Both the position numbers and the translations under genes were made by a program. Shown piece after piece: positions 1 through 64,000 of a stretch of 64,000 nucleotides of DNA. A model generated the notes under the pieces. That model was not told the origin of the DNA and made no database searches. It saw only the letters and a list, made by a program, of their open reading frames with translations. This DNA comes from Halobaculum gomorrense (GTDB lineage: Archaea > Halobacteriota > Halobacteria > Halobacteriales > Haloferacaceae). The stretch lies in assembly GCF_900129775.1 (NCBI RefSeq), contig NZ_FQWV01000003.1, positions 186,001-250,000 of the forward strand, in the 5' to 3' direction. Position 1 is the first letter of the stretch. The number at the start of each line of letters is the position of its first letter.

Positions 1-80
1 GCTACCTCGACGAGTTCGGCTACCTGGCGCCCGAAGACGACGGAGCGGACGGCGACGCCGAGGGCGCGGCCGACGAGTAA
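1..80 (+). CDS. 3' end of an unidentified protein gene (partial)
   Basis: The window opens inside a reading frame (first full codon at position 3) that ends at TAA 78-80. Only the last 25 residues are visible: YLDEFGYL followed by a tail of Asp, Glu, Ala and Gly. An acidic C-terminal tail is ordinary for a halophilic protein. Too little remains to assign a family. Confidence 0.6.
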   Translation, partial: YLDEFGYLAPEDDGADGDAEGAADE

Positions 81-145
81 CGGACCCGGCGGGAGTCGAA
101 CCTCGGGGGTGCGGGGAGCCCCATTCTCCGCCGCGTTGGCGGGCC

Positions 146-156
146 GCTTTTCACCC
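146..156 (+). promoter_or_regulatory. TATA-like box for the GNAT gene
   Basis: The run GCTTTTCACCC lies about 20-30 bp before the ATG at 176, where haloarchaeal leaderless genes carry their TBP-binding element. The call rests on position and the CTTTT core only. Confidence 0.35.
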
Positions 157-175
157 ACACCGTCCAGTCGAGAGT

Positions 176-634
176 ATGCACGAGGATCGGTACGACCTGC
201 GCGAGGGGCTGCCGACCGTCGACGAGTTCCAGCAGCTGCGGGCGGTCGTCGACATGAGTGAACGACCGCGCGAGGGTGTCGAACGGGGGCTGCCGAACAG
301 CTGCTACGCCGTCCGCGTCGTCGACACCGCGGCCGACCCGGCCGCGGTTCCGGTCGAGACGCCGAGCGCGGACGACGGCGAGGTCGTCGGTATGGCCCGC
401 GTCGTCGGAGATGGGGGGTCGGTGTACCACGTCTGCGACATGGCGGTGCACCCGGACCACCAGCGCCGCGGGCTGGGGAGCGACCTGCTGGGCGCGGTCG
501 ACCGCTTCGTCGACGACGACGCGCCGCCGGGAGCGTACGTCAACCTCATGGCGGACGTGGACGGCTTCTACGAGCGCGCCGGCTACGCGGAGACGCGACC
601 GGCGTCGAAGGGGATGTACCGACGGGTGGAGTGA
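176..634 (+). CDS. GNAT family N-acetyltransferase
   Basis: This 152-residue protein has the Gcn5-related N-acetyltransferase fold. The central region VCDMAVHPDHQRRGLGSDLL contains the acetyl-CoA pyrophosphate loop (Q-R-R-G-L-G). It is followed by the C-terminal part of the fold, where FYERAGY is typical. GNAT enzymes move an acetyl group from acetyl-CoA to an amine; the substrate cannot be read from the sequence. The ATG at 176 gives a complete N-terminal domain and has a TATA-like run at the expected distance. It stands alone between a partial gene and the gdh promoter. Confidence 0.85.
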   Translation: MHEDRYDLREGLPTVDEFQQLRAVVDMSERPREGVERGLPNSCYAVRVVDTAADPAAVPVETPSADDGEVVGMARVVGDGGSVYHVCDMAVHPDHQRRGLGSDLLGAVDRFVDDDAPPGAYVNLMADVDGFYERAGYAETRPASKGMYRRVE

Positions 635-824
635 TCGGACGGAACGCGTGCCAGCGAACCGGACCCCGGTGCAGAAGGCAGACGCGACGACGGCGCTCGC
701 GCGTCGCCCTCGCGACCGTCCGTGGCACGGAACGCGGCGGCGCCCGCAGACGTGGTGGCGTGCTGGTGACAGACGTCGGAGCGGACTGGTGTGGCCGGTG
801 GCGCTCCGTCGGGTCCGCCGCGCT

Positions 825-855
825 GAGAACTATTTACTCATGATAGAATAAGCCT
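825..855 (+). promoter_or_regulatory. AT-rich promoter region of gdh-gfcR
   Basis: The last 30 bp of the 249-bp gap before gdh are markedly AT-rich (ACTATTTAC, then AGAATAAGCC) in otherwise GC-rich DNA. AGAATAAGC lies about 31-39 bp before the gdh ATG at 884, so it may be the TATA element of a nearly leaderless transcript. The rest of the gap (635-824) shows no convincing gene. A GfcR operator may lie here but I cannot define one. Confidence 0.4.
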
Positions 856-883
856 TTTGCCGCCGCGCGTGGTACGCCCGGAC

Positions 884-1945
884 ATGAAAGCTATCGCTGT
901 TCGTCGCGGGGAGGGAACTCCCGCTATCGTCGAGAAGCCGCGGCCGGACCCAGCGGCCGGTGAGGCGCTGGTCAGGACGCTCCGCGTCGGCGTCGACGGC
1001 ACCGATCACGAGGTCATCTCGGGAAGCCACGGCGGCTACCCGGAGGGCGAGGATCACATCGTGCTCGGCCACGAGGCGGTAGGCGTCGTCGTCGACCCCA
1101 ACGGGACGGGCCTCTCGGAGGGGGACGTGGTCGTCCCGACGGTTCGCCGCCGACCCAACGGCTCGAACGACTACTTCGCCCGGGGAGAGCCCGACATGGC
1201 CCCTGACGGGTTCTACCACGAGCGCGGCATCGACGGCGCCCACGGGTTCATGGCGGAGTACTTCACCAGCTCGGCGGAGCACCTGGTCCGGTGCCCGCCC
1301 GAGATCGCGGAGCTGGGCTTCCTCGTGGAGCCGGCGTCGATCACCGAGAAGGCGATCGAACACGCCCGCGCGAGCCGGTCGGCGTTCGAGTGGTCACCAG
1401 AGTCGGCGTTCGTCCTCGGGAACGGGAGCCTCGGCCTGCTCACTGTGGCGATGCTTCAGGAGTCGTTCGACCGACTCTACTGCTTGGGGCGGCGCGACCG
1501 GCCAGACCCCACTATCGACATCATCGAGGAGCTGGGGGCGACGTACGTCGACTCCCGCCATACGCCCGTCGACGAGGTACCCGAGGCGTACGAGCCGATG
1601 GACTTCGTGTACGAGGCGACCGGCTACGCGAAGCACGCCTTCGAGACGATCAAGGCGCTGGCGCCCAACGGCGTGGGCGCCCTGCTGGGGGTCCCGAACG
1701 ACTGGACGTTCGAACTCGACGGCGGCGCGCTCCACCGGGAGCTCGTGCTCCACAACAAGGCGCTGGTCGGGTCGGTGAACTCGAACGTCCGCCACTTCGA
1801 GCGGGCTGTCGAGTCCGTCGCCGCGCTCCCGGAGTGGTTCACCGACGATCTGGTGACCGGGGTCTACGGCCTCGACGAGTTCGAGCGCGCGTTCGACGAC
1901 GACGACACCACTATCAAGACGGCCGTGGAATTCGGGTCACGATGA
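884..1945 (+). CDS. gdh: glucose 1-dehydrogenase (MDR superfamily)
   Basis: The 353-residue product is a zinc-dependent medium-chain dehydrogenase that oxidises glucose to gluconolactone with NAD(P)+, the first step of the haloarchaeal semi-phosphorylative Entner-Doudoroff pathway. Zinc and catalytic residues match the Haloferax mediterranei enzyme by position: Asp38 (GVDGTD), His63 and Glu64 (LGHE), and Glu149 (LVEPA). The dinucleotide loop GNGSLG (GxGxxG) starts the Rossmann domain. I chose ATG 884 (MKAIAVRRGE) over the upstream alternative at 857 because it matches the family N-terminus. Its stop overlaps the gfcR start by 4 bp, so the two genes are co-transcribed and probably translationally coupled. 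Confidence 0.93.
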   Translation: MKAIAVRRGEGTPAIVEKPRPDPAAGEALVRTLRVGVDGTDHEVISGSHGGYPEGEDHIVLGHEAVGVVVDPNGTGLSEGDVVVPTVRRRPNGSNDYFARGEPDMAPDGFYHERGIDGAHGFMAEYFTSSAEHLVRCPPEIAELGFLVEPASITEKAIEHARASRSAFEWSPESAFVLGNGSLGLLTVAMLQESFDRLYCLGRRDRPDPTIDIIEELGATYVDSRHTPVDEVPEAYEPMDFVYEATGYAKHAFETIKALAPNGVGALLGVPNDWTFELDGGALHRELVLHNKALVGSVNSNVRHFERAVESVAALPEWFTDDLVTGVYGLDEFERAFDDDDTTIKTAVEFGSR

Positions 1946-2592
1946 AAAACGTCGACGACCTCATCGACGACGCAGCGGAGTTGGCCGAGCGGGGCCTCTC
2001 GAAGGGCGAGATCGCCGACGAGCTGAACGTCTCTCGAGAGACGGCCTCCTGGCTCGTGGAGCGATCGGGCGCGATCCCCGGCGACGCCGCGGGAACCGAC
2101 GACGCGGGCGCGACCGGTCCGTCCGGCCCGCAGGACATCCACGTCGACTGGTCAGCGATCGGCCGCGACTCGAAGCGCCTCACCCACGTCGGCCGGGCGA
2201 TGGCCGACCTGCTCGCCAAGGAGGGCGCTGAAGTCGATCTCACCGTCGGCATCGAGAAGGCGGGGACGCCGCTGGCGACGACGATCGCGCGCGAACTCGA
2301 CACGGACCTCGCGGCGTACGCGCCCGCAAAACACCAGTGGGACGAGGGCGACATCGACGACGTGGGCGGCGGCTTCTCGCGCAACTTCGCGACGATCCGC
2401 GGCCGCGAGTGCTTCGTCGTCGACGACACCGTCACCTCCGGGACGACGCTCACGGAGACGGTCGAAGCGGTGCAGGCAGAGGGCGGCGATCCCAAGGCGT
2501 GCGTCGTCATCGTCGACAAACAGGGCCTCGACGAGGTCGCTGGCGTCCCCGTCTACTCGCTGATCAACGTCGTCGGCGTCGGCCGCGACTAG
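1942..2592 (+). CDS. gfcR: GfcR-type HTH/phosphoribosyltransferase transcriptional regulator
   Basis: This 216-residue protein joins an N-terminal helix-turn-helix (about residues 17-42, LSKGEIADELNVSRETASWL) to a type I phosphoribosyltransferase domain with the PRPP loop FVVDDTVTSGTTL near residue 157. Such proteins are often annotated as orotate phosphoribosyltransferase-like, but in Haloferax GfcR acts as the activator of sugar-catabolism genes. Adjacency to gdh with a 4-bp ATGA overlap supports that role here. The PRPP loop is intact, so a phosphorylated sugar-like ligand may be sensed; that point is inference. Confidence 0.88.
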   Translation: MKNVDDLIDDAAELAERGLSKGEIADELNVSRETASWLVERSGAIPGDAAGTDDAGATGPSGPQDIHVDWSAIGRDSKRLTHVGRAMADLLAKEGAEVDLTVGIEKAGTPLATTIARELDTDLAAYAPAKHQWDEGDIDDVGGGFSRNFATIRGRECFVVDDTVTSGTTLTETVEAVQAEGGDPKACVVIVDKQGLDEVAGVPVYSLINVVGVGRD

Positions 2593-2764
2593 CACGGTCG
2601 GTTCCGCTGTCGTCTCCCGGCGGTTCTCGGCGGCCCCTGCTGCTCGGGGTGGGTGTCGTCGCCGCAGCACTCGGCCAGAACGCGTACGCCAGACAGCGAT
2701 CGTCCCCGGTCCGCTCGCCGGCACCGTCACAACGGCTATCAACCGGAGTCGCCTACGCACACGT

Positions 2765-3112
2765 ATGGCGTTTCAACCCGAAAGCGAGTTGACGGCCGAG
2801 GAGGCCGCCGAGCGCGTCGAGGAGGCGCTCTCGGAGAACGACGTGGTGCTGTTCATGAAGGGGAACCGGCTCATGCCCCAGTGCGGCTACTCCAAGCGGG
2901 CGGTGGGACTCATCTCTCAGCACGTCGAGGAGTTCGAGACGATCGACGTGCTCCCCGCGCTCTCGGAGTTCCGGGAGGCGTTGGAGGCGGAAAGCGGCTG
3001 GGAGACGATCCCGCAGACGTACGTCGACGGGGAGTTCGTCGGCGGCAGCGACATCCTGGCCGAACTCGACGAGCGTGGCGAGTTGGCAGAAACCCTCGTT
3101 GCCGAGGCGTAA
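2765..3112 (+). CDS. monothiol glutaredoxin family protein (CGYS type)
   Basis: The 115-residue protein has a glutaredoxin fold. The active site is PQCGYSKRAV, a variant of the CGFS class of monothiol glutaredoxins that carry or deliver Fe-S clusters. The cis-proline segment IPQTYVDGEFVGGSDI matches the glutathione-binding face of the family. Length and motif fit a single-domain Grx4-like protein. It is probably cytoplasmic and monocistronic; GGCTATCAACC about 23-33 bp before the ATG may be its promoter. Haloarchaea use gamma-glutamylcysteine rather than glutathione, so the thiol partner is uncertain. Confidence 0.85.
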   Translation: MAFQPESELTAEEAAERVEEALSENDVVLFMKGNRLMPQCGYSKRAVGLISQHVEEFETIDVLPALSEFREALEAESGWETIPQTYVDGEFVGGSDILAELDERGELAETLVAEA

Positions 3113-3282
3113 GACGGCCGATACGAGCGATCGATCGCGTCGTGCCGACGCCACCGCCCTCGGGGACAGGTGTTTTACGCCTCGGGTGCGTAGTTACCGG
3201 CGAGTAGGGACGTACGGACGGACAGCCGCGGACCGCCGCGGCCACTCCTCACAGCTCCCATCCACCCCACACCATCCCACAT

Positions 3283-3843
3283 ATGTCAGGCCGCGTATAC
3301 CGACTTCACTCGACGCTCGAACTGCCACTGGAAGACCTGCAGGACCACTTCGCGTCCGACCCGGAGCTTCCGGAGGGCGTCGAGGATGTCGACATCACAC
3401 GCCGGAACAACACGCTGATCCTGAAAGCCGTCTCGAACGACGAATCGATTGGGAAGTACACCCCCACCGCGCAGCTCAAGGCGAGCGTCTCCGAGACGCG
3501 CGTGTACGAGGAGGAACCGCCCCGAACCGGCGGCGGCTGGATGCAGGAGGAAGAAGAGGAGATCCCCTCCGAACTCGTGGAGTTCGCCTGCTTCAAAGGC
3601 GACCGCGAGACGGTGCTCCAGAACACCGCGCTCCAGTATCCGATGTTCCTCGTGTTGCGAGAGATCGCGCTGCTATCGGAGAAGGGCACGCTCACCGCCA
3701 TCACCGAGATCGACAACGAGCTTCGTGCTCACCGCATCGTCGAAGGCGAGGAGCGACCCGCGAGCGTCGAGGTCGTCGAGACGCCCGACCGCAACTCCGA
3801 GAAGGGTGGCGTCGAGTGGCGGGACAACAAGTTCATCAGCTGA
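3283..3843 (+). CDS. conserved haloarchaeal protein of unknown function
   Basis: The 186-residue soluble protein begins MSGRVYRLHSTLELPLEDL. I do not recognise a named fold. It has a Pro-rich and acidic linker (PPRTGGGWMQEEEEEI) around residues 80-95. A helical C-terminal part follows, with FACFKGDRETVLQN and MFLVLREIALLSEKG. Uniform codon use and a strong GC bias at third positions make it a real gene. There are no signal peptide or membrane segments. A TTTTAC run about 110 bp upstream may mark the promoter, implying a leader of some 80 nt. Confidence 0.75.
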   Translation: MSGRVYRLHSTLELPLEDLQDHFASDPELPEGVEDVDITRRNNTLILKAVSNDESIGKYTPTAQLKASVSETRVYEEEPPRTGGGWMQEEEEEIPSELVEFACFKGDRETVLQNTALQYPMFLVLREIALLSEKGTLTAITEIDNELRAHRIVEGEERPASVEVVETPDRNSEKGGVEWRDNKFIS

Positions 3844-3956
3844 TCGCGGTCCCGCACCGGCGGTCGGGCGCCGTCGAACTCGTGTAGCGAGCCGATCCGA
3901 CGGCCGACAAAAGGAGTCGTGTTGTGACCCTTGCGACCTCCGAGTACGGTCACAAG

Positions 3957-3967
3957 AACTTTACCCG
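3957..3967 (+). promoter_or_regulatory. TATA-like box for the PP-loop ATPase gene
   Basis: ACTTTACCCG lies about 26-34 bp before ATG 3992, matching the TTTACC-type element seen before several other genes in this window. A second AT-rich run, TTATATTT at 3973-3980, is too close to the start codon to be the TATA box of a leaderless message. Confidence 0.4.
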
Positions 3968-3991
3968 TCTAATTATATTTCATTACCAGGC

Positions 3992-4975
3992 ATGGCCGAC
4001 ACACAACAGCAGTTCCCGGACTATCTGGACGTAGACTACACGGACGGCGAGGGCGAGGAGCCCGGCGACTACCCCAGCATCGAGCACAAGCTCGAGAAGG
4101 CGCTGGAGGTCGTCGAGACCGGCTTGCGTGAGTACGAGAACCCCGCGGTGATGTGGACCGGCGGGAAAGACTCGACGCTCACGCTGTACTTCGTGAAGGA
4201 GGTCGTCGAGCGGCACGACGAGCTGGAGCTGCCGACCACCGTCTTCATCGACCACTACCAGCACTTCGACGAGCTGATGGACTTCGTCCGGCACTGGGCC
4301 GACGAGTGGGACCTCGAAGTGAAGTGGGCCCGGAACACCGACGTGGGCGAGTACGTCGACGAGAACGGCTTGGAGCCGGGCGACGACATCCCGGTCGAGG
4401 CGCTCTCCGAGCACAACCAACACCACATCCGGAACATCCTTGAGTACGAGGAGGACACGTTCCCGTTCCTGCTGGACACGTACGTCGGCAACCACCTGCT
4501 GAAGACGGTCGCGCTCAACGACACGCTGGAGAGCGAGGAGATCGACGGCATCATCTCGGGCATCCGCTGGGACGAGCAGGAGGCCCGCGCCGACGAGACG
4601 TTCTTCTCGCCGCGCCACGACCCCGACATCTACCCGCCGCACGACCGCATCCAGCCGATCCTCCAGTTCGAGGAGGCCGACGTGTGGGACGCCTTCTGGT
4701 ACTTCGTCGTGCCCGAGACCGTCGAGGGCTACCCCGAGGACGGCTACGTCCCGCAGGGGTTCGACGACCTGCCGGAGGGGATCGAAATCGAGGACATCCC
4801 GGTCTCGCCGAAGTACTTCGCGGGCTTCCGCTCGCTCGGCTCGGAGATCTCGACGGACAAGTCCGCCGAGGAGCCCGCTTGGCTGCAGGACATGGAGAAC
4901 ACGACCGAGCGCGCCGGTCGCGCCCAGGACAAGGAAGACCTGATGGAGCGCCTCCGCGACCTGGGCTACATGTGA
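3992..4975 (+). CDS. PAPS reductase/CysD-family PP-loop protein without cysteine
   Basis: The 327-residue protein has an adenine-nucleotide alpha-hydrolase PP-loop near residue 55 (MWTGGKDSTLTLY). It also has the family's second conserved region around residue 190 (GIRWDEQEARADETFFSPRHD). That region resembles CysD, the catalytic ATPase subunit of sulfate adenylyltransferase, more than a true PAPS reductase. There is no cysteine anywhere, so it cannot use the redox cysteine of thioredoxin-dependent PAPS reductases. No CysN-like GTPase lies next to it. Pipelines usually name it phosphoadenosine phosphosulfate reductase; the real reaction is unknown. A second PP-loop protein follows 182 bp downstream. 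Confidence 0.82.
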   Translation: MADTQQQFPDYLDVDYTDGEGEEPGDYPSIEHKLEKALEVVETGLREYENPAVMWTGGKDSTLTLYFVKEVVERHDELELPTTVFIDHYQHFDELMDFVRHWADEWDLEVKWARNTDVGEYVDENGLEPGDDIPVEALSEHNQHHIRNILEYEEDTFPFLLDTYVGNHLLKTVALNDTLESEEIDGIISGIRWDEQEARADETFFSPRHDPDIYPPHDRIQPILQFEEADVWDAFWYFVVPETVEGYPEDGYVPQGFDDLPEGIEIEDIPVSPKYFAGFRSLGSEISTDKSAEEPAWLQDMENTTERAGRAQDKEDLMERLRDLGYM

Positions 4976-5157
4976 GGACGGCGCAAGCCTGACGCTTCGA
5001 ACCGTCGCCACAGCGATCGACTGCTTCGGTTTCGGATTCACTGCCGCCTGTCGCGATCGGCTCTCCGCGAGCCACCGCTCCTCAACGATGACGGTGGGTG
5101 CGACGGACCTCGACGCCGACCGGTACGGGTAAGGGGCACTCGGCGCGTATCGTCGAT

Positions 5158-5901
5158 ATGGGCGACGACACCGGCGCGGATATGACCGACGAGGGCGCCT
5201 ACGTCGGCCTGTTCTCCGGGGGGAAAGACTCATCCTGGGCGGTGTATCGGGCGCTGGAGCGCGGGCTCTCGGTCGAGCGCCTGCTGACGGTTCACCCCGC
5301 GGGCGACTCGTACATGTATCACGTCCCCGAGACGCACCTCGCGACGCTCGCAGCCGAGAGCATCGGGCTCCCGCTCGTCGAGGTCGAACCGGACGACTTC
5401 GGCGCCGGAGAGGCGACCGACTCGGGCGCGCAGGGAGACAACGAACTGGAGCCGCTGGAGGCTGCGCTGACCGACCTCGCGACGGACCTGCCGCTCGCGG
5501 GCGTCACCGCCGGCGCCGTCGAATCGGCGTTCCAGACGAGCCGGATTGAGGCGATGTGCGACCGACTCGGGATCGACCTGTTCGCGCCGCTGTGGCAGCG
5601 CGACCCCCGGGCGCTGGCCGAGGAGATGTTCGACGCGGGGTTCGAGATCCGGGTCCTCCAGGTCGCGGCCGCCGGGCTCGACGAGTCGTGGCTCGGGCGG
5701 ACGATCGACCGCGATGCCCTCACGGAGCTGGAACAGCTCAACGAGGAGTACGGGGTCCACGTGCTCGGCGAGGGCGGGGAGTTCGAGACGTTCGTCACCG
5801 ACGGCCCGCACATGGACCGCCGGATCGAGTTGGCGTACGACACCGAGTGGGACGGGACGCGCGGGCGGATCCGCGTGACGGACGCGCGGCTGGCGGAGTA
5901 G
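5158..5901 (+). CDS. dph6: diphthine--ammonia ligase (Dph6-type ATPase)
   Basis: The 247-residue PP-loop enzyme has GLFSGGKDSSWAVYRAL near the N-terminus. The Dph6/MJ0570 signature follows: TLAAESIGLPL, GVTAGAVESAFQTSRIEAMC, FAPLWQRDP, and the C-terminal GEGGEFETFVTDGP. The family catalyses the ATP-dependent amidation of diphthine to diphthamide on elongation factor 2. ATG 5158 is used; an in-frame ATG at 5182 (MTDEGAYVG) is an equally plausible start and would remove eight residues. It stands alone on this strand and faces the sugar-nucleotide synthase convergently. Confidence 0.85.
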   Translation: MGDDTGADMTDEGAYVGLFSGGKDSSWAVYRALERGLSVERLLTVHPAGDSYMYHVPETHLATLAAESIGLPLVEVEPDDFGAGEATDSGAQGDNELEPLEAALTDLATDLPLAGVTAGAVESAFQTSRIEAMCDRLGIDLFAPLWQRDPRALAEEMFDAGFEIRVLQVAAAGLDESWLGRTIDRDALTELEQLNEEYGVHVLGEGGEFETFVTDGPHMDRRIELAYDTEWDGTRGRIRVTDARLAE

Positions 5902-5963
5902 CGCGCGGACGGAGAGAGCGCGTCCCAACGACGGGGTCGCCTCGACGACGGCGGGCGACGCGG

Positions 5964-6935
5964 TCAGTCCTCGTCGTTCGTCAACCGCGAGTGCGCGCCG
6001 ATGAGCGCGCCCGAGAGGTCGAGCCCATCGACGACGGTCTCTTCATCGATGATGCTCCGGCGGATGTCCGCGTCGCGGACGGTCGCGTTGCCGAACACGA
6101 CCGATTCCTCGATCGAGGAGTCGACGATCTCGGCGCCCGCGAGGACGTACACGTCGTCGTCGATCTCGGAGTTCTCGACGGTCGCGTCCGGGTGAACGAT
6201 CGACTCGCCGTCGAGGTACCACGAGACGGCGTCGAGGTAGCTCTCGGGAGTGCCGATGTCGAACCACGCCTCCTCGAACGTGAACGCGTGGACGGGCTGG
6301 CGCGACTGGAGCCACTGGATGAACCAGCCGGGCTCGTCCGGGTTGTTGCCGTCGGAGAGGTACTCATCGAAGTCCGGAAGGGTCTCCTGCGGGAACGCAT
6401 AACAGGCGATGGAGACAAGCGTACTCTTGGGGTTCTCGGGCTTCTCCTGGAAGTTGACGACGCGGTCTCCCTCCAGTTCGACCAACCCGTAACTCTTTGC
6501 GCGCTCGCGCGACCCCACGTCGTAGGCCGCAAGCGCCGGCGTCCCCTTCTCAGCGAAGAAGTCGACGAACTCACTCACGTCGAAGGAGATCAGGTTGTCG
6601 CCGGCGACGACGACCAGGTCGTCGTCCACGTTCTCGCGGTCGATCAGCTGCGCGAGCGCGCCGACGACGCCGAACTTCTCGGACTCGGCGGTAGTGTCTT
6701 CGACGGAGACGGTCGGCTTCTCGAAGTCAGATTCGGCGAGGTACGCCTCGAACTCCCCGGCGAACCGTTCGTTCGTCGAGACGAACACCTCGTCGACCCG
6801 GTCGTCGGCCTCGAGATCGCCGAAGATCTCGTCGATGACGGTGCCGTCGCCGACCGGAAGCAACATCTTCGGTCGGTTCCGGGTGATCGGCCAGAGCCTG
6901 GTCGCGTATCCCCCTGCGAGCACAACTGCCTTCAT
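5964..6935 (-). CDS. sugar nucleotidyltransferase (glucose-1-phosphate thymidylyltransferase-like)
   Basis: The 323-residue enzyme starts MKAVVLAGGYATRLWPITRN, with the LAGGxGTRL-like nucleotide loop and the downstream PKMLLPVG motif of NDP-sugar pyrophosphorylases. The core covers about residues 1-230. It is followed by left-handed beta-helix hexapeptide repeats (HPDATVENSEI, VYVLAGAEIVDSSI, VVFGNATVRDADI). The architecture fits GlmU- or RfbA-type synthases that make UDP- or dTDP-sugars for glycosylation. The ATG at 6935 is preferred over a longer frame from 7184. AAGGGTTTTCC about 25-35 bp upstream reads as a promoter on this strand. Confidence 0.87.
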   Translation of the reverse strand: MKAVVLAGGYATRLWPITRNRPKMLLPVGDGTVIDEIFGDLEADDRVDEVFVSTNERFAGEFEAYLAESDFEKPTVSVEDTTAESEKFGVVGALAQLIDRENVDDDLVVVAGDNLISFDVSEFVDFFAEKGTPALAAYDVGSRERAKSYGLVELEGDRVVNFQEKPENPKSTLVSIACYAFPQETLPDFDEYLSDGNNPDEPGWFIQWLQSRQPVHAFTFEEAWFDIGTPESYLDAVSWYLDGESIVHPDATVENSEIDDDVYVLAGAEIVDSSIEESVVFGNATVRDADIRRSIIDEETVVDGLDLSGALIGAHSRLTNDED

Positions 6936-7061
6936 GAACGCACGGTTACGCCGGACCGACAAGGGTTTTCCTCTTTCGATCCAGTCGGCTGACCGGTTCC
7001 CCGCGGGCGAAGCGGCACCGCTCGTCGAAAGCGATTCGTTCGCCGACCGCCAACCGAGGGT

Positions 7062-7355
7062 ATGCCCGAGCGGACCACCCGGGAGCGGATCGCCGACGCC
7101 CTGCGCGAGCGGGTACACAGCGGAAGCGCGCTCGCGGTCGAATTCGACGTGACTCGGTCGGCGGTATACGATCACCTCGACCACGTCGCGCGGTCGCTCC
7201 CGAGCGACGAGGAGTTCCTCGTCGCCCCGCCAGAGTGCAGCGATTGTGGCTTCGACGGCTTCGACGACCCGGTGAATGCGCCCTCTCGGTGCCCGGAGTG
7301 CAAAGGCGAGTCCGTAGAAGAACCCCAGTTCGTGATCGATTCCGCCAGACAGTAG
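7062..7355 (+). CDS. HTH plus zinc-ribbon transcriptional regulator
   Basis: This 97-residue protein has a winged-helix-like N-terminus (about residues 20-45, SGSALAVEFDVTRSAVYDHL). The C-terminal half is a rubredoxin-like zinc ribbon with two Cys pairs, CSDCGFDGF and CPECKG. Small HTH-ribbon proteins of this kind are widespread in Euryarchaeota and are thought to bind DNA. It is divergent from the sugar nucleotidyltransferase gene, with 126 bp between the two start codons, so it could regulate that gene; this is inference. Confidence 0.82.
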   Translation: MPERTTRERIADALRERVHSGSALAVEFDVTRSAVYDHLDHVARSLPSDEEFLVAPPECSDCGFDGFDDPVNAPSRCPECKGESVEEPQFVIDSARQ

Positions 7356-7370
7356 CGGAGCCGGCGTGGC

Positions 7371-8066
7371 CTACGCGGTCGCCGCGACGCCCAGTTCCGA
7401 GAGCAGCGTCTCGGCGGCCTCGCTCGACGACTCGGGCCCGCGTGCGGTGACCAGGTCACCATCGACCGTGACACTGGTGTCGGAATCGAGGTCGGCGTCG
7501 AAGTTCCCGCCGGCGGCGACCACCTCGTCTTCGACCCAGTAGGGAAGCTTGCGCCCCTCGATCCGGTCGAGGTCGTCGACGATTCCCTCTTCCCACTCGT
7601 TCGGGAAGCCGGTCACGTTCCGGCCGTTGACGAGGAACGCTCCGTCGTCCGTCCGGGCGAATCCGAGGATCCCGACCGCGTGGCAGACGACCAGCGCGAC
7701 GCCGTCGTCGCCGGCGACGGTCTCCCGCAGGGCGGATCGGGCGTGGCGGTCCTGGTTCACGTCCCAGACGGTGCCGTGGCCGCCGGGGAACACGACGGCG
7801 TCGTAGTCGGCGGCCTCGACCGCCGCGATCGGCTCGGGGTCGCGCAGCCGGTCGTCGGTCTCGTGGATCTCGCGATACCGCTCGACGGTCTCCTCGCCCA
7901 AGTCATCCGGGTCGAGCGAGCGTTCGTCCACCACCGGCGGCGCTCCGGATGGCGTCGCCACCGTCACGTCGACGCCGGCGGCGCCGAGCGTCGTGAGCGG
8001 CTCTATACACTCCTCGGCCCAGTACCCCTCCTCGCTGACGACGAACAGCGCCGTGGTGTCGCTCAT
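7371..8066 (-). CDS. DJ-1/PfpI family (class I glutamine amidotransferase-like) protein
   Basis: The 231-residue protein has the Hsp31/PfpI pattern: SEEGYWAEE near the N-terminus, the oxyanion segment FPGGHGTVWDV around residue 93, and the nucleophile elbow LVVCHAVGILG with catalytic Cys followed by His. The layout resembles Hsp31-type glyoxalase III or deglycase proteins that act on methylglyoxal. Peptidase activity is less likely. The stop codon is 15 bp from the end of the convergent HTH-ribbon gene. Confidence 0.85.
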   Translation of the reverse strand: MSDTTALFVVSEEGYWAEECIEPLTTLGAAGVDVTVATPSGAPPVVDERSLDPDDLGEETVERYREIHETDDRLRDPEPIAAVEAADYDAVVFPGGHGTVWDVNQDRHARSALRETVAGDDGVALVVCHAVGILGFARTDDGAFLVNGRNVTGFPNEWEEGIVDDLDRIEGRKLPYWVEDEVVAAGGNFDADLDSDTSVTVDGDLVTARGPESSSEAAETLLSELGVAATA

Positions 8067-8161
8067 GCGTCCCGGAGGAGGGCCGCGACTCGGGAAAACG
8101 TGTCGGCGGCGGAACCGGCGGCTCCGGGCCGTTTATACTGGGCCACCGACAAGACGGACCC

Positions 8162-8437
8162 ATGGCAGTCGGGACGCGGACAGTGCTCGCTCTCCTTGGG
8201 GTGGTCGTGCTAACCGTCGGGATCTATCTCCACGCGACCGAACGCGAGAGCGCCGGATACGCCGTGATGGCGCTGGGATTCGCGACGGCGGCCGGGTGGG
8301 CGTTCTTGGGCATGGAGCTGGCACGTCGCGGAGCGGCGTCGGTCCCGGCAAACACGTATCTTTCGGGCGGTATGGCGGCCGTTACGCTTACCGTGTACTT
8401 CGGATTACGGGCTCGCGCACTCGCGACCAGCAGCTAG
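8162..8437 (+). CDS. small membrane protein, unknown
   Basis: The 91-residue protein has three predicted transmembrane helices (about 7-24, 33-52 and 66-84) separated by short charged loops (HATERES, ELARRGA). I recognise no family. The start codon lies 95 bp from the divergent DJ-1 gene. Function unknown. Confidence 0.65.
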   Translation: MAVGTRTVLALLGVVVLTVGIYLHATERESAGYAVMALGFATAAGWAFLGMELARRGAASVPANTYLSGGMAAVTLTVYFGLRARALATSS

Positions 8438-8640
8438 CAGCGCGTGGCCCATCGACCTGCGGACCCAGCCGGAGGGAGGTGCACCACTGTCGGCTGTTAC
8501 ACAAAAACTATTCTTTCGTTTACGGCGGTTTTCGCAATCTTCGAACTGCACGGTAGACACCGATATGTAGTTCGAACGTTCAATAGTGTGGCCCTCTTGT
8601 GGAAATATGTGTGAATTCCAAACGGATCCCACTAGATCCA

Positions 8641-8669
8641 ATGAGGGTGTCCCTCATGGGCAAATCCCA
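8641..8669 (+). promoter_or_regulatory. candidate operator: two adjacent inverted repeats
   Basis: ATGAGGGTGTCCCTCAT (8641-8657) is a perfect 7-bp inverted repeat with a 3-bp spacer. Overlapping its end, ATGGG and CCCAT flank CAAAT (8655-8669). Both sit directly upstream of the TATA-like TATACTTAA, where an archaeal activator or repressor would bind. No regulator gene is adjacent, so the factor is unknown. Confidence 0.5.
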
Positions 8670-8678
8670 TATACTTAA
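8670..8678 (+). promoter_or_regulatory. TATA box of the peptide ABC operon
   Basis: TATACTTAA lies 28-36 bp before the ATG at 8706, giving an expected transcription start at or just before the start codon. Confidence 0.55.
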
Positions 8679-8705
8679 GTTCAGGATTCCATAACGAACG
8701 TCCGT

Positions 8706-10766
8706 ATGTTAGATAACCAGTCCGGATCCAGCCGGCGCCGGTTCCTCCAGGGAACTGGTGTCGCAGCGGTCTCCGCAGGGCTCGCGGGGTGTTCGGGGAA
8801 CGGCGGTCAGTCCACCGAGACCACCTCGGCGGCACCGACCACCACCGCGGACCAGACGCCGACCGAGCGACAGAACACCGACATTACCGAGGGTGGGATC
8901 TTCAACTTCGGGATGGGGACGGCCCCGAAGGGGATCAACGTCCTCGCCACGTCCTCCGCGTACTCGGGAGTCATCACCGACCAGATCTACGAGGCGGGGA
9001 CGACGATCGACCCGGTCAACTTCGGAGTTCACCCCAACGTCTTCACCGACTGGGACTTCACCGAACTCGACGAGACGGGCGACAACGACCAGCCGAACGT
9101 CCGCATTCAGTTCAACGTCCGCACGGACGGCCTGACGTGGAACGACGGCACGGAGTTCACCGTCGACGACGTGGTCTGGTCGTACAACTACCTGCTTGAA
9201 CAGATGCCCGGCGGCTTCACGGCGTCGCTGAGCCCGATCAAGAGCGTGTCCACCTCGGACAGCGCCGACTGGGACGCCAAGATGATCCTGAACAAGCCGA
9301 TCGGGACGTACGACTCGACGCAGCTCGCGCTGCCGATCCTCCCGAAGCACAAATGGGAGGGCGTCAGCGACTTCAAGACCTACGAGCCGTACAAGAACGG
9401 CGGCCCCGTCGGTCTCGGCCCCGGCGTCGTCACGCGCTACGAGCCCGACACGGCCATCGAGATCTCCTACGCCGACCGCAGTGGGGAGTACAACCTCTCC
9501 GAGTTGTCGTGGCGCGAGGAGATTCCGGGCCTCATCACCGGCGGCCCGTTCGTCGACGCCATCCGGATCCGCGTCTACTCGTCGACGTCCGCGCTCACGC
9601 AGGCGTTCTTCGAGGGACAGATCGATTCGATGTACAGCGGCATCCGCACCTCGCGCATCCAGGACGTGAAGGACGCGCAAGGGAAGATGCTCATTGACGG
9701 CTTCGACACCGGGTACGGTCACTACTCGTTCAACCTGCGGAAGACGCCCCTGGACGACGCGACGTTCCGGCAGATCCTCGGATTCGCCTTCGACGACATC
9801 TACTGGACCGAGCGGCTCCAGCGCGGCTACGCACAGGAGGGTGACTTCGTCATGCCACCGGGGTACAAAGCGGTGCGCCCCGAGACCGGCAGCGACCAGC
9901 AGCTCCTCTCCGGGCCCTCCACGCAGGCGTTCCACTTCCGCCAGTCCTCGCCCGGCGTCCCGGACGTGGCGGGCATTCGGAAGTTCCTCACAGAGGGCAA
10001 GGTCATCAACGGAAGCCAGGGCACGTTCGTCGGCCAGGAGTACCCCGGCAGCCTCACCGGCGTCGAGGGGAGCCAAGGCGAGACGAAACACCAATACACG
10101 TTCGGTTCGGTCCAGTCGACCGTCCTGAAGGAGTCCGACCAGAACCCGGACAAGGAGATCCGGGTCAACGGAAAGACGATCACCGAGATCAACGGCGGGC
10201 CGATGACGATGTACGTCTACCCCGCGAAGGACTCGCCGCAGACCGCGAAGATGGTCGAGAACTACATCGGCGCGCTTCAGTCGATCGGCATCCCGATCAA
10301 CCGTCAGGTGATGTCGTTCAACACCATGCTGACGAAGGTGTACGCCGAGGAGGACTTCGACATCTTCCCGATGGGATGGGTGAACCTCTCGCCGTTCGCG
10401 ACGAACACGCTGTACAGCCTGTTCCACTCGGACAACGCTGACGACCACTCGGTCGCAGAAAGCGAGGGGGCGAAAAAGAACACCGGCACCCTGCTCAACA
10501 ACCCGATGGGCTACGGGCTGTTCGACGACGCGAGCGCGGACGAACTGATCTCGGAAGCGCAGACGACGATGGATACCCAGCAGCGGAACCAGGTCGCTCG
10601 CCGGGCGGTTGAGCGGATCTACCTCGACTTCCCGACGATGGTCACGTCCTACGACGTGACGAAGTGGCCCGTCAACTCCGCGGACTGGAAGGGCTTCATT
10701 GGGAACATCCCCGGCCCGGGTTCGACGTACCTCGGGACGCAGTTCCTGCAGGTCAACCAGAAATAG
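8706..10766 (+). CDS. ABC transporter substrate-binding lipoprotein (oligopeptide/nickel family 5)
   Basis: The 686-residue lipoprotein carries a Tat-type signal (RRRFLQ at 10-15) and lipobox LAGC with Cys29. A Thr-rich linker follows, then a family 5 extracellular solute-binding domain (WNDGTEFTVDDVVWSYNYLL is the typical early block). It is longer than the usual 530-600 residues, with extra loops after residue 400. It would capture an oligopeptide or similar ligand outside the membrane and pass it to the two permeases downstream. The ligand cannot be predicted reliably. It is the first gene of a five-gene importer cluster. Confidence 0.9.
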   Translation: MLDNQSGSSRRRFLQGTGVAAVSAGLAGCSGNGGQSTETTSAAPTTTADQTPTERQNTDITEGGIFNFGMGTAPKGINVLATSSAYSGVITDQIYEAGTTIDPVNFGVHPNVFTDWDFTELDETGDNDQPNVRIQFNVRTDGLTWNDGTEFTVDDVVWSYNYLLEQMPGGFTASLSPIKSVSTSDSADWDAKMILNKPIGTYDSTQLALPILPKHKWEGVSDFKTYEPYKNGGPVGLGPGVVTRYEPDTAIEISYADRSGEYNLSELSWREEIPGLITGGPFVDAIRIRVYSSTSALTQAFFEGQIDSMYSGIRTSRIQDVKDAQGKMLIDGFDTGYGHYSFNLRKTPLDDATFRQILGFAFDDIYWTERLQRGYAQEGDFVMPPGYKAVRPETGSDQQLLSGPSTQAFHFRQSSPGVPDVAGIRKFLTEGKVINGSQGTFVGQEYPGSLTGVEGSQGETKHQYTFGSVQSTVLKESDQNPDKEIRVNGKTITEINGGPMTMYVYPAKDSPQTAKMVENYIGALQSIGIPINRQVMSFNTMLTKVYAEEDFDIFPMGWVNLSPFATNTLYSLFHSDNADDHSVAESEGAKKNTGTLLNNPMGYGLFDDASADELISEAQTTMDTQQRNQVARRAVERIYLDFPTMVTSYDVTKWPVNSADWKGFIGNIPGPGSTYLGTQFLQVNQK

Positions 10767-10790
10767 TAACCGCTCCCGATCTGCACCCCG

Positions 10791-10840
10791 GCCGCCGCCG
10801 GGAACCTCGTTCCCCTACCGGAGTTTCAGACGGCGGCGGC
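10791..10840 (+). terminator. nested stem-loop between binding protein and permease genes
   Basis: GCCGCCGCCG (10791-10800) and CGGCGGCGGC (10831-10840) form a perfect 10-bp GC stem. Inside its loop GGGAAC and GTTCCC (10800-10805 and 10809-10814) form a second hairpin. It begins 24 bp after the binding-protein stop. There is no T-run after it, so it may protect or process mRNA rather than terminate. Confidence 0.5.
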
Positions 10841-10883
10841 GGGTCCTGAACGGACGATTCAACAGGTTCATACAGTGCCCTTC

Positions 10884-10895
10884 ACGATACAAACG
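10884..10895 (+). promoter_or_regulatory. possible internal promoter before the first permease gene
   Basis: CGATACAAACG lies about 24-35 bp before the ATG at 10919, the usual TATA position here. It could allow the permease and ATPase genes to be transcribed separately from the binding-protein gene. Confidence 0.35.
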
Positions 10896-10918
10896 TACGC
10901 AGCGCGGTCACCCAACGC

Positions 10919-11908
10919 ATGACCCGAATTAGTGGAAAATACCTCGCCAAACGGATCGTCGTTTCGTACCTGACGCTCCTGGTGATTATGTCGCTCCTGT
11001 TCGTTCTCCTCCGAAGCATGCCCGGCTCGTTCATCACGAGCATGATCTCCTCGGGGATGACGGCCGAGCAGATCGAGCGCATCCGGGAGACGTGGGGACT
11101 GAACGAGCCCCTTTGGAAACAGTACGTACAGTTCATGATCAACTACCAGACGGGGAACTTCGGTCGGTCTCCGACCTACAATGCGCAGGTGTGGGACCTG
11201 ATCGTCCGTCGGATGCCGCGAACGCTGGTGCTGTTCGGTTCGACGTTCATCATCGGGTTCATCATCGGGCCGCTGGTCGGGATGTACCTCGGCTGGTGGC
11301 GCGGGTCCACCAAGGACAAGTCCATCTTCAGCACGTCGCTGCTGCTGTACTCGATGCCGAGCTTCTGGATCTCGTGGCTGTTCATCTGGGTGATCAACTA
11401 CGAGCTCGACTGGCTCCCCAGCGCGTACATGTTCACGCAGTTCCCCGAGTTTGAGTGGACCGCCTTCACCGTCATGCGCGACGTGCTGTATCACATCGCG
11501 CTGCCCGTCATGAGCCTCACGTTCATCGGCTGGGTCGGCTCGATGCTCATCATGCGCCCGACGATGAACCAGGTCACCGACGAGGGCTACGTCTTTCTCG
11601 CACGCGCGAAGGGCCTCTCGGAGCGGACGGTGATGGTGAAACACGCCGCGCGGAACGCGCTCATCCCGGTGGCGACGGGGGCTGTGGTCAGCCTCGCGTT
11701 CCTCATCGACGGGTCGGTGATTATCGAGAACGTCTTCAACTGGCCGGGCATGGGACAGATCATCGTCTCAGCCGTGCTCAACCGGGACTTCCCGGTCGCG
11801 CAGGCGGTGTTCTTCATGCTCGCGCTGTTGATCGTCGTGATGCGACTGCTGACTGACGTGGTGTACACGTACCTCGATCCCCGGATCAAGTTCGGGGAGG
11901 GTGAATAA
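10919..11908 (+). CDS. ABC importer permease, DppB/OppB type
   Basis: The 329-residue membrane protein has an N-terminal helix (LAKRIVVSYLTLLVIMSLLFVLL), a periplasm-facing domain, and five more helices. The EAA-type coupling loop is near residue 230 (ARAKGLSERTVMVKHAARNALIPV). The order and C-terminal DVVYTYLDPRIKFGEGE match the DppB subfamily. It forms the translocation pore with the next gene product, with which it overlaps by one base (TAATG). Confidence 0.92.
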   Translation: MTRISGKYLAKRIVVSYLTLLVIMSLLFVLLRSMPGSFITSMISSGMTAEQIERIRETWGLNEPLWKQYVQFMINYQTGNFGRSPTYNAQVWDLIVRRMPRTLVLFGSTFIIGFIIGPLVGMYLGWWRGSTKDKSIFSTSLLLYSMPSFWISWLFIWVINYELDWLPSAYMFTQFPEFEWTAFTVMRDVLYHIALPVMSLTFIGWVGSMLIMRPTMNQVTDEGYVFLARAKGLSERTVMVKHAARNALIPVATGAVVSLAFLIDGSVIIENVFNWPGMGQIIVSAVLNRDFPVAQAVFFMLALLIVVMRLLTDVVYTYLDPRIKFGEGE

Positions 11909-12870
11909 TGGCAACAGAGCAATCAGACTCCGGACAAGACGGGCGATCGATCAGACGACGCTGGGAGCCGCGCATCGAGCGGCTCAGGCGAGGGTGGGAC
12001 CGATACACCGAGCATAAGATCGGCGTGGTCGGGCTGATCATCCTCATCATCTACGCGCTATGGTCGATCGCGCCGGGAGTGTTCGCGCCGCACTCGCCAG
12101 ACTGGGTCGCGTACCTCGGGGAACCGCCGATCAAATCGCGGCTGACCGGCGAGCAGATCCGTTCGCTGCCGCACCCGCCCGCATTCGGCGATCCGTTCTT
12201 CGCCCCGTTCGGGACCAACTCCCTCGGCAACGGCGTCCTCACGCTCGTGATCTACTCGGCGCAAAACGCGATGTACATCGGACTCGCTGCCGGAATGCTC
12301 TCCAGTCTGGTCGGCGTGCCGCTGGGGCTCATCTCCGGCTTCTACGGCGACACCTGGATCGACGAGGCCATCCAGCGCTTCGTCGACATCATGTACGGCC
12401 TGCCGTTTCTCCCGTTCCTCATCGTCCTCGTCGCGATCCGCGGGATCACGACGACGAACATCATCATCGGCATCGCGGTCACCTCGTGGCTGAACAACTG
12501 CATCACGGTACGCGGGGAGACGCTCTCGCTGAAGGAGCGCTCGTACGTCGAGTCCGCGAAGGTCGCCGGGGCGTCAGACACCCGGATCATCTTCCGGCAC
12601 ATCATGCCCAACGTGCTCCCGATCTCGTTCGTGTTCCTCGCGCAAGACGCCGCTGGCGCGGTGATCGCGCAGGCGTCGCTTGCGTACCTCGGACTGGCCG
12701 ATTTCACGGCCAACTCGTGGGGACTCATGCTTGAGAACATCAAGTCCACCGGCTACGTGTTCAAAGCGTGGTGGTGGCTGATCCCGCCGGGCATCGCGCT
12801 GATGCTGATGGCCGCATCGTTCTACTTCATCGGTTTCTCGATGGAGGACGTGACCAATCCGCAGCGGTGA
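11908..12870 (+). CDS. ABC importer permease, DppC/OppC type
   Basis: The 320-residue partner permease begins with a charged cytoplasmic segment and a first helix (KIGVVGLIILIIYALWSIAPGVF). The early extracellular segment HPPAFGDPFFAPFGTNSLGNGV is typical of DppC, where the family usually reads HP.GTD..GRD. The EAA loop is ERSYVESAKVAGASDTRIIFRH. Start choice is fixed by the one-base overlap with the preceding gene. Confidence 0.92.
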   Translation: MATEQSDSGQDGRSIRRRWEPRIERLRRGWDRYTEHKIGVVGLIILIIYALWSIAPGVFAPHSPDWVAYLGEPPIKSRLTGEQIRSLPHPPAFGDPFFAPFGTNSLGNGVLTLVIYSAQNAMYIGLAAGMLSSLVGVPLGLISGFYGDTWIDEAIQRFVDIMYGLPFLPFLIVLVAIRGITTTNIIIGIAVTSWLNNCITVRGETLSLKERSYVESAKVAGASDTRIIFRHIMPNVLPISFVFLAQDAAGAVIAQASLAYLGLADFTANSWGLMLENIKSTGYVFKAWWWLIPPGIALMLMAASFYFIGFSMEDVTNPQR

Positions 12871-12886
12871 CAGCTACCGATACCAA

Positions 12887-14044
12887 ATGACACTACTCGA
12901 AGTAAACGACCTCTCGATCCGATACGCGGTCGACGACGGCTCGTCGGTCCACGCGACCGACGATGTGAGTTTCTCCGTCGAGCGCGGCGAGACGTACGGG
13001 CTCGTCGGCGAGTCCGGCTGTGGCAAGACCACGCTCGCGAAGAGCCTCGTCCACCTGCTCGACGACAACGGTTACGTCGAGAACGGGAACGTCTGGTTCG
13101 ACGGGACGCTCCCGCAGTGGAGCGACGAGCAGGGCGACGCCACCCAGTCGGTGATCGACGACCCCGACAAGCCCGTCCGCGCAGACGGCAAGACGGACCT
13201 GGCGGCGCTTACCAACGCTCAGATCCGGGACATCCGCTGGCGCGACATCGCCATCATCCCGCAGTCGGCGATGAACGCGTTGAATCCGGTGTACAAGGTC
13301 GGTGACCAGATCGTCGAGGCGATCCTCCGACACGAGCCGGAGACGACGGCCGACGAGGCGCACGAACGCGCCAGGGACCTCCTGGAGCGCGTCGGCATCG
13401 AGCCCGACCGCGCCGACGACTACGCCCACCAGTTCTCCGGCGGGATGAAACAGCGCGCCGTCATCGCGATGGCGATGGCGTGTAGTCCAGACCTGCTCAT
13501 CGCGGACGAGCCGACGACCGCGCTCGACGTGATCATCCAGGACCGAATCCTCGAGGAGCTGGAGAAGCTCCAAGAGGAGTTCGGCGTCTCCATCCTCGTC
13601 ATCAGCCATGACATTTCGGTGATGGCGGAGATCTGTGACCGGATGGCCGTCATGTACGGCGGGAAGGTCATGGAGTCCGGCCCGAAAGACGAGATCTTCG
13701 GCGAGACAGCGAACCCGTACACGCTCGGGCTGAAGAACTCCTTCCCGACGATCACCTCAGCCGACCAGGATCTCGTTTCGATCCCCGGTACGCCGCCGAC
13801 GCTGCGCGATCCCGACGACGGGTGCCGGTTCCGCGATCGCTGTCCGTTCGCGATCGAGGAGTGTCACGCGAGCCACCCGCCGATGTACGACGTCGAGGCG
13901 GCGGAGTCGCTCGGTCGGTCCGAGGAGGGGACCGACGAACGCGCCCATCGCTCGGCGTGTTACCGTATCGACGAGCTTGAACAGCTGCGAACCGACGCAA
14001 TCGAGGAATCCACATGGACCGAGCAGAGGATCGAGAGCCGCTAG
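12887..14044 (+). CDS. ABC importer ATPase, DppD/OppD type
   Basis: The 385-residue ATPase has Walker A GESGCGKTT near residue 44, signature FSGGMKQRAVIAMA, and Walker B LLIADEPTTALDV. The C-terminal oligopeptide-transporter domain carries CRFRDRCPFAIEEC and a later SACYR, four cysteines that may bind an iron-sulfur cluster as known in some DppD proteins. It powers the importer with the next ATPase as a heterodimer. The start lies 16 bp after the permease stop, and the end overlaps the next gene by 31 bp. Confidence 0.92.
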   Translation: MTLLEVNDLSIRYAVDDGSSVHATDDVSFSVERGETYGLVGESGCGKTTLAKSLVHLLDDNGYVENGNVWFDGTLPQWSDEQGDATQSVIDDPDKPVRADGKTDLAALTNAQIRDIRWRDIAIIPQSAMNALNPVYKVGDQIVEAILRHEPETTADEAHERARDLLERVGIEPDRADDYAHQFSGGMKQRAVIAMAMACSPDLLIADEPTTALDVIIQDRILEELEKLQEEFGVSILVISHDISVMAEICDRMAVMYGGKVMESGPKDEIFGETANPYTLGLKNSFPTITSADQDLVSIPGTPPTLRDPDDGCRFRDRCPFAIEECHASHPPMYDVEAAESLGRSEEGTDERAHRSACYRIDELEQLRTDAIEESTWTEQRIESR

Positions 14045-15402
14045 TAGAGATCGACGGGCTGCAGAAGCTCTTCGACCAGTCACAGGGCGTCGTCGACACC
14101 ATCCTGGGTCGCGACCCCCAGCCGGTGCGCGCGGTCGACGGCGTCTCGCTGGACATCTACCAGGGAGACATCGTCGGAATCGCGGGCGAATCTGGCTGCG
14201 GGAAGACCACGCTCGGAAAGATGCTCGTGAAGCTTCACGACCCGACCGAGGGGAGCATCCGCTTCGACGGCGAGGACATCACCGACATGACCCGCGAGGC
14301 GGAGCGCGAGTTCCGCAAGCGGGTCCAGATGATCTTCCAGGACCCGTTCGAGTCGCTCAACCCTCGGATGACGGTGTACGACACCGTCGCCGAGCCGCTC
14401 AAGATCAACGACATGATCGAGTCGTACGACGAGCGGCGCGATCGGGTGACGGAGGTGCTCGAAGACGTAGGACTCGGTCCCGCGGAGGTGTACCTCGACG
14501 CGTTCCCGGACGAACTCTCCGGCGGGGAGCGCCAGCGCGTCGCGATCGCGCGGGCGCTCGTCGTCGACCCGGACTTCATCGTCTGTGACGAGCCGGTGTC
14601 GATGCTGGACGTGTCGATCCGGGCGGGCGTGTTGAACCTGATGAAGGAACTGCAGTCCGAGTACGATCTCACGTACCTGTTCATCAGCCACGACCTCTCG
14701 CTCATCCGTTACATGTGCGACCGCGCGGGGATCATGTACCTCGGCAACATGGTCGAACAGGGGCCGACCGACGACATCATTGACGACCCCAAGCACCCGT
14801 ACACGGAGGCGCTGTTCGACGCGGTTCCGGACGTGGAGCTGGGCGAAGAGCGCCGACGGGCGAACGCGACCGGCGAGGTCCCCTCTCCGCGCAACCCACC
14901 CAGCGGCTGTCGGTACCACCCTCGGTGTGCCCACATTATCCCGCCGGACGACTGGACGGGCAGCCAAGACGCGTTCCGGCGCGCCTACCAGTTCAAACTG
15001 AAGGTGCGCCGCGGGGACATCTCTCCTGAGTCGGTTGACTCCGGCGACATCGAGACCGCAGAGGCGCTCGTCGAGCACGGGCTGACGCTCGACGTGCCCG
15101 AGGAGTACCGCACGGAGACGGAGGTCGCCACCGGCGGTCACCGCGTCGACCTCAGCGCCGTCGACCTCCCGACCGACACCCGTCGAGTGCTCACGGAGGC
15201 AGCGGAAGCCGTCCTCGCGGGCGACGCCGACCGCGCCGTGTCGACGCTCGACGACGCACTCACCACGTCGTGTGCCGAGCGCCAGCCCGAACCGCAGCCC
15301 TCCGGGACGCGCGAGGTGGCGTGTCACCGCTACGACGACGGCGGCGCCGACGGGCTCGACGGCTCCGGCGCGGGGCTGAGCGCGGCCCCCGCGGAGGACT
15401 AA
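14014..15402 (+). CDS. ABC importer ATPase, DppF/OppF type with long C-terminal extension
   Basis: The 462-residue ATPase has Walker A GESGCGKTT near residue 57, signature LSGGERQRVAIARA, and Walker B FIVCDEPVSMLDV. After the oligopeptide domain (CRYHPRCAHIIPP) it continues for some 130 residues before the last conserved ACHRY. Acidic helical segments fill that space (TRRVLTEAAEAVLAGDADRA). Long insertions of this sort occur in haloarchaeal relatives. ATG 14014 overlaps the upstream ATPase by 31 bp, and no later start keeps the N-terminal strand. Confidence 0.9.
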   Translation: MDRAEDREPLVEIDGLQKLFDQSQGVVDTILGRDPQPVRAVDGVSLDIYQGDIVGIAGESGCGKTTLGKMLVKLHDPTEGSIRFDGEDITDMTREAEREFRKRVQMIFQDPFESLNPRMTVYDTVAEPLKINDMIESYDERRDRVTEVLEDVGLGPAEVYLDAFPDELSGGERQRVAIARALVVDPDFIVCDEPVSMLDVSIRAGVLNLMKELQSEYDLTYLFISHDLSLIRYMCDRAGIMYLGNMVEQGPTDDIIDDPKHPYTEALFDAVPDVELGEERRRANATGEVPSPRNPPSGCRYHPRCAHIIPPDDWTGSQDAFRRAYQFKLKVRRGDISPESVDSGDIETAEALVEHGLTLDVPEEYRTETEVATGGHRVDLSAVDLPTDTRRVLTEAAEAVLAGDADRAVSTLDDALTTSCAERQPEPQPSGTREVACHRYDDGGADGLDGSGAGLSAAPAED

Positions 15403-15403
15403 C

Positions 15404-15880
15404 GTGGTTCGGTCCCCGCGCTCTCAACAGCTCCTCCTGGCCGGCTTCGCCGTGCTGATCGCGGTGAGCGCCGCCGCGTTCGTCGCGACCGCGTCCGCAC
15501 AGTTGGCGTGGCACGAGCGCGACGCGATCGGCATCGACGCGACCGAGTACCGGCTCGACGGCGGGGACAACCCGACCGTGACGGTTACCATGACAGTGTC
15601 GAACCCCACCACCGCCGCGGTGACGGTCCGGCCCTCCGCCGTGATCGTCTACGACGGACGGGTGTCCGAAGCCACCGAGTTGACCGTTCCGCGCACTGCG
15701 CGGGCCCCGAACGGCGATCGAACGGTGCCGGCGGGTGGAACGGCGACCGTCACCGTGGTCGCCGACATCGAGTCGGGGATGGTCGATCGGACGGCCGCCG
15801 CGATCGAGTCCGGAGACGCCCTCGTGTCCGGCACGTTCAGCGTCACCATCGGAGAACGGAGCGCCTCCGTCGATGTCTGA
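15404..15880 (+). CDS. membrane-anchored protein with single beta-sandwich-like domain, unknown
   Basis: This 158-residue protein starts at GTG one base after the ATPase stop. Residues 9-33 form a hydrophobic signal anchor (LLLAGFAVLIAVSAAAFVATA). The rest resembles an LEA14/immunoglobulin-like sandwich: NPTVTVTMTVSNPTTAAVTV near the middle and GTFSVTIGERS at the end. It probably faces outside the cell. The spacing suggests it belongs to the ABC importer operon, but I cannot name its role. Confidence 0.65.
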   Translation: MVRSPRSQQLLLAGFAVLIAVSAAAFVATASAQLAWHERDAIGIDATEYRLDGGDNPTVTVTMTVSNPTTAAVTVRPSAVIVYDGRVSEATELTVPRTARAPNGDRTVPAGGTATVTVVADIESGMVDRTAAAIESGDALVSGTFSVTIGERSASVDV

Positions 15881-16337
15881 GAGTCGCTCCGCGATTGTGA
15901 CTGCCGCGACCCGGCCGGCGGCGGCGTCGTTCGGGACGGTCCGCGAGCGCTACGCTGCGGCCCTGATCGTCGGCTGCCTCGCGGGCGCGCTGGGAGCGAT
16001 GGCGACGTACGTGCTGCGGCTCCAGTCGTTGGCGCCGTCGTGGGCGGGCGACGGAGCGATGGCAGCGTTAGTACTCGCGTCGGGCATGCTCGTGAAGCTC
16101 CTGTGTGAGCAGCTTCGAACGAGCCTCTCGGCGCTGGCAGTCGCGACCGTCGTCGGCGCCGCCCTCGCGTTCGCCGCAGCCGTGGCGCCGTATCTCCTGC
16201 TGAACATCTCCACGCTCGGCGGCCTCGCGTTGCTGCCGGTGTTTCGGGACGTGATCACGTTCCTTGTGTTCGGGCAGGTGCCGCTGCAGGTTACCGGGTA
16301 TCTGATGGCGATCGTCTACGACGGTGCGACGGCGTAG
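15873..16337 (+). CDS. four-helix membrane protein, unknown
   Basis: The 154-residue protein starts at ATG 15873, eight bases inside the preceding gene. It has about four transmembrane segments: AALIVGCLAGALGAMATYVL, AMAALVLASGMLVKLLCEQL, LAVATVVGAALAFAAAVAPY, and a C-terminal stretch. Tight overlap with 15404-15880 suggests the two products work as a pair. No family recognised. Confidence 0.65.
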   Translation: MSESRSAIVTAATRPAAASFGTVRERYAAALIVGCLAGALGAMATYVLRLQSLAPSWAGDGAMAALVLASGMLVKLLCEQLRTSLSALAVATVVGAALAFAAAVAPYLLLNISTLGGLALLPVFRDVITFLVFGQVPLQVTGYLMAIVYDGATA

Positions 16338-16370
16338 GCCCCGCGCCCGGCTCCCGGGAGTGCATCGGCG

Positions 16371-16393
16371 ACTCTCTGTTTCTTTCTCTCTCG
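16371..16393 (+). terminator. pyrimidine-rich candidate terminator
   Basis: A C/T run (CTCTCTGTTTCTTTCTCTCTC) follows the stop of the four-helix protein by 33 bp. Archaeal termination often occurs in T-rich tracts without a hairpin. It would end the importer operon. Confidence 0.35.
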
Positions 16394-16453
16394 GACACCG
16401 GGCGATGCGCCGCCGACGACAGGCCTTTGCCCGCCGGGTCGGTACGGGGTGGT

Positions 16454-16714
16454 GTGCCGAGGGACATCCCGACCGAGGAGAAATCCGTTCGCGAGCGGGG
16501 GACGTACGCCAACGACGGCAACGACCCCACGGTCGCGTCGTACCTCTCCTCGCTGTTTTTCGTGCTCTCTGTCCCGACGCTCGTCACCGCGGCATACGCG
16601 GGCTACTGGATGGGTCTGTATTCGGAGTCCGCGGTCGTTCCCGCGTTCGCCGGGCTGTTGATCGGGTCGCTGGCGGCCGTGTTCGCCGTGATGCACTACC
16701 GAACCGGTCGGTAG
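16454..16714 (+). CDS. small two-helix membrane protein, unknown
   Basis: The 86-residue product (GTG start giving MPRDIPTEEKSVRERG) has a charged N-terminus and two transmembrane helices (SLFFVLSVPTLVTAAYAGYW and AVVPAFAGLLIGSLAAVFAV). I preferred GTG 16454 over the upstream ATG at 16427 because the added residues look like translated intergenic DNA. It lies alone between the importer cluster and a convergent gene. Function unknown. Confidence 0.55.
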   Translation: MPRDIPTEEKSVRERGTYANDGNDPTVASYLSSLFFVLSVPTLVTAAYAGYWMGLYSESAVVPAFAGLLIGSLAAVFAVMHYRTGR

Positions 16715-16792
16715 TCGTCGGCGTCGTGGCGACCGAGGAGAAAGCTACTTGCCGTCAGCTACTCGGCCGCGTCGGTCGACGACCTGCGCGCG

Positions 16793-17332
16793 TCAGTACC
16801 ACTTGTCCTTGTACACGCACTGGACGGGTTCGGTGACGACGTTCGTCACGAGCGCCATCGACACCAGTTCGACGGCGCCCTCATACGTCGTCGGGTCGGT
16901 CTCGTCGTCCCAGCCGGCGACCCCGACGCCGAGTTCGGTGTGCCAGTCGTACGCCGTCACGAGCCACTCGTCGGGGAGCGTCCGGTCCTCCTCGTCGGCG
17001 CCGTTGACGAGCCGGAACAGGTACTTGAACGTCGTGTCGTCGCGCTCGGAGAGGTCGTCGCCGGCGTCGTAGCCGGGAACGTTCGGAGTGCCGAACAGTT
17101 GGACCAGCCGGTAGAGCGCGGTTCCGATGTCGTCGTGCGGGCCGCGCTCGGTCGGGTCCGGGTCGAGTTCGACGTACACGTCGTCCCGTGACTCTCGGAG
17201 GTTCACTTCGTCGAGCGACGCGCCGTCGGCTCGGCGGGCTTCGATCTCCTCGCGACCGACGGGAACCAGCGTGAACTCCTGCAGCTCCGAAATCGGCGGC
17301 GCCTGCGGGTGTTCGGTGATGTCGACGGCCAT
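16793..17332 (-). CDS. conserved haloarchaeal protein, unknown
   Basis: The 179-residue acidic soluble protein contains the segments DIGTALYRLVQLFGTPNVPGYD, TTFKYLFRLV and LPDEWLVTAYDWHTELGVGVAGW. It ends QCVYKDKWY. No catalytic motif is evident to me. It starts one base past the stop of the membrane protein 17334-17579, so the two are likely transcribed together. Confidence 0.7.
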   Translation of the reverse strand: MAVDITEHPQAPPISELQEFTLVPVGREEIEARRADGASLDEVNLRESRDDVYVELDPDPTERGPHDDIGTALYRLVQLFGTPNVPGYDAGDDLSERDDTTFKYLFRLVNGADEEDRTLPDEWLVTAYDWHTELGVGVAGWDDETDPTTYEGAVELVSMALVTNVVTEPVQCVYKDKWY

Positions 17333-17333
17333 C

Positions 17334-17579
17334 TCAGTAGGCGAACCCCATGAAGCCCCGCCAGCCGGCGTATCCGACGACGATACACACGAGGCCGGTC
17401 ACGAGCACGACGACGGATTCGGAGTTCGAGAGGCCCTGGAGCCCGTTGAGGTCGAAGAACAGCGTGACCCCGATCATGGTGAAAATGTACCCGAGCACGA
17501 GGCCGAGGATCATCACGCAGAGGGAGGCGAGGCCGAGTGGACCCTTCAGCCCCTCGGGAACGCGGTTACTGACGGACAT
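17334..17579 (-). CDS. small two-helix membrane protein, unknown
   Basis: The 81-residue protein begins MSVSNRVPEGLKGPLG, followed by a helix (LCVMILGLVLGYIFTMIGVTL), an extracellular loop with NGLQGLSNSES, and a second helix (VVVLVTGLVCIVVGYAGW). It is the first gene of a two-gene unit with 16793-17332. Confidence 0.65.
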   Translation of the reverse strand: MSVSNRVPEGLKGPLGLASLCVMILGLVLGYIFTMIGVTLFFDLNGLQGLSNSESVVVLVTGLVCIVVGYAGWRGFMGFAY

Positions 17580-17713
17580 TCGTACGACTGGATACGGTGG
17601 TGCCGGGTCTTAATTCCCCCGTTACGCGGTGGCACATGGGGCAGGCACACGAGCCCTAGTCGCGACAGCTGGTCGGTCCGCCGGGTCGAGACCGCCCGTC
17701 CGGTCACGGTGGG

Positions 17714-18109
17714 TTACTCCGTGCGTTGCTCGTAGTCCCCGCCCGGGCCGCTTCGATCCGTCGCGGCGTCTCCCGGGGCGGCGTCGCCGAGCGGACTCAT
17801 CGCGGGGTTGAACGCCTCATCATCGCTCGGTGAGTCGCCGTCGCCACCGGACGGCGACCGGTCGCGGCGCTCGTGTTCGCCGCGCTCGCGCGCGTCGCTC
17901 GTGAGCGCGAACTCCTCGGCGACGGGCTTTCGAGCGCGATAGCCGATCGCGATGGCGATGATGCCGGCGACGCCGTATACCACGACGGGCGTGGCGGTGA
18001 CGCCGAGTTCGCCGGTAACGACCGAGCGGTGCAGCGCCTGACCGATCGAGAGGGCACCGACGACGAGCATCGACGTGGAGACCACGCCGAGAAGCCGAGT
18101 CGAGACCAT
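17714..18109 (-). CDS. two-helix membrane protein with acidic disordered tail
   Basis: The 131-residue protein has two transmembrane helices in its first 60 residues (LLGVVSTSMLVVGALSIGQAL and VVVYGVAGIIAIAIGYRA). The rest is a tail rich in Ser, Gly, Asp and Pro. No homologous family recognised. The start is 82 bp from the end of hpt on the same strand. Confidence 0.6.
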   Translation of the reverse strand: MVSTRLLGVVSTSMLVVGALSIGQALHRSVVTGELGVTATPVVVYGVAGIIAIAIGYRARKPVAEEFALTSDARERGEHERRDRSPSGGDGDSPSDDEAFNPAMSPLGDAAPGDAATDRSGPGGDYEQRTE

Positions 18110-18190
18110 GCCGTACGTCGGTGTCCCGGCGTGAAAAGGATCGTGGGGTTCGCGGAGTTCCAGGCGGGCCCCTCGGGGAGAAACGGCGTC

Positions 18191-18757
18191 TCAGTCGTCG
18201 CCGTCCTCGTCGACGATGACGACCTCGCCGTCCTCGACGGTGACGTTGATCAGCGTCTTCACGGAGTGGTCGGTGTCGTCGAGCTTGTTCGGGCCGGCCT
18301 TCTTGATGACGGCGACCACATCGACCACGTCGGCGCCGATGTGGGTGAGCGCATCGAGGATGCCCTTCATCGTGCCGCCAGTCGAGAGCACGTCGTCGAG
18401 CACGAGCACCTTGTCGCCCTCGAATACGTCGTTGATGTACATCTCGCCCTCGGAGTAGCCCGTCTCCTGCTGGAGCGCGACCTCCCCGTCGAGGCCGTAC
18501 TCGCGCTTGCGGATGACGACCAGCGGGATGTCGGTCATCAGCGACAGCGCCGTCGAGATGTGGATCCCCATCGCGGCCGGCGTGACGATCTTGTCGACAT
18601 CTTCGATCTGGGCCTTCCGGATGATCCGGATGACGATCTCGCGGAGGAGTTCCGGCTCGAGCATGGGAACCCCGTCGCTGATCGGGTGGACGAAGTACTG
18701 GTACTCTCCCTTCTCGATGATCGGCGCATCCAGCAGGGACTGGCGCAGGCGGTCCAT
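18191..18757 (-). CDS. hpt: hypoxanthine/guanine phosphoribosyltransferase
   Basis: The 188-residue purine salvage enzyme has the PRPP-binding loop [21 protein letters not shown] near residue 115. It starts [29 protein letters not shown] like archaeal HGPRTases. It converts hypoxanthine or guanine plus PRPP to IMP or GMP. ATG 18757 is chosen over the ORF start at 18883. A CGCTTTTCAC element (opposite strand of 18779-18788) lies 22-31 bp upstream as promoter. It is divergent from the Mrp operon. Confidence 0.88.
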
Positions 18758-18912
18758 GCCGCCGGTACCGTCACGGAGGTGAAAAGCGCGGCGGATCCCG
18801 GTAGCGCTCGGGTGCGCGTCCCGCCCCACGACGATGCACGAGGGGCGGGTCGCCGGCGCTACCGACGGTCGATTCGGGAACACCTAAGTCCGCGACAGCC
18901 GACCGCGGACGT

Positions 18913-21330
18913 GTGCTCGAAACAGTTCTCGCCGTGGTGTTCCTCCCGTTCGTGGGGGCCGCCCTCACGCCGCTCGTCTATCGGGTGCTTGGGGAGCGCA
19001 CGGCGTACTACGCGGCCGCCGTCGCGGCCGTCTGCCTCGGGCTCGTCACCCGGCTGTACCTGACCGGCGCCCACGGGGTCGCGGCCGTCGAGTGGGTCCC
19101 GTCGCTCGGCGTCTCGTTGGCGTTCTACGTCGACGGGCTGGCGCTACTGATCTCGTTTCTCGCCTCGGGCGTCGGGGTGCTCATCCTGACGTACTCGGGG
19201 GGGTACATGCACGGTGAACCGGGACAGGCGAAGTACTACGCCACGCTGCTGGCGTTCATGGGCTCGATGCTCGGCGTCGCGCTCGCGGGCGACCTGTTCG
19301 CGCTGTTCACGTTCTGGGAGCTGACGAGCCTTTCGTCGTTCCTGCTCATCGGCCACTACACGAGCGAGGCCGACAGTCAGTACGCGGCGCGCAAATCCAT
19401 GCTCATCACCGTCGCTGGCGGGCTGTTCATGCTCGTCGGCTTCCTCCTGCTGTCGTGGGCGGGCGACACCACCCTCATCGCCGGGGAGGGGTCGCTCACC
19501 GCGAACGCGGGCGGGGTGATCGAGACGCTCCGAACCGCCGGGCTGTTCGTTCCGACGCTGCTGTTGCTCGCCGTCGGCGCGGCGACGAAGTCCGCGCAGG
19601 TGCCGTTCCACGTCTGGCTGCCCAACGCCATGGAGGCGCCGACGCCGGTGTCTGCGTTCCTCCACTCGGCGACGATGGTGAAGGCGGGCGTGTACCTCGT
19701 CGGCCGGTTCCGACCGTTCTTCCTGTCGGAGACCGCGGGCGGCCACGGCGCCGCCGCGGCGGAGGCCGCCGCCGCGCTCGTCCCCGAGTGGACGGTCGTG
19801 TTCGCGACGCTGGGACTGGTGACGATGACCGTCGCGGCCGTGCTCGCGGTGGGGTCGACCGACATCAAGCAGCTGCTCGCGTACTCGACGGCCTCGCATC
19901 TCGGACTCATCGTCGCCGCCTTCGGGATCGCCAACTCCTACGGTGCGGAGGGCGGGGCGTTTCACATCCTGAATCACGCCTCGTTCAAGGCGGCGCTGTT
20001 CCTCGTCGCGGGGATCGTCGCCCACGAGGCCGGCACCCGGCGGATCGACCGCCTCTCGGGGCTGCGACACGACCTGCCGGTCACCGCGATCGTCGCCGCG
20101 GTTGCGTCGCTGTCGATGGCCGGCGTTCCACCGTTCAACGGATTCTACTCCAAGGAACTGCTGTTCGAGGCGACCTACGAGTACGCCCACGAGATCGGCG
20201 GGCTGACGTGGGCGTTCCCCGTCGTCGCCGTCCTCGGCTCGGTGTTTACGTTCCTCTATTCGATCAAGTTCCTCTCGCTGTTCCTCGGCGAGCGCGACGA
20301 GGCGTTGGGTCACGTGCACTCGCCGCCGCTGTCGATGCTCGCGCCGCCGGCCGTCCTCGCGGTCGTCGTCGGGGTCGTCAGCCTCGACCCGATGATCGCG
20401 GTGAACGCGATCGTCGGCGAGGTGTACGGGTCGACCGTCCCCGGCGAGGCGCACTCGTTCACCGTCGGCCTGCCGACCGCGCTCAAGCCGGCCGTCGTCA
20501 TGAGCGCCGTCACGATCGGCGTCGGCGCGCTCGCGTGGCCCCAGTACGACCGGATCCACGACGGCGTCCGGTCGGCGCTGCGGGGTCCGGTGCGGGCGGA
20601 CTGGTGGTACGACAACGCCGTGGCGGGGCTGACGGCGCTGTCGAAGCGGGTTGTCCCTCGCGTCCAGAACGGCCTCGTGCGCACGTACGCCGCCTGGGTG
20701 CTGGTCGGAGCCAGCGCGCTGGCGGTCGGCGGGTACGTCGCAGCCGGCGTCGAACTCCCCGCGCTGGCGGTGCCGGCGGAGACCACCGTCGCCGTGAGCG
20801 TCGTCCTCGCGGTCGCCGTCGTGGGGGCGATCGCGGTGACTGACGCCCCCTCACACGTCGCCGGAGTGCTCACCCTCTCGATCCTCGGGTTCATGGTCGC
20901 GGTGTTCTACGTCCTCGCGGACGCGCCCGACCTCGCGCTCACGCAGTTGACCGTCGAGACGCTCGTCCTCGTCATCTTCCTCCTCGTCCTCGATCGACTG
21001 CCGGCGTGGTACGGCGAGACCGACCGACTCACCGCCGTGCGGGACGCGGCCGTCGCGGGCGCGGTCGGACTCACGGTCGCCGGGACGGTGCTGGTCTCGA
21101 CGGCGGCGTCGCCGGACACGATCGCAGAGGGGCTGATCGCCCGCGCGGGCCTCCCGCCGGGGGAACACGTCGGACTGTTCACCGACTACGGCGGCGGCCA
21201 GAACATCGTGAACGTCATCCTCGTCGATCTGCGCGCGTTCGACACGATGGGCGAGATCTCCGTCGTCGCCATGGCCGCCCTGTCGGTGCTCACGCTGATC
21301 CGGATGCGCGAGCGGGGTGAAGCGCAGTGA
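18913..21330 (+). CDS. mnhA: Mrp Na+/H+ antiporter subunit A
   Basis: This 805-residue, GTG-initiated protein has an NuoL/antiporter core of about 14 helices. It includes the conserved KSAQVPFHVWLPNAMEAPTP and ATMVKAGVYLV segments with the key Lys. The C-terminal DUF4040 (MbhD-like) segment reads VFYVLADAPDLALTQLTVE. A final MbhE-like stretch reads GGGQNIVNVILVDLRAFDTMGE. It forms the proton/sodium path of the Mrp complex that expels Na+ and keeps pH. It opens a seven-gene operon with GTGA/ATGA overlaps at nearly every junction. Confidence 0.95.
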   Translation: MLETVLAVVFLPFVGAALTPLVYRVLGERTAYYAAAVAAVCLGLVTRLYLTGAHGVAAVEWVPSLGVSLAFYVDGLALLISFLASGVGVLILTYSGGYMHGEPGQAKYYATLLAFMGSMLGVALAGDLFALFTFWELTSLSSFLLIGHYTSEADSQYAARKSMLITVAGGLFMLVGFLLLSWAGDTTLIAGEGSLTANAGGVIETLRTAGLFVPTLLLLAVGAATKSAQVPFHVWLPNAMEAPTPVSAFLHSATMVKAGVYLVGRFRPFFLSETAGGHGAAAAEAAAALVPEWTVVFATLGLVTMTVAAVLAVGSTDIKQLLAYSTASHLGLIVAAFGIANSYGAEGGAFHILNHASFKAALFLVAGIVAHEAGTRRIDRLSGLRHDLPVTAIVAAVASLSMAGVPPFNGFYSKELLFEATYEYAHEIGGLTWAFPVVAVLGSVFTFLYSIKFLSLFLGERDEALGHVHSPPLSMLAPPAVLAVVVGVVSLDPMIAVNAIVGEVYGSTVPGEAHSFTVGLPTALKPAVVMSAVTIGVGALAWPQYDRIHDGVRSALRGPVRADWWYDNAVAGLTALSKRVVPRVQNGLVRTYAAWVLVGASALAVGGYVAAGVELPALAVPAETTVAVSVVLAVAVVGAIAVTDAPSHVAGVLTLSILGFMVAVFYVLADAPDLALTQLTVETLVLVIFLLVLDRLPAWYGETDRLTAVRDAAVAGAVGLTVAGTVLVSTAASPDTIAEGLIARAGLPPGEHVGLFTDYGGGQNIVNVILVDLRAFDTMGEISVVAMAALSVLTLIRMRERGEAQ

Positions 21331-21872
21331 GCGACGACGCCGTCGCCGGCGACCGCTCCGCTGCGGCCGACCGCGAAGCGGCGACCGAACGCGCCGTCCG
21401 CGAGAGCTATGACCGCCACACGACAGTCATCGCGCGCACGGTCGTCCGGGTCGTCGTTCCGATCATCCTCGTGACGGCCGTCGGGCTGCTGCTACAGGGA
21501 CACAACCGACCGGGTGGCGGCTTCATCGGCGCGGTCCTGACCGCGACCGCGTTCGTGCTCGTGTACGTCATCTTCGGGATGGAGTACCTCCAGGACGACT
21601 TTCTGGGCCTCAGAGCGGCCGATGGCGGCTCTCACGCAGCCGTCGAGTACTACCGGTGGCTGTTCGCGGCCGGCCTCGCGCTGGCAGCCGGGAGCGGTAT
21701 GGCTCCGTTGATCGCGGGACTCCCGTTCCTGACGCAGGCCGTCCTGTTCTTGCATCACATCCCGCTGTACGGCGAGTTCGAACTCGCCTCGGCGTTCGCC
21801 TTCGACCTCGGGGTGTATCTCACGGTCGTCGGCGGGCTGCTCACGGTCCTCGGGGAGGTGGGTTCCGAATGA
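21327..21872 (+). CDS. mnhB: Mrp antiporter subunit B
   Basis: The 181-residue subunit has a hydrophilic N-terminus of about 35 residues followed by four helices. It contains the MnhB hallmark GLLLQGHNRPGGGFIGAVL. It is a structural membrane subunit of the Mrp complex. The GTG start overlaps the mnhA stop by 4 bp. Confidence 0.93.
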   Translation: MSDDAVAGDRSAAADREAATERAVRESYDRHTTVIARTVVRVVVPIILVTAVGLLLQGHNRPGGGFIGAVLTATAFVLVYVIFGMEYLQDDFLGLRAADGGSHAAVEYYRWLFAAGLALAAGSGMAPLIAGLPFLTQAVLFLHHIPLYGEFELASAFAFDLGVYLTVVGGLLTVLGEVGSE

Positions 21873-22324
21873 CCGCGCAGGTGGTGCTCGCGGCGACGCT
21901 GGGCCTGCTGTTCGCGCTGGGGACGTTCCTCGTCCTCCGGCGCGACGTGGTTCGCGTCGTCTGGGGCGTCTCGATCATCTCGCAGGCCGCGAACGTCTAC
22001 CTCATAACGATGGGCGGGCTGTCGGGGGGCGCGCCGATCGGCTCATTCGGCGAGGGCGCGCCCCCGACGGACCCGCTCGTGCAGGCGCTGGTGCTCACCG
22101 CCATCGTCATCGGCTTCGGGACGACGGCGCTGGCGCTGGTGCTCACGTACCGGGTGTACGAAGAGCACGGCACGATCGACACGCACGCACTGGCGGAGGC
22201 CGACCCCGACCGCGCGTCCGCCGACGGCGGGACGGCGAACCGAGCCGTGACCGCGACCCACGACGGACCCCTCGACACGGAGACCACAGACGACAGAATG
22301 ACTCACGGAGGTGACGAGCGATGA
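21869..22324 (+). CDS. mnhC: Mrp antiporter subunit C (NuoK-like)
   Basis: The 151-residue NuoK-like subunit has three helices, including WGVSIISQAANVYLI and PLVQALVLTAIVIGFGTTAL. It then has an acidic C-terminal tail of roughly 45 residues (LAEADPDRASADGGTANRA), longer than in most bacterial MnhC. The ATG 21869 overlaps mnhB by 4 bp. Confidence 0.92.
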   Translation: MTAQVVLAATLGLLFALGTFLVLRRDVVRVVWGVSIISQAANVYLITMGGLSGGAPIGSFGEGAPPTDPLVQALVLTAIVIGFGTTALALVLTYRVYEEHGTIDTHALAEADPDRASADGGTANRAVTATHDGPLDTETTDDRMTHGGDER

Positions 22325-24117
22325 CCGGTCAGATCGTCATCGCACCGATGCTGGTGGCACTGAGCACGGCGATCCTCGCGCTGTTGGCCCGCTTCGACGG
22401 CCGCGTCGAGAAGGCCGTGAGCCTCGTCGGCGCCGGCGGCTACGCCGTCGCCGTGGCGGCCCTGTTCGACGCGGTCGTGCTCGCGCCGGGCGGGCCGACG
22501 ACGCTCACGTACGGCGTCTCCGACTGGCAGGCGCCGTTCGGGATCGTCCTCGTCGCCGACGCGCTGTCGGCGTTCATGCTCGCGCTCGCGGCGCCGGTGG
22601 TCGTCGCCGCGGCGGTCTACTCGGTCGTGTCCGTCGACGAGCGGGGACAGCGGCTGTCGTACCACCCGCTGTTCCATTTCATGGTCCTCGGGGTCTCCGG
22701 CGCGTTCCTCACTGGCGACGTGTTCAACCTCTTCGTGTGGTTCGAGGTGATGCTCATGTCCAGTTACGTGCTCGTGCTGTTCTACTCGGGGCGCGAGCAC
22801 ACGCGGGCCGCCCTCGGCTACGTCGTCCTCAACCTCCTCGCGTCGGCGCTGATGCTCGTCGCCATCGGCGGGCTGTACGCCACGACGGGAACGCTGAACA
22901 TGGCGGACATGGCCCGACGACTCGCCGATCCGGCGGCCTATGGCGTCGCGGTCGCTCCCACGTTGGGCCTCGGCGCGCTCCTGTTGTCCGTGTTCGCCGT
23001 GAAAGCCGGGACGGTCCCGTTCCACTTCTGGGTCCCGTCGGCGTACCGCGCGGCGCCCGCGCCGGTCACCGCGGTGCTCGCCGGTGTCGTGAAGAAAGTC
23101 GGTGTGTACGCGGTGATACGCCTGTTCTTCACCGTCTTCGGCGGCGCCGCCTATGCGAGCACCTCGACGTTCGCGTACGTCGGGCCGGTGCTCATGCTGT
23201 TGGCCGGTGCGTCGATCATCCTCGGGGGCGTGGGCGCCGCGGGCCGCGAGGACGTCGACGGGCTGCTGGCGTTCTCCAGCATCGGACAGGTCGGCTTCAT
23301 CGTGCTTCCGTTGGGGGCCGCGATGACCGTTCCCGCGGCGACGACGACGCTCGCCGGCGCGGAGACGATGCTCGCGGTTCTCGGCGTGACGGCCGCGCTG
23401 GTGTACTCGCTGACCCATGCGCTCGCGAAGCCGCTGCTGTTCCTCGCGTCGGGGACGATCCGCTCCGCGCTGGGGACGACCGACTTCGCGCAGTTGGGCG
23501 GTCTCGCGCGGCGCACCCCGCTGCTCGCGGGGGGGTTCCTGCTGGGCAGCCTCGCGCTCGTCGGCGTCCCGCCGATCCTCGGGTTCTTCGGGAAACTGCT
23601 CGTGTTTCGAACGGTCGCGGAGGGGATCGCCGCCGGCATGCCTGCCGGCGCGCTCGCGGCCGCGACCATGCTCGTGGGTGCCATCCTCACCATCGCGTAC
23701 GTCACCCGGGGGTGGAATCAGGTGTTCTGGGGCGAGCCGACCGAACGGGTGCAGCAGCTGATCCCGGTGCGGTGGGGTCGCAGCAGGTTCGCCGGCGACG
23801 GCGACGCGGGTTCCAGCAGCATCGCGCCCGACGGCGGTCCGTCGACGGTCACCGACCGCGCGCTCGTCGTGCAGGTGGCCGTCGTGGTCGCGCTGGCGCT
23901 CGGGCTGGTCGGTCTCGGCGTGGGCGCAGAGGTCGTCGTCGACGCCGCCACGGACGCCGCGCACGCGGCGACCGGCACCGACGCGTACGTCGAGGCGGTC
24001 GCGCCGGTCGACCCCGGCGCCGAGTACAGTCCGTCGCACGCCGCCGGCGCCGCGAACGCGTCGGACGGAAGCCACAGCCTCGACGCGTCGGCGGCGGTCG
24101 ACGGGGGTGAGCGCTGA
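22321..24117 (+). CDS. mnhD: Mrp antiporter subunit D
   Basis: The 598-residue NuoM/N-like antiporter subunit contains the conserved KAGTVPFHFWVPSAYRAAPAPV region and the downstream KVGVYAVIRLF. The last 110 residues hold a hydrophilic stretch, one further helix and an Ala/Asp-rich tail. It pairs with MnhA for ion transport. ATGA overlap with mnhC and a one-base TGATG junction with mnhE. Confidence 0.95.
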   Translation: MTGQIVIAPMLVALSTAILALLARFDGRVEKAVSLVGAGGYAVAVAALFDAVVLAPGGPTTLTYGVSDWQAPFGIVLVADALSAFMLALAAPVVVAAAVYSVVSVDERGQRLSYHPLFHFMVLGVSGAFLTGDVFNLFVWFEVMLMSSYVLVLFYSGREHTRAALGYVVLNLLASALMLVAIGGLYATTGTLNMADMARRLADPAAYGVAVAPTLGLGALLLSVFAVKAGTVPFHFWVPSAYRAAPAPVTAVLAGVVKKVGVYAVIRLFFTVFGGAAYASTSTFAYVGPVLMLLAGASIILGGVGAAGREDVDGLLAFSSIGQVGFIVLPLGAAMTVPAATTTLAGAETMLAVLGVTAALVYSLTHALAKPLLFLASGTIRSALGTTDFAQLGGLARRTPLLAGGFLLGSLALVGVPPILGFFGKLLVFRTVAEGIAAGMPAGALAAATMLVGAILTIAYVTRGWNQVFWGEPTERVQQLIPVRWGRSRFAGDGDAGSSSIAPDGGPSTVTDRALVVQVAVVVALALGLVGLGVGAEVVVDAATDAAHAATGTDAYVEAVAPVDPGAEYSPSHAAGAANASDGSHSLDASAAVDGGER

Positions 24118-24701
24118 TGCGTCGTTGGATCTCCAACGCGGTGGCGTTCACGGCGCTGTGGATCTTCGTCCGGGGCGTCGAGCTGACGCCCGTGCGCCTC
24201 GTCGAGGAGGGCCTGATCGGCCTGCTCGTGAGCCTCCCGCTCGCGTACGCCGTGCGGAACTTCTACGGCCGAGCACCGGTCGCCCGGAGCATCCGGGTGC
24301 TCCCGTCCGTCGGCCTGTACCTGTTGGTGTTCCTCCGGGAGCTGCTCGTGGCGAACGTCGCCGTCGCGCGGACCGTCGTCTCGCCGTCGCTACCGATCGA
24401 CCCCGCGGTCGTGGAGGTTCCGCTGCGGGTCGAGTCGGACGCCGCGGTGACGACCATCGCGAACTCGATCACGCTGACGCCCGGAACCCTGACCATGGAC
24501 TACGACGCAGACGCCAACAGCCTATACGTGCACAGCCTCGACGGCGACGACATCCTCGACCCGATCCGGACCTGGGAGGACTACGCGCTCGTGATCTTCA
24601 ACGAGCCGTTGAAGCCCGGCGACCCGGTGCCGGAGCCGCGTGACGCCGCCGCCGACAGCGACACCACCGCCGCCGACAGCGACGACGGAGGTGAGCGATG
24701 A
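24117..24701 (+). CDS. mnhE: Mrp antiporter subunit E
   Basis: The 194-residue subunit has two N-terminal helices and the family's soluble domain: LRVESDAAVTTIANSITLTPGTLTMDY and YVHSLDGDD are classical MnhE segments. A short Asp/Ser/Ala tail is added. It is required for Mrp complex assembly. Confidence 0.92.
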   Translation: MRRWISNAVAFTALWIFVRGVELTPVRLVEEGLIGLLVSLPLAYAVRNFYGRAPVARSIRVLPSVGLYLLVFLRELLVANVAVARTVVSPSLPIDPAVVEVPLRVESDAAVTTIANSITLTPGTLTMDYDADANSLYVHSLDGDDILDPIRTWEDYALVIFNEPLKPGDPVPEPRDAAADSDTTAADSDDGGER

Positions 24702-24994
24702 CCGAAGCGTCCGCGCTCGGCGGCGTGCTTCCGCTCGTGTTGCAGGGGGCGCTCGTGCTGTCGGCAGTGCTCACGCTCGCGGTCGGCTACCGCGTCATCA
24801 CCGGACCGACGACGCCGGACCGCGTCGTCGCCCTCGACGTGATCGGAACGAACGTCGTCGCGATAGCCGCGCTGTACGCGATGATCCGGGGATTGGGCCT
24901 GTTTCTCGACGTGGCGCTCGTGCTCGCGATCATCGGATTCATCAGCACCGTCACCGTGGCTCGGTACGTGACCGAGGGGGACATCATCGAGTGA
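24698..24994 (+). CDS. mnhF: Mrp antiporter subunit F
   Basis: The 98-residue three-helix subunit carries the MnhF signature GPTTPDRVVALDVIGTN and FLDVALVLAIIGFISTV. It overlaps mnhE by ATGA and mnhG by GTGA. Confidence 0.92.
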   Translation: MTEASALGGVLPLVLQGALVLSAVLTLAVGYRVITGPTTPDRVVALDVIGTNVVAIAALYAMIRGLGLFLDVALVLAIIGFISTVTVARYVTEGDIIE

Positions 24995-25389
24995 CCATGG
25001 CCGGAGCAATCGCAACCGCGCCGCCCGGACCGCTCGTGTCGCTGTTGGTCGTCGCGCTCGTCGTCGTCGGGTCGTTCTTCCTCACCGTGGGGACGATCGG
25101 CCTGCTGCGGCTGCCGAACGTGTACAACCGCCTGCACGCCACCTCGAAGGCGACGACGCTCGGCGCCTCCGGCATCGCGCTCGCCGCCTGGGCGTACTTC
25201 GGCCCCGGTGGCGCGGGGATGAAGGCGCTGGTGACGGTGCTGTTTCTATTCTTGACGGCGCCGACGGGCGGACACATGATCTCCCGGGCGGCCCAGCGCA
25301 TGGGCGTCGAGTTCGAGGAGGGCGTCACCTGGCCGGGTCGCGTCGACGAGACGCCCGAGCAGCCCGCCGACGGAAACGAGCACGACTGA
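24991..25389 (+). CDS. mnhG: Mrp antiporter subunit G
   Basis: The 132-residue subunit has three helices and the MnhG core IGLLRLPNVYNRLHATSKATTLG. The GTG at 24991 is preferred because every other junction in the operon has a 1-4 bp overlap; ATG 24997 two codons later is the alternative. It is the last gene of the operon. Confidence 0.9.
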   Translation: MTMAGAIATAPPGPLVSLLVVALVVVGSFFLTVGTIGLLRLPNVYNRLHATSKATTLGASGIALAAWAYFGPGGAGMKALVTVLFLFLTAPTGGHMISRAAQRMGVEFEEGVTWPGRVDETPEQPADGNEHD

Positions 25390-25441
25390 AGCGACGAACC
25401 GAACGGGCCGTCACCGACGCTGCCTCTGCCGGCACGACGGG

Positions 25442-26644
25442 CTACGCGCGGCCGGCCAACTCGGACGCCAGTTCGTCCGCGATACGCAGCCCCAGGTCGA
25501 GCTTCTCGCCGGCGACCTCGCGCGCCTCGTCCGCGCGCACGATCAGCGCGCGCGTCTCGGCCTCGCCCATGACGGCCGCGTCGTTGGCGACGACGAACGC
25601 GAGGTCGGCGCGCGCGAGCGTCTCGCGCGCCTTGCCGGCGAGCGCCTCGTCGTCGCCGCCGGATTCGGCCTTGAACCCGACGAGCGGGAGATCGGGGTAC
25701 TCCCCACGCACGGTGTCCAACAGCTTCCGCGTCGGCGTCAGATCCAGCGTCAGCGACTCCGCGCCCGAGCGGATCTTCCCCTCGGCGGCCTCGACGGTGT
25801 AATCCGAGATGGCCGCCGCCGAGATGAGCGCGTCGGCGTCCGCGCACGCCTCGACGGCGGCGTCGGTCATCTCGGCGGCCGACTCCACGTCGACCACGTC
25901 CGCGTACGGTAGTTCGCTGCTCTCGGGCCCCCCGCCCGCCCGGCTCGCGTCGTGCAGGAGCGTCACGTCGGCGCCGCAGACGTGGAGCGCGCGCGCGACC
26001 GCCCGCCCCGTCCGGCCGGACGCGCGGTTGGTGAGCACGCGCACGTCGTCGACGGCCTCGCTGGTCGCGCCCGATGTGACGACGACCCGCCGACCCGCCA
26101 GCGGCCGGTCACCGGCCGCACGGGCCGTCTCGGTCACGATCGCCGTCTCGGTCGCGATCTTCGCTTTCCCCTCTTCGATCCGCGGGTCGACGAATGCGAC
26201 GCCCCACGACTCGACACGGTCGATCGCCTCCAGCACACCGGGATGGTCGTACATCGGCTCGTGCATCGCGGGCGCGCACACGACCGGGACGCCCGCCCCC
26301 AGCGCGGTCGTCGCGCACGTCGTGACCGGCGTGTCGTCGACCGCGGCAGCGATCTTGCCGACGGTGTTGGCCGTCGCCGGCGCCAGCAGCAGCACGTCGG
26401 CCCAGCCGTCGCGCCCGCACAGCTCGACGTGCTCGACGCCGCCGGTGATCTCGGTGACGACATCGCGCTCGGTCGCGAACTCGACGGCCCACGGGTGGAC
26501 GATCCCGGTCGCGGCGTCGGTCATCACCGCGCGGACGGCGGCGCCGTGGCGGCGAAGCTCGTGGGCGAGTTCGACCACTTTGACCGCCGCGATCGAACCG
26601 GAGACGCCGAGGGCGACGTTGGTGTCGGCGAGGAGGTCGCTCAT
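25442..26644 (-). CDS. coaBC: bifunctional phosphopantothenoylcysteine decarboxylase/phosphopantothenate--cysteine ligase
   Basis: The 400-residue fusion enzyme has an N-terminal FMN-dependent CoaC domain with GVSGSIAAVKVVEL, the PASANT-like APATANTVGKIA and APAMHEPMY. The C-terminal CoaB domain has VVVTSGATSEAVDDVRVLTNRASG and KAESGG. It makes 4'-phosphopantetheine in coenzyme A synthesis. GGCTTTACC about 27 bp upstream on its strand is a likely promoter. Length matches bacterial CoaBC. Confidence 0.93.
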   Translation of the reverse strand: MSDLLADTNVALGVSGSIAAVKVVELAHELRRHGAAVRAVMTDAATGIVHPWAVEFATERDVVTEITGGVEHVELCGRDGWADVLLLAPATANTVGKIAAAVDDTPVTTCATTALGAGVPVVCAPAMHEPMYDHPGVLEAIDRVESWGVAFVDPRIEEGKAKIATETAIVTETARAAGDRPLAGRRVVVTSGATSEAVDDVRVLTNRASGRTGRAVARALHVCGADVTLLHDASRAGGGPESSELPYADVVDVESAAEMTDAAVEACADADALISAAAISDYTVEAAEGKIRSGAESLTLDLTPTRKLLDTVRGEYPDLPLVGFKAESGGDDEALAGKARETLARADLAFVVANDAAVMGEAETRALIVRADEAREVAGEKLDLGLRIADELASELAGRA

Positions 26645-26719
26645 CGGCCGTGAGATAGGAGGGTTCAGATGGTAAAGCCTCGCGGTGTGTGAGCGACCCC
26701 GCCGTCGGCCGCGGGCGCG

Positions 26720-27538
26720 TCAGTCCTCGCGCCCGGCCGCCCCGCCGCCGCCGTCCTCGTACCACTCGTCGTCGACGCGACCGAGGTCGTCGTCGACGAG
26801 GCTCGGGTGCGTCCGCTGGCGGTCGGGGTGTTCCTCGGCGAAGTACTCTCGCATCGTCTCTCGGGACTCGGCGGCGCGGCGCTCCCGCTCGGCGGCGGTG
26901 ATCTCCTCGCAGCCCGGGGGTACCTCGCGCCCGCGGTCGGTGAAGTACCCCGCCGGGACGACCCAGTCGTGGTAGAACGGTACCTCCGCGTCGTGCAGGA
27001 GGGTGATCGCCGCCTCCGCGCCGTGGCCCGCGGCGACGACGGCCTGGTGATAGCGCTCGGCGAGCCGACCGGCCGCGTACACGCCGTCGACGGACGTTCG
27101 CCCGAGGGCGTGCTCCTCGACGTAGCGCTTGCTCCCGGCGTCGCGAACGTCGACGCCGAGCCCGTCGAGGTAGTCCGCGTCGGCCCACGACGCCGCGACG
27201 ACCCGCGCCGCCGTGACCGCGGACCCATCGTCGAGCGCGGCGGTGAAGGCGCCGGCCTCGCCGGTGACCCCCTCGACGAGCCCCGACCGAACGTCGGCGC
27301 CGCTGTGCTCGGCCTGCTCGCGGAGCAGATCGGCGAACAGCCGGGGGTTCACGCCCGCGGGGAAGCCGGGGACGTTCTCGAGGTGGGCGTTGCGCCGGAG
27401 GATGGACTCGTCGCCGGCGACCACGAGCGTCGCGAGGTCGGCGCGCGCGAGGAACGTCGCCGCGGTCAGGCCGGCGCCGCCGCCGCCAACGACGAGCGCG
27501 TCGTAGTCGGCGTCGGTGTCGAGCGTCGTGTCGGTCAT
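26720..27538 (-). CDS. thioredoxin-reductase-like flavoprotein lacking redox cysteines and the NAD(P) domain
   Basis: This 272-residue protein has an N-terminal FAD loop (DALVVGGGGAGLTAATFLARA) and the C-terminal FAD segment (GVYAAGRLAERYHQAVVAAGHGAEAA). Together they are typical of the thioredoxin reductase family. The usual 100-120-residue NADPH-binding domain with its second GxGxxA and CxxC pair is missing. The FAD halves are joined by a short linker near residue 120, and the only cysteine is in PPGCEE near the acidic tail. It is therefore not a classical thioredoxin reductase. Partner and electron donor unknown. It ends on an Asp/Gly-rich tail and follows the ABC exporter gene in the same direction. 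Confidence 0.8.
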   Translation of the reverse strand: MTDTTLDTDADYDALVVGGGGAGLTAATFLARADLATLVVAGDESILRRNAHLENVPGFPAGVNPRLFADLLREQAEHSGADVRSGLVEGVTGEAGAFTAALDDGSAVTAARVVAASWADADYLDGLGVDVRDAGSKRYVEEHALGRTSVDGVYAAGRLAERYHQAVVAAGHGAEAAITLLHDAEVPFYHDWVVPAGYFTDRGREVPPGCEEITAAERERRAAESRETMREYFAEEHPDRQRTHPSLVDDDLGRVDDEWYEDGGGGAAGRED

Positions 27539-27612
27539 GGTCTGAGAACCGCGAGCGACCGGCAAGAAGGGCTCGGAAGCGGTCGCGGACGACGGTCCGA
27601 CGAGGTGAGGGC

Positions 27613-29544
27613 TCAGTCGTCGCCCGACGGGCCCGCGAGCTCGGCCTGCCGCTCGCGCGCCCGCTCGACGAACTCCTCGGGCAGCGATTCGATCTCGCCG
27701 GCCTGCACCCCCCACAGCTTCGCGTACAGCCCGTCGGCCGCCAGCAGCTCCTCGTGTTCGCCGCGCTCGACGACCTCGCCGCCCTCCAACACGAGCACCT
27801 CGTCGGCATCCTTCACCGTCGAGAGGCGGTGGGCGATGACGAACGTCGTCCGGTCGGCCGCGAGCCGATCGAGGCTGCGCTGGATCAGCAGCTCGGTCTC
27901 CGTGTCGACCGCCGAGGTGGCCTCGTCGAGGACGAGCACGTCCGGGTCCTGCAGCACGACGCGGGCGATTGAGAGGCGCTGCCGCTGGCCGCCCGAGAGC
28001 TTCACGCCGCGCTCGCCGATCCGGGTGTCGTAGCCGTTGGGGAGGTTCTCGATGAACTCGTGGGCCTCGGCGGCCCTCGCGGCCTCGCGAACCGCCTCGT
28101 CGTCGGCGTCGAAGCGGCCGTACCGAATGTTCTCCGCGACGGTCCCGTCGAAGAGGTAGGTGTCCTGGCTGACGTAGCCGACGGACTCGCGGAGGCTCCG
28201 CAGCGTCACCTCGCGCACGTCGCGGCCGTCGATCCGCACGGCGCCGTCGTCCACGTCGTACAGCCGCATGAGGAGCTTCAAAAGCGTCGACTTCCCGGCG
28301 CCGGTGGGGCCGACGAGCGCGACCGTCTCCCCGGGGTCGACCGCGAAGTCCACGTCGCGGAGGACGAGGTCGTCCTCGCCGTCGTACGCGAAGTCCACGT
28401 GGTCGTACTCGATGTGGCCCTCCACGCCGTCGAGTTCGACGGCGTCCTCGGCGTCGGTGACGCGCGCCGGGATGTCCTGCAGCCCGAACACGCGCTCGCA
28501 GGAGGCCTTGGCGTTCTCGTACTGCGAGACGATGTTCGACACCTCCGCCAGCGGCGTGACGAACCGCTGGGTGAGAAACAGGAAGGTGACGAACGTCCCC
28601 GCCCGAAGCTCCCCCGTCAGCGGCCCCGGCGCGCTCCCGGAGACGATCCACAGCCCGCCGACCACGAACGTTGCCGCGAACGCGATGCCGGCGAACAGCT
28701 CCATCCCGGGGCGGTACACGTAGTTGAGCCGGAGCATCGCGAGCGTCTTGCGGAAGTAGTCGTGGGAGGTGTCCTCGACGCGACTCGTCTCGTAGGCTTC
28801 AGTGCCCGTGGTCTTCACCAGCTGGATGCCGCCGAGGGCGTTCTCCAGGCGGGTGTTGAGGTCGGCGACCGCCTCGCGCTGGGCGGCGTACCGGGGCTCG
28901 ACCGCCCTCATGAACCAGTAGGTGAACAGCACCATCCCCGGGACGACGACGAGGGTGACGAGCGCGAGCTGGGCGTTGCGCTCGAACAGGATGACCCCGA
29001 TCCCCAGCAGCATCACCCCGAGGCGCACGGAGTTCTGGAGCGCGTCGTCGAGGAAGCGCTCGAGGTTCGTCGCGTCGTTGTTGAGGACGGACATGACCTC
29101 GCCGGTCTGCTTGTCGTCGAAGAACGTCATGTCGAGGTCCTGCATCTTCGCGTACGAGTCCGTCCGCACGTCGTGCATGACGCGGTGGGCGAAGTTGTTG
29201 GCGGCGACGCCGTACACCCACGTCAGCGCCGCGGTCACGGCGAAGGCGCCCACGATCAGCCACGCGGAGAACCAGAACTGCGCCACGTCGGGCGCGGTCG
29301 TCGGGAGCCACGCTGTCGGGACCAGCGGCAGCGCGTACGGCTGGTCGCCGGTGAAGGCGGCGTCGATGGCGATGCCCAGCACCAGCGGCGGCAGCAGGCT
29401 CGCGCCGCGGGCGACGATGTTGGCCGCCATGCCGACGAGGAGCCACGGCCGCTTGTCGAGCCCGTACTCGGTGAACAGGCGGTACAGCGGCCGGTCGACG
29501 CGGTCGCGGTACACGTCGAAGGTGCTCTCCGCTTCTATGCTCAT
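27613..29544 (-). CDS. ABC exporter half-transporter (fused membrane and ATPase domains)
   Basis: The 643-residue protein has six transmembrane helices (to about residue 330). The nucleotide-binding domain has Walker A GPTGAGKST near 410, the Q-loop YVSQDTYLF, signature KLSGGQRQRLSIARV near 518, and Walker B VLVLDEATSAVD. It resembles MsbA/LmrA-like type IV exporters and would act as a homodimer to expel lipids, drugs or peptides. A CGCCTAAGTCG promoter-like run lies about 27 bp before the start on its strand. Confidence 0.9.
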   Translation of the reverse strand: MSIEAESTFDVYRDRVDRPLYRLFTEYGLDKRPWLLVGMAANIVARGASLLPPLVLGIAIDAAFTGDQPYALPLVPTAWLPTTAPDVAQFWFSAWLIVGAFAVTAALTWVYGVAANNFAHRVMHDVRTDSYAKMQDLDMTFFDDKQTGEVMSVLNNDATNLERFLDDALQNSVRLGVMLLGIGVILFERNAQLALVTLVVVPGMVLFTYWFMRAVEPRYAAQREAVADLNTRLENALGGIQLVKTTGTEAYETSRVEDTSHDYFRKTLAMLRLNYVYRPGMELFAGIAFAATFVVGGLWIVSGSAPGPLTGELRAGTFVTFLFLTQRFVTPLAEVSNIVSQYENAKASCERVFGLQDIPARVTDAEDAVELDGVEGHIEYDHVDFAYDGEDDLVLRDVDFAVDPGETVALVGPTGAGKSTLLKLLMRLYDVDDGAVRIDGRDVREVTLRSLRESVGYVSQDTYLFDGTVAENIRYGRFDADDEAVREAARAAEAHEFIENLPNGYDTRIGERGVKLSGGQRQRLSIARVVLQDPDVLVLDEATSAVDTETELLIQRSLDRLAADRTTFVIAHRLSTVKDADEVLVLEGGEVVERGEHEELLAADGLYAKLWGVQAGEIESLPEEFVERARERQAELAGPSGDD

Positions 29545-29651
29545 TACGTTTCGAAACCGACGCGGGCGACTTAGGCGACCCGGTCGGGGACGGTCTCATC
29601 GGTGATAGCCGGACGAACACCCATTTGAACCTCTGCGACGGCGTCACGTGT

Positions 29652-30923
29652 ATGAACGGCGTTTCGGGGACGGACCGGTCGGAGACGGACGCGCCCGATG
29701 CAGACGACGGGGTCGCCGGTCACGAGGACCTCCAGGCGCTCGTGATCGATGCCTCGACCACGCTGTTGTCGGCGAACCCGGACGAGCTCGACACGAAACT
29801 CACGTGGACGCTCAGGTCCGTCGCGACCGGTCTCGGAGCGGACTACGCGGGTGTCTACGAGGCGGTCGACGTGGTCGACGAGGCCGGACAAAGAGACGAT
29901 CACGGGCACGAGGACTTCGTACGTCGGTACGGGTGGCACCGAGACGCCGCCGGCGGGACGGATTCGTCGTCGGGCGTCGAGGCGGCGACGGCTCCGGCCC
30001 TCGATCGCATCGACGGGGGCGACGCTGTCCGCATCGCTGGCGACGATCGTGCCGGCGTCGAGGCGGCGACGGGGCTCGGTGATCAAGCGCCCGCCGGCGA
30101 CGGCCCCGCGGGGAGCGAGCGGACGAGCGACTGGAGCGTCCTCGCGGTCCCGATCGTCCGCGAGTACGAACTGTGGGGCGCGCTCCTGTTCGTCGGCGGC
30201 ACCGACCGCCGGCGGTGGGCGGACCACGAGGTGGTTCTCGTCCGCTCGCTGGCGGACCTGATCGCCAGTTCGTTCGAGCGGGTGGAGCGGGAGCGACGCC
30301 TCACCGCGCAGAACGACCGCCTGGAGGAGTTCGCGGAGGTCGTCTCACACGACCTTCGGAACCCCTTGAACGTCATGACGGCGTCGGTCGACCTGGCCGA
30401 GCGGACCGGCGATCCGGAGTACTTCGAACGGGCGGCCCGGGCCGCAGACCGGATGGACGGCATCATAGAGACGGTCCTCGGGCTCTCGCGTGCGGGTCGG
30501 GACATCGGCAGCACCGAGACGGTCGAGATCGGAAGGGTCGCCCGCGCGGCCTGGACGGCCGTCGACACCGAGAGCGCGAGCCTCGTCGTCGACGCGCCCG
30601 GGCAGTACAGCGCCGACGAGCGGCGCCTGCGCGACGTGTTCTCGAACCTCTTTCGGAACGCGATCGACCACGCCGGCAGCGATGTCACCGTCACGGTCGG
30701 CGGCCTGGACGGCGACCGGGACGGCTTCTACGTCGCCGACGACGGACCGGGGCTGCCCGACGGCGCCGACGGCCTGTTCGAACGGGGCGCGTCCGGAGCG
30801 TCCGGCGGGACCGGTCTCGGGCTGACGATCGTCCGCCGCGTCGTCGACGCGCACGGGTGGGACATCCGCGCGACCGACGGCGAAGCCGGCGGCGCGCGGT
30901 TCGACATCGTCGTCGACCCCTGA
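29652..30923 (+). CDS. GAF-domain histidine kinase
   Basis: The 423-residue soluble sensor kinase has a GAF domain at about residues 30-210 (LTWTLRSVATGLGADYAGVYE at its start). The HisKA box VVSHDLRNPLNV has the phospho-His near residue 234. The HATPase domain has N-box NLFRNAIDHAG, G1 DDGPGLPDG and G2 GGTGLGLTIV. GAF domains sense small molecules or light-linked cofactors; the ligand is not visible. CCATTTGAACC about 21-31 bp before ATG 29652 supports that start over 29625. No response regulator is adjacent. Confidence 0.88.
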   Translation: MNGVSGTDRSETDAPDADDGVAGHEDLQALVIDASTTLLSANPDELDTKLTWTLRSVATGLGADYAGVYEAVDVVDEAGQRDDHGHEDFVRRYGWHRDAAGGTDSSSGVEAATAPALDRIDGGDAVRIAGDDRAGVEAATGLGDQAPAGDGPAGSERTSDWSVLAVPIVREYELWGALLFVGGTDRRRWADHEVVLVRSLADLIASSFERVERERRLTAQNDRLEEFAEVVSHDLRNPLNVMTASVDLAERTGDPEYFERAARAADRMDGIIETVLGLSRAGRDIGSTETVEIGRVARAAWTAVDTESASLVVDAPGQYSADERRLRDVFSNLFRNAIDHAGSDVTVTVGGLDGDRDGFYVADDGPGLPDGADGLFERGASGASGGTGLGLTIVRRVVDAHGWDIRATDGEAGGARFDIVVDP

Positions 30924-30968
30924 CCGCCGCCGGTCGACACGTGGCCGATCCGGCGTCGGGAGCTGCCG

Positions 30969-31883
30969 TCACCCGACGAGCCACAGCACGGGCAGCAGCG
31001 TCACCGCGGAGGCGACCGTCGTCGCGAACACGTCGACCGACGCGAGGCCGTCGTCGCCGCCGAGCGCGCTGGCGTACACGAACGTCGAGACGGCCGTCGG
31101 CATCGCGAACATCACGACGCCCGCCCGCACCGTCGAGGGCGTCCCGCCGAGCGCGGCGAACACGGCGAACGCGATCAGCGGCATCCCGAGCAGCTTCATC
31201 GCCGCGACGGTCCCGACGGTGGGATAGTCGATCGCGGCGCCGTCGAGCGCGAGCGACGCCCCCACCCCGAGCAGCGCGAGCGGCAGCGCCGCCTCCGCGA
31301 CCCACGAGAGCCCGGTCGCGACGGCGGCCGGCGGCGCCCACCGCGCGGCCGCGGAGGCGAGTCCCGCGCCCAGCGCGAGCAGGACCGGGTTTCGAAGCAG
31401 CGAGACGGCCTCGCTCGCGAGGTCGGCGTCGGCGTCGTTCACCACCGAGAGAATGACGACCGTCGCGGGCACGTGGACGAGCGCGCCGACGCCGAGGATC
31501 ACGCTCGCCTTGCCTGCCTCGACGGTGCCGGCGCCGAACGTGACGGCGACGAGCGGAACGCCGAGAAACCCCAAGTTGGCGTGGTACGACTGGACGACGG
31601 CGACGCTCCGGGTCGCGGCGTCGCCGCGCGGGCGGTGGACGAGCCAGCTCAGGCCGATGCCGACCGCGAGCGCGACGACGACGCCGGCGACGAACGTGAC
31701 CGACAGCACCTCGCCCAGCGGCTGCCCGTAGGTCGAACTGTACACCAGCGCGGGCAGCGCCAGGTAGAACGCGGCGTCGGTGAGCGCGTCGCGCCGGCGC
31801 GGCGTGAGCAGGCCGACCCGCCGGGCGGCGACGCCGACGCCCAAGAGCGCGAGCATGGACGCGAGGTTCGAGGCGACGGACAC
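30969..31883 (-). CDS. AEC family transporter
   Basis: The 304-residue, GTG-initiated membrane protein has ten helices. Conserved AEC (auxin efflux carrier) segments are NLGFLGVPLVAVTFG and LLGVGASLALDG, with a repeat across the two halves. AEC proteins move small organic anions or similar solutes across the cytoplasmic membrane. The substrate is not predictable. It ends 46 bp from the kinase gene convergently. Confidence 0.85.
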   Translation of the reverse strand: MSVASNLASMLALLGVGVAARRVGLLTPRRRDALTDAAFYLALPALVYSSTYGQPLGEVLSVTFVAGVVVALAVGIGLSWLVHRPRGDAATRSVAVVQSYHANLGFLGVPLVAVTFGAGTVEAGKASVILGVGALVHVPATVVILSVVNDADADLASEAVSLLRNPVLLALGAGLASAAARWAPPAAVATGLSWVAEAALPLALLGVGASLALDGAAIDYPTVGTVAAMKLLGMPLIAFAVFAALGGTPSTVRAGVVMFAMPTAVSTFVYASALGGDDGLASVDVFATTVASAVTLLPVLWLVG

Positions 31884-31985
31884 GGGAGTCGTCGGGAGTC
31901 GGCGAGGGCGACGGTTTACGGTTGCGCTCCCGGTCGAGCGCGCGGCGCCGGGCGCCCGCCGTCGACGCGGACGGCGGGGGCGCGG

Positions 31986-32855
31986 CTACTCGTCGATCGC
32001 CCGTCGCGGCGTGACGCGCGGCCCGTCGGGGCCGAAGCCGACCTCCGCGTCGACGCCGAACACGTCGCGCAGGAGGTCCTCGGTGACCACTTCGTCGGGC
32101 GGCCCCCACTCGTAGGGCTCGCCGTCCTTGAGGGCGATGAGGTTGTCCGCGAAGCGGGCCGCCTGCCCGATGTCGTGCAGCACCACACAGACCGTGACGC
32201 CGTGGTCTTCGTTCAGGTCGCGGACGGCGTCGAGCACCCGGAGCTGGTGATGGAGATCGAGGAACGTCGTCGGCTCGTCCAAAAGCAGCGCGTCCGTCTC
32301 CTGAGCCAGCACCATCGCCAGCCACGCGAGCTGTGCCTGCCCGCCGGAGAGCCCGCCGACCTCTCGATCGGCGAGATGCCTGACGCCGACGCGCTCGATC
32401 GCGTGGTCGACCGCGCGGTAGTCCGCCTCGCGCATCCCCTCGAAGAAGCCTCGGTGCGGGTAGCGACCGTGCGTCGCGAGTTCCCGGACCGTCGTCGAAT
32501 CGGGCGCGACGTGGTCCTGCGAGAGGAGGCCGAGTCGGCGTGCCAACTCGGTGGTATCGTACTCATCTACGTCGGAGCCGTCGAACGTCACTGTGCCGCG
32601 ATCCGGGGACAGCTCCGCGTTCATCGACTTCAGCAGCGTCGACTTGCCGCTCCCGTTGGGGCCGATGAGCGCCGTGATCTCCCCCGCCGGCACCTCCAGG
32701 CGTTCAGCCTCGACGACGGGGTCGCCGTCGCCGTACGACAGCGCGATGTCGTGGACCGACAGCGGCGGAGACCCGCCCGCTCCGGAGGCGGTCGCCGCCT
32801 CGCCGTCGTCGTCGCCGTCGGCCGCGTCGGTTCCGGTCGTCTTCTCGGCGCTCAT
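31986..32855 (-). CDS. iron-siderophore/heme ABC importer ATPase
   Basis: The 289-residue FecE-type ATPase has Walker A GPNGSGKSTLLK near residue 66, signature GGLSGGQAQLAWLAM near 168, Walker B DALLLDEPTTFLDL, and the H-loop VLHDIGQAARFADN. The first 28 residues are an acidic extension. It energises the permease encoded just upstream, whose stop overlaps this start by 4 bp. FecE-type ATPases serve iron-siderophore, heme or cobalamin importers; the operator boxes at this locus point to iron. Confidence 0.92.
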   Translation of the reverse strand: MSAEKTTGTDAADGDDDGEAATASGAGGSPPLSVHDIALSYGDGDPVVEAERLEVPAGEITALIGPNGSGKSTLLKSMNAELSPDRGTVTFDGSDVDEYDTTELARRLGLLSQDHVAPDSTTVRELATHGRYPHRGFFEGMREADYRAVDHAIERVGVRHLADREVGGLSGGQAQLAWLAMVLAQETDALLLDEPTTFLDLHHQLRVLDAVRDLNEDHGVTVCVVLHDIGQAARFADNLIALKDGEPYEWGPPDEVVTEDLLRDVFGVDAEVGFGPDGPRVTPRRAIDE

Positions 32856-34000
32856 ACGTCCCCCATGCCGTCCTGCTTGCGCATCAGGTACAAGAAGTAG
32901 GGGCCGCCGATGAGCCCGGTGACGATACCGACCGGCAGCTGCGCGGGCGACAGCGCGAGCCGCGCGCCGACATCCGCGAGCGTGACCAGCGCGGGCCCGG
33001 CGAACACGCACGCGACGACGAGCCGCTTGTAGTCGGAGCCGACGAGCTGGCGGACCATGTGCGGGACGATAAGCCCGACGAAGCTGACGATGCCCGCGAC
33101 GGCGATGGCGGTCCCCGCCGCGAGCACCGCGACCCCCGAGAGGGCGAACCGCACCCGCTCAACGGACATGCCGAGCGACCGGGCCGTCCGCTCGCCCAGC
33201 AGCAGCACGTTCAGCTGCCGGGCGCCCACGAGCGTCAGCGGAAGCGAGACGAGCGTCCACGGGAGCGCCATCCGGACCTGCTCCCAGTCGACGCCGGTGA
33301 GCGAGCCGGTCGTCCACGCCAGCGCCGACTGGACGACGCCGAGGTCGTTCGCGAAGAAGAACAGCCCCGTCTGGAGCGAGCCGAACACCGTCGAGACGAT
33401 GACGCCCGCGAGGATCAGCCGCACCGGGTTCGTCCCGTTCTTCCACGCGATGGCGTACACGAGCAGGAACGCCGCCGCGCCGCCGCCGGCCGCGATGAGC
33501 GGGAGGAACCCGGCCAGCCCCGAGAAGACGATGAGCGTTAGCAGGATCGCGAGCCCCGCGCCCGCGGAGACACCGAGGATGAACGGCGACGCGAGCTCGT
33601 TACGCGTGACCGCCTGAAACACCGCTCCCGAGACCGCGAGGTTCGCGCCGACGAACACGCCGACGAGCACTCGCGGCATCCGGATCTGCCAGACGATGAG
33701 CGTCTCCTTCGGCAGATCGACCGCGGCGGTCGATATCCCGAGCGCGCCGGCGACCGCGTTTCCGATCCCCTCGCCGAGGAACAGCCGCAGGAGCACCTGC
33801 GGGTTCGTCCAGACGACGGGGTCGAATACGGCGCTCCACGCCGTCGCGACCGACATGGTGAACGCGCCGAAGCTCACCTGGATGAGCCCCGAGAGGACGA
33901 CGACAGCCGTGCTCGCGACGATCACCGTCAGTAGCGACGAATCCACCCACGAGAACGGGCCGTCCAGGTCCGGCACCGTCTCGCTCGTCTCACTCGCCAC
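32852..34000 (-). CDS. iron-siderophore ABC importer permease (FecCD type)
   Basis: The 382-residue, GTG-initiated permease has about ten helices. FecCD signatures are RMPRVLVGVFVGANLAVSG, GVSAGAGLAILL, LLGERTARSLGMSV and FVGLIVPHMVRQLVGSD. It forms the membrane channel for a siderophore or similar iron complex. Its promoter has one DtxR-like box (34028-34041). It is separated by 90 bp from the first binding-protein gene. Confidence 0.92.
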   Translation of the reverse strand: MASETSETVPDLDGPFSWVDSSLLTVIVASTAVVVLSGLIQVSFGAFTMSVATAWSAVFDPVVWTNPQVLLRLFLGEGIGNAVAGALGISTAAVDLPKETLIVWQIRMPRVLVGVFVGANLAVSGAVFQAVTRNELASPFILGVSAGAGLAILLTLIVFSGLAGFLPLIAAGGGAAAFLLVYAIAWKNGTNPVRLILAGVIVSTVFGSLQTGLFFFANDLGVVQSALAWTTGSLTGVDWEQVRMALPWTLVSLPLTLVGARQLNVLLLGERTARSLGMSVERVRFALSGVAVLAAGTAIAVAGIVSFVGLIVPHMVRQLVGSDYKRLVVACVFAGPALVTLADVGARLALSPAQLPVGIVTGLIGGPYFLYLMRKQDGMGDV

Positions 34001-34025
34001 ACCGACCCCTCCGTCGAGTCATACA

Positions 34026-34044
34026 GTTTAGGTCGCCCTAACTG
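34026..34044 (-). promoter_or_regulatory. DtxR-like box upstream of the permease-ATPase operon
   Basis: TTAGGTCGCCCTAA (34028-34041) sits in a near-palindrome (AGTTTAGG/CCCTAACT, 34025-34043). It lies 28-41 bp before the permease GTG, over the expected core promoter. It matches the consensus TTAGGYNNSCCDAA shared with the four other boxes at this locus. Confidence 0.55.
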
Positions 34045-34090
34045 TTCAAAAGCGTGTCGAAGCGGGTGACCGAACGACCCGACGAGGGGA

Positions 34091-35278
34091 TCAGGCCTCG
34101 CCGTTGATCGCCGCCGACAGCTCCGCCCGCGAGAACAGCTCCCCGGAGAACCGGTCGGGGAAGTACAGCGTCGCGAACCGTTCGAGGTTGAACAGGTGCT
34201 GGAGCGGACCCTGATAGATGGGGCCGCCACGGAACACCCGCCCCTCCTGGACGGCGGTCAGCTCGGAGGCGACATCGTGCTGCTTCATGAACGCGAGCAC
34301 GGTGTCTCGGAACTCCGCTCTCGTCTGGCCCTCGTGGCCCCGGATGAGGATCGAGTCGGGATCGACCTGAAGCATCGTCTCGTAGTCGATCTGGCCGCGG
34401 TCGTTCGTCGAGAGGCCCTGGATCCCGGTCCCGGCGAGCGCGTCGGAGAGCCCGAGATCGTGGAACTGCTTCTTGTTCGTTCCCAGCCCGGAGAGCCGGT
34501 AGGGGTAGAACACCTCGGGCTCGTTGCCCGCGGCGAACGTGAGCAGCGCGTTCGGTCGCGCGTCGGGCGACGGGAGCTTCGCCTGCACGTCGGCGACCAT
34601 CTCGTCGTGGATCTGCTTGACCGCCTCGTAGCGGTCGTGACGTTGGAACACCTGCGCGACCTTCTCGAAGGCGCCGTACATGGTGTAGTAGCGGTAGGTG
34701 TGCCAAGAATCGGTCCGCCGGAAGATCGTATTCCCGATGAACGGTCCGACGTCCTCTCGAACGTTCTCGAGGTCGGACTGTTCGAGCTTGAAGTAGCCGT
34801 TGTTGAGGAGCCACTGCGGGTCGATCAGGTGCACGTCGCTGTCGAGCTCGTAGAACAGCTCCGAGTCGATGGCGTAGGAGTCGCCGAGCAGCTGCGTCGG
34901 CTCAGCGTTTGCGCGCACGCCGTCGAGTTCGTCGACGTGGTCGGTGTAGTAGCGCGCGGTGTTACCGACCGCGAGCAGGTCCTCGCCCTTGCCCAGCGCG
35001 ATACCCATGTCTGCGTAGCCGGACTCGTAGACGGTGAACGTCTCCGGCACCGCGTCGAACGTCACATCGCCGACGGGAGCCATGGTCACCGTGTAGGGCT
35101 CGGTCCCCGTGTCCGTTGCCGTCTCCGTCGCGGTCGGCTCGGCCGTCGCAGTTGGCGTCCCCGATTCGGTCGTGCGCTCGTCCCCCTCACTCCCCCCGGA
35201 AGAGGACGTACAGCCCGCCAGCCCGCTGATCAGTGCACCCGCGCCCAGTCCGACGAATCGCCGTCTGTTCAGGTCCAT
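34091..35278 (-). CDS. iron-siderophore ABC importer substrate-binding lipoprotein 1
   Basis: The 395-residue protein has a Tat-type N-terminus (NRRRFVGLG), lipobox LAGC with Cys23, and a Thr/Glu-rich linker. A cluster A-II (FecB/BtuF-like) binding domain follows, with VTFDAVPETFTVYESGYADMG near the start and SLNDRGQIDYETMLQVDPDSI in the second lobe (written here with gene-order residues SLS/TND). It would capture an iron complex outside the cell for the downstream permease and ATPase. Its promoter carries paired DtxR-like boxes. Confidence 0.88.
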   Translation of the reverse strand: MDLNRRRFVGLGAGALISGLAGCTSSSGGSEGDERTTESGTPTATAEPTATETATDTGTEPYTVTMAPVGDVTFDAVPETFTVYESGYADMGIALGKGEDLLAVGNTARYYTDHVDELDGVRANAEPTQLLGDSYAIDSELFYELDSDVHLIDPQWLLNNGYFKLEQSDLENVREDVGPFIGNTIFRRTDSWHTYRYYTMYGAFEKVAQVFQRHDRYEAVKQIHDEMVADVQAKLPSPDARPNALLTFAAGNEPEVFYPYRLSGLGTNKKQFHDLGLSDALAGTGIQGLSTNDRGQIDYETMLQVDPDSILIRGHEGQTRAEFRDTVLAFMKQHDVASELTAVQEGRVFRGGPIYQGPLQHLFNLERFATLYFPDRFSGELFSRAELSAAINGEA

Positions 35279-35282
35279 ACGT

Positions 35283-35333
35283 TTTCGGGCGGCCTAATCC
35301 AAAGTAATACTTTCGAAGTTTAGGCAACCCAAA
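35283..35333 (-). promoter_or_regulatory. paired DtxR-like boxes at the binding-protein 1 promoter
   Basis: TTTCGGGCGGCCTAA (35283-35297, the reverse of a TTAGGC site) and TTAGGCAACCCAAA (35320-35333) are oriented toward each other. The 22-bp spacer holds the AT-rich TAATACTTT, the likely TATA region. The proximal box is only 4 bp from the start codon. This arrangement is the same as at 37647-37700. Confidence 0.6.
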
Positions 35334-35380
35334 TTGAGAGCGGACTGCCAGTTTCCGTCGGGGGCCTTCGTCCGACCCCG

Positions 35381-36298
35381 TCACCGCTCCGTCTCGACGC
35401 TGGTCAGGCCGAGCGACTCGCATTCGGGGTTCGTCTCCAAGGTGAGCCGCCACGACCCGGACGCGGTTCGGACGGCGTCGGTGATCGCCACCGCCCGAAC
35501 CGACGCGCGCCCGAACAGCGCGATCACGACGGGGAGCGTGATCAGGCGGCCGTCGGCGTCGTCCGCGAGCGCGTAGCCGTCGAGTTCGACGTGCCAGCGC
35601 CGCGCCGACTCGTCGATGTCGACCGTCGGAGCCGACACCGAGTACGACCGGAGCATCCCCACCGACCGCAGGCGACCGAGGATCGACTCGACGGGGTCGC
35701 CTCGTCCGGGGGCGCGCTCGACCGACATCCGCTCGCCGGCCGAGCAGAGGACGCGGAGTGTCTCCTCGCCGTTCAGGCGCTCGGCGAGCTCGACCGCGAT
35801 ACTCCGAAGCAACTGAAGACACAGTTCGTCCGGCTCCTTGACCGATTCGGCCGCGTCGAAGTATTCGTCCATGATGGCGTCCTGGAGCACCGCGTGCGGC
35901 GAGTCGGCGATCGCCTCGAAGACGGCGCCCGCGACCGAGTGACAGAAGTCGATCGCCGACCCCGCCGACGGGCGACCGCCGGCGGGATCGGGCGCCGAAG
36001 CCGGGTCCGCGTGCGGGGACTCGACCGCGAGCGCCCGACGCGTCGGAGTCGACACTCCGGGACAGTCGACGGCGATGAGGTCGCACACCGGCACCTGTGG
36101 ATCGTACCGCCTGAGGGCGGCCCGATACTGCGCCGCACACCGGATCGCCGCGCGAGCGGTCTCGCGGCTCTCGAACGCCAGTCCGTCGACCGGGACGGGC
36201 CGCTCGCCGGTTCGCCCACAGCACACCCGATACGCGCCGCTCGGGTCGGCGAGCGATTCGATGTGGCGGCGGAGGTCGACGAGTGTCGTTCCGATCAT
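35381..36298 (-). CDS. conserved haloarchaeal protein in the iron locus, unknown
   Basis: The 305-residue soluble protein begins MIGTTLVDLRRHIESLADP. A first part has two nearby cysteines (YRVCCGRTGERP) and a further VCDLIAVDCPGV. A helical middle has CHSVAGAVFEAIADSPHAVLQ. A C-terminal beta-rich domain ends WRLTLETNPECESLG. I do not recognise a fold with known activity. Its place between the two binding-protein genes suggests a role in siderophore or iron handling, but that is inference. It has no own DtxR-like box. Confidence 0.75.
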   Translation of the reverse strand: MIGTTLVDLRRHIESLADPSGAYRVCCGRTGERPVPVDGLAFESRETARAAIRCAAQYRAALRRYDPQVPVCDLIAVDCPGVSTPTRRALAVESPHADPASAPDPAGGRPSAGSAIDFCHSVAGAVFEAIADSPHAVLQDAIMDEYFDAAESVKEPDELCLQLLRSIAVELAERLNGEETLRVLCSAGERMSVERAPGRGDPVESILGRLRSVGMLRSYSVSAPTVDIDESARRWHVELDGYALADDADGRLITLPVVIALFGRASVRAVAITDAVRTASGSWRLTLETNPECESLGLTSVETER

Positions 36299-36411
36299 CG
36301 GTCGCGGGTCGGTGGCGGCCGTCAGGCATCGCCGTTCGGTTCTCGGCCGGCGGCCGGTGGCCGACACCCGTCGCGGGTGACGGTCTCCCCGGGGTCGCCG
36401 TCGCGGTCGGG

Positions 36412-37644
36412 CTACTCGGCGTCGCCGGCGACCGCGTCGGCGACGCGGTCGCGGTCGAACAGGCGTTCGGCCTCGGGGAGCTCCGGGTAGGGGTCCCCGT
36501 GCTCGTACTCCGGCCACTCGCCGAACTGCTCGGGGTACAGCTGCTTCGCCGTCATCTCCAGCTGGAAGAGGTTCATCAGGGGCCCCTGAACGGGCGTCGC
36601 CGACGGGTAGAAGCGGTCGTTGCGGATCGCCGCGAGCTCCCCGCCCACGGGGTCGTTCGCGATCGTCTCGCGGATCGACGCAACGTCGTAGTAGGAGTTG
36701 ATGCCGTACTGGTGGAGGATCACGTCGGGGTCGACCTCCAGCAGCGTCTCGTAGTCGTACGTCGTCCCGAAGCCGGCGTCGGTCCCGGCGAACGCGTCCG
36801 TCGCGCCCAGCGGCCGGACGTGTGCGTTCCCGAACCCCGGCGCGTTGATCTTCGAGGGGTAGAACGTCCCGTCGAAGAAGATCCCCTCCGCCACCGAGGG
36901 GCGTTCGGACTCCGGCGGGAGCCCCGCCTCGATGGTCGCGATCAGGTCGTCGTGGACCGCCGCGAGACGCTCGGCCCGCTCGGACGCTCCGAAGAGCGCG
37001 GCGACACGCTCGCTGATGTCCCACAGCGTGTAGTACTCGTACTCCTCGCGCCACCCCTCGGGCGGCTGGCCGTGCGTCCGGCTGTACACGTTCCCGAACC
37101 ACGGGCCCACGTTGGCCGCGATCTCCTCGATGTCGGCGCGCTCCCAGCCGTCGAAGGAGTCGATCAGCGCCGGGTCCATGAGATGCAGGTCGGAGTCGAG
37201 TTCGTAGAACAGCTCCTTTTCGACGCGGATCTCGCCCGAGCCGCTGTTGAGCTGCGCGAGGTCCTCGTAGTCGAATGAGACGCCGTTGAGGCGCTCGTAG
37301 TACGCGTCGAGCGTGTTCCCGCCGGCGGCCGCGTCGAACCCAAGAGAGTTCACCGCGTCGCCGTAGCCGTACGCGACGGCCATGTCCGCGTACAGGAGGC
37401 TGTACACCGAGAGGCTCGACGGCGCCGATTCGAGGGTCACCTCGCCGACCGGCGCCATCGACGCCGAGTACCCGGGAGCCGGCGTCGGCGTCGCGGTCCC
37501 CGGTTCGGTGCCTGCCGTCGCCGTCGATCGTCTCTCCGTGGTCTCCGTCGGTCCGTCCTCGGCGTCCGATCCGGTACACCCGGCCAGCCCCGCGGCCGCG
37601 GCGCCGACGCCCAGTTCGACGAACCGCCGTCGATTCAGATCCAT
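36412..37644 (-). CDS. iron-siderophore ABC importer substrate-binding lipoprotein 2
   Basis: The 410-residue lipoprotein shares its first eight-plus residues with binding protein 1 (MDLNRRRFV.LG), with lipobox Cys23, then a Thr/Glu linker and a FecB-like domain. It is clearly a distant paralogue: both have APVGxVTxxxxPxxxxVYxxxYADM and LFYELDSDxHLxDP. It has no permease of its own nearby and so probably feeds the same channel with a different ligand. Paired DtxR-like boxes surround its promoter. Confidence 0.87.
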   Translation of the reverse strand: MDLNRRRFVELGVGAAAAGLAGCTGSDAEDGPTETTERRSTATAGTEPGTATPTPAPGYSASMAPVGEVTLESAPSSLSVYSLLYADMAVAYGYGDAVNSLGFDAAAGGNTLDAYYERLNGVSFDYEDLAQLNSGSGEIRVEKELFYELDSDLHLMDPALIDSFDGWERADIEEIAANVGPWFGNVYSRTHGQPPEGWREEYEYYTLWDISERVAALFGASERAERLAAVHDDLIATIEAGLPPESERPSVAEGIFFDGTFYPSKINAPGFGNAHVRPLGATDAFAGTDAGFGTTYDYETLLEVDPDVILHQYGINSYYDVASIRETIANDPVGGELAAIRNDRFYPSATPVQGPLMNLFQLEMTAKQLYPEQFGEWPEYEHGDPYPELPEAERLFDRDRVADAVAGDAE

Positions 37645-37646
37645 GC

Positions 37647-37700
37647 GTTTCGGCTCGCCTAATCGAATATAAGCGCATCGGATTTTAGGCGAGCCGAAAC
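37647..37700 (-). promoter_or_regulatory. perfect 16-bp inverted DtxR-like boxes around the binding-protein 2 TATA
   Basis: GTTTCGGCTCGCCTAA (37647-37662) and TTAGGCGAGCCGAAAC (37685-37700) are perfect reverse complements. The 22-bp spacer contains GAATATAAG, the likely TATA box on the minus strand. Each arm is itself a near-palindrome (TTAGGC-GA-GCCGAA). A repressor bound here would cover the core promoter and the start codon. Confidence 0.65.
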
Positions 37701-37772
37701 AGACCCGAAGCGATCGCCGTCGGCCTCCGAACGACCCCGAACGCTTACTTCTCGTCCGGCAAACCCGAAGCC

Positions 37773-38315
37773 ATGGACGAGCTCGTCGTCTCAACGGACG
37801 TGTACGTCCCCCCCGAGGAGGCGTACGAGTTCCTGTTGGACTTCCCGCGCTACGAGCGCTACAGCGAGTACCTCGACCGAGTGAGCCGCACCCACGGCGA
37901 CGGCGGGGCGGGGACCCGCTACGCGCTCCGGTTCGCGTGGTGGAAGCTCACGTACACCGCTCACTCGGAGGTGACCGACGTGGACCCGCCGAACCGGATC
38001 GACTGGCGGGTCCGCAGGGACATCCGCGCGCACGGCTCGTGGCGGATCGAACCGCTGGATGAACTGCCCGCGGACGCTCCCGACGACGCGGCGGCCGGGT
38101 CGCGCGTGACGTTCGAGGTCCGGTTCGACGCGGAGAGCGCGGACGCCTCGGCCGTGTCGCTCCCGCCGCTGGTGTCGTTCGGGTGGGTGCTGGACAAGGT
38201 GACGGACCTGATCACAGAGGAGGCCGAGCGGGTCGTCCGCAGGGCCGTCTCGGACCTGGAGGGCCGCGAGCGCGACGTGACGCTCGTCGTCCGCGAGAGC
38301 GCCGACGCACTGTAG
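37773..38315 (+). CDS. SRPBCC family (polyketide cyclase-like) protein
   Basis: The 180-residue protein matches the START/Bet v1-like fold: VSTDVYVPPEEAYEFLLDFPRYERYSEYLD at the start, the beta-strand HSEVTDVDPPNRIDWRV, and a C-terminal helix (LDKVTDLITEEAERVVRRAV). Such proteins bind hydrophobic ligands. The start lies 128 bp from the divergent iron binding-protein gene; CGCTTACTTCTCG about 20-30 bp upstream looks like its promoter. Whether iron controls it is unknown. Confidence 0.8.
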   Translation: MDELVVSTDVYVPPEEAYEFLLDFPRYERYSEYLDRVSRTHGDGGAGTRYALRFAWWKLTYTAHSEVTDVDPPNRIDWRVRRDIRAHGSWRIEPLDELPADAPDDAAAGSRVTFEVRFDAESADASAVSLPPLVSFGWVLDKVTDLITEEAERVVRRAVSDLEGRERDVTLVVRESADAL

Positions 38316-38449
38316 CCGTCAGACGGGGGCGTGGCGTCGATGTCGCGCCGATGTCGCGGCGGCGTCGTGTCGGCGTCGTGGTGACGTGACTCCGGAACGC
38401 TCATTTCGCTCGCTCGAGCACCAACGAGCATGACAGGGGTGGCCCCGCC

Positions 38450-39787
38450 GTGCGAGTCGTGATCATCGGCGCGGGACAGGTGGGAGAGCGTATCGCCGCG
38501 GACCTCGACGAGAGCCACGACGTGGTGATCGTCGAGCGCGACGCCGAGCGGTGCGAGGAGCTAACGTACTCGCTCGACGTGTTGACGGTCAACGGCGACG
38601 GGACCGCCGTCTCGACGCTCGAAGACGCCGAGATCGCCGACGCCGACATGGTCGTCGCCTCGACCGACGACGACGAGACGAACATCGTCGCCTGCTCGAC
38701 GGCGAAGGCCGTCAGCGACGCGTTCACCGTCGCGCGGATCAAGAACACGGAGTACCTCCGCACGTGGGAGCGCTCGCAGTCGGCGTTCGGCATCGACTTC
38801 ATGGTGTGCACGAACCTGCTCACCGCCGAGTCCATCGTTCGCGTCATCGGCCTCCCGGCCGCCCGCGACGTGGACCCGTTCGCCGACGGCAAGGTGCAGA
38901 TGGCCGAGTTCGAGGTGAGCGAGACGAGCCCGCTGGCGGGACAGACCGTCAGCGAGGCCGACCGCTTCGACTCGCTCACGTTCGCCGCGATCATCCGCGA
39001 GGACGAGATCGTGATCCCCCGGGGAGAGACGGTGATCGAGGCGGGCGACCGCGCGGTCGTCATCGGCTCGTCCGGGAGCGTCCGCGGGTTCGCCGCAGAC
39101 GTGGCGCCCGAGGAGCACGTCGGGACCGGCGAGGAGGTGGTCATCGTCGGCGGCTCGGAGATCGGCTATCACACCGCGCGCCTGCTGACTGACCGGGGCT
39201 TTTCGCCCCGGCTGATCGAACAGGACGAGGACCGCGCTCGAACCCTGGCCGAGAAGCTGCCCGAGGCGTTCGTGATGCAGTCGGACGCCACGGACGTGGG
39301 CTTTCTCGAACGCGAGCGCGTCGGCGACGCGGACGTGCTCATCGCCGCGCTTGACTCCGACGAGAAGAACCTCCTTTCGTGTCTACTGGCGACCCGCCTC
39401 GGGGTCGAGCGCACGGTCGCCGTCGTCGACCAGACCGCTTACGTCGACTTGTTCGAGACGGTCGGCATCGACGTGGGCGTCAGCCCGCGGGCGGTCGTCG
39501 CCGAGGAGATATCGCGGTTCACCCGGGAGGGAGGCGCCGAGAACGTCGCGCTCATCGAGGACGACCGCGCGGAGGTGCTGGAGGTCGAGGTGACCGAGGA
39601 GTCGCTGCTCGCGAACCGGCCGATCAGTGAATCGATCCACGACTTCCCGGAGTGCCTCGTCATCGGCGCGATCACCCGCGAGAGAGAGCTCGTCACGCCC
39701 CGCGGCGACACCGTGATCCGGCCCGGTGACCACGTCGTCGTCTTCTTCGAGACCACCGTCGTCGACGAGGTCACCTCGAAGCTGTAG
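38450..39787 (+). CDS. trkA: Trk K+ uptake regulatory subunit TrkA (two RCK units)
   Basis: The 445-residue, GTG-initiated protein has two tandem NAD(H)-binding RCK_N domains (VVIIGAGQVGERIA at residue 3 and VVIVGGSEIGYHTA near 230). Each is followed by an RCK_C domain (GETVIEAGDRAVVIGS and GDTVIRPGDHVVVFF). It gates the TrkH potassium channel in response to nucleotides. Haloarchaea accumulate molar K+ as osmolyte. The TrkH genes lie 5.5 kb downstream. Confidence 0.92.
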   Translation: MRVVIIGAGQVGERIAADLDESHDVVIVERDAERCEELTYSLDVLTVNGDGTAVSTLEDAEIADADMVVASTDDDETNIVACSTAKAVSDAFTVARIKNTEYLRTWERSQSAFGIDFMVCTNLLTAESIVRVIGLPAARDVDPFADGKVQMAEFEVSETSPLAGQTVSEADRFDSLTFAAIIREDEIVIPRGETVIEAGDRAVVIGSSGSVRGFAADVAPEEHVGTGEEVVIVGGSEIGYHTARLLTDRGFSPRLIEQDEDRARTLAEKLPEAFVMQSDATDVGFLERERVGDADVLIAALDSDEKNLLSCLLATRLGVERTVAVVDQTAYVDLFETVGIDVGVSPRAVVAEEISRFTREGGAENVALIEDDRAEVLEVEVTEESLLANRPISESIHDFPECLVIGAITRERELVTPRGDTVIRPGDHVVVFFETTVVDEVTSKL

Positions 39788-39820
39788 GGGGTCCCGAGGG
39801 ACGGCCACGGCGACGCGCGC

Positions 39821-40918
39821 TCACTCCACGGCGATCGTCCGCTCGGGCATCCCGCCGAGCAGGCCGCCGAAGGCGGTCTCGTACCCCTCGTGGCGGGCCA
39901 CCTGCGGCCACACGGTCGGCGCCAGCGTCAGTTCGTCGCCCGACTCGACGGTCTCCCCGTCGAGGGCGGCGCCGTAGTGGTACGACAGGTCGGGATCGAG
40001 CGTCCGGGCGAGTTCGCCCGAGAACAGCTCTTCACCGTCGCGCGTCAGCGTCGCCTCCAGCCCCATCGCGGGGATGACCATCCGGTTGTACGGCGTGCGC
40101 GCAGACACGGCGAGGTAGGGGCCCGCGGCGTCGACCCCCGCCGGCGGCTCGTCGAGCGCGGTCGCGACCAGCACCGCGTCGTTGCTGTTCGCCTCCCCGA
40201 GCGCCGTCCCGGGGAGGTCGCCGACGGCGGGGGCGGTCGCGTCCGGGATCATCTCCATGTCCATCGGGTCGACGGCGCCCGGCGCTCCGGCGTCGTCGAG
40301 GATGCGGTAGGAGACCTCCTGCAGCTTCGACCGGGTGAACTCGAACTCGACGGGGATGTCCGCGGGTTCGGCGAAGCGGTCACCGAACGCGCCTGTCCGA
40401 CGGGTGCGCACGCCGCCGACGGAGACGGTCGCTGTATAGGTGCCGTCGCCGTCGAGACCGAAGTTCGCGCCGTAATGAAAGCCCATGGGCTGGGAGAGCA
40501 TCGGGTAGATGACTTCCTGGGAGACCAGCGAGCCGTCCGTCTCGATCTCCACCGAGAGCCCCGTCTCGGGGAGCACCTCGCCGGTCTCGGTATCCCAGAC
40601 GCTCGCCATCAGGTGTACGTCGTCGTTCGACTGGATATCCGTCCGCTCGACCGACTCGCTGGTGACGTTCCAAAACCGGTGGGCGTACGAGTAGAACACG
40701 CCCACGGTGTAGTCCCCGGCCGACGCCATCCCCCCCATCTGCATCCCCTCGATGTGGCTCGGGAGGTAGACGCCGTCCGGGCGGTCCTCAACGACGGGCG
40801 GCGCTCGCGGCACGTCGCCGCCGGTCGCGAGCTCGAAGCCGAGGCAGCCGGAGACCCCCCCGGCCCCGGCGACGGCGCCGGTCGCCGCTGCGCTCCGCAG
40901 AAACGCTCGTCTGTCCAT
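39821..40918 (-). CDS. P19-like Fe2+-binding Tat lipoprotein
   Basis: The 365-residue lipoprotein has MDRRAFLRS and lipobox VSGC with Cys25. Its first domain contains the marks of the periplasmic high-affinity Fe2+ protein P19/Tp34: a Met-rich GMQMGGM, then NDDVHLMASVW, then MLSQPMGFHYGANFGLDG. The last parallels the family's MPM...GPHYGAN iron/copper site. A second, related beta domain follows with MDMEMIPD. It probably binds ferrous iron (or copper) outside the cell. It is divergent from the propeller gene and shares a promoter-like run with the Dyp-like gene. Confidence 0.8.
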   Translation of the reverse strand: MDRRAFLRSAAATGAVAGAGGVSGCLGFELATGGDVPRAPPVVEDRPDGVYLPSHIEGMQMGGMASAGDYTVGVFYSYAHRFWNVTSESVERTDIQSNDDVHLMASVWDTETGEVLPETGLSVEIETDGSLVSQEVIYPMLSQPMGFHYGANFGLDGDGTYTATVSVGGVRTRRTGAFGDRFAEPADIPVEFEFTRSKLQEVSYRILDDAGAPGAVDPMDMEMIPDATAPAVGDLPGTALGEANSNDAVLVATALDEPPAGVDAAGPYLAVSARTPYNRMVIPAMGLEATLTRDGEELFSGELARTLDPDLSYHYGAALDGETVESGDELTLAPTVWPQVARHEGYETAFGGLLGGMPERTIAVE

Positions 40919-40953
40919 ATGCACCCTGCGGGCTCGCCACGAAAGGGGATTCT

Positions 40954-41032
40954 GGTACACCCGTCGAACGGAGCGGTACGCCCGTCGAACCGACCTGTCC
41001 GTTCGCCGAACGGAGTGGTACGCCCGTCGAAC
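40954..41032. repeat. three copies of a 16-bp direct repeat in the divergent promoter region
   Basis: GGTACACCCGTCGAAC (40954-40969) and two GGTACGCCCGTCGAAC copies (40975-40990 and 41017-41032) lie between the P19-like and propeller genes. Spacing is 21 then 42 bp start to start, one and two helical periods of about 21 bp. They may be binding sites of a shared regulator. Confidence 0.55.
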
Positions 41033-41082
41033 GTCGGTCGAGAGGAGGAGCGCTTACCACGGGTCGCGTCGTCGCTCCGGCG

Positions 41083-42354
41083 ATGGACGTTCGTATCGCC
41101 CTGACGGCCGCGGTCGTGACCTTGGCCGCCGTCGGCGGCGGCATCGCGGTATCGGGAGCGCTCGACGGGAGGATCGCCCTTGGGGGAGACAACGCCCTCG
41201 AGGAGCGCTGGGCGAGCGACACTGAGACCAGCATCGGCGCGAATCACCACGCGGTCGCCGCGGGGGTCGTCGACGGCGAGGGGCTCGTGTTCGCCCCCGT
41301 CAGCGGCGCCACGGGGAGCGGCGAGTGCCGCCTCGTCGCCCTCGACGGCGACACCGGCGATACGCGCTGGCGCGACGGCGTGCCGCCGGCGAACTGCACG
41401 CTCCACTCCGTCGCCGATCCCGCGATCGCGGATATCGACGGCGACGGCGCGGCCGAGGTCCTCGCCGCCTCGACGACGGAGGAGCTCGTCGGCTACGACG
41501 CGCGGACGGGCGCCGTGGAGTTACGGACGACGCTGTCGGCGTACGGCTACAGCCGCCCCGCGGTCGCCGACCTGGACGGCGACGGCACCGTCGAGGTGCT
41601 CGTCGTCGACGCCGTCGGGACCGTCCACGCGTTCCACGGCGACGGCGAGCGCGTGTGGACCGAGCCCCTCGACGGCAGCGCGTATGCGCCCCCGGGCGTC
41701 GGCGACTTCACCGGCGACGGCACCGCCGAGTTCGCCGTCGGCCTCGGCACGAGCGAGGTCGTCCTGTTCGACGCCGGCGGCGAGGTCGTCTGGGATCGCG
41801 ACGCCTTCGGCGAGTCGGTCGCGTGGACCGCGACGGGAGACGTGACCGGCGACGACGCGGCGGAGTTCGTCGTCGCTACGACCGGCGGCACGGTCGCGGC
41901 GCTGGACGGCGCGACCGGCGACGCGCTGTGGACGCGGCAGATCGACGAGTTCGCCGCGGTGGGCGCCGTCGGCGACGGGGACGGCGACGGCGACCCAGAG
42001 GTGTACGTGACGGCGCGCGACCAGCGCCTCCGCGCGCTCGACGGCGCCACCGGCCGGACGGAGTGGACAGTTGATCTCGCAGAGGGGAGCGCACAGATGA
42101 CACCGCCGCCCGCAATTGGCGACCTCGACGGCGACGGCTCCCTCGAAGTGGTCGCCGTCACCAACGGCGGGGTCGTCTCGGTGATCGACCCGGCAGCCGG
42201 GCGCGTAGTGGCGAGCTACACCCGCGACGAGGCGGTGTTCACCCATCCCACGCTCGCGGACGTGGACGGGGACGGCGACGACGAGGTGTTCGTCCCGTAC
42301 GCGAACGGGCGGGTCGTCTCGTTGGACTCCGCCGACAACGGAGCCGATTCGTGA
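41083..42354 (+). CDS. membrane-anchored seven-bladed FG-GAP/PQQ-like beta-propeller
   Basis: The 423-residue protein has an N-terminal signal anchor (IALTAAVVTLAAVGGGIAVSGAL) and seven repeats of the type (V/I)xDxDGDGxxEVxV, for example IADIDGDGAAEVLAAS and IGDLDGDGSLEVVAVT. They alternate with PQQ-like ALDGATGRTEW strands. The DxDxDG loops would bind Ca2+. Secreted propellers of this kind usually act as binding scaffolds. It is divergent from the P19-like gene and is followed by a small membrane protein overlapping or 65 bp away. Confidence 0.8.
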   Translation: MDVRIALTAAVVTLAAVGGGIAVSGALDGRIALGGDNALEERWASDTETSIGANHHAVAAGVVDGEGLVFAPVSGATGSGECRLVALDGDTGDTRWRDGVPPANCTLHSVADPAIADIDGDGAAEVLAASTTEELVGYDARTGAVELRTTLSAYGYSRPAVADLDGDGTVEVLVVDAVGTVHAFHGDGERVWTEPLDGSAYAPPGVGDFTGDGTAEFAVGLGTSEVVLFDAGGEVVWDRDAFGESVAWTATGDVTGDDAAEFVVATTGGTVAALDGATGDALWTRQIDEFAAVGAVGDGDGDGDPEVYVTARDQRLRALDGATGRTEWTVDLAEGSAQMTPPPAIGDLDGDGSLEVVAVTNGGVVSVIDPAAGRVVASYTRDEAVFTHPTLADVDGDGDDEVFVPYANGRVVSLDSADNGADS

Positions 42355-42419
42355 CCGAACGCGGCGACCGCGGCGACCGGCCGAAATCGTATTGTGGCGA
42401 GCGGCCCTCCGGTACGGCG

Positions 42420-42716
42420 ATGAGGTCGCGTCACGTTCGCCTCGGGGCGGTCGCTTCCGCCGTCGTGTTCGCGCTCGCCGCGCTGCCCGCCTCGGCCGCG
42501 GCCCACCCGAGCCACGTCGCCTCAACGCCGACGGGACCGCTGGCCGGAGCGTCGCCCGTGGGGGTCGGCATCGGACTCGCAGGACTCGCGCTGGTCTCCG
42601 GGGCGCTGCTGCTCGCCCGGGAGGGGGTCCTCACCGAGCGTGCGCGCAGCGCCGGGGTCGGCGCCGGCGCCGCGCTGGTGATCGCCGGCGCGGCGGCGGC
42701 GGTCCTGCTGGCGTAG
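42420..42716 (+). CDS. small exported membrane protein, unknown
   Basis: The 98-residue product (ATG 42420) has an N-terminal signal-like helix ending ASAAAH, then a second and third hydrophobic stretch (PVGVGIGLAGLALVSGALLL and AGAALVIAGAAAAVLLA). A GTG at 42351, which overlaps the propeller stop by 4 bp, is an alternative start that adds 23 charged residues. The Pro-Ser-His segment after the signal (HPSHVAS) is the only polar patch outside. Confidence 0.6.
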   Translation: MRSRHVRLGAVASAVVFALAALPASAAAHPSHVASTPTGPLAGASPVGVGIGLAGLALVSGALLLAREGVLTERARSAGVGAGAALVIAGAAAAVLLA

Positions 42717-42722
42717 CCGCCT

Positions 42723-42787
42723 GGATGCGTGGCTATCGGCTGGATGCGTGGCTATCGGCTGGATGCGTGGCTATCGGCTGGATGCGG
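42723..42787. repeat. 19-bp tandem repeat, three full copies plus a partial
   Basis: GGATGCGTGGCTATCGGCT is repeated exactly at 42723-42741, 42742-42760 and 42761-42779, with the first 8 bases again at 42780-42787. It fills the gap between two convergent stop codons. Perfect identity implies recent slippage; a terminator or phase-variable role is possible but unsupported. Confidence 0.75.
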
Positions 42788-42790
42788 GCG

Positions 42791-44137
42791 CTATCCCGCG
42801 GCCCCGTCGGGCGTCGGCAGCGCGCGCAGCGACCGCGGCGGCACGAGGAAGTACCCCCGGTGGCGCACGAAGATGTACTCAAGGATGCCGTTGTTGACGC
42901 GCTGGCGCACGGCCGGCGTCGCCTCGGTCGCGTCGACGCCGTTCATCGCCCGCCGAACCCCCTCGAACTGGTCGATCGAACGCTGGAGCGACGGGAAGTG
43001 GAGGCTGGCGATCCCCTCGTCGGCCGACTCGAAGTGCCGCCGGAGCAGCAGCGGGTTCCCGTCGCCGTCGCGGTTCGCCCTCGCGGCCTTCTGGGCGTGA
43101 CCGACGCGCCCGTACTCCTTCGCGTTCGGGACGACCTCGTCGGTGAACCGGTCGATCCCGGAGTCGTCGCCGAGGTTCTCTCCCACCCCCTCGACGAGGT
43201 CGTTGACCGCGTGGCCGGGCGAGAACATCTCCATCACCTGTTGTTCGTGGTCCTGCTCGCCGTACCAGTCGCTCAGGCGCTGGCGCCAGTTGCCGACGGA
43301 CTTGGTCGTCCCCTCGGCGAATGGCCCCTCGCCGATCGTCACGTCGTCCTCGGTCGCCTGGTTCTGCCGGAACCCCGCCATGAACCCCATGAACAGCGGT
43401 GACGCCTTCGGGACGGGGTTGTCCGCCGGGATGCCCTCGATCCCGTCGGCCTTCTGTCGCGGTATCCCCGCGCCGACGAAGCCGGTCCGACGCGCGTCGA
43501 CCTCCAGCGCGTCCGTCAGCGCCGACGGGAACGAGACGCCGTTCGCCTCGTCGGCGTCCCCGGTGAGCGCGCGTTCGGCCGCCAGCAGCGCGTCGGGGCG
43601 GTCGGAGGCGAGGTGGACGAGCACGTCCTGGGTGTCGAACTCCGGCGTCTCGTAGTCCGCGAGCGGCGTCGGCTCCGGCAGCGACACGTCGTCGGGAACC
43701 GCGAGCGGGTCGCCGAAGCGCTCGAAGTAGCGCGGGGAGTACGCAGCCGAGTGGAGCAGCCCCTCGTGGCTCCACGCGTACGCTCGGTCGAGCGCGTCCA
43801 GCGCGCCCGCGACCGCCTCGCGGTCGGCGTCGGCGGGCGGGCCCTCGCGAGGGAAGGTCAGATACAGCAGCGTCTGGTGGGACGGGTACTGCCAGTTGCC
43901 GGCGTCGTCGGTGCGCACGAAGTCGTTCCAGGCGAACTGTCGCTCGGGGTGAGCGTCGGGACCGTCGCCCGCCGGCACCGGCTCCGCGCCGTCGAGTCGG
44001 TCGACGCAGGCGGCGAGCCCAGTCGCGCCGCCGACCGCGACAGCCGCCTTCAGCGCCTCGCGGCGCGAGAGGGCGTCCGCCGCCGAGTCGTCCGCGGGGG
44101 CGTCCGTGTCCGCATCGCTGGCGTCCGCGTCGGTCAT
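42791..44137 (-). CDS. Dyp-type peroxidase-like Tat lipoprotein
   Basis: The 448-residue protein starts with an acidic leader, then a twin-arginine signal (SRREALKAAVAVGG) and lipobox LAAC with Cys44. The C-terminal half follows the dye-decolourising peroxidase pattern: RVGHAQKAARANRDGDG with a candidate heme-ligand His, NPLLLRRHFES, and IASLHFPSLQRSIDQFEGV. The canonical GXXDG distal motif is not obvious (KADGIEG is the nearest), so peroxidase activity is uncertain. With the P19-like protein it resembles the EfeUOB iron/heme pairing. GCACCACAACCCCCTT (opposite strand of 44162-44177) precedes it by 25 bp. Confidence 0.72.
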   Translation of the reverse strand: MTDADASDADTDAPADDSAADALSRREALKAAVAVGGATGLAACVDRLDGAEPVPAGDGPDAHPERQFAWNDFVRTDDAGNWQYPSHQTLLYLTFPREGPPADADREAVAGALDALDRAYAWSHEGLLHSAAYSPRYFERFGDPLAVPDDVSLPEPTPLADYETPEFDTQDVLVHLASDRPDALLAAERALTGDADEANGVSFPSALTDALEVDARRTGFVGAGIPRQKADGIEGIPADNPVPKASPLFMGFMAGFRQNQATEDDVTIGEGPFAEGTTKSVGNWRQRLSDWYGEQDHEQQVMEMFSPGHAVNDLVEGVGENLGDDSGIDRFTDEVVPNAKEYGRVGHAQKAARANRDGDGNPLLLRRHFESADEGIASLHFPSLQRSIDQFEGVRRAMNGVDATEATPAVRQRVNNGILEYIFVRHRGYFLVPPRSLRALPTPDGAAG

Positions 44138-44244
44138 ACCCGACCTATCGGCGTCACAGAGAAGGGGGTTGTGGTGCGGGCGTCGAACGGCGGCCGCGGC
44201 GACCGAGCGTCGCCCGCGGCGACGGGGCCGGCGGAGCCGACGCC

Positions 44245-44778
44245 TCACTCCAACAGGGCGTCCACGAGACGAGTGAACCGGTCGAGCAGGCGGTCGGGGA
44301 GCGACGGCTCGATCCGACGCAGCGACCGCGCGGTCGCCTCCGGGTCAGTCAGAGCGAGCGTCACCCGCCCGCGGGCGTCGCGCCGCTTCTCGACGACGCC
44401 GGCGTCGACGAGGCCGTCGAGATGGTGCTCTAGGGTGCTCCGAGCGACACCGACCTCGCCCGCGACGGCGTCGGGCCGGGCGGGACCGTCGAGGAGTTCG
44501 ACGACGGCCTCGCGCGCGGTCTCGCGGCGGAACAGCGCCAGCCGCTCGCGCTCGATCGGGTCGATCCCAGGGTCGAAGTAGTGCGTCCGGCCAGACACCT
44601 CTTCGTCGACGACGCGGTCCGCCCGGACAAGCCGGCGGAGGTGGTACTGGGCCTGTCCGGGCGCCAGGTCGAGGCGGCGGACGAGTTCGTTGAAGTGGAG
44701 GCCGGGGTGTGCAAGCACGTAGTCGGCCACGCGCTCGCGCGTCGGGCGGTCGCCCCGGGTCGCGGGCGGTTCGCTCAC
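44245..44778 (-). CDS. double winged-helix transcriptional regulator
   Basis: The 177-residue, GTG-initiated protein has two winged-helix units. The first is about residues 15-65 (HPGLHFNELVRRLDLAPGQAQYHLRRL), the second about 85-150 (RPDAVAGEVGVARSTLEHHLDGLVDAGVV). This tandem ArsR/MarR-like layout is common in haloarchaea. It overlaps the membrane-protein gene upstream by 4 bp and ends 107 bp before the Dyp-like start, so it may regulate the neighbouring iron module. Confidence 0.82.
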   Translation of the reverse strand: MSEPPATRGDRPTRERVADYVLAHPGLHFNELVRRLDLAPGQAQYHLRRLVRADRVVDEEVSGRTHYFDPGIDPIERERLALFRRETAREAVVELLDGPARPDAVAGEVGVARSTLEHHLDGLVDAGVVEKRRDARGRVTLALTDPEATARSLRRIEPSLPDRLLDRFTRLVDALLE

Positions 44779-45098
44779 GACGCGGCCTCCGCCCGGACAT
44801 CACGGGCGTAGTACACCGCCGCGACGACGAGGCCCGCCATGACCACGTCGAGGACGTGCTCGCCGAAGTGGTGGGCGTCGGGACCGACGACCCCCACCGC
44901 CGAGGCGGCGGCGACGCCCGCGCGGGCCACGAGCGCGCCGAGCGCGAGCGCGACGAGCAGGTACGACCGCGAGCGGCGGCGGAAGAACGCCGCGAGCCCG
45001 AGTCCGAGCAGGAGCGCGCCGGCGACGCCGCCGACGGCGACCACGACCGCGTAGGCGACTCCCTGAACGCCCGGGGCGACCTGGAGCAGGCTGTTCAT
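44775..45098 (-). CDS. three-helix membrane protein partner of the regulator
   Basis: The 107-residue protein has three transmembrane helices (VAYAVVVAVGGVAGALLLGLG, LLVALALGALVARAGVAAAS, and HVLDVVMAGLVVAAVYYA). A DAHHFGEH segment between the second and third helices could bind metal. The 4-bp overlap with the double winged-helix gene makes a membrane-sensor plus regulator pair plausible. No family function known to me. Confidence 0.7.
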   Translation of the reverse strand: MNSLLQVAPGVQGVAYAVVVAVGGVAGALLLGLGLAAFFRRRSRSYLLVALALGALVARAGVAAASAVGVVGPDAHHFGEHVLDVVMAGLVVAAVYYARDVRAEAAS

Positions 45099-45250
45099 AC
45101 CCACAGAATCCGCCGGGCGGACTTCACGGTTGCGCGCCGCGATTGCGCACTCGCCCCCGAACGTCGCGGTCGCGGGGGCGGCCCGCTCCCGTCCAAACCG
45201 TCGGCGCCGGAACGGTAGCTTCAACATCGACGCGCTCGCCGACATCGAGA

Positions 45251-46876
45251 GTGAACATCCGCGTCGAGTACCGGGCGAGCCTGAGTCTCGTCGGGACCGT
45301 CGTGCGGTACCTCTCGGTCCCGCTGGTGGCCCCGTTTTTTGTCTCGCTGTACTACGGCGAATCGGTCGCGCCGTTCGCCGTGACGATCCTCCTCACCCTG
45401 CTGGTCGGCAGCGGGCTCGAACGGCTCGACCCCGACCCCGATATCGGCGCCCGCGAGGGGTTCCTCATGGTGGCGGCGACGTGGATCGCGGTCGCGGTCG
45501 TCGGAGCGGTTCCCTACCTCGTCGAGGCGCACGGAGTCCCCGGGCTGGTCCCGGCGCTCCACCCGGAGTCGACGCTCGGGAACCCCGTGAACGCCCTGTT
45601 CGAGGCGATGTCGGGGTTCACGACGACCGGAGCGACCGTTCTCGGCGACATCTCCTTCGACTCGCACACACGCGGGGTCATGTTGTGGCGCCAGCTGACG
45701 CAGTGGCTCGGCGGGATGGGGATCGTCGTCCTCGCGGTCGCCATCCTCCCCGAGCTGTCGGTGGGCGGCGCCCAGCTCATGGACGCGGAGGCGCCCGGCC
45801 CCGGCATCGAGAAGCTCACGCCGCGGATCGCCGAGACGGCGCGCGTGCTGTGGGGCGTCTACGCCGGGCTCACCGCCTTGGAGATCGTGCTCCTGTACGG
45901 GATGCACCTCGCCGGACCGGCGCTCGGGATCCCCGGTCTCGCCCCGAACATGACGCTGTACAACGCCGTCGCCCACGGGCTGACGACGATGCCCACGGGC
46001 GGGTTCTCGCCGGAGGCGCGCTCCATCGAGGCGTTCTCCGCGGCCGTCCAGTGGGTGATCGTCCCGTTCATGATCGCCGCCGGCGTCAACTTCGCGCTGT
46101 TCTGGGGCGTGCTCACGGGCGACCCACGGCGGATGGTCCGCGATGTGGAGTTCCGGGCGTACGTCGGGGCGATGGGGGTGCTCGCGGCGGTGCTCTCGCT
46201 GCTGTTGTTCGGCGGGAGCTTCGTCGAGGCGGTGCCGCCGGGCGGGGAGACGTACGACGCCGCGTACCTCTCGTCGGTGACCGACGCGGTCGTCGGGAAC
46301 GCCGAGCCGGCGATCCGTCACGCGGTGTTTCAGGTCGTCTCGATCGTGACCACGACCGGCTACGCCAGCATCGACTTCAACACTTGGAGCGCGCCCGCCC
46401 AGTACCTCCTGCTGTTCGGGATGTTCATCGGCGGGTCAGCCGGGTCGACCGGCGGGTCGATCAAGGTCATCCGCTGGGTCGTCATCGCGAAGTCGCTGCG
46501 GCGCGAGCTGTTCACGACGGCCCACCCGGACGCCGTTCGTCCCGTTCGCCTGAACGGGCGCGCGCTCGACGAGCGCGGGGTGCGGGGGATATTCGCGTTC
46601 TCGCTCCTCTACCTGGTACTGTTCTTCCTGTCGGTGTTCCTGCTATTTCTGGACGCGACCAGGCTGTCGGCGTCGTTCACCGTGCTCGAGACGATGAGCG
46701 CGGTCGCGGCGACGCTCGGAAACGTCGGTCCGGGGTTCGGCATCGTGGGTCCGATGGGCGGGTACCTGGCGTTCACCGACATCGGCACGCTGTACATGGT
46801 GTTCCTGATGTGGGTCGGTCGCCTGGAGATCATCCCGGTGCTCGTCTGTCTCACGCCGGAGTACTGGCGTCGGTGA
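45251..46876 (+). CDS. trkH: Trk K+ channel subunit TrkH (first copy)
   Basis: The 541-residue protein has the TrkH fold with pore-loop selectivity segments: MSGFTTTGATVL, LTTMPTGGFSP, TTTGYASIDF and LGNVGPGFG, one per M1-P-M2 repeat. GTG 45251 (VNIRVEYRASLSLVG) is the start that matches family N-termini; the frame upstream is Arg-rich translation of intergenic DNA. It imports K+ with a TrkA partner. Confidence 0.92.
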   Translation: MNIRVEYRASLSLVGTVVRYLSVPLVAPFFVSLYYGESVAPFAVTILLTLLVGSGLERLDPDPDIGAREGFLMVAATWIAVAVVGAVPYLVEAHGVPGLVPALHPESTLGNPVNALFEAMSGFTTTGATVLGDISFDSHTRGVMLWRQLTQWLGGMGIVVLAVAILPELSVGGAQLMDAEAPGPGIEKLTPRIAETARVLWGVYAGLTALEIVLLYGMHLAGPALGIPGLAPNMTLYNAVAHGLTTMPTGGFSPEARSIEAFSAAVQWVIVPFMIAAGVNFALFWGVLTGDPRRMVRDVEFRAYVGAMGVLAAVLSLLLFGGSFVEAVPPGGETYDAAYLSSVTDAVVGNAEPAIRHAVFQVVSIVTTTGYASIDFNTWSAPAQYLLLFGMFIGGSAGSTGGSIKVIRWVVIAKSLRRELFTTAHPDAVRPVRLNGRALDERGVRGIFAFSLLYLVLFFLSVFLLFLDATRLSASFTVLETMSAVAATLGNVGPGFGIVGPMGGYLAFTDIGTLYMVFLMWVGRLEIIPVLVCLTPEYWRR

Positions 46877-46948
46877 CCCGCCCCGCGCCGGACCGGAAGC
46901 GGGCACGAACTCGACCGCCGAGGCGGAGGCGGGACCGCGCCGGCGCGG

Positions 46949-48616
46949 TCACGGGTCCATGCCGTAGAGCAGCGACCGAATCAGCGCCAGCATGGGGATG
47001 ATCTCCAGGCGACCGACCCACATGTTGAGGAGGAACATCGCCTCCGCCAGCGGCGGCATCGAGGGGCCGGTGATCCCCGTCGAGAGGCCGACGTTGCCCT
47101 GCGCGGAGGCGACCTCGAACAGCGCGTCGGCGTAGCTGAACGCCGGCCCCGCGAGGTCCGCGAGGAGGATCGACGACGCGACGAGCAGGACGATCCACAG
47201 CAGCGAGACGATCGACGCCTCCGAGAACTCCCGCTCCATCTCGTCGCGGTCGAGCCGTCGGTCGCCGAGCGTCACCGACACGATCGCATTCGCCGGCAGG
47301 AACACGCGACCGAACTGCCAGCGGATGCCACGGGCGACCGTGTACGCCCGGATGATCTTGATCCCGCCGACGGTCGACCCCGCGGCGCCGCCGATCGTCA
47401 TCGCGACCGCGACCAGCAGCTTCCCCCCGGCGCTCCACTCGCCGATCGGCGCCGACTGAAAGCCCGTCGCCGACAGCGCCGAGACGAACTGGAACACCGA
47501 GTCGCGGACGACATCCCCGACCCCCGGACCGAACAGCGTCGACAGCCCGAGCCAGTCCCCGGTGAACGCCCCGGTCGTCCTCGACAACAGCGCGACGTTC
47601 TGAGCGGAGAGGACAAGCGAGCCGGCGGCGAACAGCACGAACAGCCACCGCGTCTGGAGGTCGCCGGACAGCGCCGCGAGGTCGCGCTCGCGCAACACGG
47701 CGTAGTGGACGGGAAACGCGATCGCGCCCAACGCCATCACCGGCAGCAACACCCCCTCGATGAGCGGTGAGTCGTACGTCGCGATGGAGTCGTCGGTGAC
47801 CGAGAACCCGCCGGTCGAGAGCCCGGTCATCGCGTGATTGAGCGCCTGCCAGGCCGCCTCGACGGGCGTGAGACTCGCCCCGTACTCCGAGGCGCTGATG
47901 GCGAGAAACAGCGCGACGACCGACAGCGCCGTGTACCCGAGGAAGATCTTCCAGACGGTCCGGACGGTGGAGACGATGCTCGGGTGGATCCGTTCCTCGC
48001 GGGCCTCGCTTCGGTACAGAGCGTAGCTCCCCGATCCGGGGCGAGCGAGCACCGACACGGTCAACACGATCACCCCGACGCCGCCGACCCACTGGATGAA
48101 CGACCGCCACCACTGTACCGTCCGGGGGAGCGACGGCTCGTGGACGGCCATCGTCAGCCCGGATCCGGTCCACCCGCTCATCGATTCGAACAGCGCGTGC
48201 AGGGGGTTCGCGAACGCGGCCAGGCTCGATGTCGCGTACTCCGCGCCGGCGGGGACGAACGACGCCGCGACCGCCGGCGGGGTGAGCGAGGCCGACAGGA
48301 ACAGCGGGAGGGCGCCGAAGACGGCGGTGGCGAACCAGCCCCCGGCGGCGATCACCATCCCGTGTTTCATCCGGGGCGCCGGCGCGGCCGCGAACAGCCA
48401 ACGCGCGCCGAACCCCACGGACGCGGTTACCCCGCCCGCGACGAGGAACGCCAGCGCCTGGTACGGCTCCCGCCACACGAGTGCGACACAGACCGTGAGC
48501 GCCATCATCGTCGCCTGGGCGACGAGCAGCGAGCCGATGTCGTGTGCGATGGTCGCGAGGTCCTCGGGCAGGCCGGCGACGCGTCGGTCGCGTCCCGCCC
48601 GGCGTCGGATCGCCAT
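46949..48616 (-). CDS. trkH: Trk K+ channel subunit TrkH (second copy)
   Basis: The 555-residue TrkH paralogue has filter segments MSGWTGSGLTMAV, MTGLSTGGFSV, LSATGFQSA and QGNVGLSTG. It is preceded, 3 bp after its stop, by the single-unit TrkA gene encoded on the same strand. It is convergent with the first TrkH gene (72 bp between the stop codons) and forms a separate uptake system with the adjacent TrkA. Confidence 0.92.
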   Translation of the reverse strand: MAIRRRAGRDRRVAGLPEDLATIAHDIGSLLVAQATMMALTVCVALVWREPYQALAFLVAGGVTASVGFGARWLFAAAPAPRMKHGMVIAAGGWFATAVFGALPLFLSASLTPPAVAASFVPAGAEYATSSLAAFANPLHALFESMSGWTGSGLTMAVHEPSLPRTVQWWRSFIQWVGGVGVIVLTVSVLARPGSGSYALYRSEAREERIHPSIVSTVRTVWKIFLGYTALSVVALFLAISASEYGASLTPVEAAWQALNHAMTGLSTGGFSVTDDSIATYDSPLIEGVLLPVMALGAIAFPVHYAVLRERDLAALSGDLQTRWLFVLFAAGSLVLSAQNVALLSRTTGAFTGDWLGLSTLFGPGVGDVVRDSVFQFVSALSATGFQSAPIGEWSAGGKLLVAVAMTIGGAAGSTVGGIKIIRAYTVARGIRWQFGRVFLPANAIVSVTLGDRRLDRDEMEREFSEASIVSLLWIVLLVASSILLADLAGPAFSYADALFEVASAQGNVGLSTGITGPSMPPLAEAMFLLNMWVGRLEIIPMLALIRSLLYGMDP

Positions 48617-48619
48617 CGG

Positions 48620-49339
48620 TCAGGTCCCGCCGGCGTTGGGGTCGATGTTCCGGGAGCCGTCCCCGTCCTCGTACGTTCCGAACGGCTCGGTGACCTCGGG
48701 AACTGCGCCGCGACCGGAGTAGACGGTGCAGAGATCGCCCGCCTGCGTTCGGGTCCCCCCGCGCGGGATGATGGGTTCGTCCGCGCCGTCGCGCTCGATG
48801 GCGACGACGAGCGTGTCGTCCCCGAGCGCGCCGGCCTCGTGGGCCTCCTGCATCGTGCGGCCGTCCAGTTCGGACCTCTCGCCGACGCGGATCTCGAACA
48901 CCTCCGCCTCGTCGCCGACGCGCATGTAGTCGACGATGGTGGGGCGCTCGACGGCCCGGTAGAGGTAGTCGGCGATGAGCCGCTGCGGGTTCTCCATCGT
49001 GTTCACGCCGATGCGGCGGAACACGTCCATGTGCGCCGGGTCGTGAACGACCGAGACGACGGTCGGGACCGCCAGCTCCTCGGCGAGGAGACACACCATG
49101 ATGTTCGTGGCGTCGTGATCGGTCGTGGAGATGACCGCGTCGGCGCGGTCGGCGCCCGCGTCCAGAAGGATGTCCTTGGAGGTCGCGTCGTCCTCGATGA
49201 CGAGACAGTCGAACGTCGTCGCCGCCTCCTCCGCCCGGTCCGGGTCGCGTTCGATCACGACCACCTCGTTGCCGCCGTCGGTCGCGAGTTCGATCAGCGG
49301 GGTGCCGATGTCGCCCGCACCGACGATGACCACGTACAT
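48620..49339 (-). CDS. trkA: single-unit TrkA family protein
   Basis: The 239-residue protein has one RCK_N domain (YVVIVGAGDIGTPLIELA) and one RCK_C domain (IRVGERSELDGRTMQEAHEAG with GGTRTQAGDLCTVYS). It is half the size of the 38450-39787 TrkA. It probably assembles as a ring under the second TrkH, whose gene follows 3 bp away on the same strand. The end is rich in Asp and Gly. Confidence 0.9.
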   Translation of the reverse strand: MYVVIVGAGDIGTPLIELATDGGNEVVVIERDPDRAEEAATTFDCLVIEDDATSKDILLDAGADRADAVISTTDHDATNIMVCLLAEELAVPTVVSVVHDPAHMDVFRRIGVNTMENPQRLIADYLYRAVERPTIVDYMRVGDEAEVFEIRVGERSELDGRTMQEAHEAGALGDDTLVVAIERDGADEPIIPRGGTRTQAGDLCTVYSGRGAVPEVTEPFGTYEDGDGSRNIDPNAGGT

Positions 49340-49431
49340 GCGCCCGCCGACGCCGCGGTCGGTCGAAAAAGTACCGTTCCGGTCGGACGCCTCCGCCGTC
49401 GCGTCGGCTGGGCCGCTCGCCGCGGTCGGCG

Positions 49432-50856
49432 CTACTCCTCGACGGCGCTGCCGGCGCGGATGACCGCCGCCTCGCCGAAGGCGGGGCCGACGAACTGCAT
49501 CCCGACCGGGAGCCCCTCACGTTCGCCGGCCGGCACCGAGATGGCGGGGAGGTTCGCGAGGTTCACCGGCACCGTGTTGGCGTCCATCAGGTACAGCGAC
49601 AGCGGGTCGTCGAGGCTCTCGCCGCGCTTCGGCGGGAGCACGGGCATCGTCGGCGTCGCGAGCACGTCCGCCTCGGCGAACGCCTCGTCGAAGTCCCGCT
49701 TCACCCACGCGCGGGCGTCCTGCGCCTTCTTGTAGTACTTGTCGTGGTAGCCCGCAGAGAGCGCGTAGGTGCCGAGCAGTATCCGCCGTTTCACCTCGTC
49801 GCCGAACCCCTCCTCGCGAGCGCGGGCGAACGACTCGTTCCAGTTGCCGTCGCCGCCGTCGATTTCGGAGGACGAACCGCGCTCGCCCTCCGTACCTCCG
49901 GTCGCTTCGCTCCCGGAGACCCCGTAGCGCACGCCGTCGAAGCGCGCGAGGTTCGAGGACGCCTCCGACATCGCGATGACGTAGTACGCCTGTACCGCGT
50001 GCTCGACCGAGGGGAGCGACACCTCGACGGTCTCGACGCCCTGCGCGTCCAGATCCGCGAGGGCGTCCTCGAACACCGCGACGACCTCGTCGTCGGCGCC
50101 CTCGATCAGCTCAGTCGGGACGCCGACGGTCATCCCCTCCACGTCGCCGTCGGCGGCCGCGGCGTACGCGGTCGCCTCGGCCGGGTGGGTGTCGTCGGGG
50201 ACGCCGGCCGCATCGGGGGCACCGCCCTCGGCGGCGTCGTAGCGCGTCGTCGCGTCGCGCTCGTCGGGGCCGGCGATCACGTCCAAGAGGGCCGCCGCGT
50301 CCTCGACCGAGCGGCCGAACGGGCCGATCTGCTCCAGCGAGTTGGCGTACGCGACGAGCCCGTACCGCGAGACGAGCCCGTAGGTCGGCTTGATCCCGAC
50401 GACGCCGCAGAACGCCGCGGGGTTGCGCACGGAGCCGCCGGTGTCGGATCCGAGCGCGAGGTCGGCCTCGCCCGCGGCGACGGCCGCCGCCGAGCCGCCT
50501 GAGGAGCCGCCGGGGACGCGCTCGCGGTCGACGGGATTGCTCGTCGGGCCGAACGCCGAGGTCTCGGTCGTCCCGCCCATCCCGAACTCGTCCATGTTCG
50601 TCTTGCCCACGAGCGTCGCGCCGGCCCCGCGGAGGCGCTCGACGACCGTCGCGTCGTACGGCGGGACGTACTCCTCCAGCATCGCAGAGCCGCAGGTCGT
50701 GCGGATCCCCTCGGTTGAGATGTTGTCCTTGACGGCCACCGTCTTGCCGGCGAGGGGGCCGTCGGCGTCGCTGACGACGGTCTCACGGGTGATAAACGCG
50801 TTCAGGTCGTCCGCCGCGTCGCCGCCTCGGTGGGTGGGAGCGTCGTCCGCGCTCAT
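49432..50856 (-). CDS. gatA: Asp-tRNA(Asn)/Glu-tRNA(Gln) amidotransferase subunit A
   Basis: The 474-residue amidase carries the Lys-Ser-Ser triad: VKDNIS, GSDTGGSVRNP, and VPGGSSGGSAAAVA. It releases ammonia from glutamine for transamidation of mischarged tRNA. Between the stretches FDGVRYGVS and WNESFAR there is an in-frame low-complexity insert (GSEATGGTEGERGSSSEID) in a loop. It overlaps gatC by 4 bp. gatB is not in the window. Confidence 0.93.
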   Translation of the reverse strand: MSADDAPTHRGGDAADDLNAFITRETVVSDADGPLAGKTVAVKDNISTEGIRTTCGSAMLEEYVPPYDATVVERLRGAGATLVGKTNMDEFGMGGTTETSAFGPTSNPVDRERVPGGSSGGSAAAVAAGEADLALGSDTGGSVRNPAAFCGVVGIKPTYGLVSRYGLVAYANSLEQIGPFGRSVEDAAALLDVIAGPDERDATTRYDAAEGGAPDAAGVPDDTHPAEATAYAAAADGDVEGMTVGVPTELIEGADDEVVAVFEDALADLDAQGVETVEVSLPSVEHAVQAYYVIAMSEASSNLARFDGVRYGVSGSEATGGTEGERGSSSEIDGGDGNWNESFARAREEGFGDEVKRRILLGTYALSAGYHDKYYKKAQDARAWVKRDFDEAFAEADVLATPTMPVLPPKRGESLDDPLSLYLMDANTVPVNLANLPAISVPAGEREGLPVGMQFVGPAFGEAAVIRAGSAVEE

Positions 50857-51164
50857 GAGACCGTCGGCCCCTTGAAGAAGCCCGCCTCGGAGTCGGGCGC
50901 GTTCGCGAGCGCCTCCTCCTGAGTGAGGCCGTCGCGAACCTCGTCGGCCCGCATCACGTTCACCAGGTCGGGCTCATCCTCCACCTCGGGAACCTCGTCG
51001 AGCGCCGCGAAGTAGTCGAGCACGTCCGCGAACTGCTCGGCGAACGCCGCCGCCTCGTCGTCGTCGAGGTCGACCCGCGCGAGGTCGGCGACGTGGCGGA
51101 CCTCGTCGGGGTCGACGGCGTCCGCGTCGGCGTTCGACGCGTCGCCCTCGTCCGTCGCTGTCAT
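50853..51164 (-). CDS. gatC: Asp/Glu-tRNA amidotransferase subunit C
   Basis: The 103-residue protein has an acidic leader then the GatC core VRHVADLARVDLDDDEAAAFAEQFADVLDYFAAL and a C-terminal ANAPDSEAGFFKGP. GatC stabilises GatA on GatB. ATG 51164 is used. AAACCCTTAC (opposite strand of 51190-51199), about 26-35 bp upstream, is a good promoter. Confidence 0.92.
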   Translation of the reverse strand: MTATDEGDASNADADAVDPDEVRHVADLARVDLDDDEAAAFAEQFADVLDYFAALDEVPEVEDEPDLVNVMRADEVRDGLTQEEALANAPDSEAGFFKGPTVS

Positions 51165-51527
51165 GTGCGTTGGGTGCCGCGGACCGCGAGTAAGGGTTTC
51201 GATACCCTCGACGCCCGGCCCTCGTTGGAGTGCGATCACTTCACGTGATCAGATCGACACACACGGGCCGGACACCCCGCGGCCCCTCCGAGACGGATGC
51301 CACGCGCACAGGCGGACCACGGTCCACGTCGAGATCAAGACGGAGAGCGGCTTAGCGTGTCGTTCGCGGCGACCGGGTCTCGCCGATCCTGCCCGTCGCC
51401 GTCGGGTAGCTTTTGTTCGACGACTCGTCGAAATCAGCCAGCAGGTATAAGTGACTCGCGGACCTGTAATTGGTACAGCGAACCAGTCGGGGAGACGCCT
51501 CTCCGGCTTTCGTTTCCCAATCCCACA
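51165..51527. promoter_or_regulatory. 363-bp divergent intergenic region between gatC and tfb
   Basis: This is the only gap above 300 bp. Near gatC it has the box AAACCCTTAC. In the middle, TCACGTGA (51241-51248) is a palindrome followed by TCAGATC. GGTATAAGTG (51444-51453) is a TATA-like element that would start the tfb transcript near 51475, giving a leader of roughly 50 nt. No open frame convincing as a gene is seen. Confidence 0.5.
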
Positions 51528-52517
51528 ATGAGTGAGAACGTCCGAAGTTACACGGACGACCGGTCGCGAACGGCCACCATCGACGAGGACGAGTCGGCGT
51601 CCGAGTCGGAGGGAGAACAGCTCGAGTGTCCCGAGTGCGGCGGTCGACTCGAAAACGACACCGAGCGCGGCGAGACGGTCTGTCGGGACTGCGGGCTCGT
51701 GGTCGAGGAGGACGAGATAGACCACGGGCCGGAGTGGCGAGCGTTCGACTCCAAGGAGAAAGACGAGAAATCCCGCGTCGGCGCCCCGACGACGAACATG
51801 ATGCACGACAAGGGACTGTCGACCAACATCGGCTGGCAGGACAAAGACGCCTACGGGAACCAGCTGTCGGGCCGCCAGCGAGAGAAGATGCAGCGGCTGC
51901 GCACCTGGAACGAACGCTTCCGCACGCGCGACTCCAAGGAGCGCAACCTCAAGCAGGCGCTCGGCGAGATCGACCGCATGGCCAGCGCGCTTGGCCTGCC
52001 TGACAACGTCCGCGAGACCGCCTCGGTCATCTATCGGCGCGCGCTCGACGAGGACTTGCTCCCCGGTCGCTCCATCGAGGGGGTCGCCACCGCGAGTCTG
52101 TACGCGGCCGCTCGACAGGCGGGGACGCCCCGGAGCCTCGACGAGATCACGAACGTCTCGCGCGTCGAGAAAGACGAGATCGCGCGGACGTACCGCTACG
52201 TCGTCCGGGAGCTGAAGCTGGAGATCCAGCCGGCCGACCCCGAGAGCTACGTGCCGCGGTTCGCCTCGGACCTGGAGCTGTCCGACGAGTCCGAGCGCCG
52301 TGCCCGACAACTCCTCCAGACGGCCAAGCAGAAGGGCGTCCACTCGGGCAAGTCACCCGTCGGCCTCGCGGCCGCGGCGGTCTACGCCGCCTCACTGCTC
52401 ACCAACGAAAAGGTGACCCAAAGCGAAGTGAGCGAGGTGGCGAACATCTCGGAGGTCACCATCCGCAACCGCTACCACGAGCTCCTCGAGGCCGAAGAGC
52501 AGGTTCAGATCGACTGA
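51528..52517 (+). CDS. tfb: transcription initiation factor TFB
   Basis: The 329-residue general factor has an acidic N-terminus, a zinc ribbon (CPECGGRL and CRDCGLVV near residues 34-56), the B-reader (EWRAFDSKEK), and two cyclin folds starting near 125 and 225. It recruits RNA polymerase to TBP-bound promoters. Haloarchaea carry several TFB genes; which paralogue this is cannot be told from the window. It has its own TATA-like element in the divergent gap. Confidence 0.95.
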   Translation: MSENVRSYTDDRSRTATIDEDESASESEGEQLECPECGGRLENDTERGETVCRDCGLVVEEDEIDHGPEWRAFDSKEKDEKSRVGAPTTNMMHDKGLSTNIGWQDKDAYGNQLSGRQREKMQRLRTWNERFRTRDSKERNLKQALGEIDRMASALGLPDNVRETASVIYRRALDEDLLPGRSIEGVATASLYAAARQAGTPRSLDEITNVSRVEKDEIARTYRYVVRELKLEIQPADPESYVPRFASDLELSDESERRARQLLQTAKQKGVHSGKSPVGLAAAAVYAASLLTNEKVTQSEVSEVANISEVTIRNRYHELLEAEEQVQID

Positions 52518-52586
52518 ACCGCGCCGGGAGCGCGACCGCGGTCGCAGTTCCGTAACGCCGAAGCCGTCCACCCGCCAGGCACGGAT

Positions 52587-53069
52587 ATGGAGACCACGCG
52601 TCACTTCACCGCGACCGTCTACCTCGTGCACGACGGCGCGACCGCGCTGCACGACCACCCGCGGCTCGGCATCCGCATCCCGCCGGGCGGGCACGTCGAC
52701 CGCGACGAGCTTCCTCACGAGGCGGGCCTCCGCGAGGCGCGCGAGGAGACCGGCCTCGATCCGACGCTGATCGACGACACCGAGGCGGTCGGCGCGCCGG
52801 CCGGCGAGACTCTTCCGACTCCCCGGCACACGATGCTGTACGACATCAACGTCCATGACGACGGGACCGTCGGTCACCAGCACATCGACTCGGTCTACTT
52901 CGCCGCCGTCGACGACCGGCGGATCGACCCCGACGGTGACGATGAGGTCGGCGCCGACGCCTGGGCGTGGTACACACCCGGGGAGCTCCGCGAGAGCGAC
53001 GTAGACAGCGACACGACCGCGATCGGCATCGAAGCGATCGAGACGGTCGGCGCCGCGGGCGAGCGGTAG
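52587..53069 (+). CDS. Nudix hydrolase
   Basis: The 160-residue enzyme has an exact Nudix box, GHVDRDELPHEAGLREAREE followed by TGL (G-x5-E-x7-REAREETGL). It cleaves nucleoside diphosphates linked to another moiety. Substrate is unclear. It opens METTRHFTATVYLVHDG, a start common to a haloarchaeal subfamily. Confidence 0.88.
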   Translation: METTRHFTATVYLVHDGATALHDHPRLGIRIPPGGHVDRDELPHEAGLREAREETGLDPTLIDDTEAVGAPAGETLPTPRHTMLYDINVHDDGTVGHQHIDSVYFAAVDDRRIDPDGDDEVGADAWAWYTPGELRESDVDSDTTAIGIEAIETVGAAGER

Positions 53070-53278
53070 CGAACCGGGAGCGACGAGTCGCCGGTGCGGA
53101 ATCCCGTCCACCGCTGCGCCACAGCGTCGCCGCGAACCTTTTTCAGGGATGCCGGGACCAGAGCCGACATCGAGTGACCCGAGACGGGCGATGCACGGCG
53201 GGTGCGCGACACCGCGTCGTCCGGCGGTGGCCCGAGAAGCCGTGTCGCCTGTCAGCCATCAGCTGTCGATAGCGGCGT

Positions 53279-54415
53279 CTACGAGCCGTCGTTCGGCGAG
53301 TGCGTCTCACCGCACAGGTCGGCGAGATACCGACCCACGTGGTCGTCCATCCGCCGTTTGAACCCCGCTTGCCGAGCGAGTCGGTCCAACTCCCGCGAGA
53401 CGTACGTGCCGTATTGGACGGCCTTCTTCTCCGCAGAGCGGACGTGCTGAGGGACCATATCAGCGGCGGCCGCACGGAGCGCGACCTTCCGCTCGCCGTC
53501 GGCGACGAGCAGGTGTCCCGGCAGCGCCAGCGCGGCCCGCACGACGCGGTCGTGCAGGAGCGGCGCGACCGGTTCGACGCCGGCGGCCCGCAGCGCGAGC
53601 ACGTCGCGCTCCAGTTGGTCGGGGAGCGTCGCCACCGTCTCACGGCGAGCCCCGCGGACGGTATCAGCGTCGACACGGGGGTCGTCGGCCGGGTCGACGA
53701 CCTTCGCGTAGCCGCCGAACAGTTCGTCTGCGCCCTGCCCGATCGCAAGGCGGTGGTGCCCGTCCGCCGCCGCCCGTTCGCCGACGAGGTACAGCGGCAG
53801 CGCGATCGCCACGTCCATGGGGTTGCGCCGCCCGGTCGCGGCGACGAGTTCGGGGACGGCGCGTTCGAGGTCGGCGTGTGAGAGGGTGACCTCCCGAAGC
53901 TCCCGGTCCATCGCCGCGGCGGCGTCGCGAGCGGCAGCCACGTCGTGGGCGCCCTCGAAGCCGGCGACGTACAGCGGGGTCTCGGGGACGCCGGCGGCGA
54001 CGACTGCCGAGTCGACGCCGCCGGAGAACGCGACCGCGAGCCCGTCGGGGTCGACCGCGCGAACGCTCGTCTCGACGGCGTCGGCGACCGCCGCGAGCGC
54101 GGACGCGTCCGCGGTCGGCTCGGGATCGGGGAGCGACCAGACTCGCCGCTGGCCCTGATTGTCCGCTGCGAACCCCGCGGGCAGCGGTCGTGGGTCTTCG
54201 AGGCGGTCGAGAGATCGACTCCAACAGTCGGGGGCGTCGGTGTCCGCGTCGACGAACAGCGGCCAGCGTCCGAGTACGTCCCGGACGAGCGTCCCGTCGA
54301 CGACGCCCGCGAAGCCGTCGGTTCCGGGAAGTGGGTCCCCGTCAGCGAGCGCACCGCGGATGAGGGCGGCGCCGGCGTCGCCGTCGAGGTCGGTCCCCGT
54401 GGGGCGGCGGGGCAT
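53279..54415 (-). CDS. asparagine-synthase-like protein without glutaminase domain
   Basis: The 378-residue protein has the PP-loop VAFSGGVDSAVVAAG near residue 130 and the later AsnB segments IGQGADELFGGY and RSAEKKAVQYG. The N-terminal 120 residues retain only a remnant (GFAGVVDGTLVRDVLGRWPLFVD) with no catalytic Cys at position 2, so it cannot hydrolyse glutamine in the usual way. It may use ammonia or act on another substrate. It shares one base with the PHP gene upstream, implying joint expression. Confidence 0.82.
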   Translation of the reverse strand: MPRRPTGTDLDGDAGAALIRGALADGDPLPGTDGFAGVVDGTLVRDVLGRWPLFVDADTDAPDCWSRSLDRLEDPRPLPAGFAADNQGQRRVWSLPDPEPTADASALAAVADAVETSVRAVDPDGLAVAFSGGVDSAVVAAGVPETPLYVAGFEGAHDVAAARDAAAAMDRELREVTLSHADLERAVPELVAATGRRNPMDVAIALPLYLVGERAAADGHHRLAIGQGADELFGGYAKVVDPADDPRVDADTVRGARRETVATLPDQLERDVLALRAAGVEPVAPLLHDRVVRAALALPGHLLVADGERKVALRAAAADMVPQHVRSAEKKAVQYGTYVSRELDRLARQAGFKRRMDDHVGRYLADLCGETHSPNDGS

Positions 54416-55098
54416 CACAGGAAGTCGGCGACACGGCGGCCGATCCGGCGCTTGGCGCCCCCGGCGGCCTGCCGGAAAGAGATGTACCACGGCGTCCGCT
54501 TGCCGACGACGCTCGTTCGACCGTCGCGGATCGCCGCGAGTATCGAGTCGACCGAGCGCTCCTCGGCGCCGACCTCGGTGACGGCCTGCCCAACCATCTC
54601 GGCGATGTGGGCGTCGCTACCGGCGGTCATCGGTAGCCCGCGGTTCACCGCGAACGACTCCGCCTGGCGGTTCGAGCGCCCAGTCAGGAGCCGGGAGTTG
54701 TACACCTCGATGGCGTCGGCGCTGGATAACTGCTCGTCGGTGATGTGGGGCGCGACGCCGTGACGGGACTTCTGAAACGGGTGCGGGACGACCGCGAGGC
54801 CGCCCTGCTCGTGGATCCGGTCAAGCGTCTCGTCGTAGTCGCGGCCGGCGGGAACCGGCTCCTCGATACCGAACGCGAGCACGTGCCCCGCGGTGCTGGT
54901 GATCTCCATGCCCGGAATGCCGACGAGCCCGTAGTCGTCGGCTCGCTCGGCGGCCTCCAGGCTCGCGTCGAGTTCGTCGTGGTCGGTGACAGCGAGCGCG
55001 TCGAGGCCGACGGCTGCCGCCTGTTCGAGGAGCATGTCCACCGGATCGCGGCCGTCGTGCGAGAGCGCGGAGTGACTGTGCAGCTCGACCGATAGCAC
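54415..55098 (-). CDS. PHP-domain phosphoesterase
   Basis: The 227-residue, GTG-initiated protein has the four PHP metal motifs: ELHSHSALSHDG, VTDHDEL, VVPHPFQ and TAGSDAHI. The fold binds two or three metal ions and hydrolyses phosphoesters such as histidinol phosphate or nucleotides. The start at 55098 replaces a longer frame at 55188. It is divergent from purL with 129 bp between start codons. Confidence 0.87.
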   Translation of the reverse strand: MLSVELHSHSALSHDGRDPVDMLLEQAAAVGLDALAVTDHDELDASLEAAERADDYGLVGIPGMEITSTAGHVLAFGIEEPVPAGRDYDETLDRIHEQGGLAVVPHPFQKSRHGVAPHITDEQLSSADAIEVYNSRLLTGRSNRQAESFAVNRGLPMTAGSDAHIAEMVGQAVTEVGAEERSVDSILAAIRDGRTSVVGKRTPWYISFRQAAGGAKRRIGRRVADFL

Positions 55099-55227
55099 GA
55101 GCGATGATAGATCCGGGCCGTAGAAAAGGAATCCGGTCCGATCGGCGACGGCGCCGAAGGAGACACGAATACGCACGAACATGCACATGGAAAGCCATTT
55201 GAGACGGAGCGATCACCGTACACGTGA

Positions 55228-57387
55228 ATGCCCCTCGCCGACGCGGACCGCGAACTGGTGGAGGCGGAACTCGGACGGGAGCCGACCCGAGCCGAGGCCG
55301 CGCTGTTCGAGAACCTCTGGAGCGAGCACTGCGCGTACCGGTCGTCGCGACCGCTGCTCGGCGCCTTCGACAGCGAGTCCGACGATGTCGTGGTCGGCCC
55401 CGGCGACGACGCGGCCGTCGTCGCGCTCGACGACGACACGTACGCCACCCTCGGCATCGAGAGCCACAACCACCCCTCTTACGTCGACCCGTTCGACGGC
55501 GCCGCGACGGGCGTAGGGGGCATCGTCCGAGACACGATGTCGATGGGCGCGTACCCGATCGCGCTGGCGGACTCGCTGTACTTCGGCGACTTCGACCGCG
55601 AGCACTCGCGATACCTGTTCGAGGGCGTGGTCGAGGGGATCAGCCACTACGGCAACTGCATCGGCGTGCCCACCGTCGCCGGCTCTGTCGCGTTCAACGA
55701 CGGCTACGAGGGGAACCCGCTCGTCAACGTCGCCTGCGTGGGGCTGACGACCCCCGACCGGCTGGTGACCGCGACGGCCGAGACGCCCGGAAACAAACTG
55801 GTGCTCGTCGGCAACGCCACCGGTCGCGACGGCCTCGGCGGCGCGTCGTTCGCCTCGGAGGATCTCGCCGAAGACGCCGAGACGGAGGACCGCCCCGCCG
55901 TACAGGTGGGCGACCCGTACGCCGAAAAGCGCCTCATCGAGTGCAACGAGGCGCTCGTCGACGAGGGGCTGCTCGTGGCCGCGCGCGACCTCGGCGCGGC
56001 CGGCCTCGGCGGCGCCTCTTCGGAGTTGGTCGCCAAGGGCGGCCTGGGCGCCGAGATCGCACTCGATCGCGTCCACCAGCGCGAGCCGGAGATGAACGCG
56101 ATGGAGATCCTTCTCGCCGAGAGCCAGGAGCGCATGGTGTATGAGGTCCGCCCCGAGGACACCGATCGCGTCGCCGAGGTGGCCGAGCGCTTCGATCTGG
56201 GCTGCTCGGTCATCGGCGAGGTGACCGACGGCAACTACGTGTGCACCTTCGACGGCGAGACGGTCGTGGACGCCCCCGCGGAGTACCTCGCCGACGGCGC
56301 ACCGATGAACGAGCTCCCGAGCGAGGCGCCGAGCCAGCCCGACCGCGACCTCCCCGCGCTCGTCGCGGGCGACGACGGCTCCACCGACCCAGACGCGCTC
56401 GCCGAGGTGGTCGAGGCGGTCGTCGGGCACCCGAACACCGCGAGCAAGCGCTGGGTGTACCGCCAGTACGACCACGAGGTCGGCGTTCGAACCGGGGTGC
56501 TGCCGGGGGACGACGCCGCGGTGATGGCCGTCCGCGAGGCAGAGACCGAGTCCGGTGAGCCGCTGGGCTTGGCGCTGTCCTCCGGCTCTGAGCCGCGGTG
56601 GACCGAGGCGGCGCCGTACGAAGGGGCCCGCGCCGTCGCCCTGGAGAACGCGACGAACCTCGCGGCGAAGGGGGCGACACCACTGGCGGCGGTCGACTGC
56701 CTCAACGGGGGCAACCCCGAGAAGCCCGAAGTGTACGGCGACTTCGCGGCCGCCGTCGACGGGCTCGCCGAGATGTGCGCGGCCCTCTCGGTCCCGGTCG
56801 TCGGCGGCAACGTCTCGCTGTACAACGACTCCGTCGCCGGTCCCATCCCGCCGACGCCGACGCTCGCGGTCATCGGGAAGAAAGCCGGGTTCGACGCGCC
56901 GCCGGCGGCGTTCGCCGGGGAGGGGACCGTGCTGGTGGTCGGCGCGGCCGGCGGATCGCTGGGCGGCTCGGAGTACCTCGCACAGGCGGGCGGGAGCGAC
57001 CGATTCCCGGAACTTCCCGAGAACGCGCCGGTGGTCGTGGAGACGCTCGCGGCGGTCGCAGACCGCGAGGACACCCTCGCGGTCCATGACGTGAGCCACG
57101 GCGGCCTCGCGGTCGCGCTCGCGGAGCTAGTGACCGACGCCGCCGGCGCCGATGTCACGCTCGACGGCGCGCTCGCGCTGTTCGACGAGACGCCCGGCCG
57201 CGCGGTGATCGAGACGACCGACCCGGACGGGGTCCGCGAGGCGTTCGACGGCGTCGCGCCGGTCGAGGCGATCGGCGAGACGACGACCGACGGCGTGCTC
57301 TCGCTCACGGTCGGGGGCGTGGATCTGTCGTACGACGCCGAGTCGATCCGGGACCTCCGGGCCGTCATCGAGCGCGAGTTGGACTGA
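55228..57387 (+). CDS. purL: phosphoribosylformylglycinamidine synthase subunit PurL
   Basis: The 719-residue small-type PurL has [15 protein letters not shown] near residue 28 and [20 protein letters not shown]. Later it has [10 protein letters not shown], the repeat-like second half with GGNVSLYND, and [14 protein letters not shown]. It makes FGAM from FGAR with ATP in purine synthesis, together with PurQ and PurS (not in the window). CCATTTGAGA about 24-33 bp before ATG 55228 is the likely promoter. Confidence 0.95.
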
Positions 57388-57555
57388 CCGCCCCGACCGA
57401 CGCGACGCCCGCCGTACCGACGAGGCCCGCGATGGCGCTCCTCGGCAACATAGCGGTTCGCGACGCGCGCGAGGACAGAACTGGACCGACGGCGTCGTGA
57501 CGGCTGGACCGACGGCGCCGTGACCGTTCGGGTCGACGGACCGGAGTGATCCAGG

Positions 57556-57714
57556 CTAGATCAGCAGCAGGGGAAGTCCGAAAGCGACAACGACGCCGAC
57601 GAGCGCGATGATCGCGCCGGTGATGGCCTGTCCGCTCGTGACATCCTGCATCGGCGAGGTCACGCGCTCGTAGTCGAACTCCTTGAAGTGGTCGTGATCG
57701 TGGTGGTCGGCCAT
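57556..57714 (-). CDS. small His-rich single-helix protein
   Basis: The 52-residue protein starts MADHHDHDHFKEFDYERVTSPM and has one C-terminal transmembrane helix (ITGAIIALVGVVVAFGLPLLL). This is a conserved small haloarchaeal type of unknown function. The His-Asp cluster could bind metal. ATG 57714 removes nine Arg-rich residues from the longer frame. Confidence 0.72.
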   Translation of the reverse strand: MADHHDHDHFKEFDYERVTSPMQDVTSGQAITGAIIALVGVVVAFGLPLLLI

Positions 57715-57769
57715 GTACTCGCATCGGCGACGCCGCGGCAAAAAAACACCTATCCCGACGGCGGCGGTG

Positions 57770-59516
57770 GTGGGGGGTATAAACGACGATAGCCGCGCCT
57801 GGTGGAAGGAGGCGACCGTTTATCAGATGTACCCCCGGAGCTTCGCCGACAGCGACGGCGAGGGCGTGGGCGACCTCGCCGGACTAGCCGCGCGGGCCGA
57901 CTACCTCGCCGACCTCGGCGTCGACGCGGTGTGGCTCAATCCCGTGTACGAGTCGCCGATGGCGGACAACGGCTACGACGTGGCCGACTACCGCGCCATC
58001 AACGACACGTTCGGGACGATGGCCGACTGGCGACGCGTCCGCGACGCCCTCCACGAGCGGGACATCCGGCTCGTGATGGACTTCGTCCCGAACCACACCG
58101 ACGAGCACGAGTGGTTCGAGGCCTCACGCCGGGGAGGTCGGACCGCGGACTGGTACCACTGACGCGATGGCGTCGACGCCGGGTGAGGTCGCGTGGGACG
58201 CCGAGGACGGCCCCGAGGGGGAGGCGCCGCCGAACAACTGGCAGTCCCTGTTCGGCGGTCCCGCCTGGAGCTACGACGACGAGCGAGGGCAGTGGTACCT
58301 TCACCTGTTCCACCGCAAACAGCCAGAATTTAACTGGGAGGAGCCGGCCGTCCGCGAGGCGGTCGCCGACGAGATGGCGTTCTGGGTCGACGAGGGCATC
58401 GACGGCTTCAGGCTCGACGTGGTGAACCTCCTCTCGAAGCCCGAGGGCCTCCCCTCGGGCGACCCCGACTGGCCCTACCGGGGGACGCTGCTGTTGGTGC
58501 CGAACGGCCCGCGCATCCACGAGTACATCTCCGAGCTCCACGACCGCGTGTTCGCCGGGGAGGACCTGCTCTTCATCGGCGAGTGCGTCGTCGAGACGTC
58601 CGTCGACGAGGCCGCCCGGTACGTCGGTCCCGACGGCCACGGCCTGGGGATGATCTTCCACTTCGACCACGTCGGGATCGGCCGGGGAGAGCGCCTGTGG
58701 GACCGCACCGAGTGGGCGCTGACGGACCTCAAGTCGGTGTTCGACCGCTGGCAGGAGGGCATCCAGGGGCGGGGGTGGAACAGTCTCTACTTCAACAACC
58801 ACGACCAGCTCCGCGCCGTCTCCCGGTTCGGCGACGACGGCGAGTTCCGCCGCGAGTCGGCCACCTGCATCGCCACACTGGTGCACACGCTCTGCGGGAC
58901 GCCGTACGTCTACCAGGGCGAGGAACTGGGGATGACGAACCCGACGTTCGAGTCGCTCTCGGAGTTCCGCGATGTCGAGACCGTTCGGACCGTCGAGGAA
59001 GCCATCGAGTCGGGCGAGGTGGAGTCCTTCGAGGTGATCAAGGAGAGGCTCAAAGCCCACAGCCGCGACACGAGCCGCACGCCGATGCAGTGGACGGCCG
59101 GCTCGAACGCGGGGTTCACCGACGGCGAGCCCTGGATCCGTCTCCACGAGGACCACGAGTCGGTCAACGTCGAGGTCGAGCGCGCGGACCCGGAGTCCGC
59201 GTGGCACTACTACCGGCGGCTCATCGACCTCCGCGACGACCACGATGTCCTCGTCTACGGGGAGTACGTGAACCACACTCCCGAGGACGAGCGGCTGTGG
59301 GCCTACAGCCGGACGCTGGCGGGAGCCGACGGGCCTGGCCGCGCGTTCGTCGCCCTCAACTGGAGCGGCGACCGCGTCGAGGTGGACCCACCCGCGGCCG
59401 TGACGGGCGAGGAGGCGACGCTGGCCCTGTCGAACTACCCGGACTCCCCGTCGCCCGGCACCGTCGAGGCGTACACCGCCCGACCGTGGGAGGCGCGAGT
59501 GTACCTGCTGTCGTGA
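57770..59516 (+). pseudogene. alpha-glucosidase (GH13), broken by a stop and a frameshift
   Basis: The first part (GTG 57770 to TGA 58162) has VYQMYPRSFADSDGEGVGDL and MDFVPNHTDEHEWF, ending DWYH. The second part (58167-59516) continues with PPNNWQSLFGG, the nucleophile region GFRLDVVNLL, FIGECVVE (acid/base), and FNNHDQ. In intact relatives the junction reads DWYHWRDG. If base 58162 were G (TGG instead of TGA) and one G of 58181-58183 were removed, the frame would read through to GEVAWDAEDG. Two lesions within 22 bp point to real decay, or to a local sequence error. All GH13 catalytic residues are present across the two parts. Confidence 0.8.
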
Positions 59517-59679
59517 CTGGTCGGCGGGCGGTCCCGTCCCCCGAACGGCTACGTGGCGTCCGGAAGCGAAACCGGGTGTGGTCTCCGACGCCGAACCGAC
59601 CCCCCGCCGACGCGACCGGTGTGGCGACGCCTGCGCGGACAGGCGAAACGATGAAATCCGGTTCGGGGCTATCGACCGT

Positions 59680-60510
59680 ATGACCCTCACCAAGCGGATC
59701 ATCCCGTGCATCGACGTCGACATGGACGACGACGGGAACGCGGCCGTCTTCACCGGCGTCAACTTCGAGAACCTGGAGTACTCCGGCGACCCGGTGGAGA
59801 TGGCGAAAAAGTACAACGAGGCCGGCGCCGACGAGTTCGTCTTCCTCGACATCACCGCCTCCGCGGAGGGGCGCGAGACGATGCTCGACACGGTGTCGGC
59901 GGTCGCCGACGAGTGTTTCATCCCGTTGACCGTCGGGGGCGGGATTCGGACGAAGGCGGACATCAAGGAGACGCTGCGGGCGGGCGCGGACAAGGTGTCG
60001 ATCAACTCCGGTGCCATCGAGAACCCCGAACTGATCACTGAGGGCGCCGACGCGTTCGGCGCGCAGTGTATCGTCATCTCCGTCGACGCGCGGCGGCGGT
60101 TCGACGACGAGGGCGACCAGTACGTCGAGGTCGAGCGCGGGGACGGCACGACCGAGGAGTGTTGGTACGAGTGCACCGTCAAGGGGGGCCGAGAGGGGAC
60201 CGGGATGGACGTGGTCACCTGGGCGAAGGAGGCCGAGCGACGCGGCGCGGGCGAGCTGTTCGTCAACTCCATCGACGCAGACGGCACGAAGGACGGCTAC
60301 GATATCCCGCTGACGCGGGCGGTGTGCGACGCCGTGTCGACGCCCGTGATCGCCTCCTCGGGCTGCGGCGGGCCAGAGGACATGGAGGAGGTGTTCGTCG
60401 AGGCCGGCGCCGACGCGGGGCTCGCCGCCAGCATCTTCCACTTCGACGAGTTCGGCATCGGCGAAGTGAAGCGCTACCTCGACGAGCACGGCGTTCCCGT
60501 TAGACTCTGA
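59680..60510 (+). CDS. hisF: imidazole glycerol phosphate synthase subunit HisF
   Basis: The 276-residue TIM barrel starts [14 protein letters not shown] with the catalytic Asp, and has the second catalytic Asp in [11 protein letters not shown]. Phosphate-binding loops are VGGGIRT and [10 protein letters not shown]. It has [15 protein letters not shown] in the usual place. It makes imidazole glycerol phosphate in histidine synthesis with HisH (not in the window). The ATG 59680 is preferred to a longer frame. Confidence 0.94.
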
Positions 60511-60615
60511 GGGAGACGACCGGCCCCCGGTCGCGCTGCCGGTCTCGACCGCGCGCTTGTGCGGTTCGGGCACAGACGCTGAAGGTTGAACACCGGTGAC
60601 GGCGAACGGTCGGGT

Positions 60616-61185
60616 ATGAGTACGGACAGCGACACCGACGGTGACGCCGACGCGTACGCCGACCGCGTCCGCGACCAGCGTCGCGAGAAGGACGAGTTCT
60701 TCGCCGAGCACCCGCGCTCGCCGATCCCGCAGTCCGAGCAGGCGGGCTTCTCGGGGCTCAACTACTTTGATCCGGACCCGGCGTACCGCTTCGAAGCGGC
60801 GCTCCACGAGCACGACGACCCCGAGCGGATCACCGTCGAGACGACGCAAGACGGCGCGCGCGAGTACGACAACGTCGGCGAGTTCCGGATACCCGTCGAC
60901 GGCGAGGACGTGACGGTCCAGGCGTACCGATCCCCCAGCGACGAGTACCGCCTGTGGGTGCCGTTCCGCGACGAGACCAACGGCGAGTGGACCTATCCCG
61001 CGGGCCGGTACCTCGACGTAGAGGACCCTGACGACCGGACCGACGACGGCGACTGGGTGCTCGACTTCAACGAGGCGTACAACCCCTACTGCGCGTACTC
61101 GGAGGCGTACGAGTGTCCGCTCGTTCCGATGGAGAACTGGCTCGCCGTCAAGATCCCGGCGGGCGAGACGCTCCCCGACGAGTAA
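60616..61185 (+). CDS. DUF1684 family protein
   Basis: The 189-residue protein matches DUF1684: RREKDEFFAEHPRSPIP, GLNYFDPDPAYRFEA, LWVPFRDETNGEWTYPAGRYLD, and the end DFNEAYNPYCAYSEAYECPL with MENWLAVKIPAGE. The YNPYCAYS segment is the most conserved part. Reported members are of unknown biochemical function. ATG 60616 is used over 60586. Confidence 0.88.
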   Translation: MSTDSDTDGDADAYADRVRDQRREKDEFFAEHPRSPIPQSEQAGFSGLNYFDPDPAYRFEAALHEHDDPERITVETTQDGAREYDNVGEFRIPVDGEDVTVQAYRSPSDEYRLWVPFRDETNGEWTYPAGRYLDVEDPDDRTDDGDWVLDFNEAYNPYCAYSEAYECPLVPMENWLAVKIPAGETLPDE

Positions 61186-61225
61186 CAGGCGGAGAACAGC
61201 CGACGCCGCGGCGGGAGATCCCGCC

Positions 61226-61531
61226 TCAGGCTTCGGCCGCGGCGTCGTCGAAGGCGGCTTCGATCCGGTCGTACAGGTCGGCGAGGTTGTCCGAGATGCC
61301 CGTGGCGGCCTCGCCGAGGGCGTCGAGCGGGTCCAGTCCGTCCTCGGTTTTGACCGAGAGGATCGGCTCGGTCTGTCCGCCGGACTGCTCGGGGTTCATG
61401 TCGTACGTCGCCGCGGCGACGCCGTCGGTGTTGAGCAGCTGCCCCTTGAGGACGTTCATGAACGTGTGATCCTCGCCTGCGATCTCGATGCGGAGTTCCT
61501 CGTCCGTCTTGTCGATGACGCGAAGTTCCAT
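61226..61531 (-). CDS. rpoL: DNA-directed RNA polymerase subunit Rpo11 (RpoL)
   Basis: The 101-residue subunit corresponds to eukaryotic Rpb11: [21 protein letters not shown] is the conserved core. It dimerises with Rpo3 to start polymerase assembly. The start is clear and the length normal. The C-terminus is acidic. Confidence 0.93.
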
Positions 61532-61615
61532 TACGGGATTGTTCGCCGCAGGCGCGTTTCAAGCTTGTGTTCCGCGGTTTCGCGCGTCGGCAATCGGGTC
61601 GCGTGCGCCGCCCGC

Positions 61616-62638
61616 TCACTCCCCGCTCCACTCGACGACGCGGTCGATGCCGGGGTCCGGGAACAGCGCGGCCACGTCGGGATCGGCGTCGACGAGGGCG
61701 TAGCGGGTCCCATCGCGCTCGGCCACGCCGGCGTCGGCGAGGTGATCGAGGTGGGCGTACGCCTCGCCCGGGCCGTGGAGCACGTGGATCCCGTGGAGCT
61801 CGCCGAACAGCACGGCGCTCACCTCCCACGGCGTCATCGGACCGCGCTCGACGAGCGCGTCCACGACGTTCCGCGTGCGCTCGACGTGGTGACGGTGGAT
61901 CGTCGCCGCCCGGCCCGCGGGGTCGTCGATCCGGTCGCGGTGCCCGGGCCACGCCGTCGCCGAGTCGAGGTCGATCAGGGTCAACAGGCTCTCGACGTAG
62001 CTCGCGAGCGGGTCGTCGACGCGGACGTCCGCGCCGCCGACGTTCGGGGTGTACTTCGGGAGGATCGCGTCGCCGACGAACGCCTCGTCGTCGGCGGCGT
62101 CGAAGAACGCGGTCAGGCCCGCCGCGTGGCCCGGAAGGTGGACCGCCTCGAGGGTGCGGTCGTTCACCTCGAAGGCGTCGCCGTAGGCGAACGGCTCCAC
62201 GTCGCACGGCTCCCCACCGAGGTCGCCGTGGTCGTCGAGGAAATCGACGAGCGTCTCCCGGATTTCGTCGGGCATCCCCCACTCGCGAAACTTCGCTCGC
62301 TGGAGCCGTCGCTCCTCCAGGAGGCTGGCCTCGTCGCCGGCGACCAGCGGCGCGTCGGCCTCGTGTGCGTGTACCGTCGCGCCGGACTCGGCTTGGATGG
62401 CGCCGGCGAGGCCCGCGTGGTCGGCGTGCCAGTGGGTGAGAAGGACGCGGTCGATGTCGGCCATCTCGTAGCCGAGATCCGCGAGTCCGGACGCCAACTG
62501 CCCGTGCACGTCCGGGAGGGCGACGCCGGCGTCGACGAGGACGAGCTCGTCGGGGTCGCCGCCGTCGGCGGGGCCGTCGAGCACGTAGACGTTGTTCAGC
62601 CCCTCGAAGACGGTGTTGGTGAGACGGATCCGCTGCAC
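61616..62638 (-). CDS. MBL-fold metallo-hydrolase
   Basis: The 340-residue, GTG-initiated protein has the two-metal motif LLTHWHADHAG near residue 75, and the later HLPGHAAG and AWPGHRDRI metal ligands. A C-terminal winged-helix-like region is typical of the hydroxyacylglutathione hydrolase/LACTB2-like subfamily. The long frame to 62803 was trimmed because its first 55 residues are Arg-rich intergenic translation. Substrate unknown. Confidence 0.87.
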   Translation of the reverse strand: MQRIRLTNTVFEGLNNVYVLDGPADGGDPDELVLVDAGVALPDVHGQLASGLADLGYEMADIDRVLLTHWHADHAGLAGAIQAESGATVHAHEADAPLVAGDEASLLEERRLQRAKFREWGMPDEIRETLVDFLDDHGDLGGEPCDVEPFAYGDAFEVNDRTLEAVHLPGHAAGLTAFFDAADDEAFVGDAILPKYTPNVGGADVRVDDPLASYVESLLTLIDLDSATAWPGHRDRIDDPAGRAATIHRHHVERTRNVVDALVERGPMTPWEVSAVLFGELHGIHVLHGPGEAYAHLDHLADAGVAERDGTRYALVDADPDVAALFPDPGIDRVVEWSGE

Positions 62639-62806
62639 ACTGAGCGATGGCTCTCCCGCGGCAAGAACCCTTCCGACTCGGGGCGGGGTCCACGCCGTAG
62701 CCCCGTTCGGGCGGGCTCGCCCCGACCGAGGCCATCGGATCCGACCGTGTCGGCCCCGTCCCAGCCGAGCGAACGCGCGTCGGAAGTGTACTCGCCCCGT
62801 CATCGG

Positions 62807-63503
62807 GGCGGTGTTCAGATAAGGATGAAGAGTGAGGCGGTGCGTTTTCTGAGTGATTCATGCCCGAAAACGACCGCCTCAACGGCTGTTTGAGCGAGAT
62901 CAAATTAGGTTTTGTGGAGCGGGAAGCAACACCGAAACAGTTTATGAAGCTCGGTATTCAACTTCATTTGCGAGGACTATCACTTTCGACTACCGTCTCG
63001 ATCCTGGATAAGTTTGGTGTTAACCGGGCTCGATCTACCGTTCATAACTGGGTTCACAAGGCTGATTTACAGCCGGAGGAAGGTCGTAATCCGGATCACG
63101 TTGCGGTTGACGAGACCGTGATCCGACTGAATGATGAGCAGTATTGGCTGTACGACGCTGTCGATCCGGCTACAAATAATTTGCTGCACACAAAGCTTGA
63201 ACCTGTCCGAACTAACGCTTGTGCTCACGGATTCTTTGTCGAACTACGCGAGAAACACGACGTCGATGACGCCGTGTTTCTCGTTGATGGCGCCGCACCG
63301 CTTCAAGACGCCTGCTCTCGTCACGGCCTCGATTTCAGATACGAAAAACACGGAAATCGGAACAGCGTCGAACGTGTCTTTCGCGAAGTAAAACGAAGAA
63401 CTACCTGTTTCTCGAACTGTTTCAGCAACGCAAGTCGAGAAACTGCTGATGAGTGGTTACGAGCGTTCGCCTTCGAATGGAATCAGCTTATCTGAACACT
63501 ACC
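62807..63503. mobile_element. IS6-family insertion sequence (about 697 bp)
   Basis: Imperfect 17-bp terminal inverted repeats, GGCGGTGTTCAGATAAG at 62807-62823 and its partner CTTATCTGAACACTACC at 63487-63503 (two mismatches), enclose one transposase gene. Size and transposase fit the haloarchaeal ISH14/ISH15-like group. The element is markedly richer in A+T than the flanks. The 8 bp on either side (GTCATCGG left, GTTCGCTG right) do not match, so no target-site duplication is seen. Confidence 0.82.
62860..63495 (+). CDS. IS6-family transposase
   Basis: The 211-residue enzyme has an N-terminal helix-turn-helix (SLSTTVSILDKFGVNRARSTVHNWV). The DDE triad is in HVAVDETVIRLN (first Asp), VFLVDGAAPLQDA (second Asp), and NSVERVFREVKRRT (Glu). 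It moves its element by replicative transposition, as known for IS6 enzymes. Codon use differs from neighbouring genes (more A/T third positions). Confidence 0.88.
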   Translation: MPENDRLNGCLSEIKLGFVEREATPKQFMKLGIQLHLRGLSLSTTVSILDKFGVNRARSTVHNWVHKADLQPEEGRNPDHVAVDETVIRLNDEQYWLYDAVDPATNNLLHTKLEPVRTNACAHGFFVELREKHDVDDAVFLVDGAAPLQDACSRHGLDFRYEKHGNRNSVERVFREVKRRTTCFSNCFSNASRETADEWLRAFAFEWNQLI

Positions 63504-63522
63504 GTTCGCTGAGGGGTCGCGG

Positions 63523-64000
63523 TCAGCGGTCGACCGAGTTCGTGAACGGGTACATCGCCGCCGTCCGCCGTACGAGCGTCGCGAGCCGGAGGAAGTAGGC
63601 GGTGAGCAGGACGATCGGGGTGAACCCCGCCGTCACGACCGCGGGGATGACGAGGTCGGCCGCCGGGACGGGGAACGGCCCCCCTTCCGGCACGGTGAAC
63701 AAAAGCATCAGGACGACCGAGACGATCTGGACCGGGATGCCGACGTAGAGGAGCCGGCGGGACAGCGACGCGAGCTCCGACTGGATGAAGACGGTCTTGA
63801 AGTAGCGGCGGGCAACGTCGATCTGTTCGACGGTGCGTTCGAGGGTGTTCAGCGACTCCGCGGCCGACGGCGGCAGGTCGTCGTACTCCGCGCGGATCCG
63901 GTACGCGGCGTCGAAGTAGCGCGAGTAGTTCGTGTCCAACACGGCGAGCAGCGCGTACCGCGTGCCCCTGTCGCTCCCCCGGAGGAGCCATAGGACGTGC
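63523..64000 (-). CDS. membrane protein, unknown (5' end beyond the window)
   Basis: The frame runs open to the window edge. A GTG at 63942 (MLDTNYSRYFDAAYRI) could be the start, but the preceding codons (VLWLLRGSDRGTRYALLAV) read like protein, so the gene probably extends beyond position 64000. Visible are a helical soluble part and two to three C-terminal helices (LLYVGIPVQIVSVVLMLLF and LVIPAVVTAGFTPIVLLTAYFL). No family recognised. Confidence 0.6.
   Translation of the reverse strand, partial: HVLWLLRGSDRGTRYALLAVLDTNYSRYFDAAYRIRAEYDDLPPSAAESLNTLERTVEQIDVARRYFKTVFIQSELASLSRRLLYVGIPVQIVSVVLMLLFTVPEGGPFPVPAADLVIPAVVTAGFTPIVLLTAYFLRLATLVRRTAAMYPFTNSVDR

Follow-up and report, generated by a model that had tools for sequence, protein, structure and literature searches.

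A conserved haloarchaeal gene block encoding double-P19 and DyP-fold lipoproteins, with a probable role in extracytoplasmic copper handling

What do the six genes do that lie together at 39821-45098, between potassium-uptake genes, in a 64,000-nucleotide stretch of Halobaculum gomorrense DNA (the window, that is, the whole stretch analysed)? A first-pass annotation, made from the letters alone, had described them as one undescribed functional block for extracellular iron or heme uptake. All six genes are present where it placed them and its descriptions of their products are correct; K+ uptake genes do flank the block, with TrkA (38450-39787) on one side and two TrkH genes (45218-46876 and 48616-46949) on the other. 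The module also appears to be undescribed, as DUF7405, the family of one of its proteins, is unmentioned in the literature searched. Haloarchaeal respiration uses copper proteins, including halocyanins, heme-copper oxidases and N2O reductase, and the extracellular capture and delivery of copper in haloarchaea is poorly known. From the computed folds, conserved residues and gene neighbourhood, and from a common promoter motif with its target set, we infer that the block is probably a haloarchaea-wide extracytoplasmic copper-handling module, for acquisition or delivery, that serves respiratory copper proteins.

Protein 1 (39821-40918, minus strand) is a Tat lipoprotein in which a domain duplication has joined two P19-like domains, P19/Iron_transport and then DUF7350. 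The first matches the Pfam Iron_transport/P19 model (PF10634) at 25.3 bits, against a cut-off of 21 (E = 2e-5), and the second matches DUF7350 with E = 5.6e-52. A PDB profile search matched FtrA (E = 3.6e-7), and a Foldseek search with the AF2 model (pLDDT 87.2) returned FetP (3nrp) as best (E = 2.6e-6), which bears out the proposed P19-like identity. The GMQMGGM and HYGAN motifs singled out in the first-pass annotation are both present, the former being a Mets-like MxMxxM sequence. H102, M104, M140, M145 and H148 are invariant among 64 relatives: H102, M140 and H148 are kept in 64/64, and the Glu position of the HLEAD motif is M104 in all 64, so that the HLE of FtrA becomes HLM. In the alignment with FtrA, PM and HYG are retained; HFGRH, a downstream His-bearing segment of FtrA, is not. 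The conserved metal-site residues of P19 proteins, assigned as copper ligands, are the His and Glu of HLE, the Met of PM, the His of HYG and the downstream His; variants of M90 and E46 of FetP are named in PDB titles. Because the Glu is replaced by M104 and HFGRH is lost, we have not filed protein 1 as a P19 iron protein. Rather, it combines the P19 fold with an altered metal site, and this His/Met-rich site resembles those of copper chaperones.

Protein 4 (42791-44137, minus strand), also a Tat lipoprotein, belongs to DUF7405 (Pfam, E = 1.5e-156). As the homology of DUF7405 to DyP peroxidases is weak by sequence (E = 0.07-0.5), a fold search was used to settle it; the curated DyP model PF04261 has no match in the window's own genome. 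The predicted structure (pLDDT 86.7) gave 182 PDB matches with E ≤ 0.001, the best 50 of which are all DyP-type, and the best DyP peroxidase match reached E = 4.3e-15, in agreement with the Dyp-like identity first proposed. H347, a proximal-type histidine, and R366 and R367 are invariant in 69/69 DUF7405 relatives, and a weak sequence match (E = 0.12) pairs them with the AHVKRT and RR segments found in DyP chains. The distal Asp of GxxDG is absent from all 69, which carry Ser (37), Ala (31) or Val (1) in its place. In KpDyP, the distal Asp is required for fast formation of Compound I (PMC6153280). DUF7405 thus has a DyP fold and retains the proximal His and distal Arg, but with the distal Asp missing from every relative we do not class it among the canonical DyP peroxidases.

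Of the other four proteins, protein 2 (41083-42354, plus strand) has an N-terminal anchor and a seven-repeat beta-propeller of the PQQ/FG-GAP type, with PQQ_2/FG-GAP matches and seven DxDxDG-type loops; H55, H56, C82, C105 and H108 are invariant in 25/25 relatives. Protein 3 (42420-42716, plus strand), a small exported membrane protein by its signal peptide and transmembrane prediction, has HPSH as predicted mature N-terminus and occurs in 6/6 Halobaculum genomes and 0/188 others; a start of its reading frame at 42351 is possible. Protein 5 (44245-44778, minus strand) is a double winged-helix regulator with an HTH_HVO_0163_N domain and an ArsR-like HTH_20/HTH_5 match, the latter sub-threshold. 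Its gene overlaps by 4 bp the upstream gene for protein 6 (44775-45098, minus strand), a small DUF7471 membrane protein. In the DAHHFGEHVLD loop of DUF7471, HHxxxH (within DAHHFGEH) is invariant in 40/40 relatives, and the E and D are near-invariant.

Do these genes belong together? The search for a conserved neighbourhood in haloarchaeal genomes suggested in the first-pass annotation was run by comparing 80 DUF7405 loci with 80 random control loci, in genomes that are related to each other and hence are not independent samples. The P19-DUF7350 gene was found in 62/80 DUF7405 loci against 1/80 random loci, DUF7471 and the HTH regulator each in 31/80 against 0/80, and the propeller in 13/80 against 1/80. 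As these counts lie above those at random loci, the block is conserved and has a four-gene core. The idea of a single functional block therefore stands, the grouping being far above chance, with two refinements: protein 3 is lineage-restricted, and the propeller belongs to the module only facultatively. Among 194 genomes of the class, DUF7405 occurs in 172, DUF7350 in 167 and DUF7471 in 163; a control search also found a homologue of the P19-DUF7350 protein in Haloferax volcanii.

A promoter motif, TTCGA-N7-ACCA, connects the block to other genes. It lies upstream of the P19 gene as GTTCGACGGGTGTACCAGAATCCCCTT (40943-40969, minus strand; core 40953-40968) and upstream of the DyP-like gene as GTTCGACGCCCGCACCACAACCCCCTT (44162-44188, minus strand; core 44172-44187). 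Three more motif-like TTCGAC-GTACC half copies occur at 40962-41032 in the P19/propeller intergenic region, in 21-bp phase; one is a full core match (41016-41031, minus strand), and these copies form a candidate operator array. The window holds three occurrences of the motif, all within the block (0.28 expected); none is upstream of the protein 3 gene. Across at least 20 genera, DyP and P19 genes are preceded by the motif at a distance of about 50 bp, and it defines candidate members of one regulon. At this position it precedes 36/90 DyP and 30/85 P19 genes, the exact motif thus being on only about 40% and 35% of the respective promoters, and also 4/10 SCO1, 5/10 F10 and 6/28 F5 genes. It was found there in 19/2574 other genes, including those for NosD, halocyanin and plastocyanin, and among 1,166 random control genes at two only, one SCO1 and one P19-DUF7350 gene. 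NosL and DsbD_2 genes carry it as well. At DyP and P19 genes the motif tracks the presence of the HTH/DUF7471 pair in the same locus (21/27 versus 11/49, p = 6e-6); upstream of the DUF7471/HTH operon itself it was seen in only 2/41 and 0/45 cases.

The reader of the motif could nevertheless be another, oxygen- or redox-responsive, regulator. The block would then belong to a respiration or redox regulon, in which an oxygen- or NO-responsive factor co-regulates it with copper respiratory proteins, and its role would be electron transfer or peroxide defence, not copper supply. The motif is indeed found upstream of genes for three plastocyanin-type proteins, one HiPIP, and DsbA-like and rhodanese proteins, and a SCO/thioredoxin/cytochrome-c-biogenesis operon of Haloferax mediterranei is strongly induced in denitrification (PMC11218638). 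However, the known denitrification motif is CGAAYATDKTYG (PMC10062603, PMC11218638); TTCGA-N7-ACCA differs from it in sequence, and we rejected their identity. The association with the HTH/DUF7471 pair also argues against this explanation, and the His/Met site of the P19 protein, together with the copper-maturation neighbours SCO1, NosL and CopC-CopD, indicates metal handling. We regard it as unlikely.

Could the metal be iron, as first proposed? The P19 protein would then capture Fe(II), the DyP-like protein would be a deferrochelatase or ferroxidase, and an unlinked permease would complete an EfeUOB/FetMP-like uptake. P19 homologues act in iron uptake (PMC10783030, PMC6083913), and DUF7405 has the fold of DyP/EfeB. 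Moreover, an ABC binding-protein family, with a member near the block (36412-37644), is enriched around DUF7405 loci (6 versus 0 in controls, mostly Halobaculum). The iron uptake and the enriched family, like the lack of a SCO1 match in the window's own genome, speak against copper. Against iron, the FTR1 permease (PF03239) is absent from 194/194 genomes of the class, confirming the first-pass remark that an EfeU-type permease is missing; the HLEAD Glu is Met throughout; and the promoter motif is common to SCO1, NosD, NosL and halocyanin genes. Single-family Fisher tests around DUF7405 loci were not significant for SCO1, TlpA, CcdA, NosL, CtaA or halocyanin and only marginally significant for DsbD_2, and a union test (12 versus 2, p = 0.005) is biased, its families having first been seen in the test loci. 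We therefore compared the copper chaperone SCO1 with the FecCD iron-siderophore permease: in 28/150 cases a SCO1 gene is no more than 5 kb away from a module gene, and in 1/150 a FecCD gene (Fisher p = 1.5e-8). A role in iron or heme uptake is thus unsupported, and we consider it distinctly unlikely. Copper detoxification, in which the secreted proteins would sequester and oxidise excess copper, is very unlikely: Met-rich motifs, a CopC-CopD neighbour in one locus (L220) and the ArsR-like HTH common among metal-efflux regulators are in its favour, but the recurrent partners are the delivery and maturation factors SCO1, NosL, NosD, DsbD_2 and CtaA, and no copper-efflux ATPase is prominent among the genes that recur beside the DyP/P19 core.

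Under the copper-supply reading, the double-P19 lipoprotein would capture copper and pass it on through H102/M104/M140/M145/H148 and its Met-rich motifs. The DyP-fold lipoprotein, a putative heme redox partner, may act on the valence state of copper or on peroxide in the vicinity of Cu(I). An accessory role would fall to the propeller, which carries the invariant HH/C/C/H set, and in other genera to the F5 and F10 membrane proteins. DUF7471 is a putative membrane sensor and its HTH partner a putative DNA-binding regulator, which would act at the motif, some 50 bp before the start codons of its targets. In genomes that have neither DyP nor P19 genes, the DUF7471/HTH pair is found inside SCO1-DsbD_2-NosL-NosD clusters, and in L220 it adjoins the CopC-CopD fusion. 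SCO1, which for want of a match cannot be the partner in the window's own genome, is largely missing from Halobaculum, where the module is retained. Tentatively, DUF7471 and HTH_HVO_0163 may, through TTCGA-N7-ACCA, run a hitherto undescribed haloarchaeal copper regulon in which the double-P19 cuproprotein and the DyP-derived heme lipoprotein provide an alternative copper delivery to respiratory enzymes and can take over from SCO1 in genomes without it, most of those of Halobaculum included. The near-universal DUF7405, DUF7350 and DUF7471 families would gain a testable role, and the P19 and DyP folds, usually linked with iron and heme, would be extended to copper handling.

Among known systems, DyP peroxidases and EfeB deferrochelatases have in common with DUF7405 the fold, Tat export, the DyP-aligned His and the RR motif; unlike them, DUF7405 has lost the GxxDG Asp and forms a separate Pfam family. 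P19, FetP and FtrA (PF10634; PDB 3nrp, 8vv5, 3lzl) are folded like protein 1 and have the ligand motifs VHL, PM and HYG(A/D)N in common with it, but protein 1 has two P19-like domains in one Tat lipoprotein, HLM for HLE, no downstream His segment, an additional invariant M145, Met-rich motifs and no FTR1 permease partner. The EfeUOB and FetMP iron-uptake systems likewise have a secreted DyP-type or P19 protein as a component; in place of EfeU/FetM (FTR1), found in 0/194 genomes, the module shows linkage to copper genes. Finally, although its folds and components are other than those of SCO1/PCuAC/NosL copper maturation, the module is linked to that system by neighbourhood and by a common promoter motif.

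The six genes lie, as the first-pass annotation described, between K+ uptake genes, with TrkA (38450-39787) on one flank and two TrkH genes on the other. The haloarchaeal genome measures 3.2 Mb, and among named organisms the locus is most closely related to those of Halobaculum litoreum and H. saliterrae. They encode a Tat lipoprotein combining P19 and DUF7350 domains (P19_7350; 39821-40918, minus strand), a seven-repeat propeller (41083-42354, plus), a small exported membrane protein (42420-42716, plus), the Tat lipoprotein DUF7405 (42791-44137, minus), a two-domain winged-helix protein (HTH; 44245-44778, minus) and DUF7471 (44775-45098, minus), whose gene overlaps that of HTH by 4 bp. The H. 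litoreum locus has the same arrangement, propeller and small protein included; the propeller is missing at the equivalent place in other Halobaculum relatives. About 2 kb outside the block, we found a divergent periplasmic-binding-protein-like Tat lipoprotein (36412-37644; Peripla_BP_2, E 1.4e-4), whose family clusters next to the module in Halobaculum.

Of 194 genomes in the class, 172 carried DUF7405, 167 DUF7350 and 163 DUF7471, and all 15 listed genomes of family f1 without DUF7405 also lacked DUF7350. We compared 80 DUF7405-centred loci, hand-picked for diversity, with 80 loci drawn at random from those genomes, calling genes with a simple codon-usage script. In these samples, not independent because of kinship among genomes, P19_7350 occurred in 62 loci vs 1, DUF7471 and HTH each in 31 vs 0, the propeller in 13 vs 1, the membrane families F5 and F10 in 17 vs 2 and 8 vs 0, and DUF7282 in 8 vs 0. 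The operon DUF7471-HTH-DUF7405-P19 was seen repeatedly, the propeller was mostly found with F5 and frequently with P19, and the small protein was restricted to its own genus. Thus, the neighbourhood is conserved, and its core is four genes; of the six proposed as one set, the propeller and the small protein are only accessory.

Upstream of the Halobaculum DyP (DUF7405) and P19 genes we found a shared motif, GTTCGAC-n4-yACCAsAAyCCCCTT, fixed at 52 bp from the start codon; it was discovered after the fact in this one genus and then checked in other genera and in random loci. Its matrix exceeded 12 bits at only the two expected sites in the 64-kb window and, beyond these Halobaculum loci, the 99th background percentile in 33/78 DyP and 27/73 P19 upstream regions. 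The core, TTCGA-N7-ACCA, has three copies in the window, all within the block (0.28 expected), and the P19/propeller intergenic region holds further motif copies in 21-bp phase. Across loci the core lies mostly at -50/-51, upstream of DyP (36/90), P19 (30/85), F10 (5/10), SCO1 (4/10) and F5 (6/28) genes, against 19 of the 2,574 remaining genes, among them NosD (five), plastocyanin-type (three), DsbA-like and HiPIP genes and a DUF7350-DUF7282 fusion. Random control loci had it at 2 of 1,166 genes, one SCO1 and one P19_7350. The DyP/P19 sites span 20 genera, with C at +9, G at +10 and AA at +17/+18 conserved beyond the search pattern, and their presence tracks that of a neighbouring HTH/DUF7471 pair within the locus (21/27 vs 11/49; p=6e-6, kinship ignored). 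Identity with the published denitrification motif, CGAAYATDKTYG (PMC10062603, PMC11218638), was rejected, as TTCGA-N7-ACCA differs.

From the computed linkage, folds, conserved residues and motif we infer the metal: the best reading is a copper module for respiratory copper proteins, and the main alternative is a redox/respiration regulon or copper defence. Among the best 150 matches per family, 28 SCO1 genes vs 1 FecCD permease had a listed DUF7405, DUF7350 or DUF7471 match no more than 5 kb away (Fisher p=1.5e-8). In genomes without DUF7405/DUF7350, the HTH (HTH_HVO_0163)/DUF7471 pair sits inside SCO1-DsbD_2-NosL-NosD-ABC clusters; four examples (L213:4668-11969, L215, L216 and L222), tentatively labelled Halorubrum-like and of one genus code (g2), are mutually related and not independent, and gene calls at L215 and L216 recognised only the HTH of the pair. 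At L213, motif copies lie 5' of several cluster genes, and at one further locus the pair adjoins a CopC-CopD fusion. Of the six own-genus genomes, five, including the window's own, gave no SCO1 (PF02630) match, although they retain the module. Iron/heme uptake, as first proposed, is now the weaker alternative, given the scarcity of FecCD neighbours, the altered P19 site described below and the absence of FTR1 from 194/194 genomes, which bears out the reported lack of an EfeU-like permease.

In the propeller, H55, H56, C82, C105 and H108 are invariant (25/25 relatives) and possibly form a metal or disulfide site; such a set is atypical of plain PQQ/FG-GAP propellers. DUF7471 has an invariant HHxxxH (40/40). 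F5 (L094:5994-7361, L101:4190-5509 and others) and F10 (L115:8554-9663) are multi-TM proteins without a Pfam family that recur alongside propeller and module, several with the core motif; their predicted mature N-terminus is AxA|H (AHEV, AHSG), and its His recalls copper histidine-brace proteins. An 856-aa lipoprotein (L125:3203-5773), its gene also bearing the core motif, fuses two DUF7350-matching stretches to DUF7282, tying this recurrent DUF7405 neighbour to the module. DsbA-like thioredoxin lipoproteins (F13; L223:9536-10177) were enriched around DUF7405 loci (10 vs 1), one of the L223/F13 group with the core motif.

As a copper module, the double-P19 lipoprotein would bind copper outside the membrane and pass it on to respiratory copper proteins, with the DyP-fold lipoprotein as redox partner and the propeller and membrane proteins assisting; DUF7471 may sense redox state or metal and act with HTH at the motif. 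Heme, DNA binding, sensing and the direction of copper flow are what we infer here.

The predicted DUF7405 model (pLDDT 86.7) has a DyP fold (top match 9e4r, E 4.3e-15), in line with the initial Dyp-like assignment. H347 and R366/R367, invariant across 69 sequences, fall opposite the DyP His and RR in the alignment to DyP chains, whereas Ser/Ala (Val once) replaces the GxxDG Asp. Since Klebsiella DyP requires this Asp for fast Compound I formation (PMC6153280), the peroxide chemistry of DUF7405 may be weakened or altered.

The P19-like identity also held: the profile retrieved FtrA, FetP and relatives from the PDB (E 3.6e-7), and the predicted model (pLDDT 87.2) matched FetP (E 2.6e-6). Profile comparison of the protein halves matched DUF7350 to the first domain (probability 96.7), itself also matched by the Pfam DUF7350 model; by these profiles, DUF7350 is a second P19-like domain, degenerate. 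Met-rich sites favour Cu(I). The haloarchaeal proteins retain PM and HYG of the FtrA site, whereas its HLE is HLM or equivalent in 64/64, with Met at the Glu position; M145 is an additional invariant Met, and Mets-like MxMxxM (M59 61/64, M61 54/64, M64 33/64) and PMDMEM (M219 58/64) stretches are also found. Compared with FtrA, this Met-rich site would point to copper rather than iron.
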